A stretch of DNA of 64,000 bases from an uncultured Porticoccus sp. (GTDB lineage Bacteria; Pseudomonadota; Gammaproteobacteria; Pseudomonadales; Porticoccaceae), in contig NZ_CAJXST010000004.1 of NCBI RefSeq assembly GCF_913061305.1, positions 186,001-250,000 of the forward strand, read 5' to 3'. A program made the position numbers and the translations under genes. The notes beneath the pieces are model-generated. The model saw nothing but the letters and a program-made list of their open reading frames with translations. It was not told the DNA's origin and ran no database searches. This document shows, one piece after another, positions 1 to 64,000 of the stretch. Each line of letters starts with the position of its first letter. Position 1 is the first letter of the stretch.

Positions 1-91
1 CCTGCTGAAAGGCTTTTTCCGTCAACTGACAGGACAGCATCAGCGACTCACTGAAGCCGCCGCTTATCTTGTAAAAATTGATATTGGTCAT
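1..91 (-). CDS. holC: DNA polymerase III chi subunit, N-terminal fragment (runs off window start)
   Basis: Only the first 30 codons are inside the window. The translation begins MTNINFYKI and contains LSCQLTEKAFQQ, which matches the start of HolC, where a short beta strand with an F-Y pair is followed by a conserved LTEKA-type helix. HolC is the clamp-loader subunit that bridges polymerase III to SSB. Its ATG overlaps the pepA stop codon by four bases (ATGA), so it is translationally coupled downstream of pepA, the same order as in Pseudomonas. The identification rests on a short stretch plus context. Confidence 0.8.
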   Translation of the reverse strand, partial: MTNINFYKISGGFSESLMLSCQLTEKAFQQ

Positions 92-1575
92 TGGCTGACC
101 TGCCCAGCCAGAAACTCGACCAGTAGGGGAACGGGGCGACCGGTGGCCCCCTTGTTGGCGCCGCTATTCCAGGCGGTACCGGCGATATCCAGGTGCGCCC
201 AGCGATAATTTTTGGTAAATCGTCCCAGAAAACAGGCTGCGGTGATGGTGCCCGCTTCCCGCCCGCCGATATTCGCCATATCGGCAAAATTACTTTTCAG
301 CTGTTTGTCGTATTCATTCCACAGGGGTAGTCGCCAAACCCGGTCACCGCTGGTCTGGCCGGCGCTTTCCAGTGCCTGTGCCAGGGTATCGTCATTGCTC
401 AGCAGGCCGCTGGCATGACTGCCCAGCGCCATGACACAGGCGCCGGTAAGTGTTGCAATATCAATCACGAAAGAGGGCTTGTAGCGCCCGGCGTAGGTGA
501 GTGCATCACAGAGAATCAGGCGGCCCTCGGCGTCGGTATTGAGCACCTCAATGGTTTGTCCGGACATGCTGGTCACCACATCACCCGGCCTGGTGGCAGT
601 GCCACTGGGCATATTTTCGACCGCCGGGATAATGCCTGTGACATTCAGGGGGAGCTTGTACTCGGCAATTGCCGACAGCGTGCCAATAACGCTGGCGGCA
701 CCGCACATATCGTATTTCATTTCATCCATGCCGGCCCCGGGTTTGAGGCTGATGCCGCCGGAATCAAAGGTCACCCCCTTGCCCACCAGCACGATCGGTT
801 TGCCGCGGCTTTTGCCTCCCTTGTATTCCAGCACAATCATTTTTGCTGGCTGTTCAGTGCCCGCGGTCACCGATAACAGTGAACCCATGCCGAGCGTTTC
901 CATCTGTTTCTCGCTCAGGACCTTGCAGTCAAGATTGGGGTATTGGCCCGCCAGCTCCCTGGCCTGACTGGAAAGGTAGCTGGGAGTGCAGATGTTGCCG
1001 GGCAAATCGCCCAGTTCCCGGCTGCGGTTGACACCGTTGGCGATGGCGCCGCCGAGGAGCAGGGCCTGTTTCACCGGGCCTATTCCCTGTCTGGACGGGC
1101 ATATCAGGGAAACCTTGCCCAGGCTTACTGGCTTCTTTTCCCGGGCCTTGAACGGATTGAACAGATAAGCCGCTTCGCCCAGTTTGCGGGCCAGCTGCTG
1201 AGCCAGCCAGGGGCGCTCGCGCCCGGTTACTGCGATGCCTTCGAGTGATATGGAGGCAGACTTTATCGGCAATTTGGTCAATTGGCTGGCCAGAGTGGAC
1301 AGGGTGTTGAGGCAGGTTTGTTCGTTGAGTGTTTCTTTGCCAGCACTGAAGATGAGCAGGCGTTCCGCCGCCAGGCCTTTTGGCTCATTGATCAGCTGCA
1401 TGCCGCCGTCGGCATATTTGATATCGCCTTTTTTTATCAGTCGCGCTATCAACCCTTCCGTAGCCTGGTCGATTTGTTGGAGGTCAGGGGAGTCGAGTCC
1501 CTTCGGGCCATAGGCCAGCACGAGACATTCGGTTTTGCGGGTGGTGAGCTGGCCGACAAAGGTATTAAATTCCAT
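88..1575 (-). CDS. pepA: Leucyl aminopeptidase (M17 family)
   Basis: 495-residue cytosolic aminopeptidase that removes N-terminal residues from peptides; in enteric bacteria PepA also binds DNA in site-specific recombination and regulation. The C-terminal catalytic domain shows the two-metal site: K266 and D271 in VGKGVTFDSGG, D289, and the family signature NTDAEGRL at 346-353 (D348, E350, catalytic R352). The reading frame is open 35 codons further upstream, but I chose the ATG at 1575 because GGAG lies just before it and the protein then has the usual length of about 500. It is divergent from lptF and coupled to holC by an ATGA overlap. Confidence 0.96.
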   Translation of the reverse strand: MEFNTFVGQLTTRKTECLVLAYGPKGLDSPDLQQIDQATEGLIARLIKKGDIKYADGGMQLINEPKGLAAERLLIFSAGKETLNEQTCLNTLSTLASQLTKLPIKSASISLEGIAVTGRERPWLAQQLARKLGEAAYLFNPFKAREKKPVSLGKVSLICPSRQGIGPVKQALLLGGAIANGVNRSRELGDLPGNICTPSYLSSQARELAGQYPNLDCKVLSEKQMETLGMGSLLSVTAGTEQPAKMIVLEYKGGKSRGKPIVLVGKGVTFDSGGISLKPGAGMDEMKYDMCGAASVIGTLSAIAEYKLPLNVTGIIPAVENMPSGTATRPGDVVTSMSGQTIEVLNTDAEGRLILCDALTYAGRYKPSFVIDIATLTGACVMALGSHASGLLSNDDTLAQALESAGQTSGDRVWRLPLWNEYDKQLKSNFADMANIGGREAGTITAACFLGRFTKNYRWAHLDIAGTAWNSGANKGATGRPVPLLVEFLAGQVSQ

Positions 1576-1682
1576 GATATCTCCATTGAGGGGTAGGGAG
1601 TGCGAGACAATAGCAGTGTAATTCTGGATAATTGGATGAACAACTCCAATGCTAGTCCGCCGAGCATAACAGGAACCCACAC

Positions 1683-2810
1683 TTGCTGATATTTCGCTAC
1701 ATTGCCAAGGATCTACTGATCTCTACATTTGCTGTCAGCGGGATTTTGTTGATCCTGGTCGCCAGTGGCCGATTTGTGAAGTACCTGGCCAGAGCAGCAG
1801 CGGGTGAGATGGATGCCAGTGTGCTGCTGGCTATTATCGGCTACCGCCTGCCGGGTTTTCTCGAATTGATTCTGCCGCTGGCTTTCTTTCTTGGCATATT
1901 GCTCAGTTACGGTCGGCTTTACGTGCAGAGTGAAATGACCGTGATGCGAGCCTGTGGTATGAGCGTGCGCAGGCTGGTGGTTTATACCATGATTCCGGCG
2001 GTGTTCGTCGCGTCTATTGTTGCCTGGCTGAGTCTGGATGTCAGTCCGTCCGGGATGCAAAAAGCCGAAGCCCTGTTGCTTGCCCAAAAGGAACGCGGCG
2101 AACTGGACGGTTTGATTGCTGGGCACTTTCATCCCCTGCAGGGTGGTCGGGGTGTTACCTACACCGAAGAAGTGACCAAACAGAAAGAAATGCGGGACGT
2201 GTTCCTGGCGGAAAACAACCCCGATGCCGTGGAAGGTAAACAGTTGGTACTGGTGGTTGCGCCCACCGGGCACGTTCGTGTCAGTCCCGACCCTAAAGAG
2301 GCGAACTTCCTGGTTCTTGAGGACGGCTACAGGATTGAGGGTGTTCCGGGCAATGCCGATTATCAAATCACCCGGTTTGAGGAATACGGTCAGCGGCTGA
2401 GCAAGCCTGAAGAGCCAAGGAGCAGGGACAAGGTGGATACGTTAGCAACCGGCACTTTGATGAGTTCAACGCTTCCGTCGCATGTTGCCACCCTTCATTG
2501 GCGGCTGTCTGTGCCAGTGCTGGTCCTGGTGGTGGCATTACTGGCGGTTCCTCTCAGTAAGACCGATCCCCGCCAGGGCCGATTTGCCAAGACGCTGCCG
2601 GCGGTCATTCTATACATGGTTTACCTGGTCTCCCTAAGTGGCGCCAGAGGATTGGTGGAAGACGGCAACACCGCCGCGCTTGTGCTGATGTGGGGAATCC
2701 ATATCCTGTTTCTGGGTATTGCCGTATTGCTGTTTAACTGGTCGACCGTAAGCACCCTGTTTGCGCGCCTTGCAGGCGTTGCCAGAAAACCGGTGGGAAT
2801 GCAGTCATGA
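1683..2810 (+). CDS. lptF: LPS export ABC transporter permease LptF
   Basis: 375-residue inner-membrane permease of the LptB2FG transporter, which extracts lipopolysaccharide from the inner membrane and passes it to LptC. The protein has the YjgP/YjgQ layout: three N-terminal membrane helices (about residues 10-120), a periplasmic beta-jellyroll of about 150 residues, then three C-terminal helices (from about 275). The start appears to be TTG, with AGGAA seven bases upstream; the N-terminus LIFRYIAKDLL aligns with known LptF starts and no nearby ATG exists. It overlaps lptG by four bases and is divergent from pepA. Confidence 0.95.
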   Translation: MLIFRYIAKDLLISTFAVSGILLILVASGRFVKYLARAAAGEMDASVLLAIIGYRLPGFLELILPLAFFLGILLSYGRLYVQSEMTVMRACGMSVRRLVVYTMIPAVFVASIVAWLSLDVSPSGMQKAEALLLAQKERGELDGLIAGHFHPLQGGRGVTYTEEVTKQKEMRDVFLAENNPDAVEGKQLVLVVAPTGHVRVSPDPKEANFLVLEDGYRIEGVPGNADYQITRFEEYGQRLSKPEEPRSRDKVDTLATGTLMSSTLPSHVATLHWRLSVPVLVLVVALLAVPLSKTDPRQGRFAKTLPAVILYMVYLVSLSGARGLVEDGNTAALVLMWGIHILFLGIAVLLFNWSTVSTLFARLAGVARKPVGMQS

Positions 2811-3895
2811 AGTTAAATGCAGGCTATCAGTCGATGAGGCGTCTGTCCTCCTATGTGATGGCATCGGTGTTGTCGGCGATTGCCATGGTTCTGCTGGTTA
2901 TCGTGACGCTGGATGCGGTGGGTGCCGTCATCGATGGGGTGGACGATATTGGTAACAAATACACTTTTTCTCAGGTGGTTATCTATGTCGCGTTGACCCT
3001 GCCAGCACGCATTTACGAGCATATTCCGATGGCATCACTGATCGGCTGCCTGGTTGGTCTCGGCGTGTTGGCGAATAATTCTGAACTGGTGGTGATGCGA
3101 TCGGCCGGGATTTCCCTGCTGCGCATTGTCTGGTTTGTGAGCCGACCGATTCTGATGCTGATTTTTTTGGGCGCACTGCTGGGTGAATTTGTGGTGCCCT
3201 ACACGGACCAATATGCCGAGAGTCGGCGCATGGTCCTGAAAGGCGGGGAGAGCTCTCAGGAAACCAACATTGGTATCTGGAACAAGGAAGGCAATGAATA
3301 CATGCATTTTAATGCAGTGTATCCCGGCGGTGTTTTGTTCGGGGTGACCCGCTATGAATTTGATGATGAGCACCGGCTCCAGAGAGCAAGTTTTTCCGAG
3401 CGGGCGACGTACCAGGGTGATCATTGGCTGGAAGAGCGGGGAGTAATCACCCGCTTCCTGGATGACAAAGTGGAAACCGGTGAATTCACCACGCGTCTCT
3501 GGGACAGCAAACTGTCGCCGGAGTTGCTCTATCTGATTATCCTCCCGCCGGAGTCACTGGCCATTCGAAGTCTTTACGATTACACCGAGTATCTGGAAGG
3601 GCAGGGCCAGGATGCTTCGAAATATCAATTGGAGTTCTGGCGCAAGGCACTACAGCCGGTCACGATAGTCAGTTTGGTGCTGATTGCCATTTCCTTTGTG
3701 TTTGGTCCGCTCAGACAGGTGACGATGGGCTATCGGATTTTTGCCGGTGTTCTGGTGGGGCTGGTGTTTAGTACTGCCCAGGATCTGCTGGGGCCCGCGA
3801 GTGTGGTGTTCGGTTTCCCCCCTCTGCTGGCGGTAGTGATCCCGGCGCTGGTATGTGCTGCCGTTGGATTGATTCTGCTGCGCAGAGCGGCCTGA
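2807..3895 (+). CDS. lptG: LPS export ABC transporter permease LptG
   Basis: 362-residue partner of LptF in the inner-membrane LPS extractor. The architecture is the same: three membrane helices (about 10-115), a periplasmic domain (about 125-260) and three helices to the C-terminus. The family call is clear from the tandem arrangement with LptF and from an N-terminus of the RRLSSYVMASVLSAI type. The start codon overlaps the lptF stop (ATGA), indicating coupled translation and equal stoichiometry. It converges on the RDD gene at 3924. Confidence 0.95.
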   Translation: MKLNAGYQSMRRLSSYVMASVLSAIAMVLLVIVTLDAVGAVIDGVDDIGNKYTFSQVVIYVALTLPARIYEHIPMASLIGCLVGLGVLANNSELVVMRSAGISLLRIVWFVSRPILMLIFLGALLGEFVVPYTDQYAESRRMVLKGGESSQETNIGIWNKEGNEYMHFNAVYPGGVLFGVTRYEFDDEHRLQRASFSERATYQGDHWLEERGVITRFLDDKVETGEFTTRLWDSKLSPELLYLIILPPESLAIRSLYDYTEYLEGQGQDASKYQLEFWRKALQPVTIVSLVLIAISFVFGPLRQVTMGYRIFAGVLVGLVFSTAQDLLGPASVVFGFPPLLAVVIPALVCAAVGLILLRRAA

Positions 3896-3923
3896 CCCTC
3901 TATTGCGAGAGGCTTCCCCAGTG

Positions 3924-4427
3924 TCAGTTGGCAGCCGGATTTTTTTTGCTCCGTTTCGGCGGCTTCGGTAATACAACCGTTCGGGTATGGCTCCACTTGT
4001 CATGCAGGCAGTCGCCGTTACGGTCCACCAGGCACCACAGATAGCCAATGCCGAACACGGCAAAGGATAGCGGTGCAAACACCGTGCGTTTCCAGCAGGC
4101 TTGCCAGGGGGGACTATCCTCGTTCTGGCCGATGAGCTGAATTCGCCAGGATTTCATGCCGAGGGTTTGGCCTGAACGACGCCAGCACCATACAAAAAAC
4201 AGCGCACAAAAAAACCACCATCCCACCATAATTAGTAATTGTAACGAGCTGTCTGGCGCCTGCATGGTGTCGTCACCGAACAACCTGCGCAGCAATAACA
4301 GTACAACGCCGTAGGCGAAACTGATGCCCAGCAGCAAAAAACTGTCATAAAGCATTGCCATCAGGCGTCTTGCCAGATTTGCGGAGGGGAGCGTGGTGAG
4401 GGTGGGATAGGTCAAGGAGCGCTTCAC
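3924..4427 (-). CDS. RDD family membrane protein
   Basis: 167 residues with the RDD pattern: an Arg-Arg pair and an Asp in the first membrane segment (ARRLMAMLYDSFLLL, about 19-33), further hydrophobic segments at about 35-48, 62-80 and 115-132, and a conserved G-x-x-W-R-I-Q-L stretch between helices 2 and 3. The C-terminal tail is short and basic (KPPKRSKKN). Molecular function is unknown; some RDD proteins have been linked to ion transport. An RDD gene next to lptFG is also seen in Pseudomonas, so this is conserved context rather than acquisition. Confidence 0.85.
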   Translation of the reverse strand: MKRSLTYPTLTTLPSANLARRLMAMLYDSFLLLGISFAYGVVLLLLRRLFGDDTMQAPDSSLQLLIMVGWWFFCALFFVWCWRRSGQTLGMKSWRIQLIGQNEDSPPWQACWKRTVFAPLSFAVFGIGYLWCLVDRNGDCLHDKWSHTRTVVLPKPPKRSKKNPAAN

Positions 4428-4616
4428 TTATGTCGGTTGGGGGTGTTGGCTAGCTTGTGATGATCGTTTCAGGTCGGCTGACCATTGATGTCCAGCAACC
4501 GCATTCTAACAAAACACCATCAACTCGACATCGATAACCGGGATCAATTTCTCCCACTCACCTGATCAGGTAATCCACTTCCTTGCGCACAGGATCTTTG
4601 CCTTCGGCATCGGAGC

Positions 4617-4644
4617 AAAAAAAAGGCTGCCGGTGAGGGCAGCC
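4617..4644 (-). terminator. Rho-independent terminator of the phasin gene
   Basis: On the minus strand a perfect 7-bp GC-rich stem (GGCTGCC / GGCAGCC, 6-nt loop) is followed by eight T residues. It lies 68 bases beyond the phasin stop codon and in the right orientation. Confidence 0.85.
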
Positions 4645-4712
4645 TGTCAATAAGGCCTATGGGATTGGCCTTGGGCACTAGTTGCTCTTGCGAGCAAGGG
4701 GGTAAGACAATA

Positions 4713-5345
4713 TTAAGCGCTAGTAGTGGGGCTATTCGCTTTCGGTGTGGTCGGTGCTGGTTTTGTCTCAGCACTGATGGGTTTGCTGGCCGCAGGAGCC
4801 GGCTTGGTCGCTACCGGTTTGGCAGCCGCTTTTTTAGCGGGTGCCTTTTTGGCCACTGGCGTAGCAGTTGCTGTTGACTTGGCCGTTAGCTTGTTGACGG
4901 TGCGAATCAGCTCGTCTACTTTGGTATTCAGCTCGGCCAGTTTGTCGTCGTTGTTGTAGAACGAAGGCATAGACGGAATCGTCGGCATCACCATTTTGGA
5001 TGAGACTTTTTCACGAATCTCGTCGATTCTGGAGCTGACATTCAAATTGATGCCGTCCTTACGTAGATCTTTGCCGCGCTTCTTGAGCTTTTCACCTTTG
5101 GCTTTCAGTTTGCCACCCGCTTCCTTGAACCTGTCGCCGGTTTTATCCAGTCTGGATTTGGCTTCTGACTCGATTTTTGTGCCGCGGGCAACCAGGTCGT
5201 CAAAATAGCGACGGGTCTGATCACTCATTTTTTCATAGCCATCATGAATGTTGTTGAGGCCATGGCCATAGGCGCCGAGTCCAGCGAGCCAGATCTTGCG
5301 TGCGAGTTCTTCAGTTTTGTCGATAGTGTTTTTAAGTTCTGCCAT
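4713..5345 (-). CDS. Phasin-like polyhydroxyalkanoate granule-associated protein (PhaF/PhaI type)
   Basis: 210-residue protein of the granule-associated phasin family (PF05597 type). The N-terminal half contains the family's conserved segment (EELARKIWLAGLGAYGHG, about residues 11-28) and continues as a long amphipathic helix rich in Lys, Arg and Asp to about residue 100. The last 60 residues are a low-complexity Ala/Lys/Pro tail (AAKP, TKPAP units) resembling the histone-like tail of Pseudomonas PhaF, which tethers granules to DNA. The start at 5345 was chosen over an upstream ATG because GGAGATATT precedes it. The gene is divergent from a PhaD-like regulator, which supports a role in PHA storage. 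Confidence 0.85.
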   Translation of the reverse strand: MAELKNTIDKTEELARKIWLAGLGAYGHGLNNIHDGYEKMSDQTRRYFDDLVARGTKIESEAKSRLDKTGDRFKEAGGKLKAKGEKLKKRGKDLRKDGINLNVSSRIDEIREKVSSKMVMPTIPSMPSFYNNDDKLAELNTKVDELIRTVNKLTAKSTATATPVAKKAPAKKAAAKPVATKPAPAASKPISAETKPAPTTPKANSPTTSA

Positions 5346-5430
5346 AGTAATATCTCCGGTAGCAGTTGAATTCGTGTGTTTACGCTTAATTTCATGCCAC
5401 ATTAGTGATAATTTTTAGAAAACGCATACT

Positions 5431-5445
5431 AAAAACAAGGTTTTT
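5431..5445. promoter_or_regulatory. Candidate operator dyad between phasin gene and phaD
   Basis: In the AT-rich divergent intergenic region lies the dyad AAAAAC-AAG-GTTTTT. TetR-family proteins usually bind palindromes next to their own gene, so this is a candidate PhaD site controlling both directions. There is no motif-based proof, and A/T palindromes arise easily by chance. Confidence 0.25.
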
Positions 5446-5487
5446 ACAAAATAGTGGAATTTATTTTGCAACGCAGTCGGGATGCTG

Positions 5488-6135
5488 ATGAAAAGACGTG
5501 ATCATATTCTGTTGGTGAGTCTGGACCTGTTTAATCGCGAGGGCGAAACCAACCTCACTGCAGTGGATATTGCCAATGAGCTGGAAATCAGCCCCGGTAA
5601 CCTCTATTACCATTTCAAGGGAAAGGAGGAGATGGTCACGGAGCTCTATGAGCAGTTTGAGGCCGGTATCGACACCTTGCTACAGGACTCCCGCAGCGCA
5701 GAAGACAGTCTGGAGGAGCACTGGCTCTACCTGTATGTGATGCTGGAGCATATCTTCAACTACCGCTTTTTTTTCCGTAATACCACAGACCTGTTGCACA
5801 AGTACCGCGGTATAGATAAGCGGTTCGGCAAGTTGGTGGAAAAGCAGTATCAGTGGATACACGGGTTGCTGGATAGCCTGCTTGAGGAAGGGTTGCTGGC
5901 GGATAGAACAATGATTGCAAGTCGTGTTGATCAGTTGGCCGACAACATGATGCTGATTTTCACACACTGGTTTCAATTTCAGAATCTTCGCAAAAAAGAA
6001 CTCGACCAGCACCAGTTTATCCAGGGTGCCATTTTACAGATTATGGCACTATTGGCGCCTTATCTGGGTGAGCAGCAATTGCAGTTTATGGAAGCCTGCA
6101 CGGAGCTTTCTCTCCGCGAGAAACAGTGCCAGTAA
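5488..6135 (+). CDS. phaD: TetR family transcriptional regulator, PhaD-like
   Basis: 215 residues. The N-terminal helix-turn-helix domain (about 1-50) has the TetR pattern, and the stretch ISPGNLYYHFKGKEEM is nearly identical to that in Pseudomonas PhaD, the regulator of PHA granule genes. The C-terminal ligand domain (about 60-210) is all-helical. The frame also allows ATG at 5482; I prefer 5488 because the resulting MKRRDHIL aligns with PhaD starts, and SD signals are weak for both. It is divergent from the phasin gene and 48 bases upstream of the PHA_gran_rgn gene, giving a compact PHA accessory cluster. PhaD responds to a PHA-related metabolite in Pseudomonas; the ligand here is unknown. 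Confidence 0.75.
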   Translation: MKRRDHILLVSLDLFNREGETNLTAVDIANELEISPGNLYYHFKGKEEMVTELYEQFEAGIDTLLQDSRSAEDSLEEHWLYLYVMLEHIFNYRFFFRNTTDLLHKYRGIDKRFGKLVEKQYQWIHGLLDSLLEEGLLADRTMIASRVDQLADNMMLIFTHWFQFQNLRKKELDQHQFIQGAILQIMALLAPYLGEQQLQFMEACTELSLREKQCQ

Positions 6136-6183
6136 TCCTGCATTCGGCCAGGTCCAGTCAAATCACAAAAAAGAGAGGGGTAG

Positions 6184-6459
6184 ATGAGCCATATTCAGTT
6201 GGAACGCAATCACACCATGGAGAAAGAACAGGTTCGCACCATGACGGAAGCGCTGGGACAAAAACTGAAAGCCAAACATGGTGGTGATTATTGCTGGGAG
6301 GGCGATACGGTTCATTACAAACACAGCGGTATTGATGCCAAAGTGAGCTTTGATGACAATACCGTCAGAGTGGATGTAACCCTTGGCCTATTGATGAGCG
6401 CCTTTAAAGGCATGATCGAGTCAGAAGTCACCAAGTATCTGGATGAAAAGTTTGCCTGA
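6184..6459 (+). CDS. Putative polyhydroxyalkanoic acid system protein (PHA_gran_rgn family)
   Basis: 91-residue soluble protein. Its MSHIQLERNHTM start and the pattern in which alternating strands surround a D-x-K-V-S-F segment, ending LMSAFKGMIESEVTKYLDEKF, fit the small family named PHA_gran_rgn (TIGR02610/PF09650), found beside PHA granule genes. Its exact role is not established; it may help granule regulation. A strong ribosome binding site (GAGAGGGG) precedes the ATG. It lies downstream of and parallel to phaD, so the two may be co-transcribed. Confidence 0.75.
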   Translation: MSHIQLERNHTMEKEQVRTMTEALGQKLKAKHGGDYCWEGDTVHYKHSGIDAKVSFDDNTVRVDVTLGLLMSAFKGMIESEVTKYLDEKFA

Positions 6460-6489
6460 GTGCGACGCTCACTTATTTCAGGACGGGGA

Positions 6490-7365
6490 CTAGTTCTGCG
6501 TCGCACCGACACTGACCAGATATTCAGTGACCTGTGTGTTGTCACCGTAGTGGGCCCACTTTAGTGGCGTTTCAGCTCCCCGGCAGGTAGCGTTGATCAG
6601 GGCGCCGTTGTTCACCATGTATCTGACCATGTCGACAGTCCCGTCCTGCGACAGGTAGTGCAACGCGGTGCAGCCGTCACTGTCACCCTGATTGATATCG
6701 ACGCCCTGATCCACCAGGTACTTCACAACGTCGATTTTTTCCGTCAAAGCTCCGTAGAGAATTGCCTGGTTAAGCTGGCTTTGCTGAGCCTGTCCGCTGT
6801 CCACGAAGGCTTGGAGGGTATTCAGGTTTCCGAGGCGCGCCGCCATCTTTAAAGCGCCACTGTTTTCGCTTGCCGCAAAGGTCCCGCCGTTTGCCAGAAG
6901 CAGGGCTGCCAGATCGTAGTTATCCTGGTAGGCCGCGTAAAACAGCGAATCATTGCCCGGTTTTGCCCCATGGTTAATCAACAAAGCCGCCATTGGAACA
7001 GTGTTTTTCCTGATCGCCCGATTCAGGGAGCTGGCCAGTTCATCGGCCGGAAAGACCTGGTCAGCTTCGTAACGGGACAGCATCACATAAAGCCCGTAGT
7101 TGCCGCTGGCGCTTGCGTGTTTCAGCGCGTCCCGGAAGTCGGCATCGCTGATCTCTGCGAAAAAGCCTGCATCCTCGAACAGATAAGCTCCGTCATGGTT
7201 CCGTCCGGTGGTTGCCTGTTTAAGACCGGCGAGAGTAACTGGGATATTCCGGCGGGCCAGCTCTTCCCTGGCGGCTGCTTCCGCAGCTGAGTTTGAGGCC
7301 TGTTGCGAACAGCCAGAAAAAACTGTGGCCAATAAGCCAGCCAGTAGAATTCGTAGCAGATTCAT
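6490..7365 (-). CDS. Ankyrin-repeat lipoprotein
   Basis: 291 residues. A lipoprotein signal peptide is visible: a short basic start, a hydrophobic stretch LLRILLAGLLATVF and a lipobox ending S-G-C at residues 17-19. After a linker come ankyrin-type helix pairs from about residue 90 to the end; the last two are the clearest, carrying DGCTALHYLSQDG and ETPLKWAHYGDN. An envelope-anchored protein-protein interaction role is likely; the partner is unknown. I set the start at 7365 because this places the signal peptide at the N-terminus. An RDD gene (7443-7898) lies 77 bases upstream on the same strand and could share a transcript. Confidence 0.8.
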   Translation of the reverse strand: MNLLRILLAGLLATVFSGCSQQASNSAAEAAAREELARRNIPVTLAGLKQATTGRNHDGAYLFEDAGFFAEISDADFRDALKHASASGNYGLYVMLSRYEADQVFPADELASSLNRAIRKNTVPMAALLINHGAKPGNDSLFYAAYQDNYDLAALLLANGGTFAASENSGALKMAARLGNLNTLQAFVDSGQAQQSQLNQAILYGALTEKIDVVKYLVDQGVDINQGDSDGCTALHYLSQDGTVDMVRYMVNNGALINATCRGAETPLKWAHYGDNTQVTEYLVSVGATQN

Positions 7366-7442
7366 CGGGTTCTCCGTCTCAGGAGCGAAAAAAAGATAGG
7401 TTAACAGCGCCAACACAGGACGGGCAGCAGCGGGTTCCAGCC

Positions 7443-7898
7443 TTAAATACTGTCTTCAAACTGAACGGGTTCTTTGCCTGTATTGCGGATAACGACAGTG
7501 CTCGCCAGCTTGTCGTGCCAGCCCTGTTTGCGCTGGTCTATGCCCACCCAAATAAATCCAAGGCATAGTGGAACAGCGGATAAAATGTACGCAAAGTATC
7601 TGCCGATAGCCTGGCCGGTACGCATTTTTTCACCGGTGGATGCATCGACGATTTGTAATCTCATGACCATTTTACCGGGCGTGCCGAGATAATGTAGCCA
7701 AAACCATATTGTTGCGACAAATGGCACAACATAGCCAAGCATAACGTCCCAGAAGCCGTATATAAGTTTGTCCCCTACCCAATACTCTTCACCGTAAATA
7801 AGGCTTAATGGCACATATAAAACAATCATCATGATCACTAAATCAATGAGCAGTGCGCCAAATCTAATCCAGAAACCTGCGTATTCTTTATTTTCCAT
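7443..7898 (-). CDS. RDD family membrane protein
   Basis: 151 residues with the RDD signature: an Arg and Asp in the first helix (WIRFGALLIDLVIMMIVLY, about 10-28), a second helix about 50-70, the conserved T-P-G-K-M-V-M-R-L-Q-I-V-D loop (about 73-85), and a third helix around 98-115, followed by a typical WHDKLA motif. It resembles the short RDD proteins scattered through bacterial genomes; substrate and function are unknown. It is a different subtype from the RDD protein beside lptG. The upstream 426 bases hold no gene. Confidence 0.85.
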   Translation of the reverse strand: MENKEYAGFWIRFGALLIDLVIMMIVLYVPLSLIYGEEYWVGDKLIYGFWDVMLGYVVPFVATIWFWLHYLGTPGKMVMRLQIVDASTGEKMRTGQAIGRYFAYILSAVPLCLGFIWVGIDQRKQGWHDKLASTVVIRNTGKEPVQFEDSI

Positions 7899-8324
7899 AA
7901 AGCAAAAACTCCTTAATGTGATTTAGTGGTTAACGGTTTTATATCACGCAGATACGCTGTGCGACATTTGATACTGGGATCTGTTTGGTAGGGCTTTGAT
8001 ATGGAATAGAAATTTCGGCATGTCTGGTTCCTATCAAAATAAAGTGAGATTTTTTGTTAGCTAAAATAACAGGATCTCATAACTTACCTGCCTGAGCAGA
8101 ACTCGCTGTTTTTCTGATTATATTCCGGGCAATTGCTTGGAGAATGAGCGTCGCTCGAGTATAAGCCGCACGTTGGATTTGGCAACCTCAGGATATATTG
8201 CCTTGAATCAGGTGCGGGTGTTGGAATATCTGCCCTTGAGAATAAAAGGGAATTTTTTGTAGGGATAGGGAATTTTCGGAGGGATAAATCAGGGTTGAGG
8301 TATTTTAACCCTGTGATTTTTAAG
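7899..8324. other. Gene-free, AT-rich spacer
   Basis: No convincing reading frame on either strand. The only local structure I see is a near-tandem pair of GGGAATTTT (about 8249-8275) and the stem-loop at 8290-8313 next to the tRNA gene. The promoter of the RDD gene at 7443-7898 must lie in its left part. Confidence 0.5.
8290..8313 (-). terminator. Possible tRNA-Leu terminator stem-loop
   Basis: Seven-base-pair stem (CAGGGTT / AACCCTG, 10-nt loop) just 3' of the tRNA on its own strand. The following sequence (ATTTAT) is only weakly T-rich, so termination is uncertain. Confidence 0.35.
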
Positions 8325-8411
8325 TGGTACCAGAGGCCGGACTCGAACCGGCACGCTTTTAAGGGCGGGGGATTTTGAATCCCCTGTGTCTACCAATTTC
8401 ACCACTCTGGC
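8325..8411 (-). tRNA. tRNA-Leu (anticodon CAA)
   Basis: Read on the minus strand, an 87-nt tRNA folds with acceptor stem GCCAGAG / CTCTGGT (first pair G-U), discriminator A and an encoded CCA end. The anticodon stem GGGGA/TCCCC frames the loop TTCAAAA, giving anticodon CAA. A long variable arm (about 15 nt) and the class II D-loop are typical of leucine tRNAs; the T-arm GCCGGTTCGAGTCCGGC is perfect. The sequence closely resembles E. coli leuX. Confidence 0.97.
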
Positions 8412-8541
8412 ACAGGGGCGCGATTATAGCAGTGGTCCCCGGAGAAGCAATAGAGCGGTGTTGTTCTGATTGATGGGTGCGCTGGCTCTGGCGGTGGATT
8501 TCCATTACCCTTGCGGCCTTTTACAAGCCTCCCCCAAACGT

Positions 8542-10718
<2,177 letters not shown>

Positions 10719-10771
10719 GGTTTGCTCATTTGCCCCAATATGTGAGGGGTGCTCGATATTTTCCGCCGTTT

Positions 10772-10801
10772 CTGACAAGGGCGCTGCTTCCACCCTATAA
10801 T
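10772..10801 (+). promoter_or_regulatory. Sigma-70 promoter of secDF
   Basis: A consensus -10 box TATAAT (10796-10801) is preceded by CTGACA (10772-10777) with an 18-bp spacer. The secD start codon is 41 bases downstream. This gives secDF its own promoter in the place where yajC normally sits. Confidence 0.7.
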
Positions 10802-10841
10802 GGTCAGCCTCTTGTTCAGGACTCAATAAAAGACTAGTGAT

Positions 10842-12695
10842 ATGAACCGTTATCCGTTATGGAAATACCTGCTGATTCTCTTTGTCGTCTCGTTGGGAGT
10901 GGTGTATGCCCTGCCCAATCTGTACGTGCCTGATCCGGCTGTACAGGTTTCCGGACAGAGTAGTGCGACCGTGGTCGATCAGCAGTTGCTGGATCAGATG
11001 GAGCAGGCTCTCAAGGATGAGGGTATCGAGTATTTCGGTGCAGAGAGCACGGGTGAAAACGCCCTCATTCGCCTGAAGGAGCGGGATCAGCAGTTGCCGG
11101 CCAAACGGGTCATTCAGCGGGCTCTCGGTTCCAATTATGTGGTGGCGCTTAACCTCGCACCCACAACCCCGGAGTGGCTTGCTGCGCTGGGGGCGCAACC
11201 GATGAAGCTCGGGCTCGACCTCAGTGGTGGCGTGCATTTCCTGCTGGAGGTCAATATTGACGAGGCGGTTGGCAAGCGGATGGAATCTTCGGTTCGGGAG
11301 ATACGCGGTGCCATGCGTGAGCAGAAACTGCGCTACCACACGGTGAAGCTGGAGGAGGGGACGATTGTCAGCAAATTCCGCACTGAAGAAGAGCGGGATG
11401 AGGCGAACCAGATTCTCCGTCGCGACTTCCGCGATCTTACCACGCAGCTCACTACGGACGGCGGTTTGTTCACTATCCGCTCCAATATGTCGGAATCTGC
11501 GATCAGGGAAGTTGAGGATTACGCACTGAACCAGAACCTGGTGACCCTGAGAAACCGGGTTAATGAACTGGGGGTGTCCGAGCCCATCGTTCAGCGTCAG
11601 GGTCGCAACCGTGTAATGGTCGAGCTGCCCGGGGTTCAGGATACGGCTGAGGCGAAGCGGATTATCGGCAAGACAGCCAATCTTGAGTTCCGTCTTGAGG
11701 CCGAAGAACAGAACGTGGTCACGGCAGAAAAATTTGAATTTCTGAATGACAAATCCCGTTTTCCCGATGCCTGGCTGGAACGTACGGTGGTGATAACTGG
11801 CGACCATGTCTCGAACGCGACAGCCTCCTTTGATGAAAATGGCTTTCCGCAGGTGAATATCACGCTGGACAGTGATGGTGGCGCCCGTATGCATCGGGTT
11901 TCCCGCAAAAATATCGATCGTCGCCTGGGTGTGCTGTTTATCGAGTACAAGACCAACACGACCTATACCACCAATGAAAAGGGCGAACAGGTTGCGACGT
12001 CCGAGCGCTACGTCGAAAAGAAAATTATCAGTCTGGCCACCATTCGCAGTGCACTGGGCAAAACCTTCCGCATTACCGGTCTTGATAATCCCCGTGAGTC
12101 CTCGGAGCTGGCACTGCTGCTCCGTGCCGGCGGCCTGGCGGCACCCATGTATTTTGTAGAAGAGAGAACCATCGGTCCTTCGCTGGGCGCCGAGAATATT
12201 GCTCTGGGGGTTAAATCGGTCACCATCGGTATGGCGATGGTGCTGCTCTTTATGCTGGCCTACTACCGCGTCTTCGGCATCTTTGCCAATGTGGCGCTGG
12301 CTCTCAACCTGGTCATCATGGTTGCGGTTATGTCATTGTTGAGTGCAACCCTGACCCTCCCGGGTATCGCGGGTATCGTGCTGACGGTGGGGATGGCAGT
12401 GGATGCCAATGTGCTGATTTTTTCCCGAATCAGGGAGGAACTGGCCAACGGCCTGCCACCCCAGTCGGCCATCAATGCCGGCTATGACCGGGCTTTTGTC
12501 TCGATTCTGGATGCCAACCTGACGACCCTGATTGTGGCGGTGATTTTATACGCCGTTGGTTCCGGGCCGGTGCAGGGCTTCGCAGTCACCCTGTCGATCG
12601 GTATTTTGACATCGATGTTCACCGCAATTCTGGGTACCAGAGCGCTGGTCAATCTGGTCTATGGTGGCCGTACCATTAACAAAGTCTGGATTTAG
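10842..12695 (+). CDS. secD: Protein translocase subunit SecD
   Basis: 617-residue inner-membrane protein that, with SecF, uses the proton (or, in some marine species, sodium) motive force to complete protein translocation through SecYEG. Membrane helix 1 is at about 8-27. The large periplasmic P1 region follows and carries GLDLSGG at 124-130 and the LVTLRNRVNELGVSEP motif. A cluster of five membrane helices begins near residue 455 and includes GMAVDANVLIF with its conserved Asp. It is full length and lies nine bases before secF. Confidence 0.97.
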   Translation: MNRYPLWKYLLILFVVSLGVVYALPNLYVPDPAVQVSGQSSATVVDQQLLDQMEQALKDEGIEYFGAESTGENALIRLKERDQQLPAKRVIQRALGSNYVVALNLAPTTPEWLAALGAQPMKLGLDLSGGVHFLLEVNIDEAVGKRMESSVREIRGAMREQKLRYHTVKLEEGTIVSKFRTEEERDEANQILRRDFRDLTTQLTTDGGLFTIRSNMSESAIREVEDYALNQNLVTLRNRVNELGVSEPIVQRQGRNRVMVELPGVQDTAEAKRIIGKTANLEFRLEAEEQNVVTAEKFEFLNDKSRFPDAWLERTVVITGDHVSNATASFDENGFPQVNITLDSDGGARMHRVSRKNIDRRLGVLFIEYKTNTTYTTNEKGEQVATSERYVEKKIISLATIRSALGKTFRITGLDNPRESSELALLLRAGGLAAPMYFVEERTIGPSLGAENIALGVKSVTIGMAMVLLFMLAYYRVFGIFANVALALNLVIMVAVMSLLSATLTLPGIAGIVLTVGMAVDANVLIFSRIREELANGLPPQSAINAGYDRAFVSILDANLTTLIVAVILYAVGSGPVQGFAVTLSIGILTSMFTAILGTRALVNLVYGGRTINKVWI

Positions 12696-12704
12696 GAGCT
12701 CACC

Positions 12705-13625
12705 ATGACAACGCTACGTGTTATTGATTTCATGGGTCAGCGCAAATTGGCGGCGATCATCTCCATTTTATTGGTGTTGGGTTCGCTGGTTTCCCTGTCG
12801 GTGAAAGGCATCGTGCTGGGTCTTGATTTCACCGGAGGCACCCAGATAGAGGTGGGCTATCCAGAGCCGGCAGATTTATCAGTGATTCGCGCACAGCTGA
12901 CTGAGAGCGGCTTTGAAAACCCCACTGTGATCTATTTTGGTTCCGAGAGTGACGTGCTGATCCGTTTGCAGGGTGAACCGGCAGCCGGCTTGTCCGATGA
13001 GGTGTTTGCTGCGCTGAAAAATAACACCGACAGCGAGATTGAAATGCGCCGGGTGGACTATGTGGGCCCCCAGGTGGGCGATGAGCTCCGCGAAGATGGC
13101 GGTCTGGGCATGCTGGCTGCGCTGGCCGTGGTGATGCTCTATGTGGCCATCCGGTTTCAATACAAGTTTTCCATTGGTGCTGTTCTTGCGCTGGTTCACG
13201 ATGTGATTATCACGCTCGGGTTTTTCTCGATCACTGGCCTGGAATTTGATCTCACAGTGCTGGCGGCGGTGCTCGCCGTGATCGGTTACTCCCTGAATGA
13301 CACGATTGTCGTGTTTGACCGAATACGGGAAAATTTTCGCCTGTTGCGAACGGCAGAGGCAAAAGAGGTCATTAATGAATCCCTGACACAATCGTTGCAG
13401 CGGACATTGCTTACCTCTCTGACAACCATTTTTGTGCTGGTGGCGCTGTTTGTTTTTGGCGGTGAGCTGATTCACAATTTTGCGATTGCACTGATTGTGG
13501 GTGTGGTAATCGGTACGTACTCCTCCATCTATGTGGCGTCAAATATGCTCATGGCTCTACGGATGACCAGAGAGAACCTACTGCCGCCCGAGAAGGAAGG
13601 AGAGGAGTTCGATGGGATGCCATAG
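12705..13625 (+). CDS. secF: Protein translocase subunit SecF
   Basis: 306 residues, partner of SecD. One N-terminal membrane helix (about 15-33) is followed by the SecF motif GLDFTGGTQIEV at 39-50, a periplasmic domain to about 125, then five helices with GYSLNDTIVVFDRIREN, which holds the conserved ion-pathway Asp. GGAGCTCACC precedes the ATG. It completes the secDF operon; the next gene (csp) lies 160 bases downstream behind its own leader. Confidence 0.97.
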   Translation: MTTLRVIDFMGQRKLAAIISILLVLGSLVSLSVKGIVLGLDFTGGTQIEVGYPEPADLSVIRAQLTESGFENPTVIYFGSESDVLIRLQGEPAAGLSDEVFAALKNNTDSEIEMRRVDYVGPQVGDELREDGGLGMLAALAVVMLYVAIRFQYKFSIGAVLALVHDVIITLGFFSITGLEFDLTVLAAVLAVIGYSLNDTIVVFDRIRENFRLLRTAEAKEVINESLTQSLQRTLLTSLTTIFVLVALFVFGGELIHNFAIALIVGVVIGTYSSIYVASNMLMALRMTRENLLPPEKEGEEFDGMP

Positions 13626-13747
13626 GATTTCTTCACGATGACGTGCGCTGTACTTGAGGGATATGTCAAGGTATTTTTGCTTGCGCGTTTTTGTAAGCCG
13701 TTTTAAAGTGGGAATTGCGGGTCTTTGGCTGCCCGTATATTTACACC

Positions 13748-13763
13748 GCCAACCGAGGTTGGC
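13748..13763 (+). promoter_or_regulatory. Leader hairpin upstream of the cold-shock gene
   Basis: GCCAACC-GA-GGTTGGC forms a 6-7 bp stem 22 bases before the csp start, followed by a small TAAG-TG-CTTA dyad abutting the ribosome binding site GAGG. Structured 5' leaders are known to make csp mRNAs temperature responsive; that this one does so is inference. Confidence 0.35.
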
Positions 13764-13785
13764 ACTAAGTGCTTACGAGGATTTT

Positions 13786-13998
13786 ATGTCAGATTTAGTT
13801 ACCGGTACCGTTAAGTGGTTCAATGAAGAAAAAGGGTATGGCTTTCTTGCGCAGGAGGGTGGCAAGGACGTCTTTGTACATTTCAGTGCTATTAACGGTA
13901 CAGGCCGTCGCACACTTTATGAAGGGCAGCAGGTTTCTTTCGAAGTGACCGACGGTCAGAAAGGCCCGCAGGCACAAAACGTGACTGTTGTTGCCTGA
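13786..13998 (+). CDS. Cold-shock domain protein (CspA family)
   Basis: 70 residues, the normal size of a single cold-shock domain. This OB-fold RNA chaperone carries RNP1 (KGYGFL, about 20-25) and RNP2 (VFVHF, about 33-37), and begins with the usual [11 protein letters not shown]. The frame extends upstream, but GAGG seven bases before the ATG at 13786 and family length fix the start. The roughly 160-nt leader after secF suggests an independent transcript, and a strong terminator follows. Whether it is cold-induced cannot be told from the protein. Confidence 0.95.
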
Positions 13999-14022
13999 GG
14001 CAAATGCCTGAGTTTAACCAAT

Positions 14023-14052
14023 AAAAATGCCAGCATTAGCTGGCATTTTTTT
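14023..14052 (+). terminator. Terminator of the cold-shock gene (bidirectional)
   Basis: AAAAATGCCAGC and GCTGGCATTTTT form a perfect 12-bp stem with a 4-nt loop, ending in a run of seven T on the plus strand. The A-run on the other side allows it to serve the converging transglycosylase gene too. Confidence 0.92.
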
Positions 14053-14128
14053 GTGTTTTCGTTGCAGATGGTCATCACAGGGGTTTTTCGTTTGAAATAA
14101 CCCTGTAGTGCTGTTTGCGCGTTTGCTT

Positions 14129-14710
14129 TTAGCGCCAGTTATCCCAGGCCAGCATGACTCTCTCTGGGTACCAGGTTTTACCATAGCTGCCGTTATAGCG
14201 GGCGAGCGCCAGCGCGAGATCGCCATTTTCCTTGTCCAGATAATACTTGAGAATGGTGCAGCCATAGCGCAGATTGGTATCGATGTTGATCAGATTGTCG
14301 TCCGCCCGGCCGATTTCGTGCTTCCAGAAGGGCATGACCTGCATCATACCCTGAGCGCCGGCACTGGAGACCGCGTAGGAGTCAAAGTGACTCTCCACCT
14401 GAATGACCGCGAGCACCACTTCCGGTGACAGTTCTGCCCGCGTGGCGGCCTGATGGATTTTACGCAGCAGATCGAGTCGCTCTTCGCTGTCAGGAATGTA
14501 CCGGGCAAGCTGGGTGGATTTTGCCATCAGCCATACCTCGGCATCGAAACGATCCTCAAAGCTGTCGGCCTGTTCCACGGTCTTTTTCAGCAGGCTCAGC
14601 AGAGCCTGATCCACTTCCTGCACATCGCCCGCGAGAGAAACACTCAGCCAGAGAGCGGTGCTCGTCAGTGTCAGCCATCGCGCGATCATCTGGCCGACCG
14701 AGGCGCTCAT
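14129..14710 (-). CDS. Lytic murein transglycosylase (SLT domain)
   Basis: 193 residues. A signal peptide (about 1-28, ending ...SVSLAG) leads to a helical linker and a C-terminal goose-type lysozyme-like SLT domain (about 85-185). The catalytic Glu is in [14 protein letters not shown], followed by the family motif [10 protein letters not shown] and, later, ARYNGS. It cleaves peptidoglycan with formation of 1,6-anhydromuramic acid in the periplasm. The start overlaps the proS stop by four bases, so its expression is tied to a tRNA synthetase gene. Confidence 0.9.
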
Positions 14711-16428
14711 CCGAGGGCCTGTGCCAGAAATTCAGGCAACTCCGTTACCGCGATTTGGCAGCTTTCCCCGCTGCGACGGTTGTAATATTCCACCTGACCC
14801 TGTTCAAGCCCGCGGTCACCCACGACGATGCGGTGAGGAATGCCCATTAATTCGATATCTGCCAGCATGACCCCTAACCGGGCTTTCTCTTCATCCATTA
14901 ACAGTACGTCAAAACCTGCCTGTTGCAGATCGGAATAGAGTGTTTCGCAGGCATCGCGAACCGGTTCGGACTTGTGTAGATTGATCGGCACCACCGCGAC
15001 CTGGAACGGGGCCAGGGCATCGGGCCAGATGATGCCTTTTTCGTCATGATTCTGCTCGATGGCAGCGGCCACAACGCGGCTTACGCCAATACCGTAGCAG
15101 CCCATCAACATGACCTGCTCGCGGCCTTCTTCATTGAGTACCCGGGCGTTCATGGCCTCACTGTATTTGGTGCCCAATTGAAAAATATGCCCCACTTCAA
15201 TGCCGCGTTTGATCTCCAGTGTGCCCTGGCCGTCGGGACTGGCGTCGCCGGGGACCACATTGCGAATGTCCTCGACTTGCAGCGGCGGGCAGTCCCTCTC
15301 CCAGTTGACACCGGTGAGATGGTAATCATCGCGGTTGGCACCACAGACAAAATCTGCCAGATGGGCCGCGCTGCGATCCACAATGGTCGGAATGCTGAGC
15401 GCTACCGGACCAATGGATCCCACAGAACATCCCAGTATGGCTTTTACCTGAGCTTCGCTGGCAAAGGTCAGTGGTGATGCCACGCCCTGCAGTTTCTCGG
15501 CCTTGATAGCGTTGAGTTCGTGGTCGCCACGCAGCACCAGTGCCACCAGTGCGGTGGTGTTTTGGTCGGGTTCTCCCAGCACGATCAGGGTTTTTGCGAT
15601 CTGCTCAGGTTTTACCCCGAGAAACCGGCTGACCTGTTCAATGCTGTGCTGGCCCGGGGTGGCCACTTCCTGCATGTCTGTCGATGCAGTTGGCCGACTG
15701 CCGGTCGGAGCCATGGCTTCGGCCATTTCCACGTTGGCGGCATAGTCGCTGGCGTTGGAGAAGGCGATATCGTCCTCGCCGGAGGCCGCCAGCACATGAA
15801 ATTCATGGGAGTGGTTGCCGCCAATGCTGCCGGTATCCGCCAGGACGGGCCTGAAGTCGAGGCCGAGACGGCTGAAAATAGTGGTGTAAGCCGCGTGCAT
15901 GGTGTCATAGGTCTGCTGCAGGCTGGCCTGATTCGCATGAAAGGAGTAGGCATCTTTCATCAGAAATTCCCGTGCGCGCATGATGCCAAAGCGGGGGCGG
16001 ATTTCATCCCGGAATTTGGTCTGAATCTGATAGAAATTGGCGGGCAGTTGCTTGTAACTGCGCAGCTGGTTGCGGACCAGGTCGGTAATGACTTCCTCGT
16101 GGGTCGGGCCGAGGCAGAAGGCGCGGTCGTGACGGTCTTTCATTCTCAGCAGTTCCGGCCCGTACTGTTCCCAGCGACCGGACTCCTGCCAGAGTTCCGC
16201 CGGTTGGGTCACCGGCATCAGGACCTCCATGGCGCCGGCCCGGTTCATCTCTTCGCGGACAATGGCCTCCACTTTACGCAGCACCCGCAATCCCAGAGGC
16301 AACCAGTTGTAGAGCCCGGCGGCCAGCTTGCGGATCATGCCGGCGCGAATCATCAATTGATGGCTGATGACTTCGGCATCGGCCGGGGTTTCTTTTTGGG
16401 TAGCGATCAAAAACTGGCTGGCACGCAT
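14707..16428 (-). CDS. proS: Prolyl-tRNA synthetase (bacterial type with editing domain)
   Basis: 573 residues, the length of the bacterial form. Class II core with TxE-type motif ([12 protein letters not shown], about 108-119), followed by motif 2 ([17 protein letters not shown]). The INS editing domain that removes mischarged alanine lies between motifs 2 and 3 (about 225-380). The C-terminal anticodon domain contains [10 protein letters not shown]. It is charged with making Pro-tRNA. The ATG is 85 bases from the divergent HIT gene. The downstream transglycosylase gene overlaps it. Confidence 0.97.
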
Positions 16429-16513
16429 AGTTGATTCTTTGTCTTGGAGGTGAGTGTAAAAACCGCTATTTTACGGTGGAGCCCGCTTTGGGTACAGGAC
16501 AAGAGGTTGTTAA

Positions 16514-16942
16514 ATGTTTGAGCTCGATTCTGCACTGATGGCTGACACGGTAATTATTGGTGACTTTCCGTTGTGCCGGTTGTTGATCCACCGCGATGCC
16601 AATTATCCCTGGTTCATTCTGGTGCCACGGATTGCCGATGTGACGGAAATTTATCATTTGTCAGAGCAGGACCAGTATCAGCTGATTCGCGAATCCTCTC
16701 TGCTGGCGGAGACATTGGTGGATGTGTTCTCCCCGGATAAGGTCAATATCGCGACCCTGGGCAACCGGGTGGCCCAACTGCATGTGCATCATCTCGCCCG
16801 CTATAAAACGGACGGTGCCTGGCCCGATCCCATTTGGGGACGGCTGCCGGCACAGGGTTATACCGGGGAGTTGCTTGCGGCGCGGGTCGATCCAGTCGTC
16901 AATGTGCTGGTCGGGGACGGCTTCACCGCCCTTCAGAAATAG
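16514..16942 (+). CDS. HIT-domain protein
   Basis: 142 residues of the histidine triad superfamily. The C-terminal triad region reads QLHVHHLARYKTD, with the His residues characteristic of nucleotide-binding HIT folds but only part of the classical H-x-H-x-H-x-x spacing. NIATLGNRVAQ before it corresponds to the substrate-binding strand. AAGAGG precedes the ATG. The family acts on nucleotide phosphoesters; the substrate here is unknown. It is divergent from proS. Confidence 0.85.
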   Translation: MFELDSALMADTVIIGDFPLCRLLIHRDANYPWFILVPRIADVTEIYHLSEQDQYQLIRESSLLAETLVDVFSPDKVNIATLGNRVAQLHVHHLARYKTDGAWPDPIWGRLPAQGYTGELLAARVDPVVNVLVGDGFTALQK

Positions 16943-17027
16943 CCTTTTCGGCAGATTTTTGCGTACTGTGTCGGCCATTGCCCGGATTCAGGCTTTATCC
17001 AATCTTCTAGCCCCCTGGTTACTGGGG

Positions 17028-17033
17028 TATAAT
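17028..17033 (+). promoter_or_regulatory. Consensus -10 element upstream of fmdB-like/aspS genes
   Basis: A perfect TATAAT preceded by GGGG lies 53 bases before the zinc-ribbon gene; no good -35 is present at the expected distance. Likely start of the fmdB-aspS-yebC transcript, but this is tentative. Confidence 0.4.
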
Positions 17034-17086
17034 GCGCCGCTTTTATCAGGGGCGTTCTGCCCGCTCTAGAATCAGGGTATTTGGTT

Positions 17087-17371
17087 ATGCCGATTTACAG
17101 TTATCAATGTCAGGCCTGCGGTCATGCGCTGGAGGCACTCCAAAAAATCAGTGACAAACCATTGACGGATTGTCCGGTTTGTCATCAGTCGGAATTGAAA
17201 AAACAGTTGACGGCTGCCGGTTTCCGGCTGAGTGGCAGCGGCTGGTATGAAACGGATTTCAAAAAAGAGAAAAGAAAGAATATTGCCGGCGACCAGCCCT
17301 CGGAAAGCAAGGCAAAGCCAGAAACAAAACCCAAACCCAAAGAGGCTGCCGGTTCCACCCCCGCTGCCTGA
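17087..17371 (+). CDS. FmdB-type zinc ribbon protein
   Basis: 94 residues. The N-terminal 45 residues are the FmdB/CxxC regulatory domain: MPIYSYQCQACGHALE with one C-x-x-C, then DCPVCH with the second, which together bind zinc; the usual SGSGWYETDFK motif follows. The C-terminal third is a charged, Lys/Pro/Glu-rich tail. The function is uncertain; members are small putative regulators. Its position directly upstream of aspS is a frequent gammaproteobacterial arrangement. The ATG at 17087 gives the family's MPIY start. Confidence 0.88.
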   Translation: MPIYSYQCQACGHALEALQKISDKPLTDCPVCHQSELKKQLTAAGFRLSGSGWYETDFKKEKRKNIAGDQPSESKAKPETKPKPKEAAGSTPAA

Positions 17372-17428
17372 ACCAATACCACCGGAAGCCCTGCCCGGCC
17401 TCCATTAGATTAACAACGGGAAGACATA

Positions 17429-19204
17429 ATGCGGACAAGTTATTGTGGTGTGCTCGGCGCCGAACACATTGATCAGGAAGTCACCCTGTGCGGTTGGGTG
17501 GATCGTCGCCGCGACCACGGGGGTGTGATCTTTGTCGATTTGCGCGATCGTGAAGGTATCGTGCAGGTCGTGTTTGACCCGGATTGTGGCGAGCATTTTG
17601 CCCTTGCCGACCGGGTTCGCAGTGAGTATGTGCTGCAGGTGACTGGTCGGGTTCGCGCCAGAACCCCCGAAACCGTCAACCCGGAAATGGCCACTGGTCA
17701 GATTGAAATTTATGGTCTGGCGGTGCAGATACTGAATGCCTCTGAAACGCCGCCTTTCCCGCTGGATCAGCACAACAAGGTGGGCGAGGAAGTGCGGCTC
17801 AAGTACCGCTATCTGGACCTGCGCCGGCCGGAAATGCTCAACAACATGCGGTTTCGCTCCAGGGTGACCAATATTATCCGCAACTTTCTCGATCAACGGG
17901 GGTTTCTGGATATTGAAACCCCGATCCTGACCCGGGCCACGCCGGAGGGCGCCCGCGATTACCTGGTGCCGAGCCGCACCCACGAAGGCAAGTTCTTTGC
18001 GCTGCCGCAGTCGCCACAATTGTTCAAGCAGTTGCTGATGGTGTCGGGGGTGGACCGTTATTACCAGATCGCAAAATGTTTCCGTGACGAAGACCTCCGG
18101 GCCGACCGCCAGCCTGAATTTACCCAGGTTGATGTGGAAATGTCGTTTACCTCGGAAGCGGAGATCATGGCCATCAATGAGGAAATGATCCGCACGGTTT
18201 TCCAGGAGGTGCTCGAGGTGGATCTGGGGGATTTCCCCTCCATGCCTCATAGCGAGGCCATCATGCGCTATGGCAGCGATAAACCGGATTTGCGGATTCC
18301 CCTCGAATTGGTGGAAATCAAGGATCTGATGACAGAAGTGGATTTCAAGGTGTTTTCCGGGCCAGCCAATGATCCAAAGGCTCGTGTCACGGCGTTGAAG
18401 GTACCTGGTGGCAACGAGATCAGTCGCAAGCAGATAGATGATTACACCAGGTTTGTCGGTATTTATGGTGCCCGGGGGCTGGCCTATATCAAGGTCAATA
18501 ACAGGGAAGATCTGGAAGAGGGGCTGCAATCCCCGATCGTCAAGTTTCTGCCGTTGGACGTGCGTGCCGCCATACTCGATCGCACCGCCGCCGAGAATGG
18601 CGACCTGATTTTCTTTGGTGCAGATAACCACCGTGTTGTGACCGAAGCTTTGGGTGCTCTGCGCTGCAAACTCGGTGCAGACCTGAATCTCTACACCTGT
18701 CAGTGGGCGCCGTTGTGGGTGATCGACTTCCCGATGTTTGAAGAAGACGGGGAGGGCGGTTGGACCTCCCTGCATCATCCCTTTACCCGACCGGCCTGCT
18801 CGGTGGAAACGCTTGAGGCCGATCCGGAAAAAGCCCTGTCGATTGCCTACGATATGGTGTTGAACGGCACGGAACTCGGTGGTGGTTCGATTCGTATCCA
18901 CAACCCCGATATGCAGCATGCAGTCTTCAAGGTGCTGGGTATCAGTGAGGCAGAAGCGGACGAAAAATTCGGTTTCCTGATCGACGCCCTGAAATTTGGT
19001 TGTCCACCCCATGGCGGGTTGGCGTTTGGTCTGGACCGGCTGATTATGTTGATGACCGGTAGCCATTCGATTCGCGATGTGATCGCTTTCCCGAAAACCC
19101 AGACTGCGGCCTGCGTCATGACCGATGCGCCGGGCGGGGTTGATAATCGGCAATTGCGTGAACTGAATATTCGTTTGCGGGAGAAAAAACCGGCGGATAG
19201 CTGA
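17429..19204 (+). CDS. aspS: Aspartyl-tRNA synthetase
   Basis: 591 residues. An N-terminal OB-fold anticodon domain (about 1-105) is followed by the class II catalytic core: [23 protein letters not shown] (motif 1 region), [16 protein letters not shown] (motif 2) and [15 protein letters not shown] (motif 3, near the C-terminus). The bacterial GAD insertion domain (about 280-410) is present. GGGAAG precedes the ATG. It charges tRNA-Asp; whether it also makes Asp-tRNA-Asn would need knowledge of gatCAB and asnS elsewhere. Confidence 0.97.
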
Positions 19205-19294
19205 TTTATTCCGCAGTGCGCTGACCGGCGCAACACGATAAAAAACGGCTGTTGGCGAGATGGCCACAGCCCGGCAGTATGGGAGATTTTTGTT

Positions 19295-20041
19295 ATGGCA
19301 GGTCACAGCAAATGGGCCAATATCAAGCACCGCAAGGCAGCACAGGATGCCAAGCGCGGCAAGGTATTCACCAAACTGATTCGCGAGCTGGTTGTGGCTG
19401 CAAAATCCGGTGGGCCTCTGCCGGAGGATAACCCCCGGCTTCGCGCCGCAGTGGACAAAGCGCTCGGTAATAACATGAAGCGCGACACCATTGATAAAGC
19501 CATTGCCAGGGGGGCCGGTGCCGGTGAAGGCGACAATTATGAAGAGGTGACCTACGAGGGTTACGGGGTCGGAGGTATCGCTGTGCTGGTGGACTGTATG
19601 ACGGATAACCGCAATCGTACGGTTTCCGATGTGCGCCACGCATTCACCAAGCGCGGTGGCAATCTGGGCACGGACGGGTCGGTCGCCTACCTGTTTAATC
19701 GTACCGGTCAAATCAGTTATCCCGCCGGGGTTGATGAAAACCGGTTAATCGAAGTTGCCCTGGAAGCGGGCGCAGAAGATGTGGTGACCAATGATGATGG
19801 TTCCATGGATGTGCTCACCGCGTGGGAAGACTTCAGTGCAGTCAAAGAGGCCCTGCAGGGAGCCGGCCTAGAGCCGGAAAGTGCAGAGGTCACCATGCTG
19901 GCATCCATTACTGTGCCCGTTGATCTGGACGGTGCAGAGAAACTGCTGGCGCTGGTGGATCATCTGGAAGATCTGGATGATGTGCAGAATGTATTTACCA
20001 ATGCGGATATTCCTGCGTCGGTGATGGCTGAGCTCGGCTGA
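19295..20041 (+). CDS. YebC/PmpR family protein
   Basis: 248 residues, standard length. It starts [25 protein letters not shown], the hallmark of the family, and keeps [26 protein letters not shown]. Family members have been described as transcriptional regulators (PmpR in Pseudomonas) and more recently as ribosome-associated factors that help translate proline stretches; which applies here is not visible in the sequence. GGGAG precedes the start. It sits between aspS and ruvC as in most gammaproteobacteria. Confidence 0.93.
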
Positions 20042-20118
20042 TAATCGGTTGGGCCAGAGAGTAAACCCGGGTGTATCCCGATATTGTTAACAGAACGAGT
20101 AATCACAGGAGAGACAGG

Positions 20119-20475
20119 ATGAAAGTACTTCAGAAAACTGACGAGTACACCATTTATCAAAAACGCTCAGGCCGCTATGCCGTTGAAGGCGCCGACAAGA
20201 AGATCATTAATGGTGACGAAAAAGTCAGCATTCTGGTCGCCGCGGGTGTCGTCAAGCAGGCAGTTGCCAAACCCGCGCCGGTAGAAGAGGCGGTTGTTGA
20301 AGAAGCCCCCGCTGAGGAAGCCCCGGCAGAAGCAGCCCCGGCAGAAGAAGCTCCAGCAGAAGAAGCTCCAGCAGAAGAGGTTGTGGCAGAGGCAGCTCCA
20401 GCAGAAGAGGCGCCTGCTGCTGAAACATCCGCAGAAGCAGCTCCCGCTGAATCGGTAGATGAAGAAACCAAATAA
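20119..20475 (+). CDS. Uncharacterised protein with Ala/Glu/Pro repeat tail
   Basis: 118 residues. The first about 50 residues form a compact, mixed-charge domain (MKVLQKTDEYTIYQKRSGRYAV...GADKKIINGDEKV) that looks conserved. From about residue 55 on the chain is low complexity, built of A-E-E-A-P-type pentamers and strongly acidic. No signal peptide or membrane segment is visible. AGGAGAGACAGG precedes the ATG, a strong ribosome binding site, and a strong terminator follows, so it is probably well expressed. I cannot assign a function. It sits between yebC and ruvC. Confidence 0.75.
   Translation: MKVLQKTDEYTIYQKRSGRYAVEGADKKIINGDEKVSILVAAGVVKQAVAKPAPVEEAVVEEAPAEEAPAEAAPAEEAPAEEAPAEEVVAEAAPAEEAPAAETSAEAAPAESVDEETK
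20281..20449 (+). repeat. In-frame imperfect 15-bp repeats (A-E-E-A-P coding)
   Basis: About a dozen degenerate units of GCAGAAGAAGCTCCA type in tandem inside the preceding coding sequence. Two adjacent units are identical at the DNA level, suggesting recent slippage. Confidence 0.8.
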
Positions 20476-20496
20476 AAGTTGTTGCTGTGTGAACGC

Positions 20497-20527
20497 AAAA
20501 AGGCGGCTGGCAACAGCCGCCTTTTTT
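20497..20527 (+). terminator. Rho-independent terminator before ruvC
   Basis: Perfect stem GGCGGCTG / CAGCCGCC with GCAA tetraloop, A-run before and six T after. It lies 22 bases past the repeat-protein stop and separates that transcript from ruvC. Confidence 0.93.
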
Positions 20528-20616
20528 AGTGGGGACAGTGTCGATGGAGCAGGTGGCTCTTGTTTTTTTAAGTGATTAGGATACTGTGACAATATACAGT
20601 ATTTCGGGCGACTCCC

Positions 20617-21135
20617 ATGACACTGATTCTCGGTATAGATCCCGGTTCGAGAAAGACCGGCTTTGGCCTTGTCAACGCCGTTGGTTCCAATGCTGAGTAT
20701 GTTGCCAGTGGCATTATTCGCCTGCCGGATGGGGCGCTTCCGGATCGTCTCAAGGTGATCTTTGAGAGCCTTTCCAGCATTATCGAAGAGCATCATCCTG
20801 AGACAATGGCCATTGAGGATGTTTTCTTTGCTCGAGACCCCAGGGCTGCGTTGAAGCTCGGGCAGGCCCGTGGCGCGGCGATTGTGGCGGGTGTTGCTGC
20901 GGGGTTGTCGGTGGCCGAATATGCCGCGCGGTCGGTCAAACAGTCGGTGGTCGGCAGTGGTGCGGCTGGCAAGGAGCAGGTGCAGCACATGGTCACACGG
21001 TTGTTGAAGTTGCCTTCGGCACCCTCTGAGGATGCCGCAGACGCACTTGCCGTGGCACTCTGCCACGCGCAAACGATGCGCACCACGGCCGGGTTGCCCC
21101 CCGATGTTCGTTATGCCAGAGGGCGGTATAAATAA
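20617..21135 (+). CDS. ruvC: Holliday junction resolvase RuvC
   Basis: 172-residue endonuclease that cuts four-way DNA junctions in homologous recombination. The RNase H-like acidic tetrad is intact: D8 in GIDPG, E67 in AIEDVF, and D139 and D142 in SEDAADALA. Length is normal. It is the first gene of ruvC-ruvA-ruvB behind the terminator at 20497-20527, so its promoter should be in the short gap 20528-20616, where I see only weak elements. No clear Shine-Dalgarno. Confidence 0.97.
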
Positions 21136-21168
21136 TATGGCGAGTCCTATAACGAGAGGGGTTGCGAG

Positions 21169-21771
21169 GTGATCGGAAGAATTCATGGCACATTGCTGGA
21201 GCGCAAGGCGCCGGAACTGCTGATTGATGTGCAGGGTGTCGGCTACGAAGTGTTGGTGTCGCTCAATACGTTTTTTGATTTGCCGGCACCGGGCCAGACC
21301 GTGACTCTCCATACGCACTTTGTGGTGCGGGAGGATGTGCAGCAACTTTACGGCTTTGCCGATACTGTCGAGCGCGAGTTATTTCGCAGCCTGATCAGGG
21401 TCAGTGGCGTGGGGCCGAAAATGGCGCTGGCGATTTTATCCGGGATGACGGCGGCTGATTTTGCCCATTCAGTACAGCACAACGATACCGCGACCCTGGT
21501 GCGATTACCCGGCGTCGGCAAAAAAACAGCCGAGCGCCTGATCGTGGAAATGCGGGATCGTCTCAATCATTTTTCCACCGATTCGGCGGACTCCCCACTC
21601 ACTGGCCCGGCAGGACGACAAACCGATACGGTCAGGGAGGCCGAGAGTGCACTGATTGCACTGGGTTACAAGCCCCAGGAGGCGGCCCGGATGATAACGG
21701 CCGTAGCCAGCGAAGGGCAATCCAGTCAGGAATTGATTCGCCTTGCCCTGAAAAGCATGGTTAAAAGCTAG
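21169..21771 (+). CDS. ruvA: Holliday junction branch migration protein RuvA
   Basis: 200 residues. Domain I (OB-fold, about 1-63) begins [28 protein letters not shown]; domain II (about 65-140) carries two helix-hairpin-helix motifs, [13 protein letters not shown] and [16 protein letters not shown]; domain III (about 150-200) ends the protein. It tetramerises on the junction and loads RuvB. The start is GTG, preceded by GAGAGGGG. Lies 33 bases after ruvC and 23 before ruvB. Confidence 0.97.
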
Positions 21772-21794
21772 CCCGTGCAAGATATACTGCGCCC

Positions 21795-22832
21795 ATGATT
21801 GAGAACGATCGTCTGATATCCCCGGAAGCTTCCGTGCAGGAAGAGCGCTTTGATCGTGCGATTCGCCCCCTGAGTCTGGCCGACTATGTCGGGCAGCAGG
21901 CGGTCCGTGAGCAGATGGAAATATTTATCGGTGCTGCACGCAGGCGCGGTGAGCCACTGGACCACACGCTGGTGTTTGGCCCCCCGGGTCTGGGCAAGAC
22001 CACGTTGGCTCATATCATTGCCAACGAAATGGGCGTGGACCTAAAAACCACTTCCGGCCCGGTGCTGGAGAAAGCCGGTGATCTGGCGGCCCTGATGACC
22101 AATCTGGAGCCGGGTGATGTGCTGTTCATTGATGAGATTCATCGTCTGAGTCCCGTGGTGGAAGAGGTTATCTATCCGGCCATGGAAGACTACCAGCTGG
22201 ATATCATGATCGGCGAAGGGCCTGCTGCGCGTTCCATCAAGCTGGACTTACCACCCTTTACCCTGGTTGGTGCAACCACCCGGGCGGGGTTGCTCACGTC
22301 GCCGTTGCGCGATCGATTTGGTATCGTGCAGCGTCTTGAGTTTTATTCTGTGGACGAGTTGAGCACGATTGTCGCGCGCTCTGCGGATATTCTCGGGGTG
22401 GCCATGGGGCAGCAGGGGGCTCTGGAAATTGCCCGCCGTGCGAGGGGTACCCCCAGGATTGCCAATCGCCTGTTGCGCAGGGTCAGGGACTACGCCGAGA
22501 TCAAGGCAGATGGCAAGATCAGTGCGGAGGTGGCCGATCAGGCACTGAATATGCTCAATGTGGATGCCAATGGTTTTGATCATATGGATCGACGGCTGAT
22601 GCTGACCATCATGCAGAAGTTTGATGGCGGGCCGGTGGGGGTGGACAGCCTCGCGGCCGCGATCAGCGAAGAGCGGGGAACAATCGAGGACGTGCTGGAA
22701 CCGTTTCTGATCCAGCAGGGATATTTGATGAGAACCACTCGGGGCAGAATGGTGACACGCCTTGCCTACCAGCACTTCGGTCTGAAAAGTCCACAAAAAA
22801 TTGACCAACAACTGGATTTCATGGAGAAATGA
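21795..22832 (+). CDS. ruvB: Holliday junction branch migration ATPase RuvB
   Basis: 345-residue AAA+ motor. Walker [12 protein letters not shown] (about 60-70), Walker [10 protein letters not shown], sensor 1 VGATTRAG, an arginine-finger LRDRFG, and the C-terminal winged-helix with [16 protein letters not shown]. Normal length. Its stop overlaps the ybgC start by four bases, linking recombination and Tol-Pal genes in one transcript as in Pseudomonas. Confidence 0.98.
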
Positions 22833-23230
22833 CGAGCGAATATTGTCTACCGATCCGTGTGTATGTGGAAGACACTGACGCGGGCGGGATTGTCTACTAC
22901 GCCAATTATCTGAAGTACCTTGAGCGCGCCCGCACTGAACTGATGCGGTCGTTGGGTTATGACAAGCCAGCCCTGTTTGAGGGCATGCAGTTTGTGGTCT
23001 GTTCGGTGGAATTGAAGTACCGGCAACCGGCAGTATTGGATGACCAGATTGTTGCCACGGCCAAACTGGTCGCCGTGAGCAGAACTTCATTCACCATCGC
23101 CCAAAAAGTGCTGAGGGGTGAGCAGGTTCTGGTCGAAGGGGTCGTAAAAGCGGCCTGTATCAATCATCAAACGAAGCGACCCACGGCCATCCCGGCCGAG
23201 ATGTTGCAAACATTGCAAGCCGCTATTTAA
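22829..23230 (+). CDS. ybgC: Tol-Pal-associated acyl-CoA thioesterase YbgC
   Basis: 133 residues, hot-dog fold thioesterase. The active-site segment [27 protein letters not shown] is diagnostic, with the catalytic Asp at about residue 17. It hydrolyses acyl-CoA or acyl-ACP in the cytosol and is linked by context to phospholipid metabolism and the Tol-Pal system. It starts inside the ruvB stop codon (ATGA) and precedes tolQ by 21 bases. Confidence 0.94.
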
Positions 23231-23251
23231 CAAGAAAACAGGAGTTACCTG

Positions 23252-23923
23252 GTGACCGAACAATTATCACTCTGGAGTCTGATTGCCGATGCTTCCCTGC
23301 TGGTGCAATTTGTCATGACGCTGTTATTTTTTGCTTCGATCATCTCCTGGGTAATGATCATCCAACGCGGGCTATACCTGAGAAATGCGGGGATGAATTT
23401 GCGCAAATTTGAGGATAATTTCTGGTCCGGGGTAGATCTTAATCAGCTCTATACGGAGATTGGTGGCAGAGGTGCCGCCGAAGGTCTGGCGAGTGTATTC
23501 CGCGCGGGCTTCCGCGAATTCAACCGCCTGGCCCAGCAGGCAAATGTTGATGCGGACACGGTCATCGAAGGCACCGAGCGGTCCATGCGAATTGCCCTGT
23601 CCCGGGAGGAGGAGCGACTCAATCGGAATTTACCCTTTCTGGCCAGTGTTGCGTCGGTGAGTCCCTACATTGGTTTGTTTGGCACCGTCTGGGGGATCAT
23701 GAACTCCTTTCGCGGACTGGCAACAGTACAGCAAGCCACCCTGGCTACGGTTGCGCCGGGTATCTCTGAAGCCTTGATCGCCACAGCCATGGGCTTGTTT
23801 GCCGCGATTCCGGCGGTGCTGGCCTACAATCGCTATTCAGCGTCGGCGGATAGTATCTACAGCGGCTATCAAACCTTTGCCGAGGAATTTTCCAGTATTC
23901 TGCACCGCCGGGTACACGGTTAA
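23252..23923 (+). CDS. tolQ: Tol-Pal system proton channel subunit TolQ
   Basis: 223-residue inner-membrane protein of the ExbB/MotA family. Three membrane helices: about 18-38, then 130-155 and 165-190, the latter pair carrying SPYIGLFGTVWGIMNSF and GISEALIATAMGLFAAIPAVLAYN, the proton-pathway motifs. With TolR it energises TolA for outer-membrane constriction at division. The start is GTG with AGGAG upstream. The stop shares a base with the tolR start (TAATG). Confidence 0.97.
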   Translation: MTEQLSLWSLIADASLLVQFVMTLLFFASIISWVMIIQRGLYLRNAGMNLRKFEDNFWSGVDLNQLYTEIGGRGAAEGLASVFRAGFREFNRLAQQANVDADTVIEGTERSMRIALSREEERLNRNLPFLASVASVSPYIGLFGTVWGIMNSFRGLATVQQATLATVAPGISEALIATAMGLFAAIPAVLAYNRYSASADSIYSGYQTFAEEFSSILHRRVHG

Positions 23924-24360
23924 TGGCTATCCGAACTCCCAAGCATAAAAGGCGGCTGGTGGCTGAAATCAATGTGGTGCCGTACATTGATGTGATGCTG
24001 GTGTTGCTGATTGTCTTTATGGTGACAGCTCCCATGTTGATGCAGGGGGTCAAGGTGGAGCTGCCACAGGCACCGTCCGCACCGCTTGACGACAAGGACC
24101 TGGAACCCCTCATTGTTTCTGTGAAGGCCGATGGAACTTACTATCTGGATCTCGGCAATGGCAAGAATATTGAAGAGCCGCTCACCTCTATTATAGAAAA
24201 AGTGCAGAAGGTGATGGGCGTGCAGCCGAAGACGCCCGTACTGGTCTGGGGCGATGCAAAAGTGGATTATGGTACTGTGGTCAGGTTGATGAGCGAGCTG
24301 CAGAATGCCGGTGCGCCCTCTGTCGGGCTGGTCACCGAGCCGCCGCCAGGGAAAAACTAG
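23923..24360 (+). CDS. tolR: Tol-Pal system protein TolR
   Basis: 145 residues, ExbD family. A single membrane helix (about 20-40) contains the essential Asp in VPYIDVMLVLLIVFM, the proton-carrying residue. A periplasmic domain follows and ends with a short Pro-rich tail. It pairs with TolQ. It is directly coupled to tolQ (TAATG) and is five bases upstream of tolA. Confidence 0.97.
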   Translation: MAIRTPKHKRRLVAEINVVPYIDVMLVLLIVFMVTAPMLMQGVKVELPQAPSAPLDDKDLEPLIVSVKADGTYYLDLGNGKNIEEPLTSIIEKVQKVMGVQPKTPVLVWGDAKVDYGTVVRLMSELQNAGAPSVGLVTEPPPGKN

Positions 24361-24365
24361 CTACC

Positions 24366-25079
24366 GTGTTCTCCGGCAAAGTCTCCTCATTTACCGTTGC
24401 CGTTGTGGTGAGCCTGCTGTTGCATGCTTGCATGTTGGTGCTATTGGTGGTGCATTGGGAACCGGAGAGGAAACAACGAAAAATTACCCAGCCGAAATAT
24501 GTTCAGGCAACGTTGCTCAAACTGGAAGAAAAGGCCAAACCCAAGCCAAAGCCCTCGGTGCCTAAAGCGGCACCCAAGCCAGCGCCCAAACCGACTCCGA
24601 AACCGGCCCCCAAGCCCAAGCCAAAGCCAGCTCCGAAGCCGGCGCCAAAACCGGAACCCAAACCCGCGCCAAAACCGAAACCGGAGCCCAAGCCGCAAAT
24701 AGACCATCAGCAGCTTGAACAGGCGCTGGCCAGTGCTCTGGCCGAGGAAGAGGCGTTTTTGGCAGCCGCAAACGATGAGGAGTTGGCCAGCAGTTACGCG
24801 GATTACATTTTTGAGCGAGTGGCCGCCAACTGGAGTCGTCCTCCCAGTGCCCGTCGCGATATGGAGGTTGAGTTGCTGGTGCAACTGGTACCAACCGGTC
24901 AAGTGGTCAGCGTTGTTGTTGTCAGATCCAGTGGTAATACGGCATTTGATCGTTCTGCCGAGCAGGCCATCCTTAAAGTGGGCAGGTTCGAAAAGCTACA
25001 GGAACTGCCACCGAAGGTGTTCGAGACTTATTTTCGTAAATTGCCGTTAATTTTCAGGCCAGATGATTTGAGGTTATAA
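24366..25079 (+). CDS. tolA: Tol-Pal system protein TolA (Pro/Lys-rich linker form)
   Basis: 237 residues. One membrane helix with an SHLS-like position (VAVVVSLLLHACMLVLL, about 11-27), a periplasmic spacer, and a C-terminal TolA/TonB-like domain (about 130-237, YADYIFERVAANWSRP...VVVRSSGNTAFDRSAEQAI). It links TolQR to TolB/Pal across the periplasm. The linker (about 57-110) is made of K-P-x-P repeats, not the long Ala/Lys-rich helix of E. coli TolA, and the protein is much shorter. The start is GTG. Context leaves little doubt about identity. Confidence 0.93.
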   Translation: MFSGKVSSFTVAVVVSLLLHACMLVLLVVHWEPERKQRKITQPKYVQATLLKLEEKAKPKPKPSVPKAAPKPAPKPTPKPAPKPKPKPAPKPAPKPEPKPAPKPKPEPKPQIDHQQLEQALASALAEEEAFLAAANDEELASSYADYIFERVAANWSRPPSARRDMEVELLVQLVPTGQVVSVVVVRSSGNTAFDRSAEQAILKVGRFEKLQELPPKVFETYFRKLPLIFRPDDLRL

Positions 25080-25082
25080 ACA

Positions 25083-26369
25083 GTGAGGAAAATCGGGTTT
25101 CTATTAAGTGTGTGTGTGCTGGTGACGTGCTGGCTGCCATCAGCATCTGCTGAATTCGCCATCGAAATTACTCAGGGCGTCGACAATCCGACCCGTATCG
25201 CCATTTCACCGATGACACTCGGCGGTCGGGCGTTGCCCGAAGATATCAGTAAAATTGTTTCGGCGGATCTGGATCGCAGTGGCCTGTTCAGTTCGATATC
25301 CCGGCAAAACATGTTGTCATTTCCCGCTCGTGAGAATGATGTCTACTTGCGTGACTGGCGGGTTCTCGGTGCAGAATACCTGGTGGTTGGCGACGTGACT
25401 GATCAGGGGGGTAGTTACAAGGTGACGTTCAGCCTTATGGAAATGGCTGGAGGCCGCAAGTTGTTTACCAAGGCGGTGGATGGAAAGGCTGCACAGTTGC
25501 GAGATATCGCCCACCACATCAGCGATCAGGTGTATGAAACTATCACCGGTATCCCCGGTGCCTTCTCTACCCGCATTGCCTATGTGAGCGCTATTCCCAA
25601 GAACGGAAAAATGTCATTTCGCCTGATGGTGTCTGATGCGGATGGTGCCAGAGAACGTTTGCTGTTGGCATCAGACGAGCCAATCATGTCACCGGCCTGG
25701 TCCCCAGATGCCAAGGAGTTGGTGTATGTCTCTTTTGAAACAGGCAGGCCGGCCATTTTTCGTCAAAATCTTGCCACGGCAGCCCGCGAACAGTTGACCA
25801 ATTTCCGGGGGCTCAACGGTGCACCCTCCTGGTCACCCGATGGTCGAAAGTTGGCTCTGGTATTGTCAAAAGATGGCAATCCCGAACTTTATACATTTGA
25901 CTTGATCACACGAAAATTTACGCGCCTGACCACCCATTTTGCGATTGATACCGAACCAAACTGGATGCCGGACGGAAAATCGCTCGTTTTCACCTCAGAT
26001 AGGGGCGGAGCGCCACAAATTTATAAGTTAACCATTGCCAGCGGGCAGGTAGAACGCTTAACCTTTACAGGGTCGTACAATGCCAGACCAAGACTTGCTC
26101 CTGATGGGCGCACTTTAGTTATGGTGCACCGCGATAAAGGCGATTTTCATATCGCCTCTCAGGACCTGGTTACGGGCGACCTGAGAGTTTTAACACAAAC
26201 GTATCTGGATGAATCCCCTACAGTTGCCCCGAATGGTGCTATGTTAATTTACGCAACCAAGCAGGGCAGCAAGGGAGTACTGGCAGCTGTTTCGCTGGAT
26301 GCGGGTGTGAAATTTTTACTGCCAGCAACTGTCGGCGATGTCCGAGAGCCTGCCTGGTCACCAAAATAA
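25083..26369 (+). CDS. tolB: Tol-Pal system beta-propeller protein TolB
   Basis: 428 residues. Signal peptide 1-23 (…LPSASA/E), an N-terminal D1 domain (about 24-160, [16 protein letters not shown]), then a six-bladed beta-propeller with repeated [19 protein letters not shown] and [19 protein letters not shown] motifs. Periplasmic; shuttles between Pal and TolA. It starts GTG three bases after the tolA stop and ends 30 bases before pal. Confidence 0.97.
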
Positions 26370-26399
26370 ACAAGCTACATTTAGTTACAGGAGAAAAAA

Positions 26400-26906
26400 A
26401 TGAAAAATCAACTGCTCAAATACGGCGCTTTGGTTACCGTTGTGATGGCGCTGTTATCGGGCTGTTCATCGACCGGTACTGAAACAGATACAGCGGGTGC
26501 CGGCACGTCAGTGCCAAGCAGCCAGGTGTCTACAGGTTCAGTATCGACTGAAGGCGTTACTGCTACGACACTGGGTACAGATACCGCTGTGCCACGGGTA
26601 TTCTACTTCGAGTTTGATCGCGCGGTTCTCAATGCTGAATCTACCGCTGCGTTGCGTCTCCATGCCGAATGGTTGCATGCCAATCCGGTCAATGTTCGTC
26701 TGGAAGGTCATGCCGATGAGCGTGGAACACGCGAATACAACATGGCGCTCGGTGAGCGTCGCGCCAATGCCGTTCGCGATTTCCTGATTTCCGAGGGTGT
26801 GAATGGCAATTTGCTGGAAGTGATCAGCTATGGTGAGGAAAGCCCTGCTTCCCTGGATAGCAATGAAACTGCCTGGGCGTTGAATCGTCGCGTAGAAATG
26901 AAGTAA
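26400..26906 (+). CDS. pal: Peptidoglycan-associated lipoprotein Pal
   Basis: 168 residues. Lipoprotein signal with lipobox L-S-G-C at 19-22, a Thr/Ser-rich linker (about 23-60), and an OmpA-like peptidoglycan-binding domain (about 62-168) with VFYFEFDRAVL, LEGHADERGTREYNMALGERRA (diaminopimelate-binding Asp and Arg) and ALNRRVEMK. It anchors the outer membrane to the cell wall. A very strong ribosome binding site (AGGAGAAAAAA) fits its high abundance. Followed by a large stem-loop at 26936-26969. Confidence 0.97.
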   Translation: MKNQLLKYGALVTVVMALLSGCSSTGTETDTAGAGTSVPSSQVSTGSVSTEGVTATTLGTDTAVPRVFYFEFDRAVLNAESTAALRLHAEWLHANPVNVRLEGHADERGTREYNMALGERRANAVRDFLISEGVNGNLLEVISYGEESPASLDSNETAWALNRRVEMK

Positions 26907-26935
26907 TCGCGCCGCAGGCGCCTTTGCTGTTTTTA

Positions 26936-26969
26936 GCAAACGTCCGGTGTTCAAACACCGGACGTTTGC
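26936..26969 (+). terminator. Large stem-loop between pal and cpoB
   Basis: A perfect 15-bp stem (GCAAACGTCCGGTGT and its complement) with a 4-nt loop lies 30 bases past the pal stop. The following sequence CTTTCTCG is only moderately T-rich, so it may act as a leaky terminator or an mRNA 3'-end stabiliser that lowers cpoB relative to pal. Confidence 0.65.
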
Positions 26970-27015
26970 CTTTCTCGTGTAGCGTTTTCCCGTGCCATTG
27001 GTAGAGGATATCTCC

Positions 27016-27795
27016 ATGCGTGTGACTGCAGTTGGTATTATTCTTTTCTCTCTCCTGCCCATTGTTGGTTTTGCCGCTGCGCCCGTCTCTGAACTTGGCA
27101 GACAGTCGCAAGATACCTCTCCCAGGGTCGTCCCTGTCCCACCTGCCGAACCCGCTCAGACATCCGCCTTTAATGGGGGCGCTCAATACCAGATGCAAAT
27201 GTTGCAGGAGGAAGTCCGAACCCTGCGGGGTATGGTGGAAGAGTTGAGCCACGAAATCCGTCAGTTAAAATCCCGTCAGCTGGATGACTACATGGACCTC
27301 GATCGGCGGCTCAGTGCTATTGCAGCCGGTGACTCGTCGGTGACCCCCACCCCAAACCGGGCTGATGGCCCTTCAGCTGAGAGCCCCTCTGCTAACAGTC
27401 CCGCTGCCGAAAGTGTCAATTCCGGCACGGATGAAGCAAAGCACTACAACAATGCCTACAACCAGTTAAAAGCGGGTAAGACCGAAGACGCCATTGCTCT
27501 TTTCAAAAAACATCTCTCCGATTATCCGGATGGCAAGCTGGTGGCCAATGCGCATTACTGGTTAGGTGAAATTTATCTGCTACAAAATGATCTGGATGCT
27601 GCCCGTCAGGCTTTCTCTGCTGTGGTAGAACAGTATCCGGCGAACCGTAAGGCCTCCGACGCCGCCTTCAAGCTCGGCCAGGTGTATTTCCTGATGGGTG
27701 ATAAAGCGAAGGCTAAATCCCTGTTGGAGACCTCCGCTGCAGGCAATGATAACGCGGCGACCCTGGCAAAACGCTATCTGGATCAACACTTTTAA
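27016..27795 (+). CDS. cpoB: Cell division coordinator CpoB (YbgF)
   Basis: 259 residues. Signal peptide about 1-20 (...IVGFAAA), a coiled coil (about 60-100, QYQMQMLQEEVRTLRGMVEELSHEIRQL) that mediates trimerisation, a Ser/Pro/Ala linker, then TPR repeats (about 140-259, AYNQLKAGKTEDAI, ANAHYWLGEIYLLQND). It coordinates peptidoglycan synthesis with Tol-Pal constriction in the periplasm. The start at 27016 was chosen because GAGGAT precedes it and the signal peptide follows directly. Confidence 0.94.
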   Translation: MRVTAVGIILFSLLPIVGFAAAPVSELGRQSQDTSPRVVPVPPAEPAQTSAFNGGAQYQMQMLQEEVRTLRGMVEELSHEIRQLKSRQLDDYMDLDRRLSAIAAGDSSVTPTPNRADGPSAESPSANSPAAESVNSGTDEAKHYNNAYNQLKAGKTEDAIALFKKHLSDYPDGKLVANAHYWLGEIYLLQNDLDAARQAFSAVVEQYPANRKASDAAFKLGQVYFLMGDKAKAKSLLETSAAGNDNAATLAKRYLDQHF

Positions 27796-27862
27796 TCGGT
27801 CAGACCTTCTGATTTTGCAAATGTCGGTTAAACTGCGGCATTGATGACATGCAGTACCTCCC

Positions 27863-28513
27863 ATGAACCCAACGTCTGTCCGCATTACTGAAATTTTTTA
27901 TTCTCTCCAGGGTGAGTCGTCCACGGTTGGCCTGCCGACGGTTTTCGTGCGACTGACCGGTTGTCCGTTGCGTTGTCATTATTGCGACACGGAATATGCT
28001 TTCTACGGTGGCGAGCGGCGCTCAATCGAGCAGGTTTTGGATGAAGTGAGTACTTTTAAGGCTTCGCGGGTGTGTGTCACCGGTGGCGAACCGCTGGCCC
28101 AGAAGTCCTGCCTGCCGCTGTTGACCGCGCTTTGTGATAAGGGGTACCAAGTGAGCCTGGAAACAGCGGGTGCGTTATCCCTGGCCGAGGTGGACCCCAG
28201 AGTGATCAAGGTGATGGATCTGAAAACCCCCGCCTCTGGTGAGGTCAATCGCAACCTGTATGAAAATATTGCTTACCTGAAACCCTCCGATCAGATTAAG
28301 TTTGTGATCTGTGACAGGCAGGACTACGAATGGGCCCGGATGAAGCTTGATGAATTCGATCTGCCGGGCTGTGTCACTGACATCCTCTTTTCTCCGAGTT
28401 TCGGCCAGCAAGATGCCACCGAGCTGGCAGAGTGGGTGCTGAATGACAGGTTGCCGGTCAGGTTTCAGCTTCAATTGCATAAACTGTTGTGGAAAGATGC
28501 CCCGGGACACTGA
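27863..28513 (+). CDS. queE: 7-carboxy-7-deazaguanine synthase QueE
   Basis: 216-residue radical SAM enzyme converting 6-carboxytetrahydropterin to 7-carboxy-7-deazaguanine in queuosine synthesis. The cluster-binding C-x3-C-x2-C is GCPLRCHYCDTEYAF (about 33-47), preceded by the substrate motif FYSLQGES. VCVTGGEPLAQ is the SAM-contacting GGE motif. It ends directly at the queC start codon with no gap. Confidence 0.95.
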   Translation: MNPTSVRITEIFYSLQGESSTVGLPTVFVRLTGCPLRCHYCDTEYAFYGGERRSIEQVLDEVSTFKASRVCVTGGEPLAQKSCLPLLTALCDKGYQVSLETAGALSLAEVDPRVIKVMDLKTPASGEVNRNLYENIAYLKPSDQIKFVICDRQDYEWARMKLDEFDLPGCVTDILFSPSFGQQDATELAEWVLNDRLPVRFQLQLHKLLWKDAPGH

Positions 28514-29206
28514 ATGACTGAGAACGAAAATAACAGGGCCGTGGTGCTGGTATCCGGCGGCCTGGACTCTACGACGGTGCTGGCGCTGGCAAAAAGTCAG
28601 GGATTCAGCTGCTATACCCTGAGCTTTGATTACGGGCAGCGGGCCCAGGCAGAACTGGTTGCCGCCCGGCGCTGTTCTGAACAGCTGGGTGCCGAGGAGC
28701 ACAAGGTTATTAAGTTGGACCTGAGGGCTATTGGCGGCTCTGCCCTGACCGATGACCGTATTGATGTGCCAGAGGAGCAGACCAGCGGCATTCCCGTGAC
28801 TTACGTGCCGGCCCGCAATACGGTATTTCTCTCCATTGCGCTGGGTTGGGCAGAGGTGCTGGGTGCCCAGGATATTTTCATCGGGGTCAACGCGGTGGAT
28901 TATTCCGGTTATCCGGACTGTCGTCCCGACTACATCGAAGCCTTTGAAAAAATGGCCAACCTCGCCACTAAATCAGGGATTGAAGGGCATTACCTGCGAA
29001 TCAACAAACCGTTGATCAATCTCACCAAAGCAGAAATTATCCTTCAGGGCACGTTGGCGGGCGTTGATTATGCGGAAACAGTCTCCTGCTATCAGGCGAA
29101 CGAGCGAGGTTTTGCCTGTGGCCGATGCGATAGTTGCCGGTTAAGAATATCGGGATTTCAGGAAGCCGGGTTGCCAGATCCCACCCGTTATATCGGCACA
29201 GAATAA
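28514..29206 (+). CDS. queC: 7-cyano-7-deazaguanine synthase QueC
   Basis: 230 residues. ATP-dependent ligase that turns carboxy-deazaguanine into preQ0. PP-loop [13 protein letters not shown] (about 15-27), [18 protein letters not shown], and a C-terminal zinc site with four Cys (SCYQ…[12 protein letters not shown], about 195-215). The protein has the family length. It follows queE immediately; preQ0 must be reduced by QueF (not in this window) before Tgt and QueA, found at 8.5-10.7 kb, use it. Confidence 0.97.
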
Positions 29207-29253
29207 ACACTTGATTTTTGACTCCCCATAAGTAAGATATGCGCCTCTTCTGA

Positions 29254-29329
29254 GGGTCGTTAGCTCAGTTGGTAGAGCAGTTGGCTTTTAACCAATTGGT
29301 CGCTGGTTCGAATCCAGCACGACCCACCA
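29254..29329 (+). tRNA. tRNA-Lys (anticodon UUU)
   Basis: 76-nt cloverleaf with acceptor GGGTCGT / ACGACCC, D-arm AGCTCAGTTGGTAGAGC, anticodon stem TTGG/CCAA around CTTTTAA (anticodon TTT), T-arm CTGGTTCGAATCCAG, and encoded CCA. Almost identical to E. coli tRNA-Lys. Its position beside queC is the same as in Pseudomonas, where it is an island integration site; a copy of its 3' end follows at 29499. Confidence 0.98.
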
Positions 29330-29331
29330 AA
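29311..29331 (+). repeat. attL-like repeat: 3' end of tRNA-Lys (copy 1)
   Basis: Twenty-one bases from the T-arm to two bases past the CCA end. They recur without mismatch at 29499-29519, in direct orientation. Confidence 0.85.
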
Positions 29332-29373
29332 CAAATAAAAAGGCCACCCCAATGGGGTGGCCTTTTTATTTGT
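29331..29373 (+). terminator. Terminator directly after tRNA-Lys
   Basis: A 20-bp perfect stem (ACAAATAAAAAGGCCACCCC and its complement) with loop AAT; the right arm carries five T. It begins two bases past the CCA end, the normal place for a tRNA terminator. Confidence 0.92.
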
Positions 29374-29519
29374 AGGCGATTTGTTGTGGCTTCGTTCGTT
29401 AAAGCGTGGTTCGACAAACTCCGTCAGGAGTTTGGACCGAGCGGCTGCAGGCCGCGAAGCCCTTAAGGGGTCAAAACAGTGACAAACTGTTTTGAGTCAA
29501 TCCAGCACGACCCACCAAA
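29332..29519 (+). mobile_element. 188-bp remnant or miniature element integrated at tRNA-Lys
   Basis: The segment ends with a 21-bp copy of the tRNA-Lys 3' end, as expected if an element integrated by tyrosine-recombinase-type recombination and restored the tRNA. It contains no gene. It holds stem-loops at 29415-29434 (8-bp stem), 29441-29455 (5 bp) and 29471-29495 (10 bp), plus the palindrome CCCTTAAGGG at 29460-29469. A second terminator follows the outer repeat. A partial tRNA gene duplication is the alternative explanation. Confidence 0.55.
29499..29519 (+). repeat. attR-like repeat: 3' end of tRNA-Lys (copy 2)
   Basis: Exact 21-base match to 29311-29331. The bases further upstream (TTTTGAGTC) do not match the tRNA body, so this is not a complete second tRNA gene. 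Confidence 0.85.
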
Positions 29520-29528
29520 TACAGAAAT

Positions 29529-29551
29529 GCCGGGCTTGTCCCGGCTTTTTT
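29529..29551 (+). terminator. Second terminator behind the duplicated tRNA 3' end
   Basis: Stem GCCGGG / CCCGGC with loop CTTGT and six T. It stands nine bases after the repeat, mirroring the tRNA-terminator distance, so it may be the original tRNA-Lys terminator. Confidence 0.88.
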
Positions 29552-29744
29552 GTGTCTGCGCGTAGGGCTGGTTGAGGTGCGTGCAGTGCAGGCCGTAGTA
29601 ATTCTCGACTCGAGGTGGCGGAGTGGTGATGCTGCACTATTTTAAGCGGGCCTGCGGATTCGGGTCGTGAACGGCGGCTGTTTGTCAGGGTCACATTCAT
29701 AGAACACACTGAAATAAATTGGCGGCGGAGGATCCTGGTATTTA

Positions 29745-29753
29745 TGGTAAAAT
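29745..29753 (+). promoter_or_regulatory. Possible extended -10 promoter of nadA
   Basis: TGGTAAAAT fits an extended -10 element (TGn plus TAAAAT) 33 bases before the nadA ATG. No -35 of the right spacing is visible. Confidence 0.4.
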
Positions 29754-29786
29754 TCTTGCGTAGCACTGCACTTATTCCGGTTTTTT

Positions 29787-30863
29787 ATGACGCATCCATC
29801 GAAACTCCATATTGCCAGCGATTCTGATCACCGTGAGGTGGTCGAGCACTATCTGGGCAAATTGCACGAGGAGCCTCGCTACACGCCAGAGCAAGAGGCC
29901 GCATATCGGACTTCGATCAAACGGCTGTTGAAGGAACGCAATGCGGTTATCGTGGCACATTACTACACGGATCCGGTGATTCAGTCTTTAGCTGAAGAGA
30001 CGGGTGGGCTGGTATCGGACTCTCTGGAGATGGCCCGTTTTGGGCATGATCACCCGGCTGCCACGCTGATCGTGGCCGGCGTCAGGTTTATGGGTGAAAC
30101 CGCAAAGATCCTGAATCCGGAAAAAACGGTACTGATGCCTACCCTGGAAGCAACCTGTTCTCTGGATATTGGCTGTCCTGCGGATGATTTCAATGATTTC
30201 TGTGATGAAAACCCAGATCGCACGGTGGTGGTTTACGCGAACACCTCGGCGGAGGTAAAGGCGCGTGCCGACTGGGTGGTGACGTCCAGTATTGCGCTGG
30301 ACGTGGTGGATTACCTGGATAGCTGTGGAGAGAAGGTTCTATGGGCACCTGATAAGTATCTCGGCAGCTACGTGCAGAAAAAAACCGGTGCGGACATGCT
30401 GTTGTGGGATGGCAGTTGTATTGTTCATGAAGAATTCAAGGCCCGGGGGGTGCTCAGCATCAAGCAGCTCTTCCCCGATGCAGCCATTCTGGTTCACCCG
30501 GAGTCCCCGGAGGCCATGGTGGCCATTGCCGATGTGGTGGGATCTACCTCGCAGCTGATCGAGGCTGCCAGAACGCTGCCGAACCAGCAGATGATTGTTG
30601 CCACGGATAGCGGTATTTTTTACAAGATGCAGCAGGCGGCGCCGGATAAAGAGTTGATTATTGCGCCCACTGCCGGTGAGGGAGCCACCTGTCGCAGCTG
30701 TGCCCACTGTCCCTGGATGGCAATGAATCACCTGGAGAACCTGATGGAATCCCTTGAGCGCGGTAGCAACGAGATTCATGTGGATCCAGCGGTTGGCCGG
30801 CGCGCAATGGTGTCGCTGCAGCGGATGCTGGCATTTCGCGAGCAGCAGTTGGCCGAGTTGTAA
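29787..30863 (+). CDS. nadA: Quinolinate synthase NadA
   Basis: 358 residues. [4Fe-4S] enzyme that condenses iminoaspartate with dihydroxyacetone phosphate to quinolinate, the first committed steps of NAD synthesis. The three cluster cysteines lie in the expected segments: [25 protein letters not shown] and [25 protein letters not shown] and [12 protein letters not shown] are substrate motifs. nadB is not in the window. No obvious Shine-Dalgarno precedes the ATG. Confidence 0.97.
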
Positions 30864-30911
30864 CCCTCTGTAGTAGCGCCGGGCAGACTGCCTGACTTGT
30901 AGCTGCCAAGC

Positions 30912-32345
30912 CTAGAAGTTTTTCATCTTCTCCTGCAAATCGGCCAGATCTCTCAACTGCTGGTCAATAATGGCGGTCTCCTGATAATCGTGAATCAGCA
31001 GCTTTCGGGCATAACCCAGTTGTTCTCTGGCCTTGTCAAATACCCCGTTGAGAATAAAATATTGTGCGCGGGCCTTGTGCACCCCGGCGATATCACCTGC
31101 CAGACCACTGACTTCCGCCAGCTGAAACCAGATGTAGGGTCGATCGGGGTAGCGTTGGGCCAGCTCTTCAAGCACTTTTTCAGATTCGGTGAACTGGTTG
31201 GCCTTGAGGTAAACTTCGGCCAGCATCATCCTGAGCGCATAACTTTTCGAATTGTGGCGCAAAAGATTTTGTGCCTTCTCAATGGCCGAAATATATTTCC
31301 CTTCCCGGCGGTCAATTTCGATATCAGCCAGTAGATAGGTGAGTCTGTCGGGCGATGAGCTGATTAACTGGCTGAGGTTTTTTCTTGCATCATCGAAGTT
31401 GCCCAGTCCCATGTGAGCCAAAACCAGGCCGTAACGAGAGGCATCCTTGTTGAGGCTGTCGCCTTCCAGTTCGCTACTGAAGCGGTTGAGCGATGCCGCC
31501 GCATTTTTTTCGATGGCAAACAGAGCCCGGGCACGCATCAGGTGATATTCAACATTATCAGAGTAATGTTTTAACGGAAATTGACTGACGCGGTTTTTGG
31601 CGTCAGCAACGCGGTTTTCCGTCAGTGGGTGAGTGAGCAGGAATTCTGGCGGCTTGCTGCCGGTGTAGCGGGTTGCTCGCAGCATTTGCTCGAACATGGC
31701 GGGGACACCTTTCGGGTCCATACCAGCGGCATAAATTGTCTGGATGCCGAGCCGGTCGGCCTCTTGTTCATTTTGGCGGCTGTATCGCATGGCATTTTCC
31801 ATGCTGTGCGCCTGGCTGGCGGTCATCGCGGCCATCCCGGCATCACCGCCTACGGTGGCGGCAATCACGAGGCTGGCCAGCATGGCAGCCATCGTGGTGG
31901 TCGCGTTCTTGCGCTGTTGTTCGACCCGCCGGGCAAAATGTCGTTGGCTGAGGTGAGCCAGCTCATGGGCCAGCACGGACGCGATCTGGTGTTCGGTCTT
32001 GGCGTAGCGGAACAGCCCCGTGTGTACGCCAATAACGCCACCCGGAACCGCGAAGGCGTTCATTGATGGATTATTGATCGTCACCAGTGACAGGCGGTGG
32101 TCCTTTAATTCACTGTGGGCGGCGAGTTGGTAGAGTAGTTCCTCCAGGTAATCATACAGTTGGGGATCGTTGTATTCGGAGATCCTGCTGCGGTAGGCTC
32201 GCAGCCAGGCCTGCCCGAGTTCAAATTCCTGTTGCTGTGAGATAATGGCCGAGGCGGTATCACCCAGCGCTGGCAACTCAATATTGGCGCTGTGTGCCGG
32301 CGCGATCAACAGCGCGGTCAGCATTAACCGGTTCAGGAAAAACAT
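30912..32345 (-). CDS. bepA: M48 metalloprotease / chaperone BepA
   Basis: 477 residues. Signal peptide about 1-20 (MFFLNRLMLTALLIAPAHSA). The zinc protease domain carries HELAH at 127-131 with the third ligand in NEQEADRLG (Glu about 195). From about residue 280 four or more TPR repeats follow. BepA promotes LptD maturation and degrades stalled outer-membrane proteins in the periplasm. The frame is open 11 codons upstream; I chose 32345 because the signal peptide begins there. Converges on nadA, as in Pseudomonas. Confidence 0.93.
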   Translation of the reverse strand: MFFLNRLMLTALLIAPAHSANIELPALGDTASAIISQQQEFELGQAWLRAYRSRISEYNDPQLYDYLEELLYQLAAHSELKDHRLSLVTINNPSMNAFAVPGGVIGVHTGLFRYAKTEHQIASVLAHELAHLSQRHFARRVEQQRKNATTTMAAMLASLVIAATVGGDAGMAAMTASQAHSMENAMRYSRQNEQEADRLGIQTIYAAGMDPKGVPAMFEQMLRATRYTGSKPPEFLLTHPLTENRVADAKNRVSQFPLKHYSDNVEYHLMRARALFAIEKNAAASLNRFSSELEGDSLNKDASRYGLVLAHMGLGNFDDARKNLSQLISSSPDRLTYLLADIEIDRREGKYISAIEKAQNLLRHNSKSYALRMMLAEVYLKANQFTESEKVLEELAQRYPDRPYIWFQLAEVSGLAGDIAGVHKARAQYFILNGVFDKAREQLGYARKLLIHDYQETAIIDQQLRDLADLQEKMKNF

Positions 32346-32581
32346 GATGGAGCCTGTGTGCACTGCTTGAACATCCATTAATACGTGAAAGTGATATGTG
32401 AGAGGGTGACAATTTCTCTGGATAGTAACGCAACTCTATGACCTAATTCATGCGGATTCGTGCGTTTTCATCTGAAAAAACCGACCGCATTGCAGGTGGT
32501 TTCAACAGTACTTGGTGCAATAGTAACGATTTCGTAATCTGATTTTTGTAACCTTTTTAATTGTCTTGACAGGAAAATGTT

Positions 32582-33652
32582 ATGTGGAGAGTGCTTGGCA
32601 CTTGGGTCGACCGCTATTTCGGTGAAGAAGAAGCGGTATTGCTGGCTTTGATGCTGGTGATCGCATTGATCGTTATGGTCACTTTTGGCCAGATTCTGGC
32701 CCCTTTTGTCGCAGCCATTATTTTTGCTTTCCTGCTCCAGGGCGGTGTGAATCGTCTTGTTAGGTGGCGGCTGCCCCGTCTGGTTGCTGTGGTGCTGGTG
32801 TTCCTGCTGTTTGTCGGCGTATTCCTCACGATCCTGATCGTTGTCCTGCCGTTGATCGGGCGCCAGGCCGCCAATCTTGCCAGTGAAATTCCGGACATGA
32901 TACGGCACTGGCAAAATGTCCTGCTGTTGCTTCCCGAGGAGTATCCACATCTCATTTCAGAGTCTCAGCTGAAAGAGTTGTTGGGACAAGCGTCAAAGGA
33001 AGTGGCGAGTATGGCAGAGCGGTTGGTGAGTTTTTCTTTCAGCACTTTTCCCAGCCTGGTCATCATGATGGTCTATCTGGTGCTGGTTCCACTGCTGGTA
33101 TTTTTTATGCTGAAAGACAAGGATGAGCTGTTGGATCTGCTCGCCTCTATGCTGCCCCAGGAGCGGCCTGTCATGTGGCGAATCTGGCATGAGATGAACC
33201 TGCAAATGGCCAACTATGTGCGCGGCAAGGCTATTGAAATATTGGTAGTCGGGTTGGTCAGCTATGTTTTTTTCCTTTTTATGGGCTTGCAATATGCTGC
33301 TTTGCTGGGGCTCCTGGTGGGGTTATCTGTAGTGATACCCTATATCGGTGCGATGATCGTCACATTTCCGATCGCCGCAGTGGGTTACTTTCAGTGGGGG
33401 TTTGGCCCGGAGCTGCTTTGGCTGATGGTGGGTTACGGGATTATTCAGGCGCTGGATGGTAATGTGTTGGTGCCGCTATTGTTTTCGGAAGCCGTTAATC
33501 TTCACCCCATTGCGATTATTCTCGCGGTTCTGGTGTTTGGGGGGCTGTGGGGTTTCTGGGGGGTGTTTTTTGCCATTCCCCTCGCCACGCTGGTCAAGGC
33601 ACTTTATAACGCCTGGCCGCGAACTGATTTGCCGAACACGTTGTCGGAGTAA
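32582..33652 (+). CDS. AI-2E family permease (PerM-like)
   Basis: 356-residue polytopic protein of the AI-2E/PerM family: paired helices at about 18-52 and 60-85, a soluble segment (about 90-150), then helices to about 340 with the family's VVIPYIGAMIVTFPIAAVGYFQWG and YGIIQALDGNVLVPLLFSE motifs. Members export autoinducer-2 or act as ion/proton exchangers; the substrate cannot be read from sequence. An N-terminal amphipathic DRYFGEEEAVLLA is typical of the PerM type. Divergent from bepA, 23 bases upstream of the M16 protease gene. Confidence 0.88.
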   Translation: MWRVLGTWVDRYFGEEEAVLLALMLVIALIVMVTFGQILAPFVAAIIFAFLLQGGVNRLVRWRLPRLVAVVLVFLLFVGVFLTILIVVLPLIGRQAANLASEIPDMIRHWQNVLLLLPEEYPHLISESQLKELLGQASKEVASMAERLVSFSFSTFPSLVIMMVYLVLVPLLVFFMLKDKDELLDLLASMLPQERPVMWRIWHEMNLQMANYVRGKAIEILVVGLVSYVFFLFMGLQYAALLGLLVGLSVVIPYIGAMIVTFPIAAVGYFQWGFGPELLWLMVGYGIIQALDGNVLVPLLFSEAVNLHPIAIILAVLVFGGLWGFWGVFFAIPLATLVKALYNAWPRTDLPNTLSE

Positions 33653-33675
33653 CTTTACCCATAAGATGGAATTCC

Positions 33676-36498
33676 ATGAAAAGACTTGTTGTTGTATTTG
33701 TCTGTCTGTTTTTTGTTGCCGGAGTTTACAGTGAGGTAACCCCTTCTTCCCCCCAGTCCTCCAGCGATATTGTTCGCAGTGAAAATGATCAGTCTGCCTA
33801 TCGTCACCTGACATTGCCCAATGCACTTGAGGTGTTGCTTGTCTCCGATCCCGATGCGGACAAGGCGGCGGCGGCACTGGATGTCTTCGTGGGCAGTTCA
33901 CATGATCCCGTCCAACGTCAGGGTTTGGCGCATTTTCTCGAGCATATGCTGTTTCTCGGTACGGACAAATACCCCGAGCCCGATGAGTATCAGGCATTTA
34001 TCGGCCAGCACGGTGGGCAACACAATGCCTACACGTCTTTCGAGCACACCAACTATTTTTTTGATATTGATCCGGCGCATTTTGAGCCGGCGCTGGACCG
34101 GTTTTCCCGCTTTTTTGTCGAGCCACTGTTTAATGCCGATTACGTAGAGCGTGAAAAGAACGCAGTGCATTCGGAGTACAAGGCTCGCATCAAGGATGAT
34201 TACCGCCGCCAGATGGATGTCTACAGTCAGGTTGTCAACCCGGTGCATCCGGCAGCCAAGTTCAGCGTCGGTAATCTGGATACGCTGGCGGATGAAAAAG
34301 GTCAGCTGCGCGAGGACCTGCTCTCTTTTTACAAGGCGCACTATTCTGCCAACCGGATGGCCCTCGTGGTTTTGGCGCCACAGCCCCTGGACCGGCTGGA
34401 AGCCATGGTCAGAGACCGTTTTGCCAATGTGCCCAACCATGCCAGTCGGCAGCCGAAGCATGGCAAGCCACTATTGAAACCGGGTGAACCGCCGAAGCTG
34501 GTTTCTGTTCAACCCGTTCGCGAGATGCGGGAGTTGTCCATCACCTTTCCCCTGCCGGCAGTGGATCAGTATCAGCGGGAACAACCGCTCGCCTACCTTG
34601 GCAATCTGATTGGTCACGAGGGTAAGGGCAGCCTGTTGTGGCTGTTGAAAAACAGGGGCTGGGCCGAGAGCCTGCGGGCGGGCCAGGGTATCTCCGATAC
34701 CAGTGGCAGCAGTTTCAGTGTGACGGTCGGTCTGACACCGGATGGTTACGCAAACTGGCAACAGGTGCTGTCTCTGGTATTCCGTCAGATTGATCTGGTC
34801 GCCGATGAGGGGATTGCCCAGTGGCGTTTTGACGAGCAGGGTGCGTTGGCGGACATGCAGTTTCGCTACATGGAGCAAGAGGACCCGGTGCACCGGGTGA
34901 GCCGTCTGGCCAATCGCCTTCATCAATATCCCTACACCGAGGTGATCCGGGGACCCTACCGCATGGATCTTTTTGATGCCGGACTGATCGCCGACATGGC
35001 ATCCCGTATGACTGCGGACAATGCCATGGTGTTACTGGCTGCTCCGGATATTGAAACAGATCAAACCACGGCTCTCTATCAGGTGCCTTATAAAGTTGAA
35101 CCGCTGCCGAAAATGCAGGCTGTGGCGGCGGCCACTGACCTGGCGTTGCCAGGAAAAAACCCCTTTATTCCCGTGCATTTTTCGCTGAAACACCCTGACA
35201 AGACCTCTGAACCAGGGTTGGCCGAGCTGTTGGTCAAGCAGCCCGCTTACCGGTTGTGGCACTACGCCGATCATTTTTATCGGGTGCCCAAGGCGCAGCT
35301 TTATGTGGCAGTCAAGACCCCGGCAGTAGAAGGGGTACGTCATGCCGCAATGCTGGATCTGTACTTGCGGGCGGTTGAGTATTCATTGAATGAAACCAGT
35401 TATGAGGCGGCCTTGGCCGGCTTGCGCTATGGCATCAATCGCCGGCCAGATGGGCTGGGTTTCATGATCAGTGGTTTTGACGACAAGCTGTCGGTGTTAT
35501 CAGCTGCTGTTGTGGAGGCTCTGCTAACTACTGATCTGGCGGATGAGCGACTTGAATTGTTGCGCCAGGAGCTGATTCGAAAATGGCGCAATAGCACTAA
35601 GGACACGCCCTATATCCAGCTGATGCGCGAACCCGGTTTGTTGCTCAATACCACTGCATGGCAACCAGCGCGACTGGCCGATGAGCTGGAGAATCTTGAT
35701 TTCAGCGCCTTCCGGCAGTATGTGAAAACGATTTTTAACGGGGCTTCGCTGGAGTTGCTGGCCAGTGGCAACCTGGAGGCGAAAGAGGTAAAAGTGTTGG
35801 CGCAGTCACTGTCGGAACAGTTGGCATCCGGCAATCCGGCTGACTGGTTGCCGAGGGGTATTGCCAAGGTGGCCCCCGGGGAAAAAATTAAAGCACCCAT
35901 GTCCATTCCGCACAAGGATGCGGGGATTCTCCGTTACTATCAGGGTCGCGATGACTCGGTGGCGGAAGCAGCCCGCTTTATGTTTCTGCGGCAGCTGATC
36001 AAATCCCCGTTCTTTCACGAACTGCGTACCGAGCAGCAGCTGGGATATGTCGTTGCGGCGGTGGATCAGGGCCTGGATCGGGTGCCGGGATTTGGGCTGC
36101 TGGTACAGTCTCCATCGGCACCACTGTCTCGACTTGAGCAGGCCATTGATCAGTTTCTCGATACATTTGCAGAGCAGTTGGCGGCAATGCCGGCTGATCA
36201 ATTTGAGCGCCATCGCGCTTCTATTCTCACGGGTCTGACGGAGAGACCGAAAAGCCTCGCGGAGCAGAGTGGGCGATTCTGGGCTAGCATTGACCTGAGG
36301 GATTATCGGTTTGATATGCGCCAACAATTGATTGCAGAAGTCCAGGCTCTGACCCATGCGCAAATGCTGGAAGCCTATAGGGCCGTCGTTGTCGCGGCGG
36401 GTTTTTCAATGCAGGTCGATACTTCGGCAGGGGATTTTATGTCGGGGGCTGGGCTGGCTAAAGAACGGGATGTCTACCAATTGCCCAGTAAAATGTAA
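33676..36498 (+). CDS. Pitrilysin-type M16 zinc protease
   Basis: 940 residues, the size of E. coli protease III. Signal peptide about 1-19. The inverted zinc motif H-x-x-E-H is HFLEH at 86-90, with the third ligand E167 in EKNAVHSEYKAR. Four homologous roughly 230-residue domains; only the first is catalytic, the C-terminal half retains FFHELRTEQQLGYVV, the substrate-clasping motif. It degrades small peptides in the periplasm. Start has little Shine-Dalgarno. It may be co-transcribed with the upstream permease gene. Confidence 0.92.
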   Translation: MKRLVVVFVCLFFVAGVYSEVTPSSPQSSSDIVRSENDQSAYRHLTLPNALEVLLVSDPDADKAAAALDVFVGSSHDPVQRQGLAHFLEHMLFLGTDKYPEPDEYQAFIGQHGGQHNAYTSFEHTNYFFDIDPAHFEPALDRFSRFFVEPLFNADYVEREKNAVHSEYKARIKDDYRRQMDVYSQVVNPVHPAAKFSVGNLDTLADEKGQLREDLLSFYKAHYSANRMALVVLAPQPLDRLEAMVRDRFANVPNHASRQPKHGKPLLKPGEPPKLVSVQPVREMRELSITFPLPAVDQYQREQPLAYLGNLIGHEGKGSLLWLLKNRGWAESLRAGQGISDTSGSSFSVTVGLTPDGYANWQQVLSLVFRQIDLVADEGIAQWRFDEQGALADMQFRYMEQEDPVHRVSRLANRLHQYPYTEVIRGPYRMDLFDAGLIADMASRMTADNAMVLLAAPDIETDQTTALYQVPYKVEPLPKMQAVAAATDLALPGKNPFIPVHFSLKHPDKTSEPGLAELLVKQPAYRLWHYADHFYRVPKAQLYVAVKTPAVEGVRHAAMLDLYLRAVEYSLNETSYEAALAGLRYGINRRPDGLGFMISGFDDKLSVLSAAVVEALLTTDLADERLELLRQELIRKWRNSTKDTPYIQLMREPGLLLNTTAWQPARLADELENLDFSAFRQYVKTIFNGASLELLASGNLEAKEVKVLAQSLSEQLASGNPADWLPRGIAKVAPGEKIKAPMSIPHKDAGILRYYQGRDDSVAEAARFMFLRQLIKSPFFHELRTEQQLGYVVAAVDQGLDRVPGFGLLVQSPSAPLSRLEQAIDQFLDTFAEQLAAMPADQFERHRASILTGLTERPKSLAEQSGRFWASIDLRDYRFDMRQQLIAEVQALTHAQMLEAYRAVVVAAGFSMQVDTSAGDFMSGAGLAKERDVYQLPSKM

Positions 36499-36724
36499 TA
36501 AAACTATTTATTTTTTTCTGGAGAAAAAATAATAATATTATATTTTTCATATAGTTGAAGTTTTTATGGAGGGGGTTGCCGGTTAGCCGCCTTTGTCTTT
36601 GTGGTTGAATAAGTATTTTTTGGTAGATAAACTACACGGAATGGCTTGATAGTCGGGTTAGCGGTGTTTTTGGTTGCCCGACTGATCAAGTTGCCAGTCA
36701 TCATAAAAAAGAAAGGTATCGATC
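36499..36724. other. AT-rich spacer upstream of aceE
   Basis: 226 bases without a gene. The left part is almost pure A/T and contains an imperfect A/T stem-loop (36508-36532, TTATTTTTTTC against GAAAAAATAA), perhaps the end of the protease transcript. The aceE promoter should lie in the right part; no PdhR-like operator is apparent to me. Confidence 0.45.
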
Positions 36725-39373
36725 ATGCAAGACGATATGGATCCCGTCGAAACCCGGGAGTGGCTCGAATCGCTGGATTCCGTATTGAAGTTTCAGGGCC
36801 CGGAGCGGGCAGCTTATCTGCTTCAGAAATTGCTGGATCGAGCTACCTCCACCGGGGTCGGCATGCCGCCAGCCATTGTCACCCCCTACAGAAATACGAT
36901 CCCGGTTATACGTGAAAAACGTATGCCCGGCGACCTCTTCATGGAGCGCCGGATTCGCTCGATCATCCGCTGGAATGCACTGGCGATGGTGATGCGGGCC
37001 AACAAAGACCCCGACGAGGGTATTGGTGGTCATATTGCTTCCTTCGCCTCTTCGGCCACGCTCTACGATATTGGCTTCAACTATTTTTTTCGGGGTAACC
37101 AGGGCGAAGAGCAGGGCGACCTGATCTATTTTCAGGGTCACAGTGCACCGGGAATTTACGCCCGCTCTTATCTGGAGGGGCGTTTCGATGAAGATACCCT
37201 GGATAATTTTCGGCGAGAGGTGGATGGCAAGGGGCTCTCATCTTACCCCCATCCCTGGCTGATGCCTGATTATTGGCAATTTCCCACCGTTTCCATGGGG
37301 CTTGGTCCACTGCAGGCGATATACCAGGCACATGTGATGCGCTACATGTCGGCGCGTGGCATGTCTCCGCGAGGTAATCGAAAGGTGTGGGCATTCCTCG
37401 GCGATGGCGAGTGCGACGAGCCGGAAACCCTGGGTGCTATTTCCCTTGCCGGCAGGGAGCAGCTGGAAAATCTGACTTTTGTGGTGAACTGTAACTTGCA
37501 GCGTCTGGATGGGCCGGTGCGCGGTAATGGCAAGATCATTCAGGAGCTTGAAGGCGTCTTCCGCGGAGCGGGCTGGAACGTCATCAAGGTCGTCTGGGGT
37601 CGTCTCTGGGATCCATTGTTTGAGAAGGACCAGACGGGCTTGTTGCAGCAACGGATGGACGAAACCTGTGATGGCGATTACCAGAACTACAAACACAACG
37701 GTGGCGCCTATACCCGGGAACATTTTTTTGGGGCTTATCCGGAGCTGAAGTCACTGGTTGAAGACCTCAGCGACCGGGACATCATGTATCTGAACCGCGG
37801 TGGGCACGATCCCTACAAGGTTTATGCCGCCTATGCCGAGGCGATGGCCCACAAAGGCCAGCCCACCGTGATTCTGGCAAAAACGGTGAAAGGTTACGGG
37901 ATGGGTGTGGGCGAAGCGTCCAATGATACCCACTCCATCAAGAAGCTTGATCTGGAAGGGCTCAAACATTTCCGCGATCGTTTCGGAATCCCGATTGCGG
38001 ATGACGACCTGGAAAAGGTGCCCTATTACCGGCCACCGGAAGACAGTCCTGAAATGATGTATATGAAGAAGCGACGCGAGTCGCTGGGGGGGGCGGTGCC
38101 CTCCCGGCGGGCAGATTTCGCATCACTTGAGATACCCGCACTGGAGGACTTCAACAAGTTGCTTGAGGGCAGCGGGGATCGCAAGATATCCACCACCATG
38201 GCCTTTGTGCGGCAGCTCGGCATGTTGGTCAAGGACAAAAAAATCGGTGAGCGGATTGTCCCCATTGTCCCCGATGAAGCGCGCACCTTCGGTATGGAAG
38301 GCATGTTCCGGCAGCTGGGCATCTACTCCTCCGCGGGCCAGAAGTATGTGCCCCAGGATCGCGACCAGATCATGTACTACAAGGAGGACAAGCGCGGCCA
38401 GATTCTTGAAGAGGGGATAACCGAAGCCGGCGCATTTTCCGCATGGATTGCACTGGCGACGGCCTACAGCAATTACGATTGCCCCATGATCCCCTTCTAT
38501 GTGTTTTATTCCATGTTCGGCTTTCAGCGCATCGGCGACTTTGCCTGGGCTGCAGGCGATATGCAGGCGCGGGGATTCCTGATCGGTGCGACCTCGGGGC
38601 GGACGACGTTGAATGGTGAGGGCCTGCAGCATCAGGACGGGCACAGCCACCTGCTGGCCAACACCGTGCCGAACTGTCGAACCTATGATCCGGCGTATGG
38701 CTATGAGCTGGTGGTGATTATTCAGGACGGCTTGCGGGCGATGTATCAGGACCGGGAAAACTGCTTTTACTACATCACGACCATGAACGAAAATTATGAA
38801 CAGCCCGCCATGCCAAAGGGGACTGAAGAGGGTATTATCAAAGGGATTTACCTGTTGGAAGAAGGAAAAAATACCAAGCTGAAGGTTCAGCTTATGGGCG
38901 CCGGGGCAATTCTGAATGAAGTCCGGGCGGCAGCGGTAATCCTCAGGGATAAATTCAAGGTGGCAGCGGATATCTGGAGCCTGACCAGCGTCAATCAGCT
39001 TGCCCGTGATGGGCAGGCGACTCAACGCTGGAATCGAATGCATCCCGAGAGCGAGTCGAAGGTGCCTTACATCACTGCGCAATTACAGGGCAGAAAAGGA
39101 CCTGTTGTGGTGGCCACAGACTATGTCAAAACCTACACCGAACAGCTTCGCGCCTTTATCCCTGCCAATTACCATGTGCTGGGTACGGATGGCTTCGGTC
39201 GCAGTGATAGCCGTGAAAAGCTACGCCATTTCTTCGAAGTTGATCGCTATTTCATTGCGGTGGCGGCGCTGGGTGCGCTGGCTGATGAAGGAAAAATAGA
39301 GAAATCCCTGGTTGCCAAGGCCATTAAAGAGTTTGGTCTTGATCCGGATAAAGCCAATCCACTGTGCTGTTGA
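36725..39373 (+). CDS. aceE: Pyruvate dehydrogenase E1 component, homodimeric type
   Basis: 882 residues. Thiamine-diphosphate enzyme that decarboxylates pyruvate and acetylates the lipoyl groups of AceF. Begins DDMDPVETREWLESLDSV as in E. coli and Pseudomonas. The ThDP motif is FLGDGECDEPETLG…NCNLQ (about 227-258). Later conserved blocks include RGGHDPYKVYAAY, HQDGHSHL and GTDGFGRSDSREKLRHFFEVD near the end. A homodimeric E1 like this is typical of gammaproteobacteria. 15 bases separate it from aceF. Confidence 0.97.
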   Translation: MQDDMDPVETREWLESLDSVLKFQGPERAAYLLQKLLDRATSTGVGMPPAIVTPYRNTIPVIREKRMPGDLFMERRIRSIIRWNALAMVMRANKDPDEGIGGHIASFASSATLYDIGFNYFFRGNQGEEQGDLIYFQGHSAPGIYARSYLEGRFDEDTLDNFRREVDGKGLSSYPHPWLMPDYWQFPTVSMGLGPLQAIYQAHVMRYMSARGMSPRGNRKVWAFLGDGECDEPETLGAISLAGREQLENLTFVVNCNLQRLDGPVRGNGKIIQELEGVFRGAGWNVIKVVWGRLWDPLFEKDQTGLLQQRMDETCDGDYQNYKHNGGAYTREHFFGAYPELKSLVEDLSDRDIMYLNRGGHDPYKVYAAYAEAMAHKGQPTVILAKTVKGYGMGVGEASNDTHSIKKLDLEGLKHFRDRFGIPIADDDLEKVPYYRPPEDSPEMMYMKKRRESLGGAVPSRRADFASLEIPALEDFNKLLEGSGDRKISTTMAFVRQLGMLVKDKKIGERIVPIVPDEARTFGMEGMFRQLGIYSSAGQKYVPQDRDQIMYYKEDKRGQILEEGITEAGAFSAWIALATAYSNYDCPMIPFYVFYSMFGFQRIGDFAWAAGDMQARGFLIGATSGRTTLNGEGLQHQDGHSHLLANTVPNCRTYDPAYGYELVVIIQDGLRAMYQDRENCFYYITTMNENYEQPAMPKGTEEGIIKGIYLLEEGKNTKLKVQLMGAGAILNEVRAAAVILRDKFKVAADIWSLTSVNQLARDGQATQRWNRMHPESESKVPYITAQLQGRKGPVVVATDYVKTYTEQLRAFIPANYHVLGTDGFGRSDSREKLRHFFEVDRYFIAVAALGALADEGKIEKSLVAKAIKEFGLDPDKANPLCC

Positions 39374-39388
39374 AAACGAGAATAAACT

Positions 39389-41158
39389 GTGACTTCTGAA
39401 ACAATCCTGGTACCCGATCTCGGTGGCGCTGATACGGTCGATGTCATTGAGCTGTGTGTTGCGGTGGGTGATACCGTGGCACTGGAGCAATCCCTCATCG
39501 TATTGGAATCCGATAAAGCCACCATGGACGTGCCTAGTCCTCAAGCGGGTCAGGTCAAAAAGCTGTTGGTCAAGGAGGGGGACAAGGTCAGTGAAGGATC
39601 CCCCATCCTCGAAATTGAGAAATCAGCGGATGAAACGGATGCAGCGGAAGAGTCAGCTGCTTCTGACAAACTGGACGATGCTGCCCAGCCAGAAGAAAAC
39701 AATGAGACCTCTGACGGTGTAGAAAAGGTCACTGAATCTGAAGCTGTAAACAAGTCTGGCAATCAGACCGAGTCCGCTGCGGCTAAAAGCCCGGCCGTTG
39801 AAGAAGATGTGCTGGTGCCAGACATCGGCGGTGCCGATGCGGTTGAAGTGATTGAAGTAATGGCCGCATCAGGTGACCAACTGGCCGAAGGTGATGGCAT
39901 CCTGGTGGTGGAAACGGATAAGGCTAGTATGGAATTGCCGGCACCCTTTGCCGGGGAGTTAATCCGGGTAACGGTCAAAGTGGGAGACAAGATTGCCACT
40001 GGAGACAAGATCGCCCGCATGAAAACCATGTCGGATTCAGATCAACCCGATACCACAGCAAAGCGTGATGAAAAGACAGGCGAGGACAGTGCATTCAGTC
40101 CTGCGGAAAAGGGCGAACCTGCTGGCAAAGCATCCTCTGAAACCGATATGTCTTCCGGTACAAAACCGGACGTGGTAGAAGCACCTGTGACTGTGGAAGA
40201 GTCTGACGAACCGGATGTGGCGTCGAAAATAGGTGATGCCGCGTCAGCCGAGGTTTATGCCGGCCCCGCCTCACGGGCGCTGGCCCGAGAACTGGGTGTC
40301 GATTTGCGGAAGGTTTCCGGTTCCGGACCGCGCAATCGCATCCTCAAGGAAGATCTGCACGAGTATGTCAAAAGTGCGGTGGCAAAGTCAGAAAATGCTG
40401 CTGCCACCGGCGCAACAGGCGCGGGAATTCCTCCCATACCCACGGTGGATTTCGCCAGGTTTGGCGAGATTGAGATGGTGCCGCTGCAAAAAATTCATAA
40501 GCTGACGGCTGCAAACATGCAGCGCAGTTGGCTTAACGTGCCCCACGTTACGCAATTTGATGAGGCGGATATTACGGAACTTGAAGCTTTTCGCCATTCG
40601 CTCAAGGCAGAGGCCGAGAAAAAGAACTCCCGGCTTACCCTGCTGCCGTTTCTGCTCAAGGCCTGTGGCCATGCCCTGGCGGTCAATCCCTCGTTCAATC
40701 GCTCTCTCGCCCGTGATGGCGAACATTTTGTCGAGAAAAAATATATTCATATCGGTGTGGCGGTTGATACCCCCCGGGGGCTGGTCGTGCCGGTGATTCG
40801 AGATGTGGATCGCAAGGGGCTCTGGCAGTTGACCGATGAAGTCAATGAGATGGCAGTCAAGGCCCGCGAAGGCAAACTTTCGGCCGCTGAGATGCAGGGA
40901 GGCTGTTTCACGATTTCCAGTTTGGGAGCGATCGGTGGCAATGGTTTCACACCGATTGTGAATGCGCCTGAGGCGGCCATCCTCGGGGTTTCAAAATCCC
41001 AGATCAAACCGGTCTGGGATGGGGCGGAGTTCAAGCCAAAGCTGATGTTGCCGCTGAGTGTTTCCTACGATCACCGCATTGTGAATGGCGCCGATTGCGG
41101 CCGTTTCTTTACCTGTCTCGTTGATGTGATTGCCGATATGCGCCGGTTGCTGCTGTAA
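39389..41158 (+). CDS. aceF: Pyruvate dehydrogenase E2, dihydrolipoyl acetyltransferase
   Basis: 589 residues, starting GTG. Two lipoyl domains: lysines K43 (ESDKATMD) and K178 (ETDKASME) receive lipoate. They are joined by acidic Ser/Ala/Glu-rich linkers (about 80-138 and 212-285). The peripheral subunit-binding domain is at about 290-327 (AGPASRALARELGVDL), and the catalytic domain from about 365 carries the active-site DHRIVNG with H562. Two lipoyl domains match Pseudomonas-type E2 rather than the three of E. coli. No lpd gene for E3 follows. Confidence 0.97.
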   Translation: MTSETILVPDLGGADTVDVIELCVAVGDTVALEQSLIVLESDKATMDVPSPQAGQVKKLLVKEGDKVSEGSPILEIEKSADETDAAEESAASDKLDDAAQPEENNETSDGVEKVTESEAVNKSGNQTESAAAKSPAVEEDVLVPDIGGADAVEVIEVMAASGDQLAEGDGILVVETDKASMELPAPFAGELIRVTVKVGDKIATGDKIARMKTMSDSDQPDTTAKRDEKTGEDSAFSPAEKGEPAGKASSETDMSSGTKPDVVEAPVTVEESDEPDVASKIGDAASAEVYAGPASRALARELGVDLRKVSGSGPRNRILKEDLHEYVKSAVAKSENAAATGATGAGIPPIPTVDFARFGEIEMVPLQKIHKLTAANMQRSWLNVPHVTQFDEADITELEAFRHSLKAEAEKKNSRLTLLPFLLKACGHALAVNPSFNRSLARDGEHFVEKKYIHIGVAVDTPRGLVVPVIRDVDRKGLWQLTDEVNEMAVKAREGKLSAAEMQGGCFTISSLGAIGGNGFTPIVNAPEAAILGVSKSQIKPVWDGAEFKPKLMLPLSVSYDHRIVNGADCGRFFTCLVDVIADMRRLLL

Positions 41159-41314
41159 GCCTGTCGAGGCGTCACCAAAACGCTCTCTTTCCTCACCCGG
41201 GTTGAGCTCGGCAACGGTTTGGAACTGATCGCCCATACCGGGTTCTAAACTCTGAGTTATGTGCCAATTACGGTGTGTCGTATTTGGCCCGTTCAAGCGA
41301 CCAGAGAAACCGTT

Positions 41315-41770
41315 ATGGTAATTCGACGCTTTCACCTGATTTTCTGCAGTTCTGTCCTTGCTGTCTTCATGGCTCTGTTCCTGTCCCCGGCTGTCGCGGC
41401 CAAGGAGAACCTGTTGAGTGAATCGGATCAGCAGTCCGTGCAACAGGTGATTGATGGCCAGATCTCGGCTTTTAAAACCGATGACTACAGTACCGCCTAC
41501 TCTTTTGCTGCGCCGAATGTCAGGCAGGCATTTCCGTCGGTCCAGATGTTTATCGAGATGGTGCGGAGTCAATACATGCCGCTCTACCGGCCTGTATCCT
41601 ATTTGTTTGGCAGAAATACTCTCTCGGAAGGCCTTGTTTACCAGGAGCTGATTGTCACTGACCTCCATCGCCAACTATGGCAGATTATTTATACCCTTCG
41701 GCAGCAGGACGATAAGACCTGGAAGGTAACCAATGTTGTGATGTATCCCTACGACGGGGTATCTGCCTAG
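41315..41770 (+). CDS. DUF4864-type exported protein
   Basis: 151 residues. Signal peptide about 1-29 (basic RRF start, hydrophobic core, ending SPAVAA). The mature part, with VIDGQISAFKTDDYSTAYSFAAPNVRQAFPSVQMFIEMVR, resembles the DUF4864 family of small alpha/beta proteins; the role is unknown. The frame opens upstream, but the ATG at 41315 starts the signal peptide. It stands alone between aceF and the terminator at 41876. Confidence 0.75.
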   Translation: MVIRRFHLIFCSSVLAVFMALFLSPAVAAKENLLSESDQQSVQQVIDGQISAFKTDDYSTAYSFAAPNVRQAFPSVQMFIEMVRSQYMPLYRPVSYLFGRNTLSEGLVYQELIVTDLHRQLWQIIYTLRQQDDKTWKVTNVVMYPYDGVSA

Positions 41771-41875
41771 TCCGGACAGCATAGTATGTTGCCTCTCGCT
41801 GGCGTATGCCGTCGCGCCGTCAGCGTCGTCGCTTGACTGATCCCGGCGTATAAACCGGGAGGTCTTTCCAGGCAC

Positions 41876-41909
41876 AAAAAAACCGGGCTTTTTAGCCCGG
41901 TTTTTTTTT
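41876..41909. terminator. Bidirectional terminator between DUF4864 gene and deaD
   Basis: Seven A, stem CCGGGCT / AGCCCGG with a TTTT loop, then nine T. The symmetric A/T flanks allow it to stop both converging transcripts. Confidence 0.92.
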
Positions 41910-41935
41910 AGCCCGATTGTCCGGGGTGAAACAAC

Positions 41936-43750
41936 TTACTTTTTCGTCGGTCGCGGGCCGCTTCGTTTTTGGGCGGTTTCCGGTTTTCTGGCCCGTGGTT
42001 TGCCACCAGGCTTGGTTTTCAGTGACAGTTTTCCTTTCGAGGGCGCTGGCCTGTGACCGCTATCACCACCGAGTGGACTCAGTTTCATCGGTTGTTGGCA
42101 AACCCTGACCTTGTTCTTCAGGTGATTGAGCAGTTCAGGTGGCATACCCTCGGGCAGGTCAACTGTACTGTGGTCGTCATAGAGCTTGATCTGGCCGATA
42201 TAGCGGCTTTCAATGTCGGCTTCGTTGGCGATGGCGCCGACGATATCACCGGGCGTAACACCGTGGCTCTTGCCCACCTCCATGCGGTATGTGGTCATCT
42301 CAAACTCACCGAATTCGTCGCGTTGCTTGCGTTTGTCGGCGGGTCTTTCCTTGCGTTTCTGGGCGCGGTCACGGGGTGCAGCATCAGGTCTTCTGTCCCG
42401 ACCGATGGATTTTTCGTGACTGGCCACTTCAATTGACGCCAACTTTGGAAAGAGCGGACGTTCCTGTTGCAGTTGCCATGCCATGGCTGCAGCAATATCA
42501 GACATGGACAGCTCGCGGTCGTGCGCCAGCCCTTCCAGCAACTCACGAAAACGGTCGAGATCCTGGGTATCGAGATTGCGCAGAATCTGTTCCTGGAACT
42601 GTTGGACCCGCTGGGTGCTCACTTCTTCACCGGTGGGCAATTCCATTGACGTCACTTGCTGCCCCGTGGACTTCTCAATGGCGCGCAGCAGATGCCGTTC
42701 TTTGGGGGCAACAAACAGGATCGCACAGCCCTCGCGACCGGCGCGACCGGTACGGCCAATACGGTGTACGTAGGATTCATTGTCGTAGGGAATATCGTAG
42801 TTGACCACGTGGCTGATGCGATCAACGTCCAGCCCCCGCGCTGCCACATCCGTGGCAACGACGATATCGACATCACCTTTCTTCAGCCGATTGACGGTGC
42901 GCTCACGCAGGGCCTGACTCAAATCACCGTTCAGCGCCGCCGCAGAGAATCCTCTCGCTTCCAGTTTCTCAGCGAGTTCGACGGTGGTGGATTTGGTGCG
43001 CACAAAAATCAGCATGCCATCAAATTCTTCCACCTCCAGAATTCGGGTGAGGGCATCCAGTTTATGGCGACCCTGTACCATCAGGTAGCGTTGACTGATC
43101 CGCTCTACGGTACGGGTTTTGGCGGCGATACTGACTTCCCTGGCATCGCCGAGGTATTTCTTCACCACACGGCGAATAGCCGGGGGCATGGTGGCCGAAA
43201 ACAGTGCGCGCTGACAGGTGGAAGGGGTTTCCGCCAGAATGGTTTCGACATCGTCAATAAAGCCCATGCGCAGCATTTCATCCGCTTCGTCCAGCACCAG
43301 TGCGCGGAGCTTGCTCAGATCCAGGCTGCGACGCCGTAAGTGATCCAGAATACGCCCTGGTGTACCGACAATCACCTGCACCCCGCGCTGCAATCCACGC
43401 AATTGTCCGCGCATGTCCTGGCCACCATAAATGGGCAACACGTGGAAGTTTTTCAGGTGGCGGGCGTATGTCTGGAAGGCCTCGGCAACCTGAATGGCCA
43501 GTTCCCGTGTAGGGGCCAGCACCAGTATCTGTGGTGCGGACTGGCTGCTATCCAGACGGCTCAGTAGTGGTAATGCAAAGGCTGCGGTTTTGCCGGTGCC
43601 GGTTTGTGCGATACCGAGCAGGTTGGCACCTTCCAGCAGTATCGGAATACTCTGGGCCTGAATGGGGGAAGGCTGTTCATAACCGAGTTCCTGAACAGCC
43701 TGGAGCACTGGTTTGGAGATGCCCAGTGATGCAAAATCGGGGGAAGACAT
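41936..43750 (-). CDS. deaD: DEAD-box ATP-dependent RNA helicase (DeaD/CsdA type)
   Basis: 604 residues. Q-motif YEQPSPIQ, motif I AQTGTGKT (K54), motif II DEAD at 154-157, motif III SAT, motif VI HRIGRTGRAGR. After a dimerisation helix comes a DbpA-type RNA-binding domain (about 480-555; FEMTTYRMEVGKSHGVTPGDIVGAI) and a basic tail with PRARKPE. CsdA/DeaD unwinds structured RNA in ribosome assembly and mRNA decay, often in the cold. Alternatives within the family are less likely given the tail domain. Confidence 0.92.
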   Translation of the reverse strand: MSSPDFASLGISKPVLQAVQELGYEQPSPIQAQSIPILLEGANLLGIAQTGTGKTAAFALPLLSRLDSSQSAPQILVLAPTRELAIQVAEAFQTYARHLKNFHVLPIYGGQDMRGQLRGLQRGVQVIVGTPGRILDHLRRRSLDLSKLRALVLDEADEMLRMGFIDDVETILAETPSTCQRALFSATMPPAIRRVVKKYLGDAREVSIAAKTRTVERISQRYLMVQGRHKLDALTRILEVEEFDGMLIFVRTKSTTVELAEKLEARGFSAAALNGDLSQALRERTVNRLKKGDVDIVVATDVAARGLDVDRISHVVNYDIPYDNESYVHRIGRTGRAGREGCAILFVAPKERHLLRAIEKSTGQQVTSMELPTGEEVSTQRVQQFQEQILRNLDTQDLDRFRELLEGLAHDRELSMSDIAAAMAWQLQQERPLFPKLASIEVASHEKSIGRDRRPDAAPRDRAQKRKERPADKRKQRDEFGEFEMTTYRMEVGKSHGVTPGDIVGAIANEADIESRYIGQIKLYDDHSTVDLPEGMPPELLNHLKNKVRVCQQPMKLSPLGGDSGHRPAPSKGKLSLKTKPGGKPRARKPETAQKRSGPRPTKK

Positions 43751-43855
43751 AAATACGCCTGTATGGCCGTAGGCCGGATGAAAATAGGGGCGTAAGTATA
43801 CGCGTATCGCTATGAGGGATAAAGATTTTTCCCATCTCGGGCAGGTGGATATAAA

Positions 43856-44305
43856 CTATTTCGGTCTCGCCTCCAGCAGCCTGTCCAGCACATTGGCAAA
43901 CTGCTGGCGCTCGGTATGACCGAGGCTGCCGGGGCCACCTTTGACCTCGCCCGTATTGCGCAATTCTTCCATCAGGTTGCGCATGGCCAGCCGCTGGCGA
44001 ATATTGGCCGGGGTAAAGTGTTCCCCTCTGGGGCCGATAACCTGCGCACCCTTGTCAACAGCTTCCGCCGCCAGTGGAATATCCCCGGTGATCACAATAT
44101 CGCCAGGCAGAACCTGTTGCGCGATATAGTTATCCGCCACATCAAATCCGCTTGCTACCTGCCGCGCCTTGATTAATGGTGAAGGGGGGACTTTCACCAG
44201 GTGGTTGGCAACCAATGTCAACGGAACCTGACAGCGTTGTGCTGCCCGAAACAGGATTTCCTTGATGGGGTTGGGGCAGGCATCGGCATCGACCCAGATA
44301 TGCAT
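43856..44305 (-). CDS. YaiI/YqxD family protein (DUF188)
   Basis: 149 residues. The N-terminus [22 protein letters not shown] is the family hallmark; [42 protein letters not shown] follows the same PIN-like fold with acidic residues in the right places. It may be a nuclease-like protein, but activity is unproven. It lies 21 bases downstream of the DASS symporter on the same strand. Confidence 0.9.
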
Positions 44306-44326
44306 TGGACCTCTCCTTGTTTTGGG

Positions 44327-45787
44327 TTAACCAATCAGGCCGGTTTTCAATGTCAGGTGCAGGGTCAGCGTAATGACCAGGGCGCCGCATAGATTGATCC
44401 AGAATCCGGCTTTGGCCATTTGTGGAATACGGATAATGTTGGCGCTGAACACAATGGCATTCGGTGGCGTGGCCACTGGCAGCATAAAGGCAAAACTGGC
44501 GGCAATGGTGGCCGGAATAATGATGGCCAGTGGGTCGATGCCCAACCCAATAGCCATCGCCGCAAAGATGGGCACCAGTGTGGTAGTGGTGGCCGTATTA
44601 CTGGTCAACTCGGTCAGGAAAATAACCAGCGTCACCACCAGCAGTGTCATCACTAGTGGCGGAAAGCCCTGCACTTCCGCCAGTTGCAGTGCCAGCAGTT
44701 CCCCGACCCCGGTGCTGCTGATAGCGCCCGCCAGTGCCAGGCCGCCACCAAATAGCAGTAACACGCCCCAGGGCACCCGCATTGCGGTATCCCAGTCCAT
44801 CAAAAATTCACGTTCTTTCAGGTTTACCGGAATGGTGAATAGTAACAGGGTGGCGAGAATGGCCACGCCGGTATCACTCAGTCCATTCAGCCATGGCAGT
44901 TTTGTCAGCAGTGGCCGGGCAACCCACCCCAGGGCTGTCAGCGAAAAAATAGTCAGGGTTAATTTTGCGCCAAGGGTCCATGGCTCGGTGGGTTCGTGGA
45001 GAAATTTACCGTCGATGGGTGTTTTACCCGGTGGGTATATGCAGTGGGTCAGCAGCCACCAGGTGAGTGGTACAAAGATCACCACCAGCGGTAGGCCGAT
45101 GCTGAGCCAGCGGGTAAAACTGATCTCGATACCGAGCTCACTCTGGATAAACGAGACGGTAAACATATTTGGCACTGTGCCGACAATGGTGCCTACGCCG
45201 CCTATGGATGCCGCATAGGCTACCCCCAAAAGCAGGCAGAGACTGAAGTTTTCACGGTTTGGCGCACTTTTGTCGAGCAGCTGGATAATGCTGAGCAGTA
45301 TCGGCAACATCACCAGTACGGTGGCTGTGTTGGTGATCCACATGCTCATGGTGGCAGAGATAAACATGAAACCGCCGACCAGGGTTGCCGGTTTGGTGCC
45401 CACCAGCCGCAATATCGTAAAGGCGAAGCGGCGGTGTAAATGCCACCGTTCCAATGCCAATGCCAGGATAAATCCCCCCAGAAACAGGAAAATCATCGGG
45501 TGGGCATAGGCTTTGGCGGTGGCATTGATGTCACTGGCTCCGACCAAAGGCAGCAAGGCGAGTGGCAATAGTGCCGTCGCATAGATGGAAATGGCTTCCG
45601 TCAGCCACCAGACCGCCATCCAGGCGGCCAGGCCGGCAGTGGCCCTGCCCGCCGTGCCGAGCACAATCAGGTTGTCATTCAGGGAGAGAGTCTGGTCGGG
45701 GACCACCGTGAATACCAGTATGCCCAGCAGGGGGCCGGCAAGCAGAGCTAACAGGCGAAACTGGCCGAGCCACAGCATCGGATTCAT
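44327..45787 (-). CDS. DASS (SLC13) family sodium-coupled anion symporter
   Basis: 486 residues, about 11-12 membrane helices. The SLC13 signature is visible twice as S-N-T (MWITNTATVLVMLPI about 155-170 and ELTSNTATTTTLVPIFAAMAIGLGIDP about 395-420). Members import di- and tricarboxylates or sulfate with sodium. The substrate cannot be fixed from sequence, but the family pattern favours C4-dicarboxylates. It follows the ThDP enzyme by 110 bases on the same strand, which hints at an organic acid substrate. Confidence 0.9.
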   Translation of the reverse strand: MNPMLWLGQFRLLALLAGPLLGILVFTVVPDQTLSLNDNLIVLGTAGRATAGLAAWMAVWWLTEAISIYATALLPLALLPLVGASDINATAKAYAHPMIFLFLGGFILALALERWHLHRRFAFTILRLVGTKPATLVGGFMFISATMSMWITNTATVLVMLPILLSIIQLLDKSAPNRENFSLCLLLGVAYAASIGGVGTIVGTVPNMFTVSFIQSELGIEISFTRWLSIGLPLVVIFVPLTWWLLTHCIYPPGKTPIDGKFLHEPTEPWTLGAKLTLTIFSLTALGWVARPLLTKLPWLNGLSDTGVAILATLLLFTIPVNLKEREFLMDWDTAMRVPWGVLLLFGGGLALAGAISSTGVGELLALQLAEVQGFPPLVMTLLVVTLVIFLTELTSNTATTTTLVPIFAAMAIGLGIDPLAIIIPATIAASFAFMLPVATPPNAIVFSANIIRIPQMAKAGFWINLCGALVITLTLHLTLKTGLIG

Positions 45788-45897
45788 AGGCGGGTTCTTA
45801 TCATTATTCGAAAATGGAGCCTAGCAGGCTTTGACGCACAGTTTAAGCACCCTGTCTTGCCGAGTATGGGTCCCCTCTGTTGTCCATCAGCTGCCCA

Positions 45898-47622
45898 TCA
45901 GCCAATAATTTTTTCTTTCAGGGCGCGGGCAAACATTCTGGCCTTCGATGGATTGGTAAGGTGCTTTGGACGGGTTCCCCGGATGCCCTCACTGAAGGCG
46001 CTTTGCCGGCTGTAATCAACGTGGATATCGATCATCACCGGTCTGTTTTCCATCGCCAGAGAAAACGCCGTATCCAGGGCTGATTCAATGTCGCCGTTGT
46101 CTTCAATGGCCACGTATTCGCAGCCGACGGCATGGGCAAAAGACACCCAGTCCGCTTCACCCAGTTTGATCATCTGTGTTCCCTGGCCGGGGAGTTGTCG
46201 GATCTCACCGGATACCTCCCCATCGTTAAACAGGCAGTAAATAACCCCGAGCTGATACTTGCTGGCAGTCAGCGCTTCCATTCCCGTCATCATCATTGCG
46301 GCGTCACCGACCAGACCGATGACTGTGCTCTGGGGATGGGCCATTTTCAGTGCGTTGGCGGCGGGCACTCCGTAACCCATGGCATTGAAGTCACCGGGAC
46401 AAATAAACCCGCCGGGTTGATGGATCGGCAACAGTTCTGCAGCCAGAAACATGTGGTTGCCATCGTCGCAGGCCACCAGTGCATCATCCGGCATGCGCTG
46501 TCGCAGTGCGGTAAAAAAATGGGCCGGATTGACCCGCTTGTCGGGTTGTTTCTGCCAGTCGGCCAGATAATTCTGTTTGTCGGTAGCGATCTTTGCGATC
46601 AATGTGTCGTCAGAGGCGGAAGTCGGCATATATTTTTTGATCGCCTCCGCCAGTGCTGCAACCACGTCGGCTGCATCGCCGAGCAGGGTCAGTTCCGCCG
46701 GGTAATTGGCATTGAATACCGCCGGGTTGATATCCACATGGATCAAGGCCTCTGGCATGCTGAGACCGTAGTTGCCGGTGGGTATTTCCGAAAAACGGGT
46801 AGCGATTGCCAACAGACAATCACAGTTGGCAAAGGCGTGTTGTGCCGCTGGTACTGCAGCGGGGCCAAAGCCCATGCCGGTATGCAGGGGGTGATTGGCG
46901 GGAAACACGCTCAGCCCCTGCAGGGTGGTCGCCACCGGGGCATTCAGGTGGGTCGCCAATGCCTGTATTGACTCACTTGCCTCGCGGGCGCCCCAGCCAA
47001 TCAATAATCCCGGGTGTTCAGCCTTTGCCAGCCTCTCGGCGGCCAGTTCAATGGCGGCCATATCCAGTGGGGGATTGATGCGATGCCCATCGAAGATGGG
47101 CAGGGAACCGTTGTCGATGCTGCGGGTTTGCAGGTTGACCGGGATTTCCACAAACACCGGGCCGGGCTCGCCTTCTATCGCAGTGCGGTAGGCCTCAAAA
47201 ATGGTGGGCACAATGTCCGAGAGGTGTTCTACCAGATAGGTTGCTTTGGTGATCGGGGTCAACAGGGCGCGGTGGTCGATATCCTGCCGCTGAAAACGGT
47301 GATTGGTCTGGTAATCAATGCCCCCGGCAATGACCAGCATGGGGATGCCGCCGAGAAATGCTTCACCAATACCGCTTGCCGCGTGGGTAACGCCGGCACC
47401 GGGAATAATCAGCAGAGTGCCAATCGACCTGGTTGTACGGCTGATGGCATCGGCCATAAAAGCGGCTGAGGCCTCGTGGGTTACCAGGGAGGGGGTGATA
47501 GTGTCGGACTGTTGGAGTTCAGTATAAATAGCCGTATTGTGAAAACCGGGTATCCCGAAGGTATGCGTGACCCCGATCTGTTCCAGTGCATACCGGGTGA
47601 GCCAAGCGCCGGTCTTTTTCAT
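45898..47622 (-). CDS. Thiamine-diphosphate-dependent enzyme of the acetolactate synthase/decarboxylase family
   Basis: 574 residues with the three-domain layout: PYR domain (about 1-170) with catalytic Glu in LVTHEASAAFMADA, a central domain (about 190-325), and a PP domain (about 370-550) with the ThDP motif GDAAMMMTGMEAL…FNDGEVS. The PYR domain starts GAWLTRYALEQIGVTHTFGIPG, as in decarboxylases and acetolactate-synthase relatives. No regulatory-subunit gene (ilvH) is adjacent, so a biosynthetic acetolactate synthase is unlikely. The substrate is unassigned; a 2-oxo acid is probable. Confidence 0.82.
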   Translation of the reverse strand: MKKTGAWLTRYALEQIGVTHTFGIPGFHNTAIYTELQQSDTITPSLVTHEASAAFMADAISRTTRSIGTLLIIPGAGVTHAASGIGEAFLGGIPMLVIAGGIDYQTNHRFQRQDIDHRALLTPITKATYLVEHLSDIVPTIFEAYRTAIEGEPGPVFVEIPVNLQTRSIDNGSLPIFDGHRINPPLDMAAIELAAERLAKAEHPGLLIGWGAREASESIQALATHLNAPVATTLQGLSVFPANHPLHTGMGFGPAAVPAAQHAFANCDCLLAIATRFSEIPTGNYGLSMPEALIHVDINPAVFNANYPAELTLLGDAADVVAALAEAIKKYMPTSASDDTLIAKIATDKQNYLADWQKQPDKRVNPAHFFTALRQRMPDDALVACDDGNHMFLAAELLPIHQPGGFICPGDFNAMGYGVPAANALKMAHPQSTVIGLVGDAAMMMTGMEALTASKYQLGVIYCLFNDGEVSGEIRQLPGQGTQMIKLGEADWVSFAHAVGCEYVAIEDNGDIESALDTAFSLAMENRPVMIDIHVDYSRQSAFSEGIRGTRPKHLTNPSKARMFARALKEKIIG

Positions 47623-47735
47623 TCGTCTCCCCAGATATCCTGAACTGCATACGGCTTGATGCTATGAGACACGGGGGCCCGAGTCAATGTGGTAGTGGGG
47701 CGTTGTTCCCTGCCATCCGGTTTTGGTAAACAATC

Positions 47736-48452
47736 TCAGCTGATTGCACCGGTAGTTCTCACCCGTTTGGCCCCTTTGGTAACCGGTAACTGGCGCATCA
47801 TCCTGCGCCGTTCAATACGTCCGTCGATGACATTCTTCAGGGCGATCAGCATGCCGGCTACCAGAAAAGCCCCCGGCGGCAGGATGATTACCAGAAACCC
47901 GTAACCATTGCCAAATAACTGCAGGGCCCAATTCTCGGCCACGGGGCCGAACAACAGGTGCATGTTGGCAAACAGCGTACCACTGCCCAGAATTTCCCGG
48001 ATCGCCCCGATTGCGAGAAGTACCAGCCCGAAGCCGGCACCCATCATGAGTCCATCCAGTGCGGAGGCCCCCACAGGGTTCTTGCTGGCAAACGCCTCGG
48101 CGCGCCCAAGGATGGCGCAGTTGGTGACAATCAACGGGATAAAAATACCCAGAATGACATACAGCTCATAGGTGAATGCCTGCATCAGCAATTCCGTACA
48201 GGTGGTAAATGTGGCAATAATCATGACAAAAGCCGGAATCTTGACCGCTTCGGAAACCCGGTGGCGAATCATTGACACGACAATATTCGAGCCCGTCAGT
48301 ACCAGCATGGTGGCAAGACCCAAACCCAGAGCATTGACCACTGACCCGGTGACGGCCAGCAGGGGACAAAGACCAAGTAATTGGACCAGTGCAGCATTGT
48401 TTGTCCACAGGCCATTGCGGGTGATGTCGCGATAGCTGGTTTCATCCGCCAT
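47736..48452 (-). CDS. rnfE: Rnf complex subunit RnfE
   Basis: 238 residues, six membrane helices of the RnfA/RnfE/NqrD/NqrE type. It contains the paired half-motifs with cysteine ([12 protein letters not shown] about 28-39, and [14 protein letters not shown] about 80-93) that carry an intramembrane iron centre in this family. The start at 48452 is supported by GAGG nine bases upstream; an ATG at 48461 would have none. It is the last gene of rnfABCDGE. The nth gene often found next is absent. Confidence 0.94.
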
Positions 48453-49128
48453 GTTTTGCATCCTCTGTCGCTGGTTGTGGGTTTGATACAGGCCGTTGGG
48501 CGGCTTTCAGCAGTCGCTCCCGGTCTTCCTTAAAGTATTGCAGGGTCTTGAACACCTGATTGACCACGGCCCGGGGAGTGATGGTGGCGCCGGTGAACTG
48601 GTCGAAATTTCCGCCGTCTTTTTTCACTTTCCATCTGTCAGGGGGCGGATTGCTAAGTGATTTGCCGTTGAAATCCAGAATCCAGTCATTCTTGCTCAGA
48701 TCGACCTTGTCACCCAGACCGGGTGTTTCCCGATGTGAAATCACTCGAACCCCGGCCACTGTACCATCTATATTGATACCGATAATCATCTGAATGTCAC
48801 CGTTGTAACCGTCCCCGGCCACCGAGGGCAGTATGACGGCTACCGGCTCGTCGCCCTGGCGGGCAATATTGGCCACACCCTCCTCGATCCCAAGCATTGG
48901 CCAGGATTCAGCACGGATGGCCACGGTATCCACCAGTAAATTGTTGGTGTGTCTGTCCAGCGGTACGATTTCCAGCAGAGCCCGCTTGGCTACCTCCCGC
49001 TTGGCGTCGGCGATGGGTTGCTCGGTCCCCAGATAGGTGACGGATAGCAGCGTTGCAGTGATCAGGGCAAACAGGCCCAGCAGCAGGCTGTTGAAGCTGA
49101 TGGACCTGGCCAGCGAAGCCATGCTCAT
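48442..49128 (-). CDS. rnfG: Rnf complex subunit RnfG (covalent FMN)
   Basis: 228 residues. One N-terminal membrane helix (about 10-32), then a periplasmic FMN-binding domain. The flavinylation motif S/T-G-A-T is [12 protein letters not shown] (about 175-186), the Thr binding FMN by phosphoester. Preceding [10 protein letters not shown] fits the fold. It overlaps rnfD by four bases and rnfE by eleven. Confidence 0.94.
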
Positions 49129-50192
49129 TCTTTTTTCTCCGTAGCGCGGCGGGATTTTTTGTGGCCATAGGTTCGTGGCAGCGTGTAATTATCAATCAGT
49201 GGTGCGGCAAAATTCATCAATAACACCGCGAAAGCCACAGCGTCCGGATAGCTGCCCCAACTGCGAATAATGAAAATCAGCACCCCGATCAGTGCACCGA
49301 AAATCAGTCGCCCACGGTTACTGGTGGCGGAACTGACCGGGTCAGTCAGAATAAAGAAAGCGCCCAGCATGGTGCCGCCAGAGAGCAGGTGCATGAGGGG
49401 TGAGCCGTGACTGGCGGAGCTGCCGCCGTCATAAAACAGCGCCGCGCAGAGACTGAGACTGGCCAGCATGGCAACCGGGCCGTGCCAGGTAAATACCCGG
49501 CGATACAGCAAAAAACAGCCCCCCAGTAAAAAACCCAGGTTGACCCATTCCCAGCCGGCTCCGGCCCAGCGGGCGAGACTGAACAGCGGGTCCTGTTCGT
49601 ACAGTTGGGCGATCAGCAGGCCACTGTTTTGCCGGAGGGTATCCAGTGGTGTTGCAGCGGTGAAGGCGTCCACCGTTTCAACACCGGGCAGCCCAAAGAC
49701 GATTTGCAATGAGGCCAGAAATTCCGGCGGAGAGACACCCTCTGCATAGAGTGGCAGTGGTGCCGGCCATGCGGTCATCTGCACCGGAAAGGAAATCAGC
49801 AGTACCACATAGCCGACCATGGCGGGGTTGAACGGGTTATAGCCCAGCCCGCCGTAGAGATGTTTGGCGATCAGGATGGCGAAGCTGGTACCTATAACGA
49901 CTACCCACCAGGGTGCCAGGGGCGGCAGGGCGAGTCCCAGCAGTACGGCGGTGACCAGTGCACTGTTGTCGCCCAGGTAAAACATCACCGGGCGCTTGCG
50001 CAGGTGCATTACGGCAGCTTCACAGAACACGGCTACGGAGCCTGCCAGCAGAATATTGATGAGCGAGCCCCAGCCGAAAAACAGGGTCAGTGCGATCAGT
50101 CCGGGAATGGTCGCGAGCAGTACCAGCCGCATCACCGAGGCTGTGCTCTGGGCCGTGTGCGCATGGGGTGATGTGATTTTAAGCAACGCCAT
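49125..50192 (-). CDS. rnfD: Rnf complex subunit RnfD
   Basis: 355 residues, about nine membrane helices, NqrB/RnfD family. The covalent flavin motif appears as FTAATPLDTLR (about 178-188), with Thr in the family position; the usual SGAT is replaced by TAAT. GYNPFNPAMVGYVVLLISFP is the conserved fourth-helix motif. It forms the ion-pumping core with RnfA, E and G. Confidence 0.93.
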   Translation of the reverse strand: MALLKITSPHAHTAQSTASVMRLVLLATIPGLIALTLFFGWGSLINILLAGSVAVFCEAAVMHLRKRPVMFYLGDNSALVTAVLLGLALPPLAPWWVVVIGTSFAILIAKHLYGGLGYNPFNPAMVGYVVLLISFPVQMTAWPAPLPLYAEGVSPPEFLASLQIVFGLPGVETVDAFTAATPLDTLRQNSGLLIAQLYEQDPLFSLARWAGAGWEWVNLGFLLGGCFLLYRRVFTWHGPVAMLASLSLCAALFYDGGSSASHGSPLMHLLSGGTMLGAFFILTDPVSSATSNRGRLIFGALIGVLIFIIRSWGSYPDAVAFAVLLMNFAAPLIDNYTLPRTYGHKKSRRATEKKE

Positions 50193-50204
50193 AGCGGGAT
50201 CCGG

Positions 50205-52715
50205 TCAAGGGTGATATTCGGCGAGCTGTTGCTCGGCTTCGGTCAGTCTGACCTGCAGCTTTTCAGCAGCGGTACGCAGGCTGTCCACATGCTCAGAGCG
50301 CTCTGCTTCCGCCTCTCTCAGTTTGATACGGGCTTTTTCCAGCCGGCTTTTCAGGGAGGTGACGGTTTCGCGGAGTTTGTCCTCTTCTGACATGCTGGCC
50401 AGTTCTGCCACTCTTGCCTGGGCGCGGGCAATGGCCGATGAGGCCGCATCTCCGCTGTCGTCATCGACTGCCGAGGGCTGGGTAGCGATAGCATTCAGTT
50501 GCTGCTGGGCGTCAAGCAATTTGTCCTGTAATTTCTCCAGGCCTGCCTGCAGGGCATTGACGTATTCTGACTCGCCGGCCCTTGCCTCATCCAGTTTTGC
50601 CCTGGCTTTTTCAATGCGTCCCTCCAGGGCAACCACTGTCTGACGGAGTTTTTCCTCTGCCGGGAGATCACGGGTGGCCGCTGCGCGGGCCTGGGCCTGT
50701 GCAATCGCGTTAGCCGCCGCATCGGTAGTTTCCCGGGTGACGGGCGTGTCGGGCGTATTGTCCGGGAGTTCCGCCAGTGCCTGCTGTGCATCGGCCAGTT
50801 TGGCTTGCTGCTTCTCAAGACCGCTTGTCAGGGCGGCCTTCAGGGTCTCATCATCGCTGTCGGCAATCTTCTGCCGGGTGACCGCAATCCGCTCCTTGCA
50901 GCTGGCAATTTTCTTTTCCAGTGTTTCCCGGGGGCCGGCCTGTAGCCGTGCCATCACTTTGTCTGTATCCGGCGAACCTGTGGCCTCGTCGAGTTGCGCC
51001 CGTTTTCTGCGGGCGTCCTCGAGTCGTCGTCGGGCATCCTCGACGGCCGCCCGGGCCTGTTCCTGTTGTTGCTCCGACCCTTCTTCGCGAATGGTCTCCA
51101 GCCGTTTCTCAACCGTATGCAAATGGCTTTCTGCACGGGCAATGCCGCGTTCCAGTCTGGCCTGTTGCTCTGCGGGAGAGGTCTGACTCTCGGCGGCACG
51201 GGCCATGGCAGCCTTGACAATATCCTCGCTTCCCTGGGGCTTGTTGCCGCGCTCGGCAGTCATGGCTTTGGCCTGTTCGGCAGCCTGTTTGCGGGCTTCC
51301 CGCTTGGCGGCTTTGGCCATTTCTTCCTGTTCCTTGCGGGCTTTCTGGAACTCGAATCGCGCTCTGGCCCGATCGGATTTGATTTTTTCCTGCGCCTGTT
51401 TGCGAATTTCACCTTTGGAGGCGCGGTAATACTGCACCAGAGGGATATTGCTCGGGCAGACATAGGAGCAGGCACCGCATTCAATGCAGTCGAACAGATT
51501 GTGGGCCTCCAGTCGCTCGTGGTTGTGGGACTGGGCATACCAGAATAACTGCTGGGGCAGCAGGCTGGCGGGACAGGCTTCCGCGCACATGCCACAGCGA
51601 ATACAGGGCTGGGACGGTGGTGGGGTCGGGGATTCCTCCCTCGAGGCGGCGAGAATGCAATTTGTGGTTTTGATGACCGGTATATCCGGGTCAGTGAGGG
51701 TGAAACCCATCATCGGACCACCCATGATCAGTCTGGAACAGTCGTGCTCATCAAAACCGTTATGGGCCAGCAGATGCGCGATAGGTGTGCCGATCAGCAC
51801 CTCATAGTTCCGGTTGGTTGCGCAAGCCCGCCCGGTTACCGTAGTAATTCGGGAAATCAGCGGCTCGCCGAAATAAATCGCCTTTTGTACCGCGAAAGCC
51901 GTACCCACATTCTGGCAGACAATGCCAATGTCAGCGGGTAGTCCACCGCTGGGAACTTCGCGGCCGGTGAGAATCTGAATGAGCTGTTTCTCGCCGCCGG
52001 AGGGGTAGCGAGTGGGGAAACTGACCAGCTGAATGTGGGTGTCCCGGACAAAGGGTTCCAGTGCCGCACGCGCCTCGGGTTTGTTGTCCTCAATGCCGAT
52101 CAGCACTTCTTCCGGTCCGCCGAGGATATAGCTGAGGATCTGGACGCCCTCCACAATGGCCTCCGCCCGCTCGCGCATCAGCATATCGTCGGCAGTGATA
52201 TAGGGTTCGCACTCGGATGCGTTGATAATCAGGGTGGTAATGGCTTTGCGTGGGGACAGTTTGACTGCCGATGGAAAACCGGCACCACCGAGGCCGGCAA
52301 TGCCCGCGTGGCGAATCATTTCCAGTAATTTGGCCGGACTGTAGTCCTGAAAGGAATACGTCGTGTCGATACCGACGTGGTCAACCCACTGTTCCTGACC
52401 GTCGGGGATCAGTGTGATGCTGCGGGCCGCCATGCCCGAGGGATGGGGAATGGGGTACTCACTGATATCGCTGATGGTGCCCGAGGTGGGGGCGTGAACA
52501 CCGACACTGACCAGGCCAGTGGGTTCGGCGAGTTCCTGTCCCTTGAGAACACGGTCTCCGGTGGCCACCAGCAGTTTGGCGGGCGCGCCGATATGCTGGT
52601 TGAGCGGGATGACCAGTTTTTCCGGCAAGGGGAGGACGCCAATCGGTAACTGTACCGACTGGTGCTTGTTTTCCGGAGGGTGGACGCCGCCGATCAGATC
52701 CCAGACCTTTCTCAT
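50205..52715 (-). CDS. rnfC: Rnf complex subunit RnfC with long repetitive C-terminal coiled coil
   Basis: 836 residues. The first 430 are the NADH-binding subunit: [11 protein letters not shown] (about 143-153) for FMN/NADH and two ferredoxin motifs, C371-x2-C374-x2-C377-x3-C381-P and C410-x2-C413-x2-C416-x3-C420-P. From about 435 the chain is helical and rich in Ala, Glu, Lys, Arg, with at least four imperfect repeats (about 497-577, 583-652, 665-745, 756-835), the last two clearly homologous over about 80 residues. E. coli RsxC also has an extended tail, so this is a known tendency, here with fresh repeats. Confidence 0.95.
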
Positions 52716-53344
52716 GCCGCGTTGTCTCCCCGGTCCGTGGCGATGATCCCGGCAGGGTGCCTCTGGGCTTTAATCTGCTCTTCGGCGGGTGGGGGCATAT
52801 CCCAGGTCCAGTCAGACAGGCCCTGGGGTACCGGGATCATATCAATGCAGTCCACCGGGCAGGGTTCCACACACAGGTCGCAACCGGTGCACTCGCTGGC
52901 GATGACGGTGTGCATCATCTTGGCTGCACCGAGAATGGCATCCACCGGGCAGGCCTGGATACACTTGGTGCAGCCAATGCATTCGTCCTCGCGGATATAC
53001 GCCACGGTTTTGACGTCATTTTCTTCGCCGTGCTCGGCATCGAGCGAGGGGGCTTCAACTCCCAGCAGGGTGGCCAGTGCATTGATGGTGCTCTGGCCGC
53101 CGGGAGGACATTTGTTGATCGCATCGCCATTGGCGATGGCCTGGGCGTAGGGTCGGCAGCCGGGATAGCCGCATTGGCCGCATTGGGTCTGGGGTAGCAG
53201 CTTATCGATCTGCTGGACGATCGGGTCGCCTTCAATGCGGAATTTGATGGCGGCAAAGCCCAGCACGGCACCAAACACCAGTGCCAGCCCCACCAGTGCA
53301 ACCAGTGCGGCGATCAGTGGATTTTGCAAAATCAACTCAATCAC
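52712..53344 (-). CDS. rnfB: Rnf complex subunit RnfB (ferredoxin-type)
   Basis: 210 residues. Membrane helix (about 8-34), then a C-rich motif [16 protein letters not shown] (about 55-70), which binds one [4Fe-4S] cluster, followed by two ferredoxin motifs: [12 protein letters not shown] (about 120-131) and [12 protein letters not shown] (about 150-161). It hands electrons between ferredoxin and the membrane subunits. Nine bases after rnfA; its stop overlaps rnfC. Confidence 0.96.
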
Positions 53345-53353
53345 GCAGAACCC

Positions 53354-53929
53354 CTATACCAGCCCGCTAAAGCCCATGAAGGCCAGTGACATCAAGCCGG
53401 CGGTAATCATGCCGATCGCGGCTCCGCGAAACGGGGTCGGTACATCGGCTACCGCCAGTCTCTCTCGCATGGCGGAAAACAGGATCAATACCAGCGAAAA
53501 GCCGATGGCGGCACCAAAACCATACAGTGTGGACTGGAACAGGTTGTGGGCCTTGGCGGTATTTTGCAGTGCCACCCCGAGCACCGCACAATTGGTGGTG
53601 ATCAGCGGCAGAAATACCCCCAGAACCCGGTAGAGCAAAGGGCTGGTTTTCTCGATAAACATCTTGGTGAACTGTACGACCACTGCGATGACGAGAATGA
53701 AGGAAATGGTCTTCAGGTAGGTCAGGTCCAGTGGCTGCAGAATCCAGGTGTTCACCAGGTAGCTGGACATGGCGGCGAGTGTCAGTACGAAAGTGGTGGC
53801 CCCGGCCATGCCGATGGCGGTCTCCAGCTTGTTGGAGACCCCCATGAAGGGGCACAGGCCCAGGAACTGGACCAGAACAAAGTTGTTCACCAGGATGGCG
53901 CTGATCAGAATGACGGCAAATTCCTGCAT
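53354..53929 (-). CDS. rnfA: Rnf complex subunit RnfA
   Basis: 191 residues, six membrane helices, homologous to Rnf[21 protein letters not shown] (about 20-40) and [14 protein letters not shown] (about 104-117) carry the two conserved cysteines. Start at 53929 is chosen for an AGGA eight bases upstream and the standard [20 protein letters not shown]-terminus. It leads the rnfABCDGE operon, whose promoter must be in 53930-54105; a long AT-rich stretch is there. Confidence 0.96.
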
Positions 53930-54105
53930 TTCGTCCTGTCTCGCTTGCAAAGGGAGATGATTTACTAGCCGACCATTATAGCGGTCAGTATTGCTGACTA
54001 ATAAGCATAAAACACGAGCTGTTTAGTTTATTTGGCCATAAGGCATAGCGTTTAGTGATATGGCCGCGTCACTGCCAGCTGTTTCTGTGAACAGGCCCCA
54101 GTGCG

Positions 54106-56127
54106 TCAGACGATGCGCTGTCCGGGCTGTGCGCCGCTGTCGGGAGACAACAGGTAAATGCCCTGTTTGTCTCCGGCTGCCAGCACCATACCTTCCGACA
54201 GACCAAAGCGCATTTTGCGGGGTGCCAGATTGGCCACCAGCACGGTCAGCCTGCCCTCCAAGTCTTCTGGCTGATAGGCGGCCTTGATCCCGGAAAATAC
54301 CGTGCGAGTTTCGCCGCCGATGTCCAGTGTCAGTTGCAGCAGTTTGTCGGCCCCTTCGACGGCTTTTGCCGCCACAATGCGCGCCACACGTAGATCGACC
54401 TTGATGAAATCCTCAAAACCGATTTCCGTCGCCAGCGGCTCTTCCATCAGTGGCCCGGAGGGCGGGGCTGCAGTGGTTTCCGCCAGCGCTTCCCTGCTGG
54501 CTTCCAGCATGGCGGCCACCTTGTCCGGGTCGACCCGCTGCATCAGCGGTTTGAAATTGTCGATGCGATGGTTCAGCAGCGGTTCAATTTTGGCGGGCCA
54601 GTCCAGCGGACTGTTGAGGAAGGTCTCCACTTCTGCCGCCATCGCGGGCAGCACCGGCTTCAGGTAAATCATCAGGGCACGGAACAGGTTGATACCGAGG
54701 GAGCAGATATCCTGGACTTCCTGTTCGCGGCCTTCTTCTTTCGCCAGTTGCCAGGGTGCCCTCGCGGCAATATATTCGTTGGCTGCATCGGCGAGTGACA
54801 TGATCTCGCGGATCGCTCTGCCGAATTCCCGCTGCTCGTAGTAGTCGGCAATGCTGTCGGCAGCTGCGGAAACCCGGTGCCACAGGGCTTCATCCGCAAT
54901 ACTGGCCGCCAATACACCGTCGTTACCCTTGCTGATAAATTTGGCGCAGCGACTGGCGATATTGACCACCTTGCCCACCAGATCGCTGTTGACCCGCTGG
55001 ATAAAGTCGTCCAGGTTCAGGTCCAGATCATCCACGCCGGAGGAGAGTTTGGCGGCAAAATAATAGCGCAGGTATTCCGGGTTGAGATTGTCCAGATAGC
55101 TGCGGGCATTGATAAAGGTGCCGCGGGATTTCGACATTTTCTTGCCGTTCACCGTCAGAAAGCCGTGTACGCAGACCGCTGTAGGCGTGCGGAAACCAGC
55201 GCTGCTGAGCATGGCCGGCCAGAACAGGGCGTGAAAATTGACAATATCCTTGCCGATAAAGTGGTACAGCTCGCTCTCGGCCTGTTCACCCCAGAAGCTA
55301 TTGAAGTCGATGCCTTCGCGCTCACAGAGATTCCTGAAGCTGGCCATGTAGCCGATCGGCGCATCCAGCCAGACATAGAAATATTTGCCGGGGGCATCGG
55401 GGATTTCAAAGCCGAAATAGGGCGCATCGCGACTGATATCCCATTCGTGCAGACCGCCCTCCAGCCATTCCCCGAGCTTGTTGGCCACCTCCTCTTGCAC
55501 ATGACCGGCGCGGGTCCAGGCTTTGAGAAAGTCGCTGAATTCCGGTAGCTTGAAAAAAAAGTGCGTGGAAGCTTTCTCTACCGGCGTGGCGCCGGAGATG
55601 ACCGACACCGGGTTGATCAGATCCGTGGGTGCGTAGGTGGCCCCACAGGCTTCGCAGTTGTCGCCGTACTGATCCTCAGTTTTGCATTTGGGACAGGTGC
55701 CCTTGATGTAGCGATCTGCCAGAAACAGGTGTTTTTCCGGATCATAGGCCTGGGTGATTTCCCGTGTGGCAATATGACCATTGTCCCGCAGGCGGGAATA
55801 GATCAGTGATGACAGCTCGCGGTTCTCCACAGAGTGGGTGGAGTGGTAGTTATCAAAGTCAATCAGAAATGCTGCAAAATCCTGCTGGTGTTCTGTCCGG
55901 ACCTGGTCGATCAGTTCTTCGGGGCTGATGCCGAGTTGTTCCGCCTTGAGCATGATGGCGGTGCCGTGCGCATCATCGGCGCAGACGTAGTAACATTCAT
56001 GGCCGCGCATTTTCTGGAAACGAACCCAGATATCTGTCTGAATGTATTCCACCAGATGCCCCAGATGGATTGAACCATTGGCATAGGGCAGGGCACTGGT
56101 AACAAGAATTTTTCGGCGTTCAGTCAT
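54106..56127 (-). CDS. metG: Methionyl-tRNA synthetase
   Basis: 673 residues. Class I signature HIGH appears as HLGH in [17 protein letters not shown] as GKKMSKSRG (about 333-341). The zinc-knuckle has CPKC…CEAC (about 147-163). The C-terminal about 110 residues are the tRNA-binding OB domain ([12 protein letters not shown]...[16 protein letters not shown]) that dimerises the enzyme. The frame is open 39 codons upstream; I set the ATG at 56127, where homologous proteins start. Divergent from apbC. Confidence 0.97.
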
Positions 56128-56255
56128 GTTGGGAGCTGCTGTGGTTGGCGTTGGGAATCGACGTGGGCAAAAGCGGTTGTCATCGAATACTGGTAAAGGG
56201 GCGCAACTATAACGGTTTTGCCCCGTTTTTTCATCCGTTGTCAAGGGGATTTCGT

Positions 56256-57083
56256 ATGGCTGAGGTAACCGTTCAGGACGGTTTGGCAGAGATCAAATAT
56301 ATTATCGGTGTGGCGTCTGGCAAAGGTGGTGTCGGCAAATCCACCACCGCGGTGAATCTGGCGCTGGCATTGGCCGCCAACGGCGCCAAAGTCGGTATTC
56401 TGGATGCGGATATCTATGGCCCCAGTGTGCCGATGATGCTCGGTTTACCCGACGGTACCCGGCCTCAGGTGGAGGAGGAAAAATACTTTTTGCCGGTGCC
56501 GGCCCACGGCATTGTGTCCATGTCCATGGGTTACCTGGTCACCGAACAGACACCCATGGTCTGGCGCGGGCCGATGGCGACTGGTGCCCTGATGCAGATG
56601 CTCAATCAGACCCGTTGGGGTGCACTGGACTATCTGGTGGTGGATATGCCGCCGGGGACTGGCGATATCCAGCTGACCCTGGCCCAGAAGGCCAGTATGG
56701 CAGGTGCTGTGATTGTCACCACACCGCAGGATATTGCGTTGCTGGATGCCCGCAAGGCGATTGAGATGTTCAGCAAGGTAAAGATTCCGGTATTGGGTAT
56801 CGTGGAAAACATGGCAATGCATCGTTGCAGCCAGTGCGGCCACGAGGAGCCTATCTTTGGTGAGGGCGGTGGTCAGCGGGTCGCAGCGCAATACCAAACC
56901 GAGGTGCTGGGTTCCCTGCCGCTGGACCGTCTGATTCGCGAGCAGGTCGATGGCGGCAGACCCTCGGTGATTGCGGAGCCGGAAGGCTCGACCGCACAGC
57001 GTTATGGTGAGATCGCTGAGCGAATCGCAGTACTTCTGTCCGGGACTGACAGGTCCGGTGGCCCACAGATCACGATTGAATAA
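56256..57083 (+). CDS. apbC: Iron-sulfur cluster carrier protein ApbC/Mrp
   Basis: 275 residues. P-loop with deviant Walker [14 protein letters not shown] (about 18-30), VDMPPGTGD (Walker B/switch II) and the cluster-binding C-x-x-C in [14 protein letters not shown] (about 190-203). It carries and transfers [4Fe-4S] clusters as a dimer. The N-terminal DUF59/MIP18 domain of many Mrp proteins is missing; I chose the ATG at 56256, preceded by AAGGGGA. Next to metG in a common gammaproteobacterial arrangement. Confidence 0.94.
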
Positions 57084-57240
57084 CTCGTTCAGGGTCGCCC
57101 TTTTTAGGACTTTGACCAGTTGATCCAAACCGGTATCATGGCCCACTTTCGGGCACACCGGGCATGCAACAACGGATCCTGACGTGGTTGTTTGTAGGCC
57201 CACCCAAGACCCCTGGCACTTTACTTGAGAGCATCACAGT

Positions 57241-57813
57241 ATGAGCATCAAATCCGACAAGTGGATTACCCGTATGTCCAGAGAACACGGCATGATTGAG
57301 CCGTTTCAGGGAACCCAGGTGCGGCAGCCCGATCCCAACGGCCAGAAAGTGATTTCCTACGGGGTGTCGAGCTATGGGTACGATGTGCGCTGTGCCGATA
57401 ATTTCAAAATTTTCACCAACATCCATTCCAAAACAGTCGATCCGAAAAATTTCGACTCCGATGCTTTTGTGGATGTGAAGGGGGATTACTGCATTATCCC
57501 GCCCAACTCCTTCGCTCTGGCCAGTACGATCGAATATTTCCGTATACCGCGCAATGTACTGACCATCTGTCTCGGTAAATCCACCTATGCCCGCTGCGGC
57601 ATCATCGTCAATGTCACCCCGCTGGAACCGGAGTGGGAGGGTCACGTGACGCTGGAGTTTTCCAACACCACCAGCCTGCCGGCAAAAATTTATGCCAATG
57701 AAGGTGTCGCACAGATGCTGTTTTTTGAATCCGATGAGGTCTGTGAAACCTCCTATGCAGACCGGGGCGGCAAATACCAGGGTCAGCGCGGAGTTACCCT
57801 GCCCAAGGCTTGA
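57241..57813 (+). CDS. dcd: dCTP deaminase
   Basis: 190 residues, trimeric enzyme converting dCTP to dUTP for dTTP synthesis. The substrate motif [11 protein letters not shown] (about 40-50), the [29 protein letters not shown] block with the catalytic Glu about residue 138, and [11 protein letters not shown] at the C-terminus are conserved. Typical length. Starts 157 bases after apbC. Confidence 0.97.
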
Positions 57814-57855
57814 TGAACAGAGGGCCGCAAAGTCCCCGCAGAAACCTGTGAGCTT

Positions 57856-58227
57856 TTATAACGAGGGTGAATGGGTGATTGCCACGGCAAGGATGTAGCA
57901 GAAAATCGCCACCGACATCAGGCTGAACAGTAACCGGATGCCCGCGGTTCGGCCGCGTTTGATGGCAAAAGTCCCCGTTCCGATATAGGCGATCAGGGCG
58001 ATCAGCTTGGCGGTAAGCCAGCTGTCGGCAAACGGATACTGGTGACTGGCCATCATCAGGTACACCGCAGAGGCGAGCAGCAGGGTATCGATAATGTGTG
58101 GGACGATTTTGGCCCACTTCTGTTGCAGTTTTGGCGATGCATTGACCGACCAGACGGCCCGCACAACAAACAGGGTCAGGCTGAGCAGGGCGAGTGTGAT
58201 GTGAGTGTTTTTCAGGATCAGGTACAT
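57856..58227 (-). CDS. SirB2 family membrane protein
   Basis: 123 residues, four membrane helices (about 5-25, 45-62, 72-88, 97-118). LKNTHITLALLSLTLFVVRAVW with H9 and R23, and KIVPHIIDTLLLASA, fit the SirB family (PF04247), named for a Salmonella invasion gene effect. The molecular function is unknown. It converges on dcd and is divergent from mntP. Confidence 0.9.
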   Translation of the reverse strand: MYLILKNTHITLALLSLTLFVVRAVWSVNASPKLQQKWAKIVPHIIDTLLLASAVYLMMASHQYPFADSWLTAKLIALIAYIGTGTFAIKRGRTAGIRLLFSLMSVAIFCYILAVAITHSPSL

Positions 58228-58384
58228 AATATTATTCTGGCAGCATTCGATTTGAGTCGGTGAATCTTAGCCTGTCTGGTCGGGTTATCCCAACACCGGA
58301 CAGGGACATAATGCCGTCGGGTTGTTTTTTCTTGTGGTTTGCCACTGGTGGCAAGGCCGGATTAATTTCAGGGAATCGTTTGCA

Positions 58385-58924
58385 GTGATCGAAGTCTTAT
58401 TTCTGGCCGTTGCGTTGAGTATGGACGCGTTTGCAGTCTCCATTGGCCTGGGCTCAAAGCACAAGGGCAAAGCCATTACATTGGCTTTAATGGCCGGTGC
58501 CTATTTCGGTATTTTCCAGGCGCTGATGCCGATGATCGGTTACCTGGGTGGCAAAGGTGTGCTGGGCTGGATCGAGGCTTTTGCGCCATGGGTGGCATTT
58601 TTCCTGCTGCTATTGATTGGCGGCAAGATGATTTACGAATCCTTTTCTGAGGGCATCGAAGAGGATATTGCGAATATCACCCATCGGGTGATGCTGGTTC
58701 TGGCGATCGCCACCAGTATTGATGCCATGGCCGCCGGTTTTGCCCTGACCCTGCTCGACGTTGGGCCGTTGCTGGCCTGCTTGGTCATCGGTATCACCAC
58801 CTTTTTGTTCAGCTTTCTCGGGATTTTTGTCGGCATCAAAAGTGGTACCTGGCTGGAGAGTAAAGCGGAACTTTTTGGTGGCGTGGTATTGATTTTAATC
58901 GGCTTTAAAGTGCTGTTGGCCTAA
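58385..58924 (+). CDS. mntP: Putative manganese efflux pump MntP
   Basis: 179 residues, six membrane helices in two related halves. Each half has the Asp-containing motif of the family: [13 protein letters not shown] (about 10-22) and [13 protein letters not shown] (about 116-128); the acidic residues bind Mn2+. I chose the GTG at 58385, with AGGGAA upstream, over an ATG at 58322 that would add 21 atypical residues. The yybP-ykoY riboswitch usual for mntP was not recognisable upstream. Confidence 0.88.
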
Positions 58925-58958
58925 ACGCTGCACTGGCCAAACTGATTGTCGAATGCCG

Positions 58959-58975
58959 GCCAACTCGGAGTTGGC
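58959..58975 (+). terminator. Possible mntP terminator stem-loop
   Basis: GCCAAC-TCGGA-GTTGGC, six base pairs, followed after seven bases by TTTGTTTTTT. The spacing before the T-run is longer than usual. Confidence 0.35.
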
Positions 58976-59198
58976 AACGGTTTGTTTTTTGCCATGCTTA
59001 GCCGGGAATTTCTTCTGTTTTTCCCGTCTTTTCCACAACCCGGTGCTCCCCGGTGCTCAAGTAACGCTCAGTTAACCATTCCAGAATAGCGCCTGCTGGC
59101 TTTGAGGCTGTCACGCTCTTGTCATGCAAATGGCACAATAAATCTGCTATGGTCGCGCTTATCCTGAAAAAAACCATCAATGTTCAGCGGATTGTTAT

Positions 59199-59834
59199 AT
59201 GAATTTAGGTACTCCGATTATCAGCAGTAAGCGTAAATGGCTCGTGATTGCCGTTGCCCTGTCTGTAATCGCCCTGGCTGTTATTGTTTTTGAGTCCCCT
59301 GCGATTGCCGATCTGTCGGAGGAGAACCGTCACCAAGTGCCGACCTTGAAAGCGCAATGGCAAAAGGGTGAGGTGATTGTGCTGGTAAGGCACCTGGAGC
59401 GTTGTGATAAAGAGGATGCTCCCTGTCTGGTTGGCACTCAAGGTATCACCGCGCGATCCGTCGATGAGGGGCAAGCACTGGGTGATGACTTTTATCGGCT
59501 TGGATTGTTGAACAGCGACGTCTACAACAGTCCACTGGATCGCACAGCCCAGACGGAAAGTATTGTCTTCGGTGACCGCGGTTTTGATCGGGACTGGTTG
59601 TTCAAATGTAAAGAGACCATCTTCAAGGACGCCATGGCAAACAAGGCGCCCGGCAGAAACCTGATTATGGTGACCCACAGCAGTTGTATCGACAGTTTTG
59701 AAGAGTCCCTGGGGTACGCCAGTGAAACCCCTGAATACGGTACTGTCCTGTTTTTCAGCCCTGGTCAAAATAACAAGCTGGAAGTCCACGGTTTTCTTGA
59801 TATGGAAGACTGGGATCGTACCCTGGGTTTTTGA
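59199..59834 (+). CDS. Histidine phosphatase superfamily protein, exported
   Basis: 211 residues. An N-terminal hydrophobic helix (about 14-34) suggests a membrane anchor or signal. The catalytic R-H motif is VLVRHLERCD (R/H at about 64-65); the downstream second half contains SPLDRTAQT and VTHSSCIDSF with the second His. The arrangement resembles the Ais/PmrG LPS-heptose phosphatases, but I cannot assign that substrate. Followed at 59884 by a convergent LTA-synthase-like gene. Confidence 0.75.
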   Translation: MNLGTPIISSKRKWLVIAVALSVIALAVIVFESPAIADLSEENRHQVPTLKAQWQKGEVIVLVRHLERCDKEDAPCLVGTQGITARSVDEGQALGDDFYRLGLLNSDVYNSPLDRTAQTESIVFGDRGFDRDWLFKCKETIFKDAMANKAPGRNLIMVTHSSCIDSFEESLGYASETPEYGTVLFFSPGQNNKLEVHGFLDMEDWDRTLGF

Positions 59835-59883
59835 TCGCCGATCTTCCGCCTGATTCGATTTACCAGCCAACCCTGGCTTTTGA

Positions 59884-61932
59884 CTAGCCATGGTCTGTGC
59901 CCTGTTTGTCCAAATCTTTGCTGTCCCGATTTTCCGCCGTTAGCACCAGCGGTTTGCGTGGCATATCGTAGCGTTGTTGCCGGTATAGCCACGAGGGCAT
60001 CAGCGCATGGGCCAGTGCTTCGCGGGTGTCACTTGCGGTGGCCTCGCCGGTGAGCTGCAGTTGCCGGACCGCGGGATCATAAACACCGCTCAAGGCGGAT
60101 TGCCCAGGCCTCAGGATGGTGACTTGCCGCCCTTGTAGCAGGGCAAAATAATCTGCGAACTGCATCAGTGCCCTGCCCGGAGATTGCTGTTCACTCTCAA
60201 GGGTCATATCGCGACCGATCATGGGTGTTTCCGCGCTGATGCCCAGCAGGGAGAGCAGGGTGGGGGCCATATCAATCTGACTGGTGACACTGGTGATGCG
60301 TTTGGGTTCAATATCTGCACCCAGGATCAGACCGGGAATCTGGAAGCGTTCAATGGGTACCAGGCTGTCACCAAACACTTTCAAATCATGGTCGGCGATC
60401 ACCAGGAACAGGGTGTTTTGCCAATAGTCACTCTGTCTGGCCCGGTCAATAAATTCACCGAGCGCATAGTCCGCATATTTCACGGCATTGGGGTAGGTTT
60501 GTTTTTCCGGGTTGTGCAGTTCGATACGACCATCGGGAAACTCGTAGGGCGAGTGATTGCTGGAGGTGAAGACCAGGCCAAAATAAGCCTCATCGCGTCG
60601 CTGCGCCTCGCTGAGCCGTTGGTGGGTTTTCTCGAAGAGGTCTTCATCGGACACGCCCCAGCTGCCGACGAAGGCGGGGTTTTCGTAATCCCGCTGGTCA
60701 ATGACCGACTGGAAGCCATTGCCGATAAAAAAGCTGGCCATATTATCGAAGTGTGACTCGCCACCATAGATGAACTCCGTGGTGTAACCCTGCATACCAA
60801 GCAGCTCGGCAATGGTGAAGAAGTTCTGTTGTGACAGTGACAGCTTGACCACACTGCGGGCTCGTGTGGGCAGGAATCCGCTCACGGTCGCTTCAATGCC
60901 CCGTACGGAGCGTGTGCCGGTGGAGTAGAGTTGCTCAAACCACCAGCCATGTTCCTTGAGTCTCTCCAGTTCCGGCGTGACCGGAGTTTCACCGCCCAGG
61001 GAACCGACAAAGGTGGCGCCCATGCTCTCTTCGAGAATGATCACCAGATTGAGGGGCTTTTCCCGTGAGTGTGTGGCCTGGCGGTAATTGAGCGTCGGGA
61101 AGGGCTGGTCACCATCGGGTTGCAGCCAGGGGTAAAGTTTGTCCAGTTGCTCCATGATTTCATCATCGCTGAGGGTGCCGTACACCTCGGCCGAACGGTC
61201 TTCGTGCTTCATGTTGTAGAGCGCAAAGTATACAGACCAGGTGGAATTGATGATCAGGCTGTTTACCAGCGGGTCCGGCGTCAGGGCAAAGATGGCCGGG
61301 TTGGCGGGGCGATGGCCCACCGAAGACCGCACCATCACCACCAGCAATACAGCGACGATTGGCCAGGTCAACCAGAGCTTCCAGAGAGGCCAGATTTTGT
61401 TGTAGGTTCTCAGCCAGTTTTTCATCAGGCGCGTGATTGCCCAGCCCGCCAGCGCTGTGATCAGCACTCCCATTAGCAGCGGCAGACGAAAGTCACCCCA
61501 AAGGGTGGCGAATACTTCACGGGGGTATTTCAGGTATTCAACAAACAACCGGTTGGGCCGCAGGTCGTACTGCAGGATGAAGGCCGGTGTGGCGGTTTCC
61601 ATAAACACCAGCAAGGTGATGGCGATGACACCCCAGACCAGCACCAGCACCCGCCAGGCTGGCCATGACAGTCGCGAGGCCAGTATTGGCGTCAGCAACG
61701 CAAGCGGTGCCAACAGCATACCCATAATGATCAGGTCTGCCCGGATACCCTGACTGATAATCACCCACAAATCAGTTGCGGCCGTTACCCGATCCCATTG
61801 CCAGGCGATCAGACCCAGTCGGGACAGGGATAAAACCATCAGCCCGGTGAGTAACAGGATGATCAGTATCCCGTAGGGGCCAAATAGATTGAAAATACGT
61901 GTGTGAAGCGGGCTTTTCATGGATTTGGGCAC
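59884..61932 (-). CDS. LTA synthase-like sulfatase-family membrane enzyme
   Basis: 682 residues. N-terminal part with about five membrane helices (about 18-220), then an extracytoplasmic sulfatase-fold domain from about 280. Metal and catalytic residues are visible: Glu in ILEESMGATF, the nucleophile Thr in STGTRSVRG, and Asp-His in ADHDLKVFGD, followed by QIDMAPTLLSLLG. Gram-negative members transfer phosphoglycerol or phosphoethanolamine-like groups to envelope glycans; the acceptor is not known here. Confidence 0.82.
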   Translation of the reverse strand: MPKSMKSPLHTRIFNLFGPYGILIILLLTGLMVLSLSRLGLIAWQWDRVTAATDLWVIISQGIRADLIIMGMLLAPLALLTPILASRLSWPAWRVLVLVWGVIAITLLVFMETATPAFILQYDLRPNRLFVEYLKYPREVFATLWGDFRLPLLMGVLITALAGWAITRLMKNWLRTYNKIWPLWKLWLTWPIVAVLLVVMVRSSVGHRPANPAIFALTPDPLVNSLIINSTWSVYFALYNMKHEDRSAEVYGTLSDDEIMEQLDKLYPWLQPDGDQPFPTLNYRQATHSREKPLNLVIILEESMGATFVGSLGGETPVTPELERLKEHGWWFEQLYSTGTRSVRGIEATVSGFLPTRARSVVKLSLSQQNFFTIAELLGMQGYTTEFIYGGESHFDNMASFFIGNGFQSVIDQRDYENPAFVGSWGVSDEDLFEKTHQRLSEAQRRDEAYFGLVFTSSNHSPYEFPDGRIELHNPEKQTYPNAVKYADYALGEFIDRARQSDYWQNTLFLVIADHDLKVFGDSLVPIERFQIPGLILGADIEPKRITSVTSQIDMAPTLLSLLGISAETPMIGRDMTLESEQQSPGRALMQFADYFALLQGRQVTILRPGQSALSGVYDPAVRQLQLTGEATASDTREALAHALMPSWLYRQQRYDMPRKPLVLTAENRDSKDLDKQGTDHG

Positions 61933-62131
61933 TTGGGTTCTGAGACACCTTTTCCGTAGGGGGGTTGTTTCAGGCTGCAGTCTAGCTGCCTGTACCTTAA
62001 CGGATCCTTAAGACCAGTCAGGGTGGTTCTGTGATTGGACCAGATCAGAGTCCGGGGCCTTCCTTGAGCGGGGAGAGTGCTTGGAGAGTGGGGGGATTTT
62101 AAAACCTTGCCGGATGCTCTAATCTGCCTTC

Positions 62132-63166
62132 ATGACACTGCTCATCGCCTTTGCCCTGTTGTCCATTGCCGTCTCTTTTATCTGTTCGGTTCTCGAAGCT
62201 GCACTGCTGTCAATTACGCCCAGTTATATTGCCCAACAAAAGCTGGAAAACCTCAGGCTCCACGATCAACTCAGCTATTTGAAAGAACAGATTGATCAGC
62301 CGCTGGCCGCCATCCTGACATTGAATACGGTGGCCCATACGGTGGGTGCCACTGGTGTTGGCGCACAGGTGGCGATTGTCTTTGGCAGTGGCTATCTGGG
62401 GATCGCCTCGGCGGTGATGACGTTGCTGATTCTGGTGTTGTCGGAAATCATTCCGAAAACCATTGGCGCTCGCTACTGGCCGGTTATTGCGCCTTTTATG
62501 CCAATCACACTGAACAGTCTGATCACCCTGTTGCGACCATTTATCTGGTTGTCCGACCAGATCATGAAACTGTTTGGCGGCGGCGGTCACGAGCCCGATA
62601 TTCGTCAGGAAATCAAGGCGCTTACTGTGTTGGGAAGGGAGCAGGACAAGCTGGATGACGACGAGCAGCGGGTGATTGGCAATATTCTCGATCTACATGA
62701 TGTGAGGGTGAAAGACATCATGACGCCGCGTACTGTCTGTGAAGTTGCCAGGCCGGATGAGCTGCTCAGCAGTTTCATTGAGCGGGTAAAAGTAGGCCAG
62801 TTTTCACGTTACCCGGTGCTGGATGGCAATGAGGTGCCGATGGGCATGGTCTTCCGTCATGAGCTGTTGAACATCCCTTGGCAGAAAACCGTGTCGGATC
62901 TGATGAAACCGGTCGAGGTGGTCTCGGAAAAATTGAGCGTGGAAGCGCTGATGTCGCAGTTGATCCATGACCGGCAACATATGCGGCTGGTCTACGATGA
63001 ATACGGCGTCTGGTTGGGCCTGGTGACGCTGGAGGATGTGATTGAAGCCGTGATCGGCCAGCCCATCATGGATGAAACGGATGATGTTGCCAGCATGAGA
63101 CACCTGGCCAGGCGTCGTTGGCAATACCGGCAGAGATATTTTTCAGGTGGTCAGGCTGAGGAGTAG
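62132..63166 (+). CDS. CNNM/CorC-type membrane transporter or hemolysin-like protein (DUF21 + CBS)
   Basis: 344 residues. DUF21 membrane domain (about 1-150; helices at about 1-23, 58-78, 90-112, 120-140) with the typical FICSVLEAALLSITPSY start and EIIPKTIGARY motif, then two CBS domains (about 190-310, VKDIMTPRTVCEV...LVYDEYGVWLGLVTLEDVIEAVIG). The C-terminal CorC_HlyC domain is absent; this is a short form. Magnesium or divalent transport is suggested for the family. Confidence 0.85.
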   Translation: MTLLIAFALLSIAVSFICSVLEAALLSITPSYIAQQKLENLRLHDQLSYLKEQIDQPLAAILTLNTVAHTVGATGVGAQVAIVFGSGYLGIASAVMTLLILVLSEIIPKTIGARYWPVIAPFMPITLNSLITLLRPFIWLSDQIMKLFGGGGHEPDIRQEIKALTVLGREQDKLDDDEQRVIGNILDLHDVRVKDIMTPRTVCEVARPDELLSSFIERVKVGQFSRYPVLDGNEVPMGMVFRHELLNIPWQKTVSDLMKPVEVVSEKLSVEALMSQLIHDRQHMRLVYDEYGVWLGLVTLEDVIEAVIGQPIMDETDDVASMRHLARRRWQYRQRYFSGGQAEE

Positions 63167-63322
63167 TTGCACCGATCTCGGCTGTTGACAGCCGTTCTCT
63201 GGCGCTGGTCAATATCCCTGCTTCGGCTCTGGTCTTTTCATGCCCGCTAACAATTCCTTGCCACCGTCTCGCCCGATAATGTCATGGCCCCGAGGGCTTT
63301 TGTGTCGGGGAGGGTATGACCG

Positions 63323-64000
63323 TTATTCTGTTATTGCGAGGGGTGATTGCTGCTGTGCAGCTTTGAGCAAGTCGAGAAAATCACTGGCCGGTAGCGGACG
63401 ACTGAAGTAGTAGCCCTGGATAACATCGCAGCCTATCGACTGAAGAAACTCAAACTCAGTCGGGGTTTCAATGCCCTCGGCCACGACCTCCAGATTGAGA
63501 ATATGGGCCATGGAAACAATGGCGCGGTAGATGTCGCGGCCGCGTTTGTCTGTTTCGATACTTCTGGCAAAGACCTGATCAATTTTAAGTTGATCCACGG
63601 GCATGTCTCTGAGATACCGCAGGTTCGAGTAACCACTGCCAAAATCATCAATGGCAATTTGCAGTCCCAGCGCCTTGAGTTGATTCAGGGTCGAGAGAAA
63701 GGAGCTCTCGTCCTGTGCCAGACAGCTTTCCGTGATCTCGAGTTCCAGCAGGGAGGGGGAAAACGTATGCGCTTGCAGGGCGGTGTCGATGGTCTCGATC
63801 AGATCGGGTTGGTTGAACTGTCGCGGGGAGAGGTTGATCGATACAGGCACCTGATCAAACCCCCGGTCAGTCCACTGCTGCAACTGTGCGCAGGCCTGCT
63901 CGATGACCCATTTGCCGAGCGGTTCTATAATGCCGGTTTTTTCGGCCAGGGGAATAAAGCGTGCAGGTGAAATCAGCTGGCCGTCCGCCGCTGGCCAGCG
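63323..64000 (-). CDS. EAL-domain protein, C-terminal part (runs off window end)
   Basis: Codons in frame from 64000 to the stop at 63323 give 225 residues, all EAL domain: LISPARFIPLAEKTGIIEPLGKWVIEQ, then VSINLSPRQF, LELEITES (catalytic Glu/Asp region), AIDDFGSGYSNL, LKIDQVFAR and VVAEGIET. It hydrolyses c-di-GMP. All residues needed for the core appear present; what lies upstream (GGDEF, PAS or sensor domains) is outside the window. No terminator of canonical form follows. Confidence 0.93.
   Translation of the reverse strand, partial: RWPAADGQLISPARFIPLAEKTGIIEPLGKWVIEQACAQLQQWTDRGFDQVPVSINLSPRQFNQPDLIETIDTALQAHTFSPSLLELEITESCLAQDESSFLSTLNQLKALGLQIAIDDFGSGYSNLRYLRDMPVDQLKIDQVFARSIETDKRGRDIYRAIVSMAHILNLEVVAEGIETPTEFEFLQSIGCDVIQGYYFSRPLPASDFLDLLKAAQQQSPLAITE

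Follow-up and report, generated by a model that had tools for sequence, protein, structure and literature searches.

A probable tRNA-linked repeat of variant type accounts for the duplicated tRNA-Lys 3' end of a Porticoccus genome

Repeats that carry a copy of the 3' end of an adjacent stable RNA gene have been described in E. coli K-12 by Stenum et al. 2021 (PMC8144298), who named the class tRNA-linked repeats (TLRs) and counted 22 of them at ten loci. Every E. coli TLR ends in 18-19 bp identical to the upstream tRNA or rRNA gene; the members found in rrn operons sit between the terminators T1 and T2 and are transcribed via T1 read-through (PMC8144298), and their deletion had modest effects. 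It was through this work that we arrived at the name of the class; literature searches on duplicated tRNA ends and on the rtT RNA with tyrT returned nothing. We re-read the tyrT/tyrV locus of strain MG1655 and found repeats (RttR) with a period of 178 bp and exact 19-bp tails, one unit being placed between two tRNA genes. A direct repeat of a tRNA 3' end is also seen at the tRNA attachment sites of islands such as PAPI-1 and pKLC102, and in Pseudomonas aeruginosa the tRNA-Lys gene PA0976.1 serves as attB (PMC5297154), as the original prediction had stated.

The locus analyzed here lies in a 64-kb stretch of DNA from an uncultured Porticoccus sp. (the window), to which Porticoccus sp. NORP89, SAT26 and UBA2511 are the nearest relatives with a name. 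Its tRNA-Lys gene is flanked by queC (28514-29206) and nadA (29787-30863), both named from sequence and gene order, and we take PA0976.1 of P. aeruginosa to be the orthologue next to queC. The last 19 nt of tRNA-Lys, from T-loop A58 to CCA, together with the following AA form a 21-bp sequence, AATCCAGCACGACCCACCAAA, which is present in two identical copies at 29311-29331 and 29499-29519, with a start-to-start distance of 188 bp, exactly as first reported. It occurs nowhere else on either strand of the window, and base composition predicts about 2e-10 chance copies per kb. Each copy is followed by a terminator-like hairpin, as had also been noticed. Read 5' to 3', the locus comprises the tRNA gene, T1, a left arm, the structured core, a tail in which the tRNA 3' end is copied, and T2 (Table 1). 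The only other tRNA gene of the window, tRNA-Leu(CAA) at 8325-8411 on the minus strand, has no linked repeat behind it.

Table 1. Features of the tRNA-Lys locus (window coordinates)
Feature	Position	Strand	Evidence
tRNA-Lys(TTT), host gene of the repeat	29254-29329	+	ARAGORN; Rfam RF00005, 77.5 bits
T1, terminator-like 21-bp perfect inverted repeat with internal T-run, directly 3' of tRNA-Lys	29331-29373	+	In SAT26 a homologue lies ahead of the same core
Left arm of unit, degraded equivalent of the inverted tRNA 3' end that other units carry	29374-29407	+	MFE pairing with tail; inverted local copies in relatives
Type-1 core, GGTTCGAC...GAGTC, hairpins with compensatory changes	29408-29498	+	Common to units behind other tRNAs
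Tail, exact 19-bp copy of tRNA-Lys 3' end; match runs 2 bases further to 29519	29499-29517	+	
T2, terminator-like hairpin GCCGGG-CTTGT-CCCGGC-TTTTTT after the unit	29529-29551	+	Same hairpin also directly behind SAT26 tRNA-Lys

We consider the 188-bp segment behind tRNA-Lys to be, very probably, a tRNA-linked repeat of the RtT-like kind. Its tail is identical to the host gene at 19 of 19 positions and the unit starts right behind the tRNA. TLRs occur at multiple loci, with one to five units at each; correspondingly, we found units at six loci of the genome to which the window belongs, and two units at the same tRNA-Lys in SAT26. In these two repeats of E. coli and Porticoccus the similarities extend to the anatomy: like the window's unit, the tyrT/tyrV repeats lie directly behind a tRNA, end in a 19-bp tail that runs from T-loop to CCA, have a similar period (178 bp in E. 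coli vs 188 bp in the window) and a hairpin-rich core preceded by a left arm that is the complement of the tRNA 3' end at that locus, and can form tandem units. They differ in core type, as the window's core has an extra hairpin after GGTTCGAC; besides, the window's unit follows tRNA-Lys in a Porticoccus-like host and has a strong terminator-like hairpin between tRNA and core. The small RNAs rrA, rrB and rrF of E. coli rrn operons show the same succession of terminator, structured core, repeated RNA 3' end and terminator, but are tied to 5S rRNA rather than to a tRNA, and binding of CsrA and Hfq has been shown for them (PMC8144298).

The Rfam model of the family, RtT (RF00391), gave no match to the window's own unit up to an E-value of 10, so that its cut-off of 45 bits was not reached, and a permissive-E scan of this unit against Rfam returned, besides the tRNA, only sub-threshold matches. 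The same model passes on the first of the two tandem units behind SAT26 tRNA-Lys (L004, 1372-1500, 60.1 bits). A different genome of the genus has a passing unit at Arg-ACG (73 bits), and members of the order have passing units at Ser-GGA; units behind Val and tmRNA score below the cut-off. The core of the window is a variant outside the range of the RtT model, with the extra hairpin CAAACTCC-GGAGTTTG following the GGTTCGA motif. This variant and the copy behind tmRNA described below are new. The feature is genuine and was seen correctly in the original prediction, but its explanation as an integration scar or attachment site was wrong: it is a variant of a known, poorly understood repeat class. 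The suspicion of a small module between the copies was sound; that this module belongs to a multi-copy family had been missed.

The family is apparent already within the genome of the window, where a search for further copies, as originally suggested, revealed units behind the Asp-GTC, Arg-ACG, Arg-CCG and Ser-GCT tRNAs and behind tmRNA. The tail has no mismatch at Arg-CCG and two at Asp-GTC, the Arg-ACG array ends with a tail with two mismatches, and at Ser-GCT the tail has been lost. The unit behind tmRNA is RtT-like (32.7 bits, below the cut-off), and its tail AATTCCCACCTCCACCA compares with AATTCCCGCCGCCTCCACCA. At this locus (L068, 1340-1885, contig C7) tmRNA is followed by a terminator and then by the unit with its tail resembling the tmRNA 3' end. 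A decayed unit is present behind tmRNA in the NORP89-like genome G012, and in SAT26 and two other genomes a reading frame resembling a P4-type integrase begins right behind tmRNA.

In a search of 58 genomes the core was found in 29 of the 50 complete relatives. Copies of its 96-bp stretch 29408-29503 follow the tRNAs Lys, Arg-ACG, Arg-CCG and Ser-GCT, and many of them end in the 3' end of the respective tRNA. A covariance model of the core, which we built and ran on genomes drawn from the order and from the class, detected it in 48 of 143 good genomes of the order, with up to 26 copies per genome, and in 43 of 185 genomes drawn from the class. A complete tRNA gene lies on the same strand within 1.2 kb upstream of 96 of the 128 order hits examined, about two thirds of these at a distance of 42-70 bp. 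Of the 17 tRNA types listed upstream, one, His, is included only because it lies closest to a unit that is itself fused to a tRNA-Arg. The remaining 32 hits mostly have a truncated tRNA, a tail that matches a tRNA, a neighbouring tRNA or a contig edge; for a handful of them the automatic search gave no tRNA match. Outside the order a tRNA was nearby in all 19 loci fetched, and mostly the tail recurs behind that tRNA. The survey shows that TLRs are widely distributed among gammaproteobacteria and by no means confined to enterobacteria. Since some units (L007, L008 and the one at Ser-GCT) keep the core without a tail, the tail is not always needed.

Analysis of 25 type-1 cores shows changes on both sides in 17 of 26 predicted pairs; 94.5% of cells pair, vs 83.0% after shuffling and at most 56.8% when the partners are slid. 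We regard this covariation as support for, rather than proof of, the predicted core fold, because the structure was derived from the same sequences. None of 200 shuffled versions folds as well as the unit of the window (z -3.7), and in the MFE fold the left-arm bases 29375-29378 and 29382-29386 pair with bases of the tail (29503-29512).

The two flanks of the core belong to the local RNA gene. In the order survey tail and local tRNA agree, on average, at 14.0 of the 19 positions, vs 9.9 (sd 0.19) after reassignment of tRNAs, in a permutation that takes account of neither common descent nor tandem copies. The left flank of the core holds the tRNA 3' end of its locus in inverted orientation, with a longest exact match of 7.0 nt vs 5.5 (sd 0.11), again in a permutation that ignores relatedness and tandem copies, while the direct-orientation control of the left flank is barely above chance. 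Clear inverted copies of 21, 17, 17, 15 and 13 nt start exactly at CCA, and E. coli tyrT has an inverted left copy as well (GGGGAAGGAT and GAACCTTCGA). The window's own left arm is decayed. In the unit behind an Oceanicoccus tRNA-Lys (L088, upstream of 3440) the 21-nt inverted 3' end, CCA included, is exact, and the direct tail is the decayed one.

An integration scar, as proposed in the original prediction, would mean that an island or satellite integrated at the 3' end of tRNA-Lys, restored the gene and was then deleted, with attL and attR left behind. The position of the repeat at a tRNA 3' end, the use of PA0976.1 as attB (PMC5297154) and the fact that unit-bearing tRNAs elsewhere appear to have been invaded by islands agree with such a scar, which we nonetheless find very improbable. 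The same core stands behind many tRNA types with locally matched tails; related units follow some 16 tRNA types besides tRNA-Lys, and also tmRNA, with neither cargo nor integrase in the unit. What integrated islands appear to leave at such loci looks different: at L171, L174, L184, L188, L201, L217 and L238 the 3' part of a tRNA, from nt 29-33 in the anticodon region to CCA, is followed by a terminator and a TLR. These are probably island junctions, and what they share is about 45 bp from the anticodon loop rather than 19 bp from the T-loop, with the unit lying outside. The absence of an integrase from the window, noted at the outset, extends further, as no integrase family match was found there and the nearest PF00589 match on the contig is about 74 kb away from tRNA-Lys; nor is there anything resembling an island in the vicinity of this gene. 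Unlike the PAPI-1 and pKLC102 sites, the locus has neither integrase nor cargo, and its repeats bound a module of fixed size that is present at multiple loci.

Relatives of the window point in the same direction. Of the nine Porticoccus-type loci beside queC that we compared, four lack a unit (L080, L081, L083 and L084), four have one (with the tail lost in L082) and that of SAT26 has two; there are no larger inserts between the copies and no island, contrary to what the scar predicts. The order in SAT26 is tRNA, hairpin b, RtT core, tail, hairpin a, type-1 core, tail, hairpin b. Removal of 160 bp, from the end of the tRNA to the end of the first tail, yields the order of the window, with 304 of 326 bases identical. 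The only differences in size found at the tRNA-Lys locus among close relatives are a whole 160-bp unit, which is the change between the sister strains, and loss or decay of a unit. As deletion of this segment from SAT26 reproduces the arrangement of the window, the tails mark the exact points at which the number of units changes, and the tRNA is left whole. With the tRNA-linked repeat as the preferred reading, this look-alike of an attachment site is settled: duplicated tRNA 3' ends without an integrase can be TLRs, and methods for finding islands could misread them.

It is even less probable that the second copy is the remnant of a degenerate tandem tRNA-Lys duplicate, the alternative named in the original prediction. 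Tandem tRNA-Lys genes do exist at this locus in Microbulbifer, and at a few other loci the 5' part of a tRNA is fused to the unit, but there is no tRNA 5' half between the copies either in the window or in its Porticoccus relatives, and joining the flanks of the core yields a tRNA in only one of 132 units, which is not the window's. The fused cases (L162, 1231-1339; L205, 278-378; L211, 1025-1136; L213, 1001-1112; L247, 1005-1104), in which the junction is at the T-loop, are most simply, and probably, explained as later deletions between T-arm repeats. Three of these five fused cores are located just upstream of an intact tRNA.

TLR units linked to different tRNAs resemble one another mainly between GGTTCGA and AATCC, T-loop motifs that most tRNAs share, whereas tails and left arms are local. 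Within genome G036 the core behind Ser-GGA differs from that behind Ser-GCT by 7% and from that behind Lys by 15%. From this pattern we infer that cores may be exchanged between loci at the shared motifs. Two features are new and provide clues to how a unit comes to match its host gene, namely the tRNA 3' end that is repeated in inverted form at the left of the unit, and a core homology whose limits are T-loop motifs.

One tentative explanation is that the units are purely selfish miniature elements, whose cores would be spread among tRNA 3' ends by a putative mobilising enzyme; their arms would be copies of host tRNA sequence, and the cell would gain nothing from them. It is suggested by the near-identical cores behind different tRNAs in G036, by the combination of an inverted left arm and a direct tail copied from the same local 3' end, and by the variable presence of units within the genus; we nevertheless hold it to be rather unlikely. 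The enzyme is hypothetical, the Lys and Arg cores of Porticoccus are locus-specific and look vertically inherited, and ordinary recombination at the shared T-loop and tail sequences can also explain the spread. In a related scenario, to which we attach a similarly low probability, TLR cores would constitute a family of mobile miniature elements with a specificity for the 3' ends of tRNA and tmRNA genes, each becoming flanked on arrival by an inverted and a direct copy of the host 3' end. The further supposition that the flanking copies, anchored at CCA and comprising up to 21 nt of the mature 3' end, stem from a putative copying mechanism is equally speculative. If true, such an element would invariably fit the gene that hosts it and leave it unharmed.

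For the tRNA-linked repeat of the window we can propose a mode of action only by analogy with E. coli, in particular with rrnB and its small RNA rrB. A minority of tRNA-Lys transcripts would read through T1, which would set the low level of read-through; the T1 of rrnB has a termination efficiency of 87%, quoted from earlier work (PMC8144298). Since T1 of the window looks strong, the unit may be little transcribed. The unit RNA would fold compactly, with the left arm paired with the tail, and the tail, which repeats the tRNA 3' end and is probably a copy of the tRNA processing signal, would be trimmed by tRNA 3'-processing enzymes, releasing a short RNA, which might have some function. For rrB, recognition of the repeated end by RNase E has been proposed (PMC8144298). 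Recombination between identical tails would change the number of units and always leave the tRNA intact, and cores would be swapped between tRNA loci at GTTCGA and AATCC, each locus keeping its own tail.

The five fused cores had also suggested an intron-like insertion of the core into the T-loop, which we rejected as improbable, given that the joined flanks make a tRNA in that single unit out of 132, again not in the window's, and that deletion between T-arm repeats accounts for the fused cases. Finally, two cores are joined to tRNA parts at other positions, namely to the D-arm of a tRNA-Ser (L196, 949-1053) and to the anticodon loop of a tRNA-Arg (L235, 972-1074); in both cases the joint follows a TCCGA/TTCCGA motif and adjoins an intact copy of the same tRNA.
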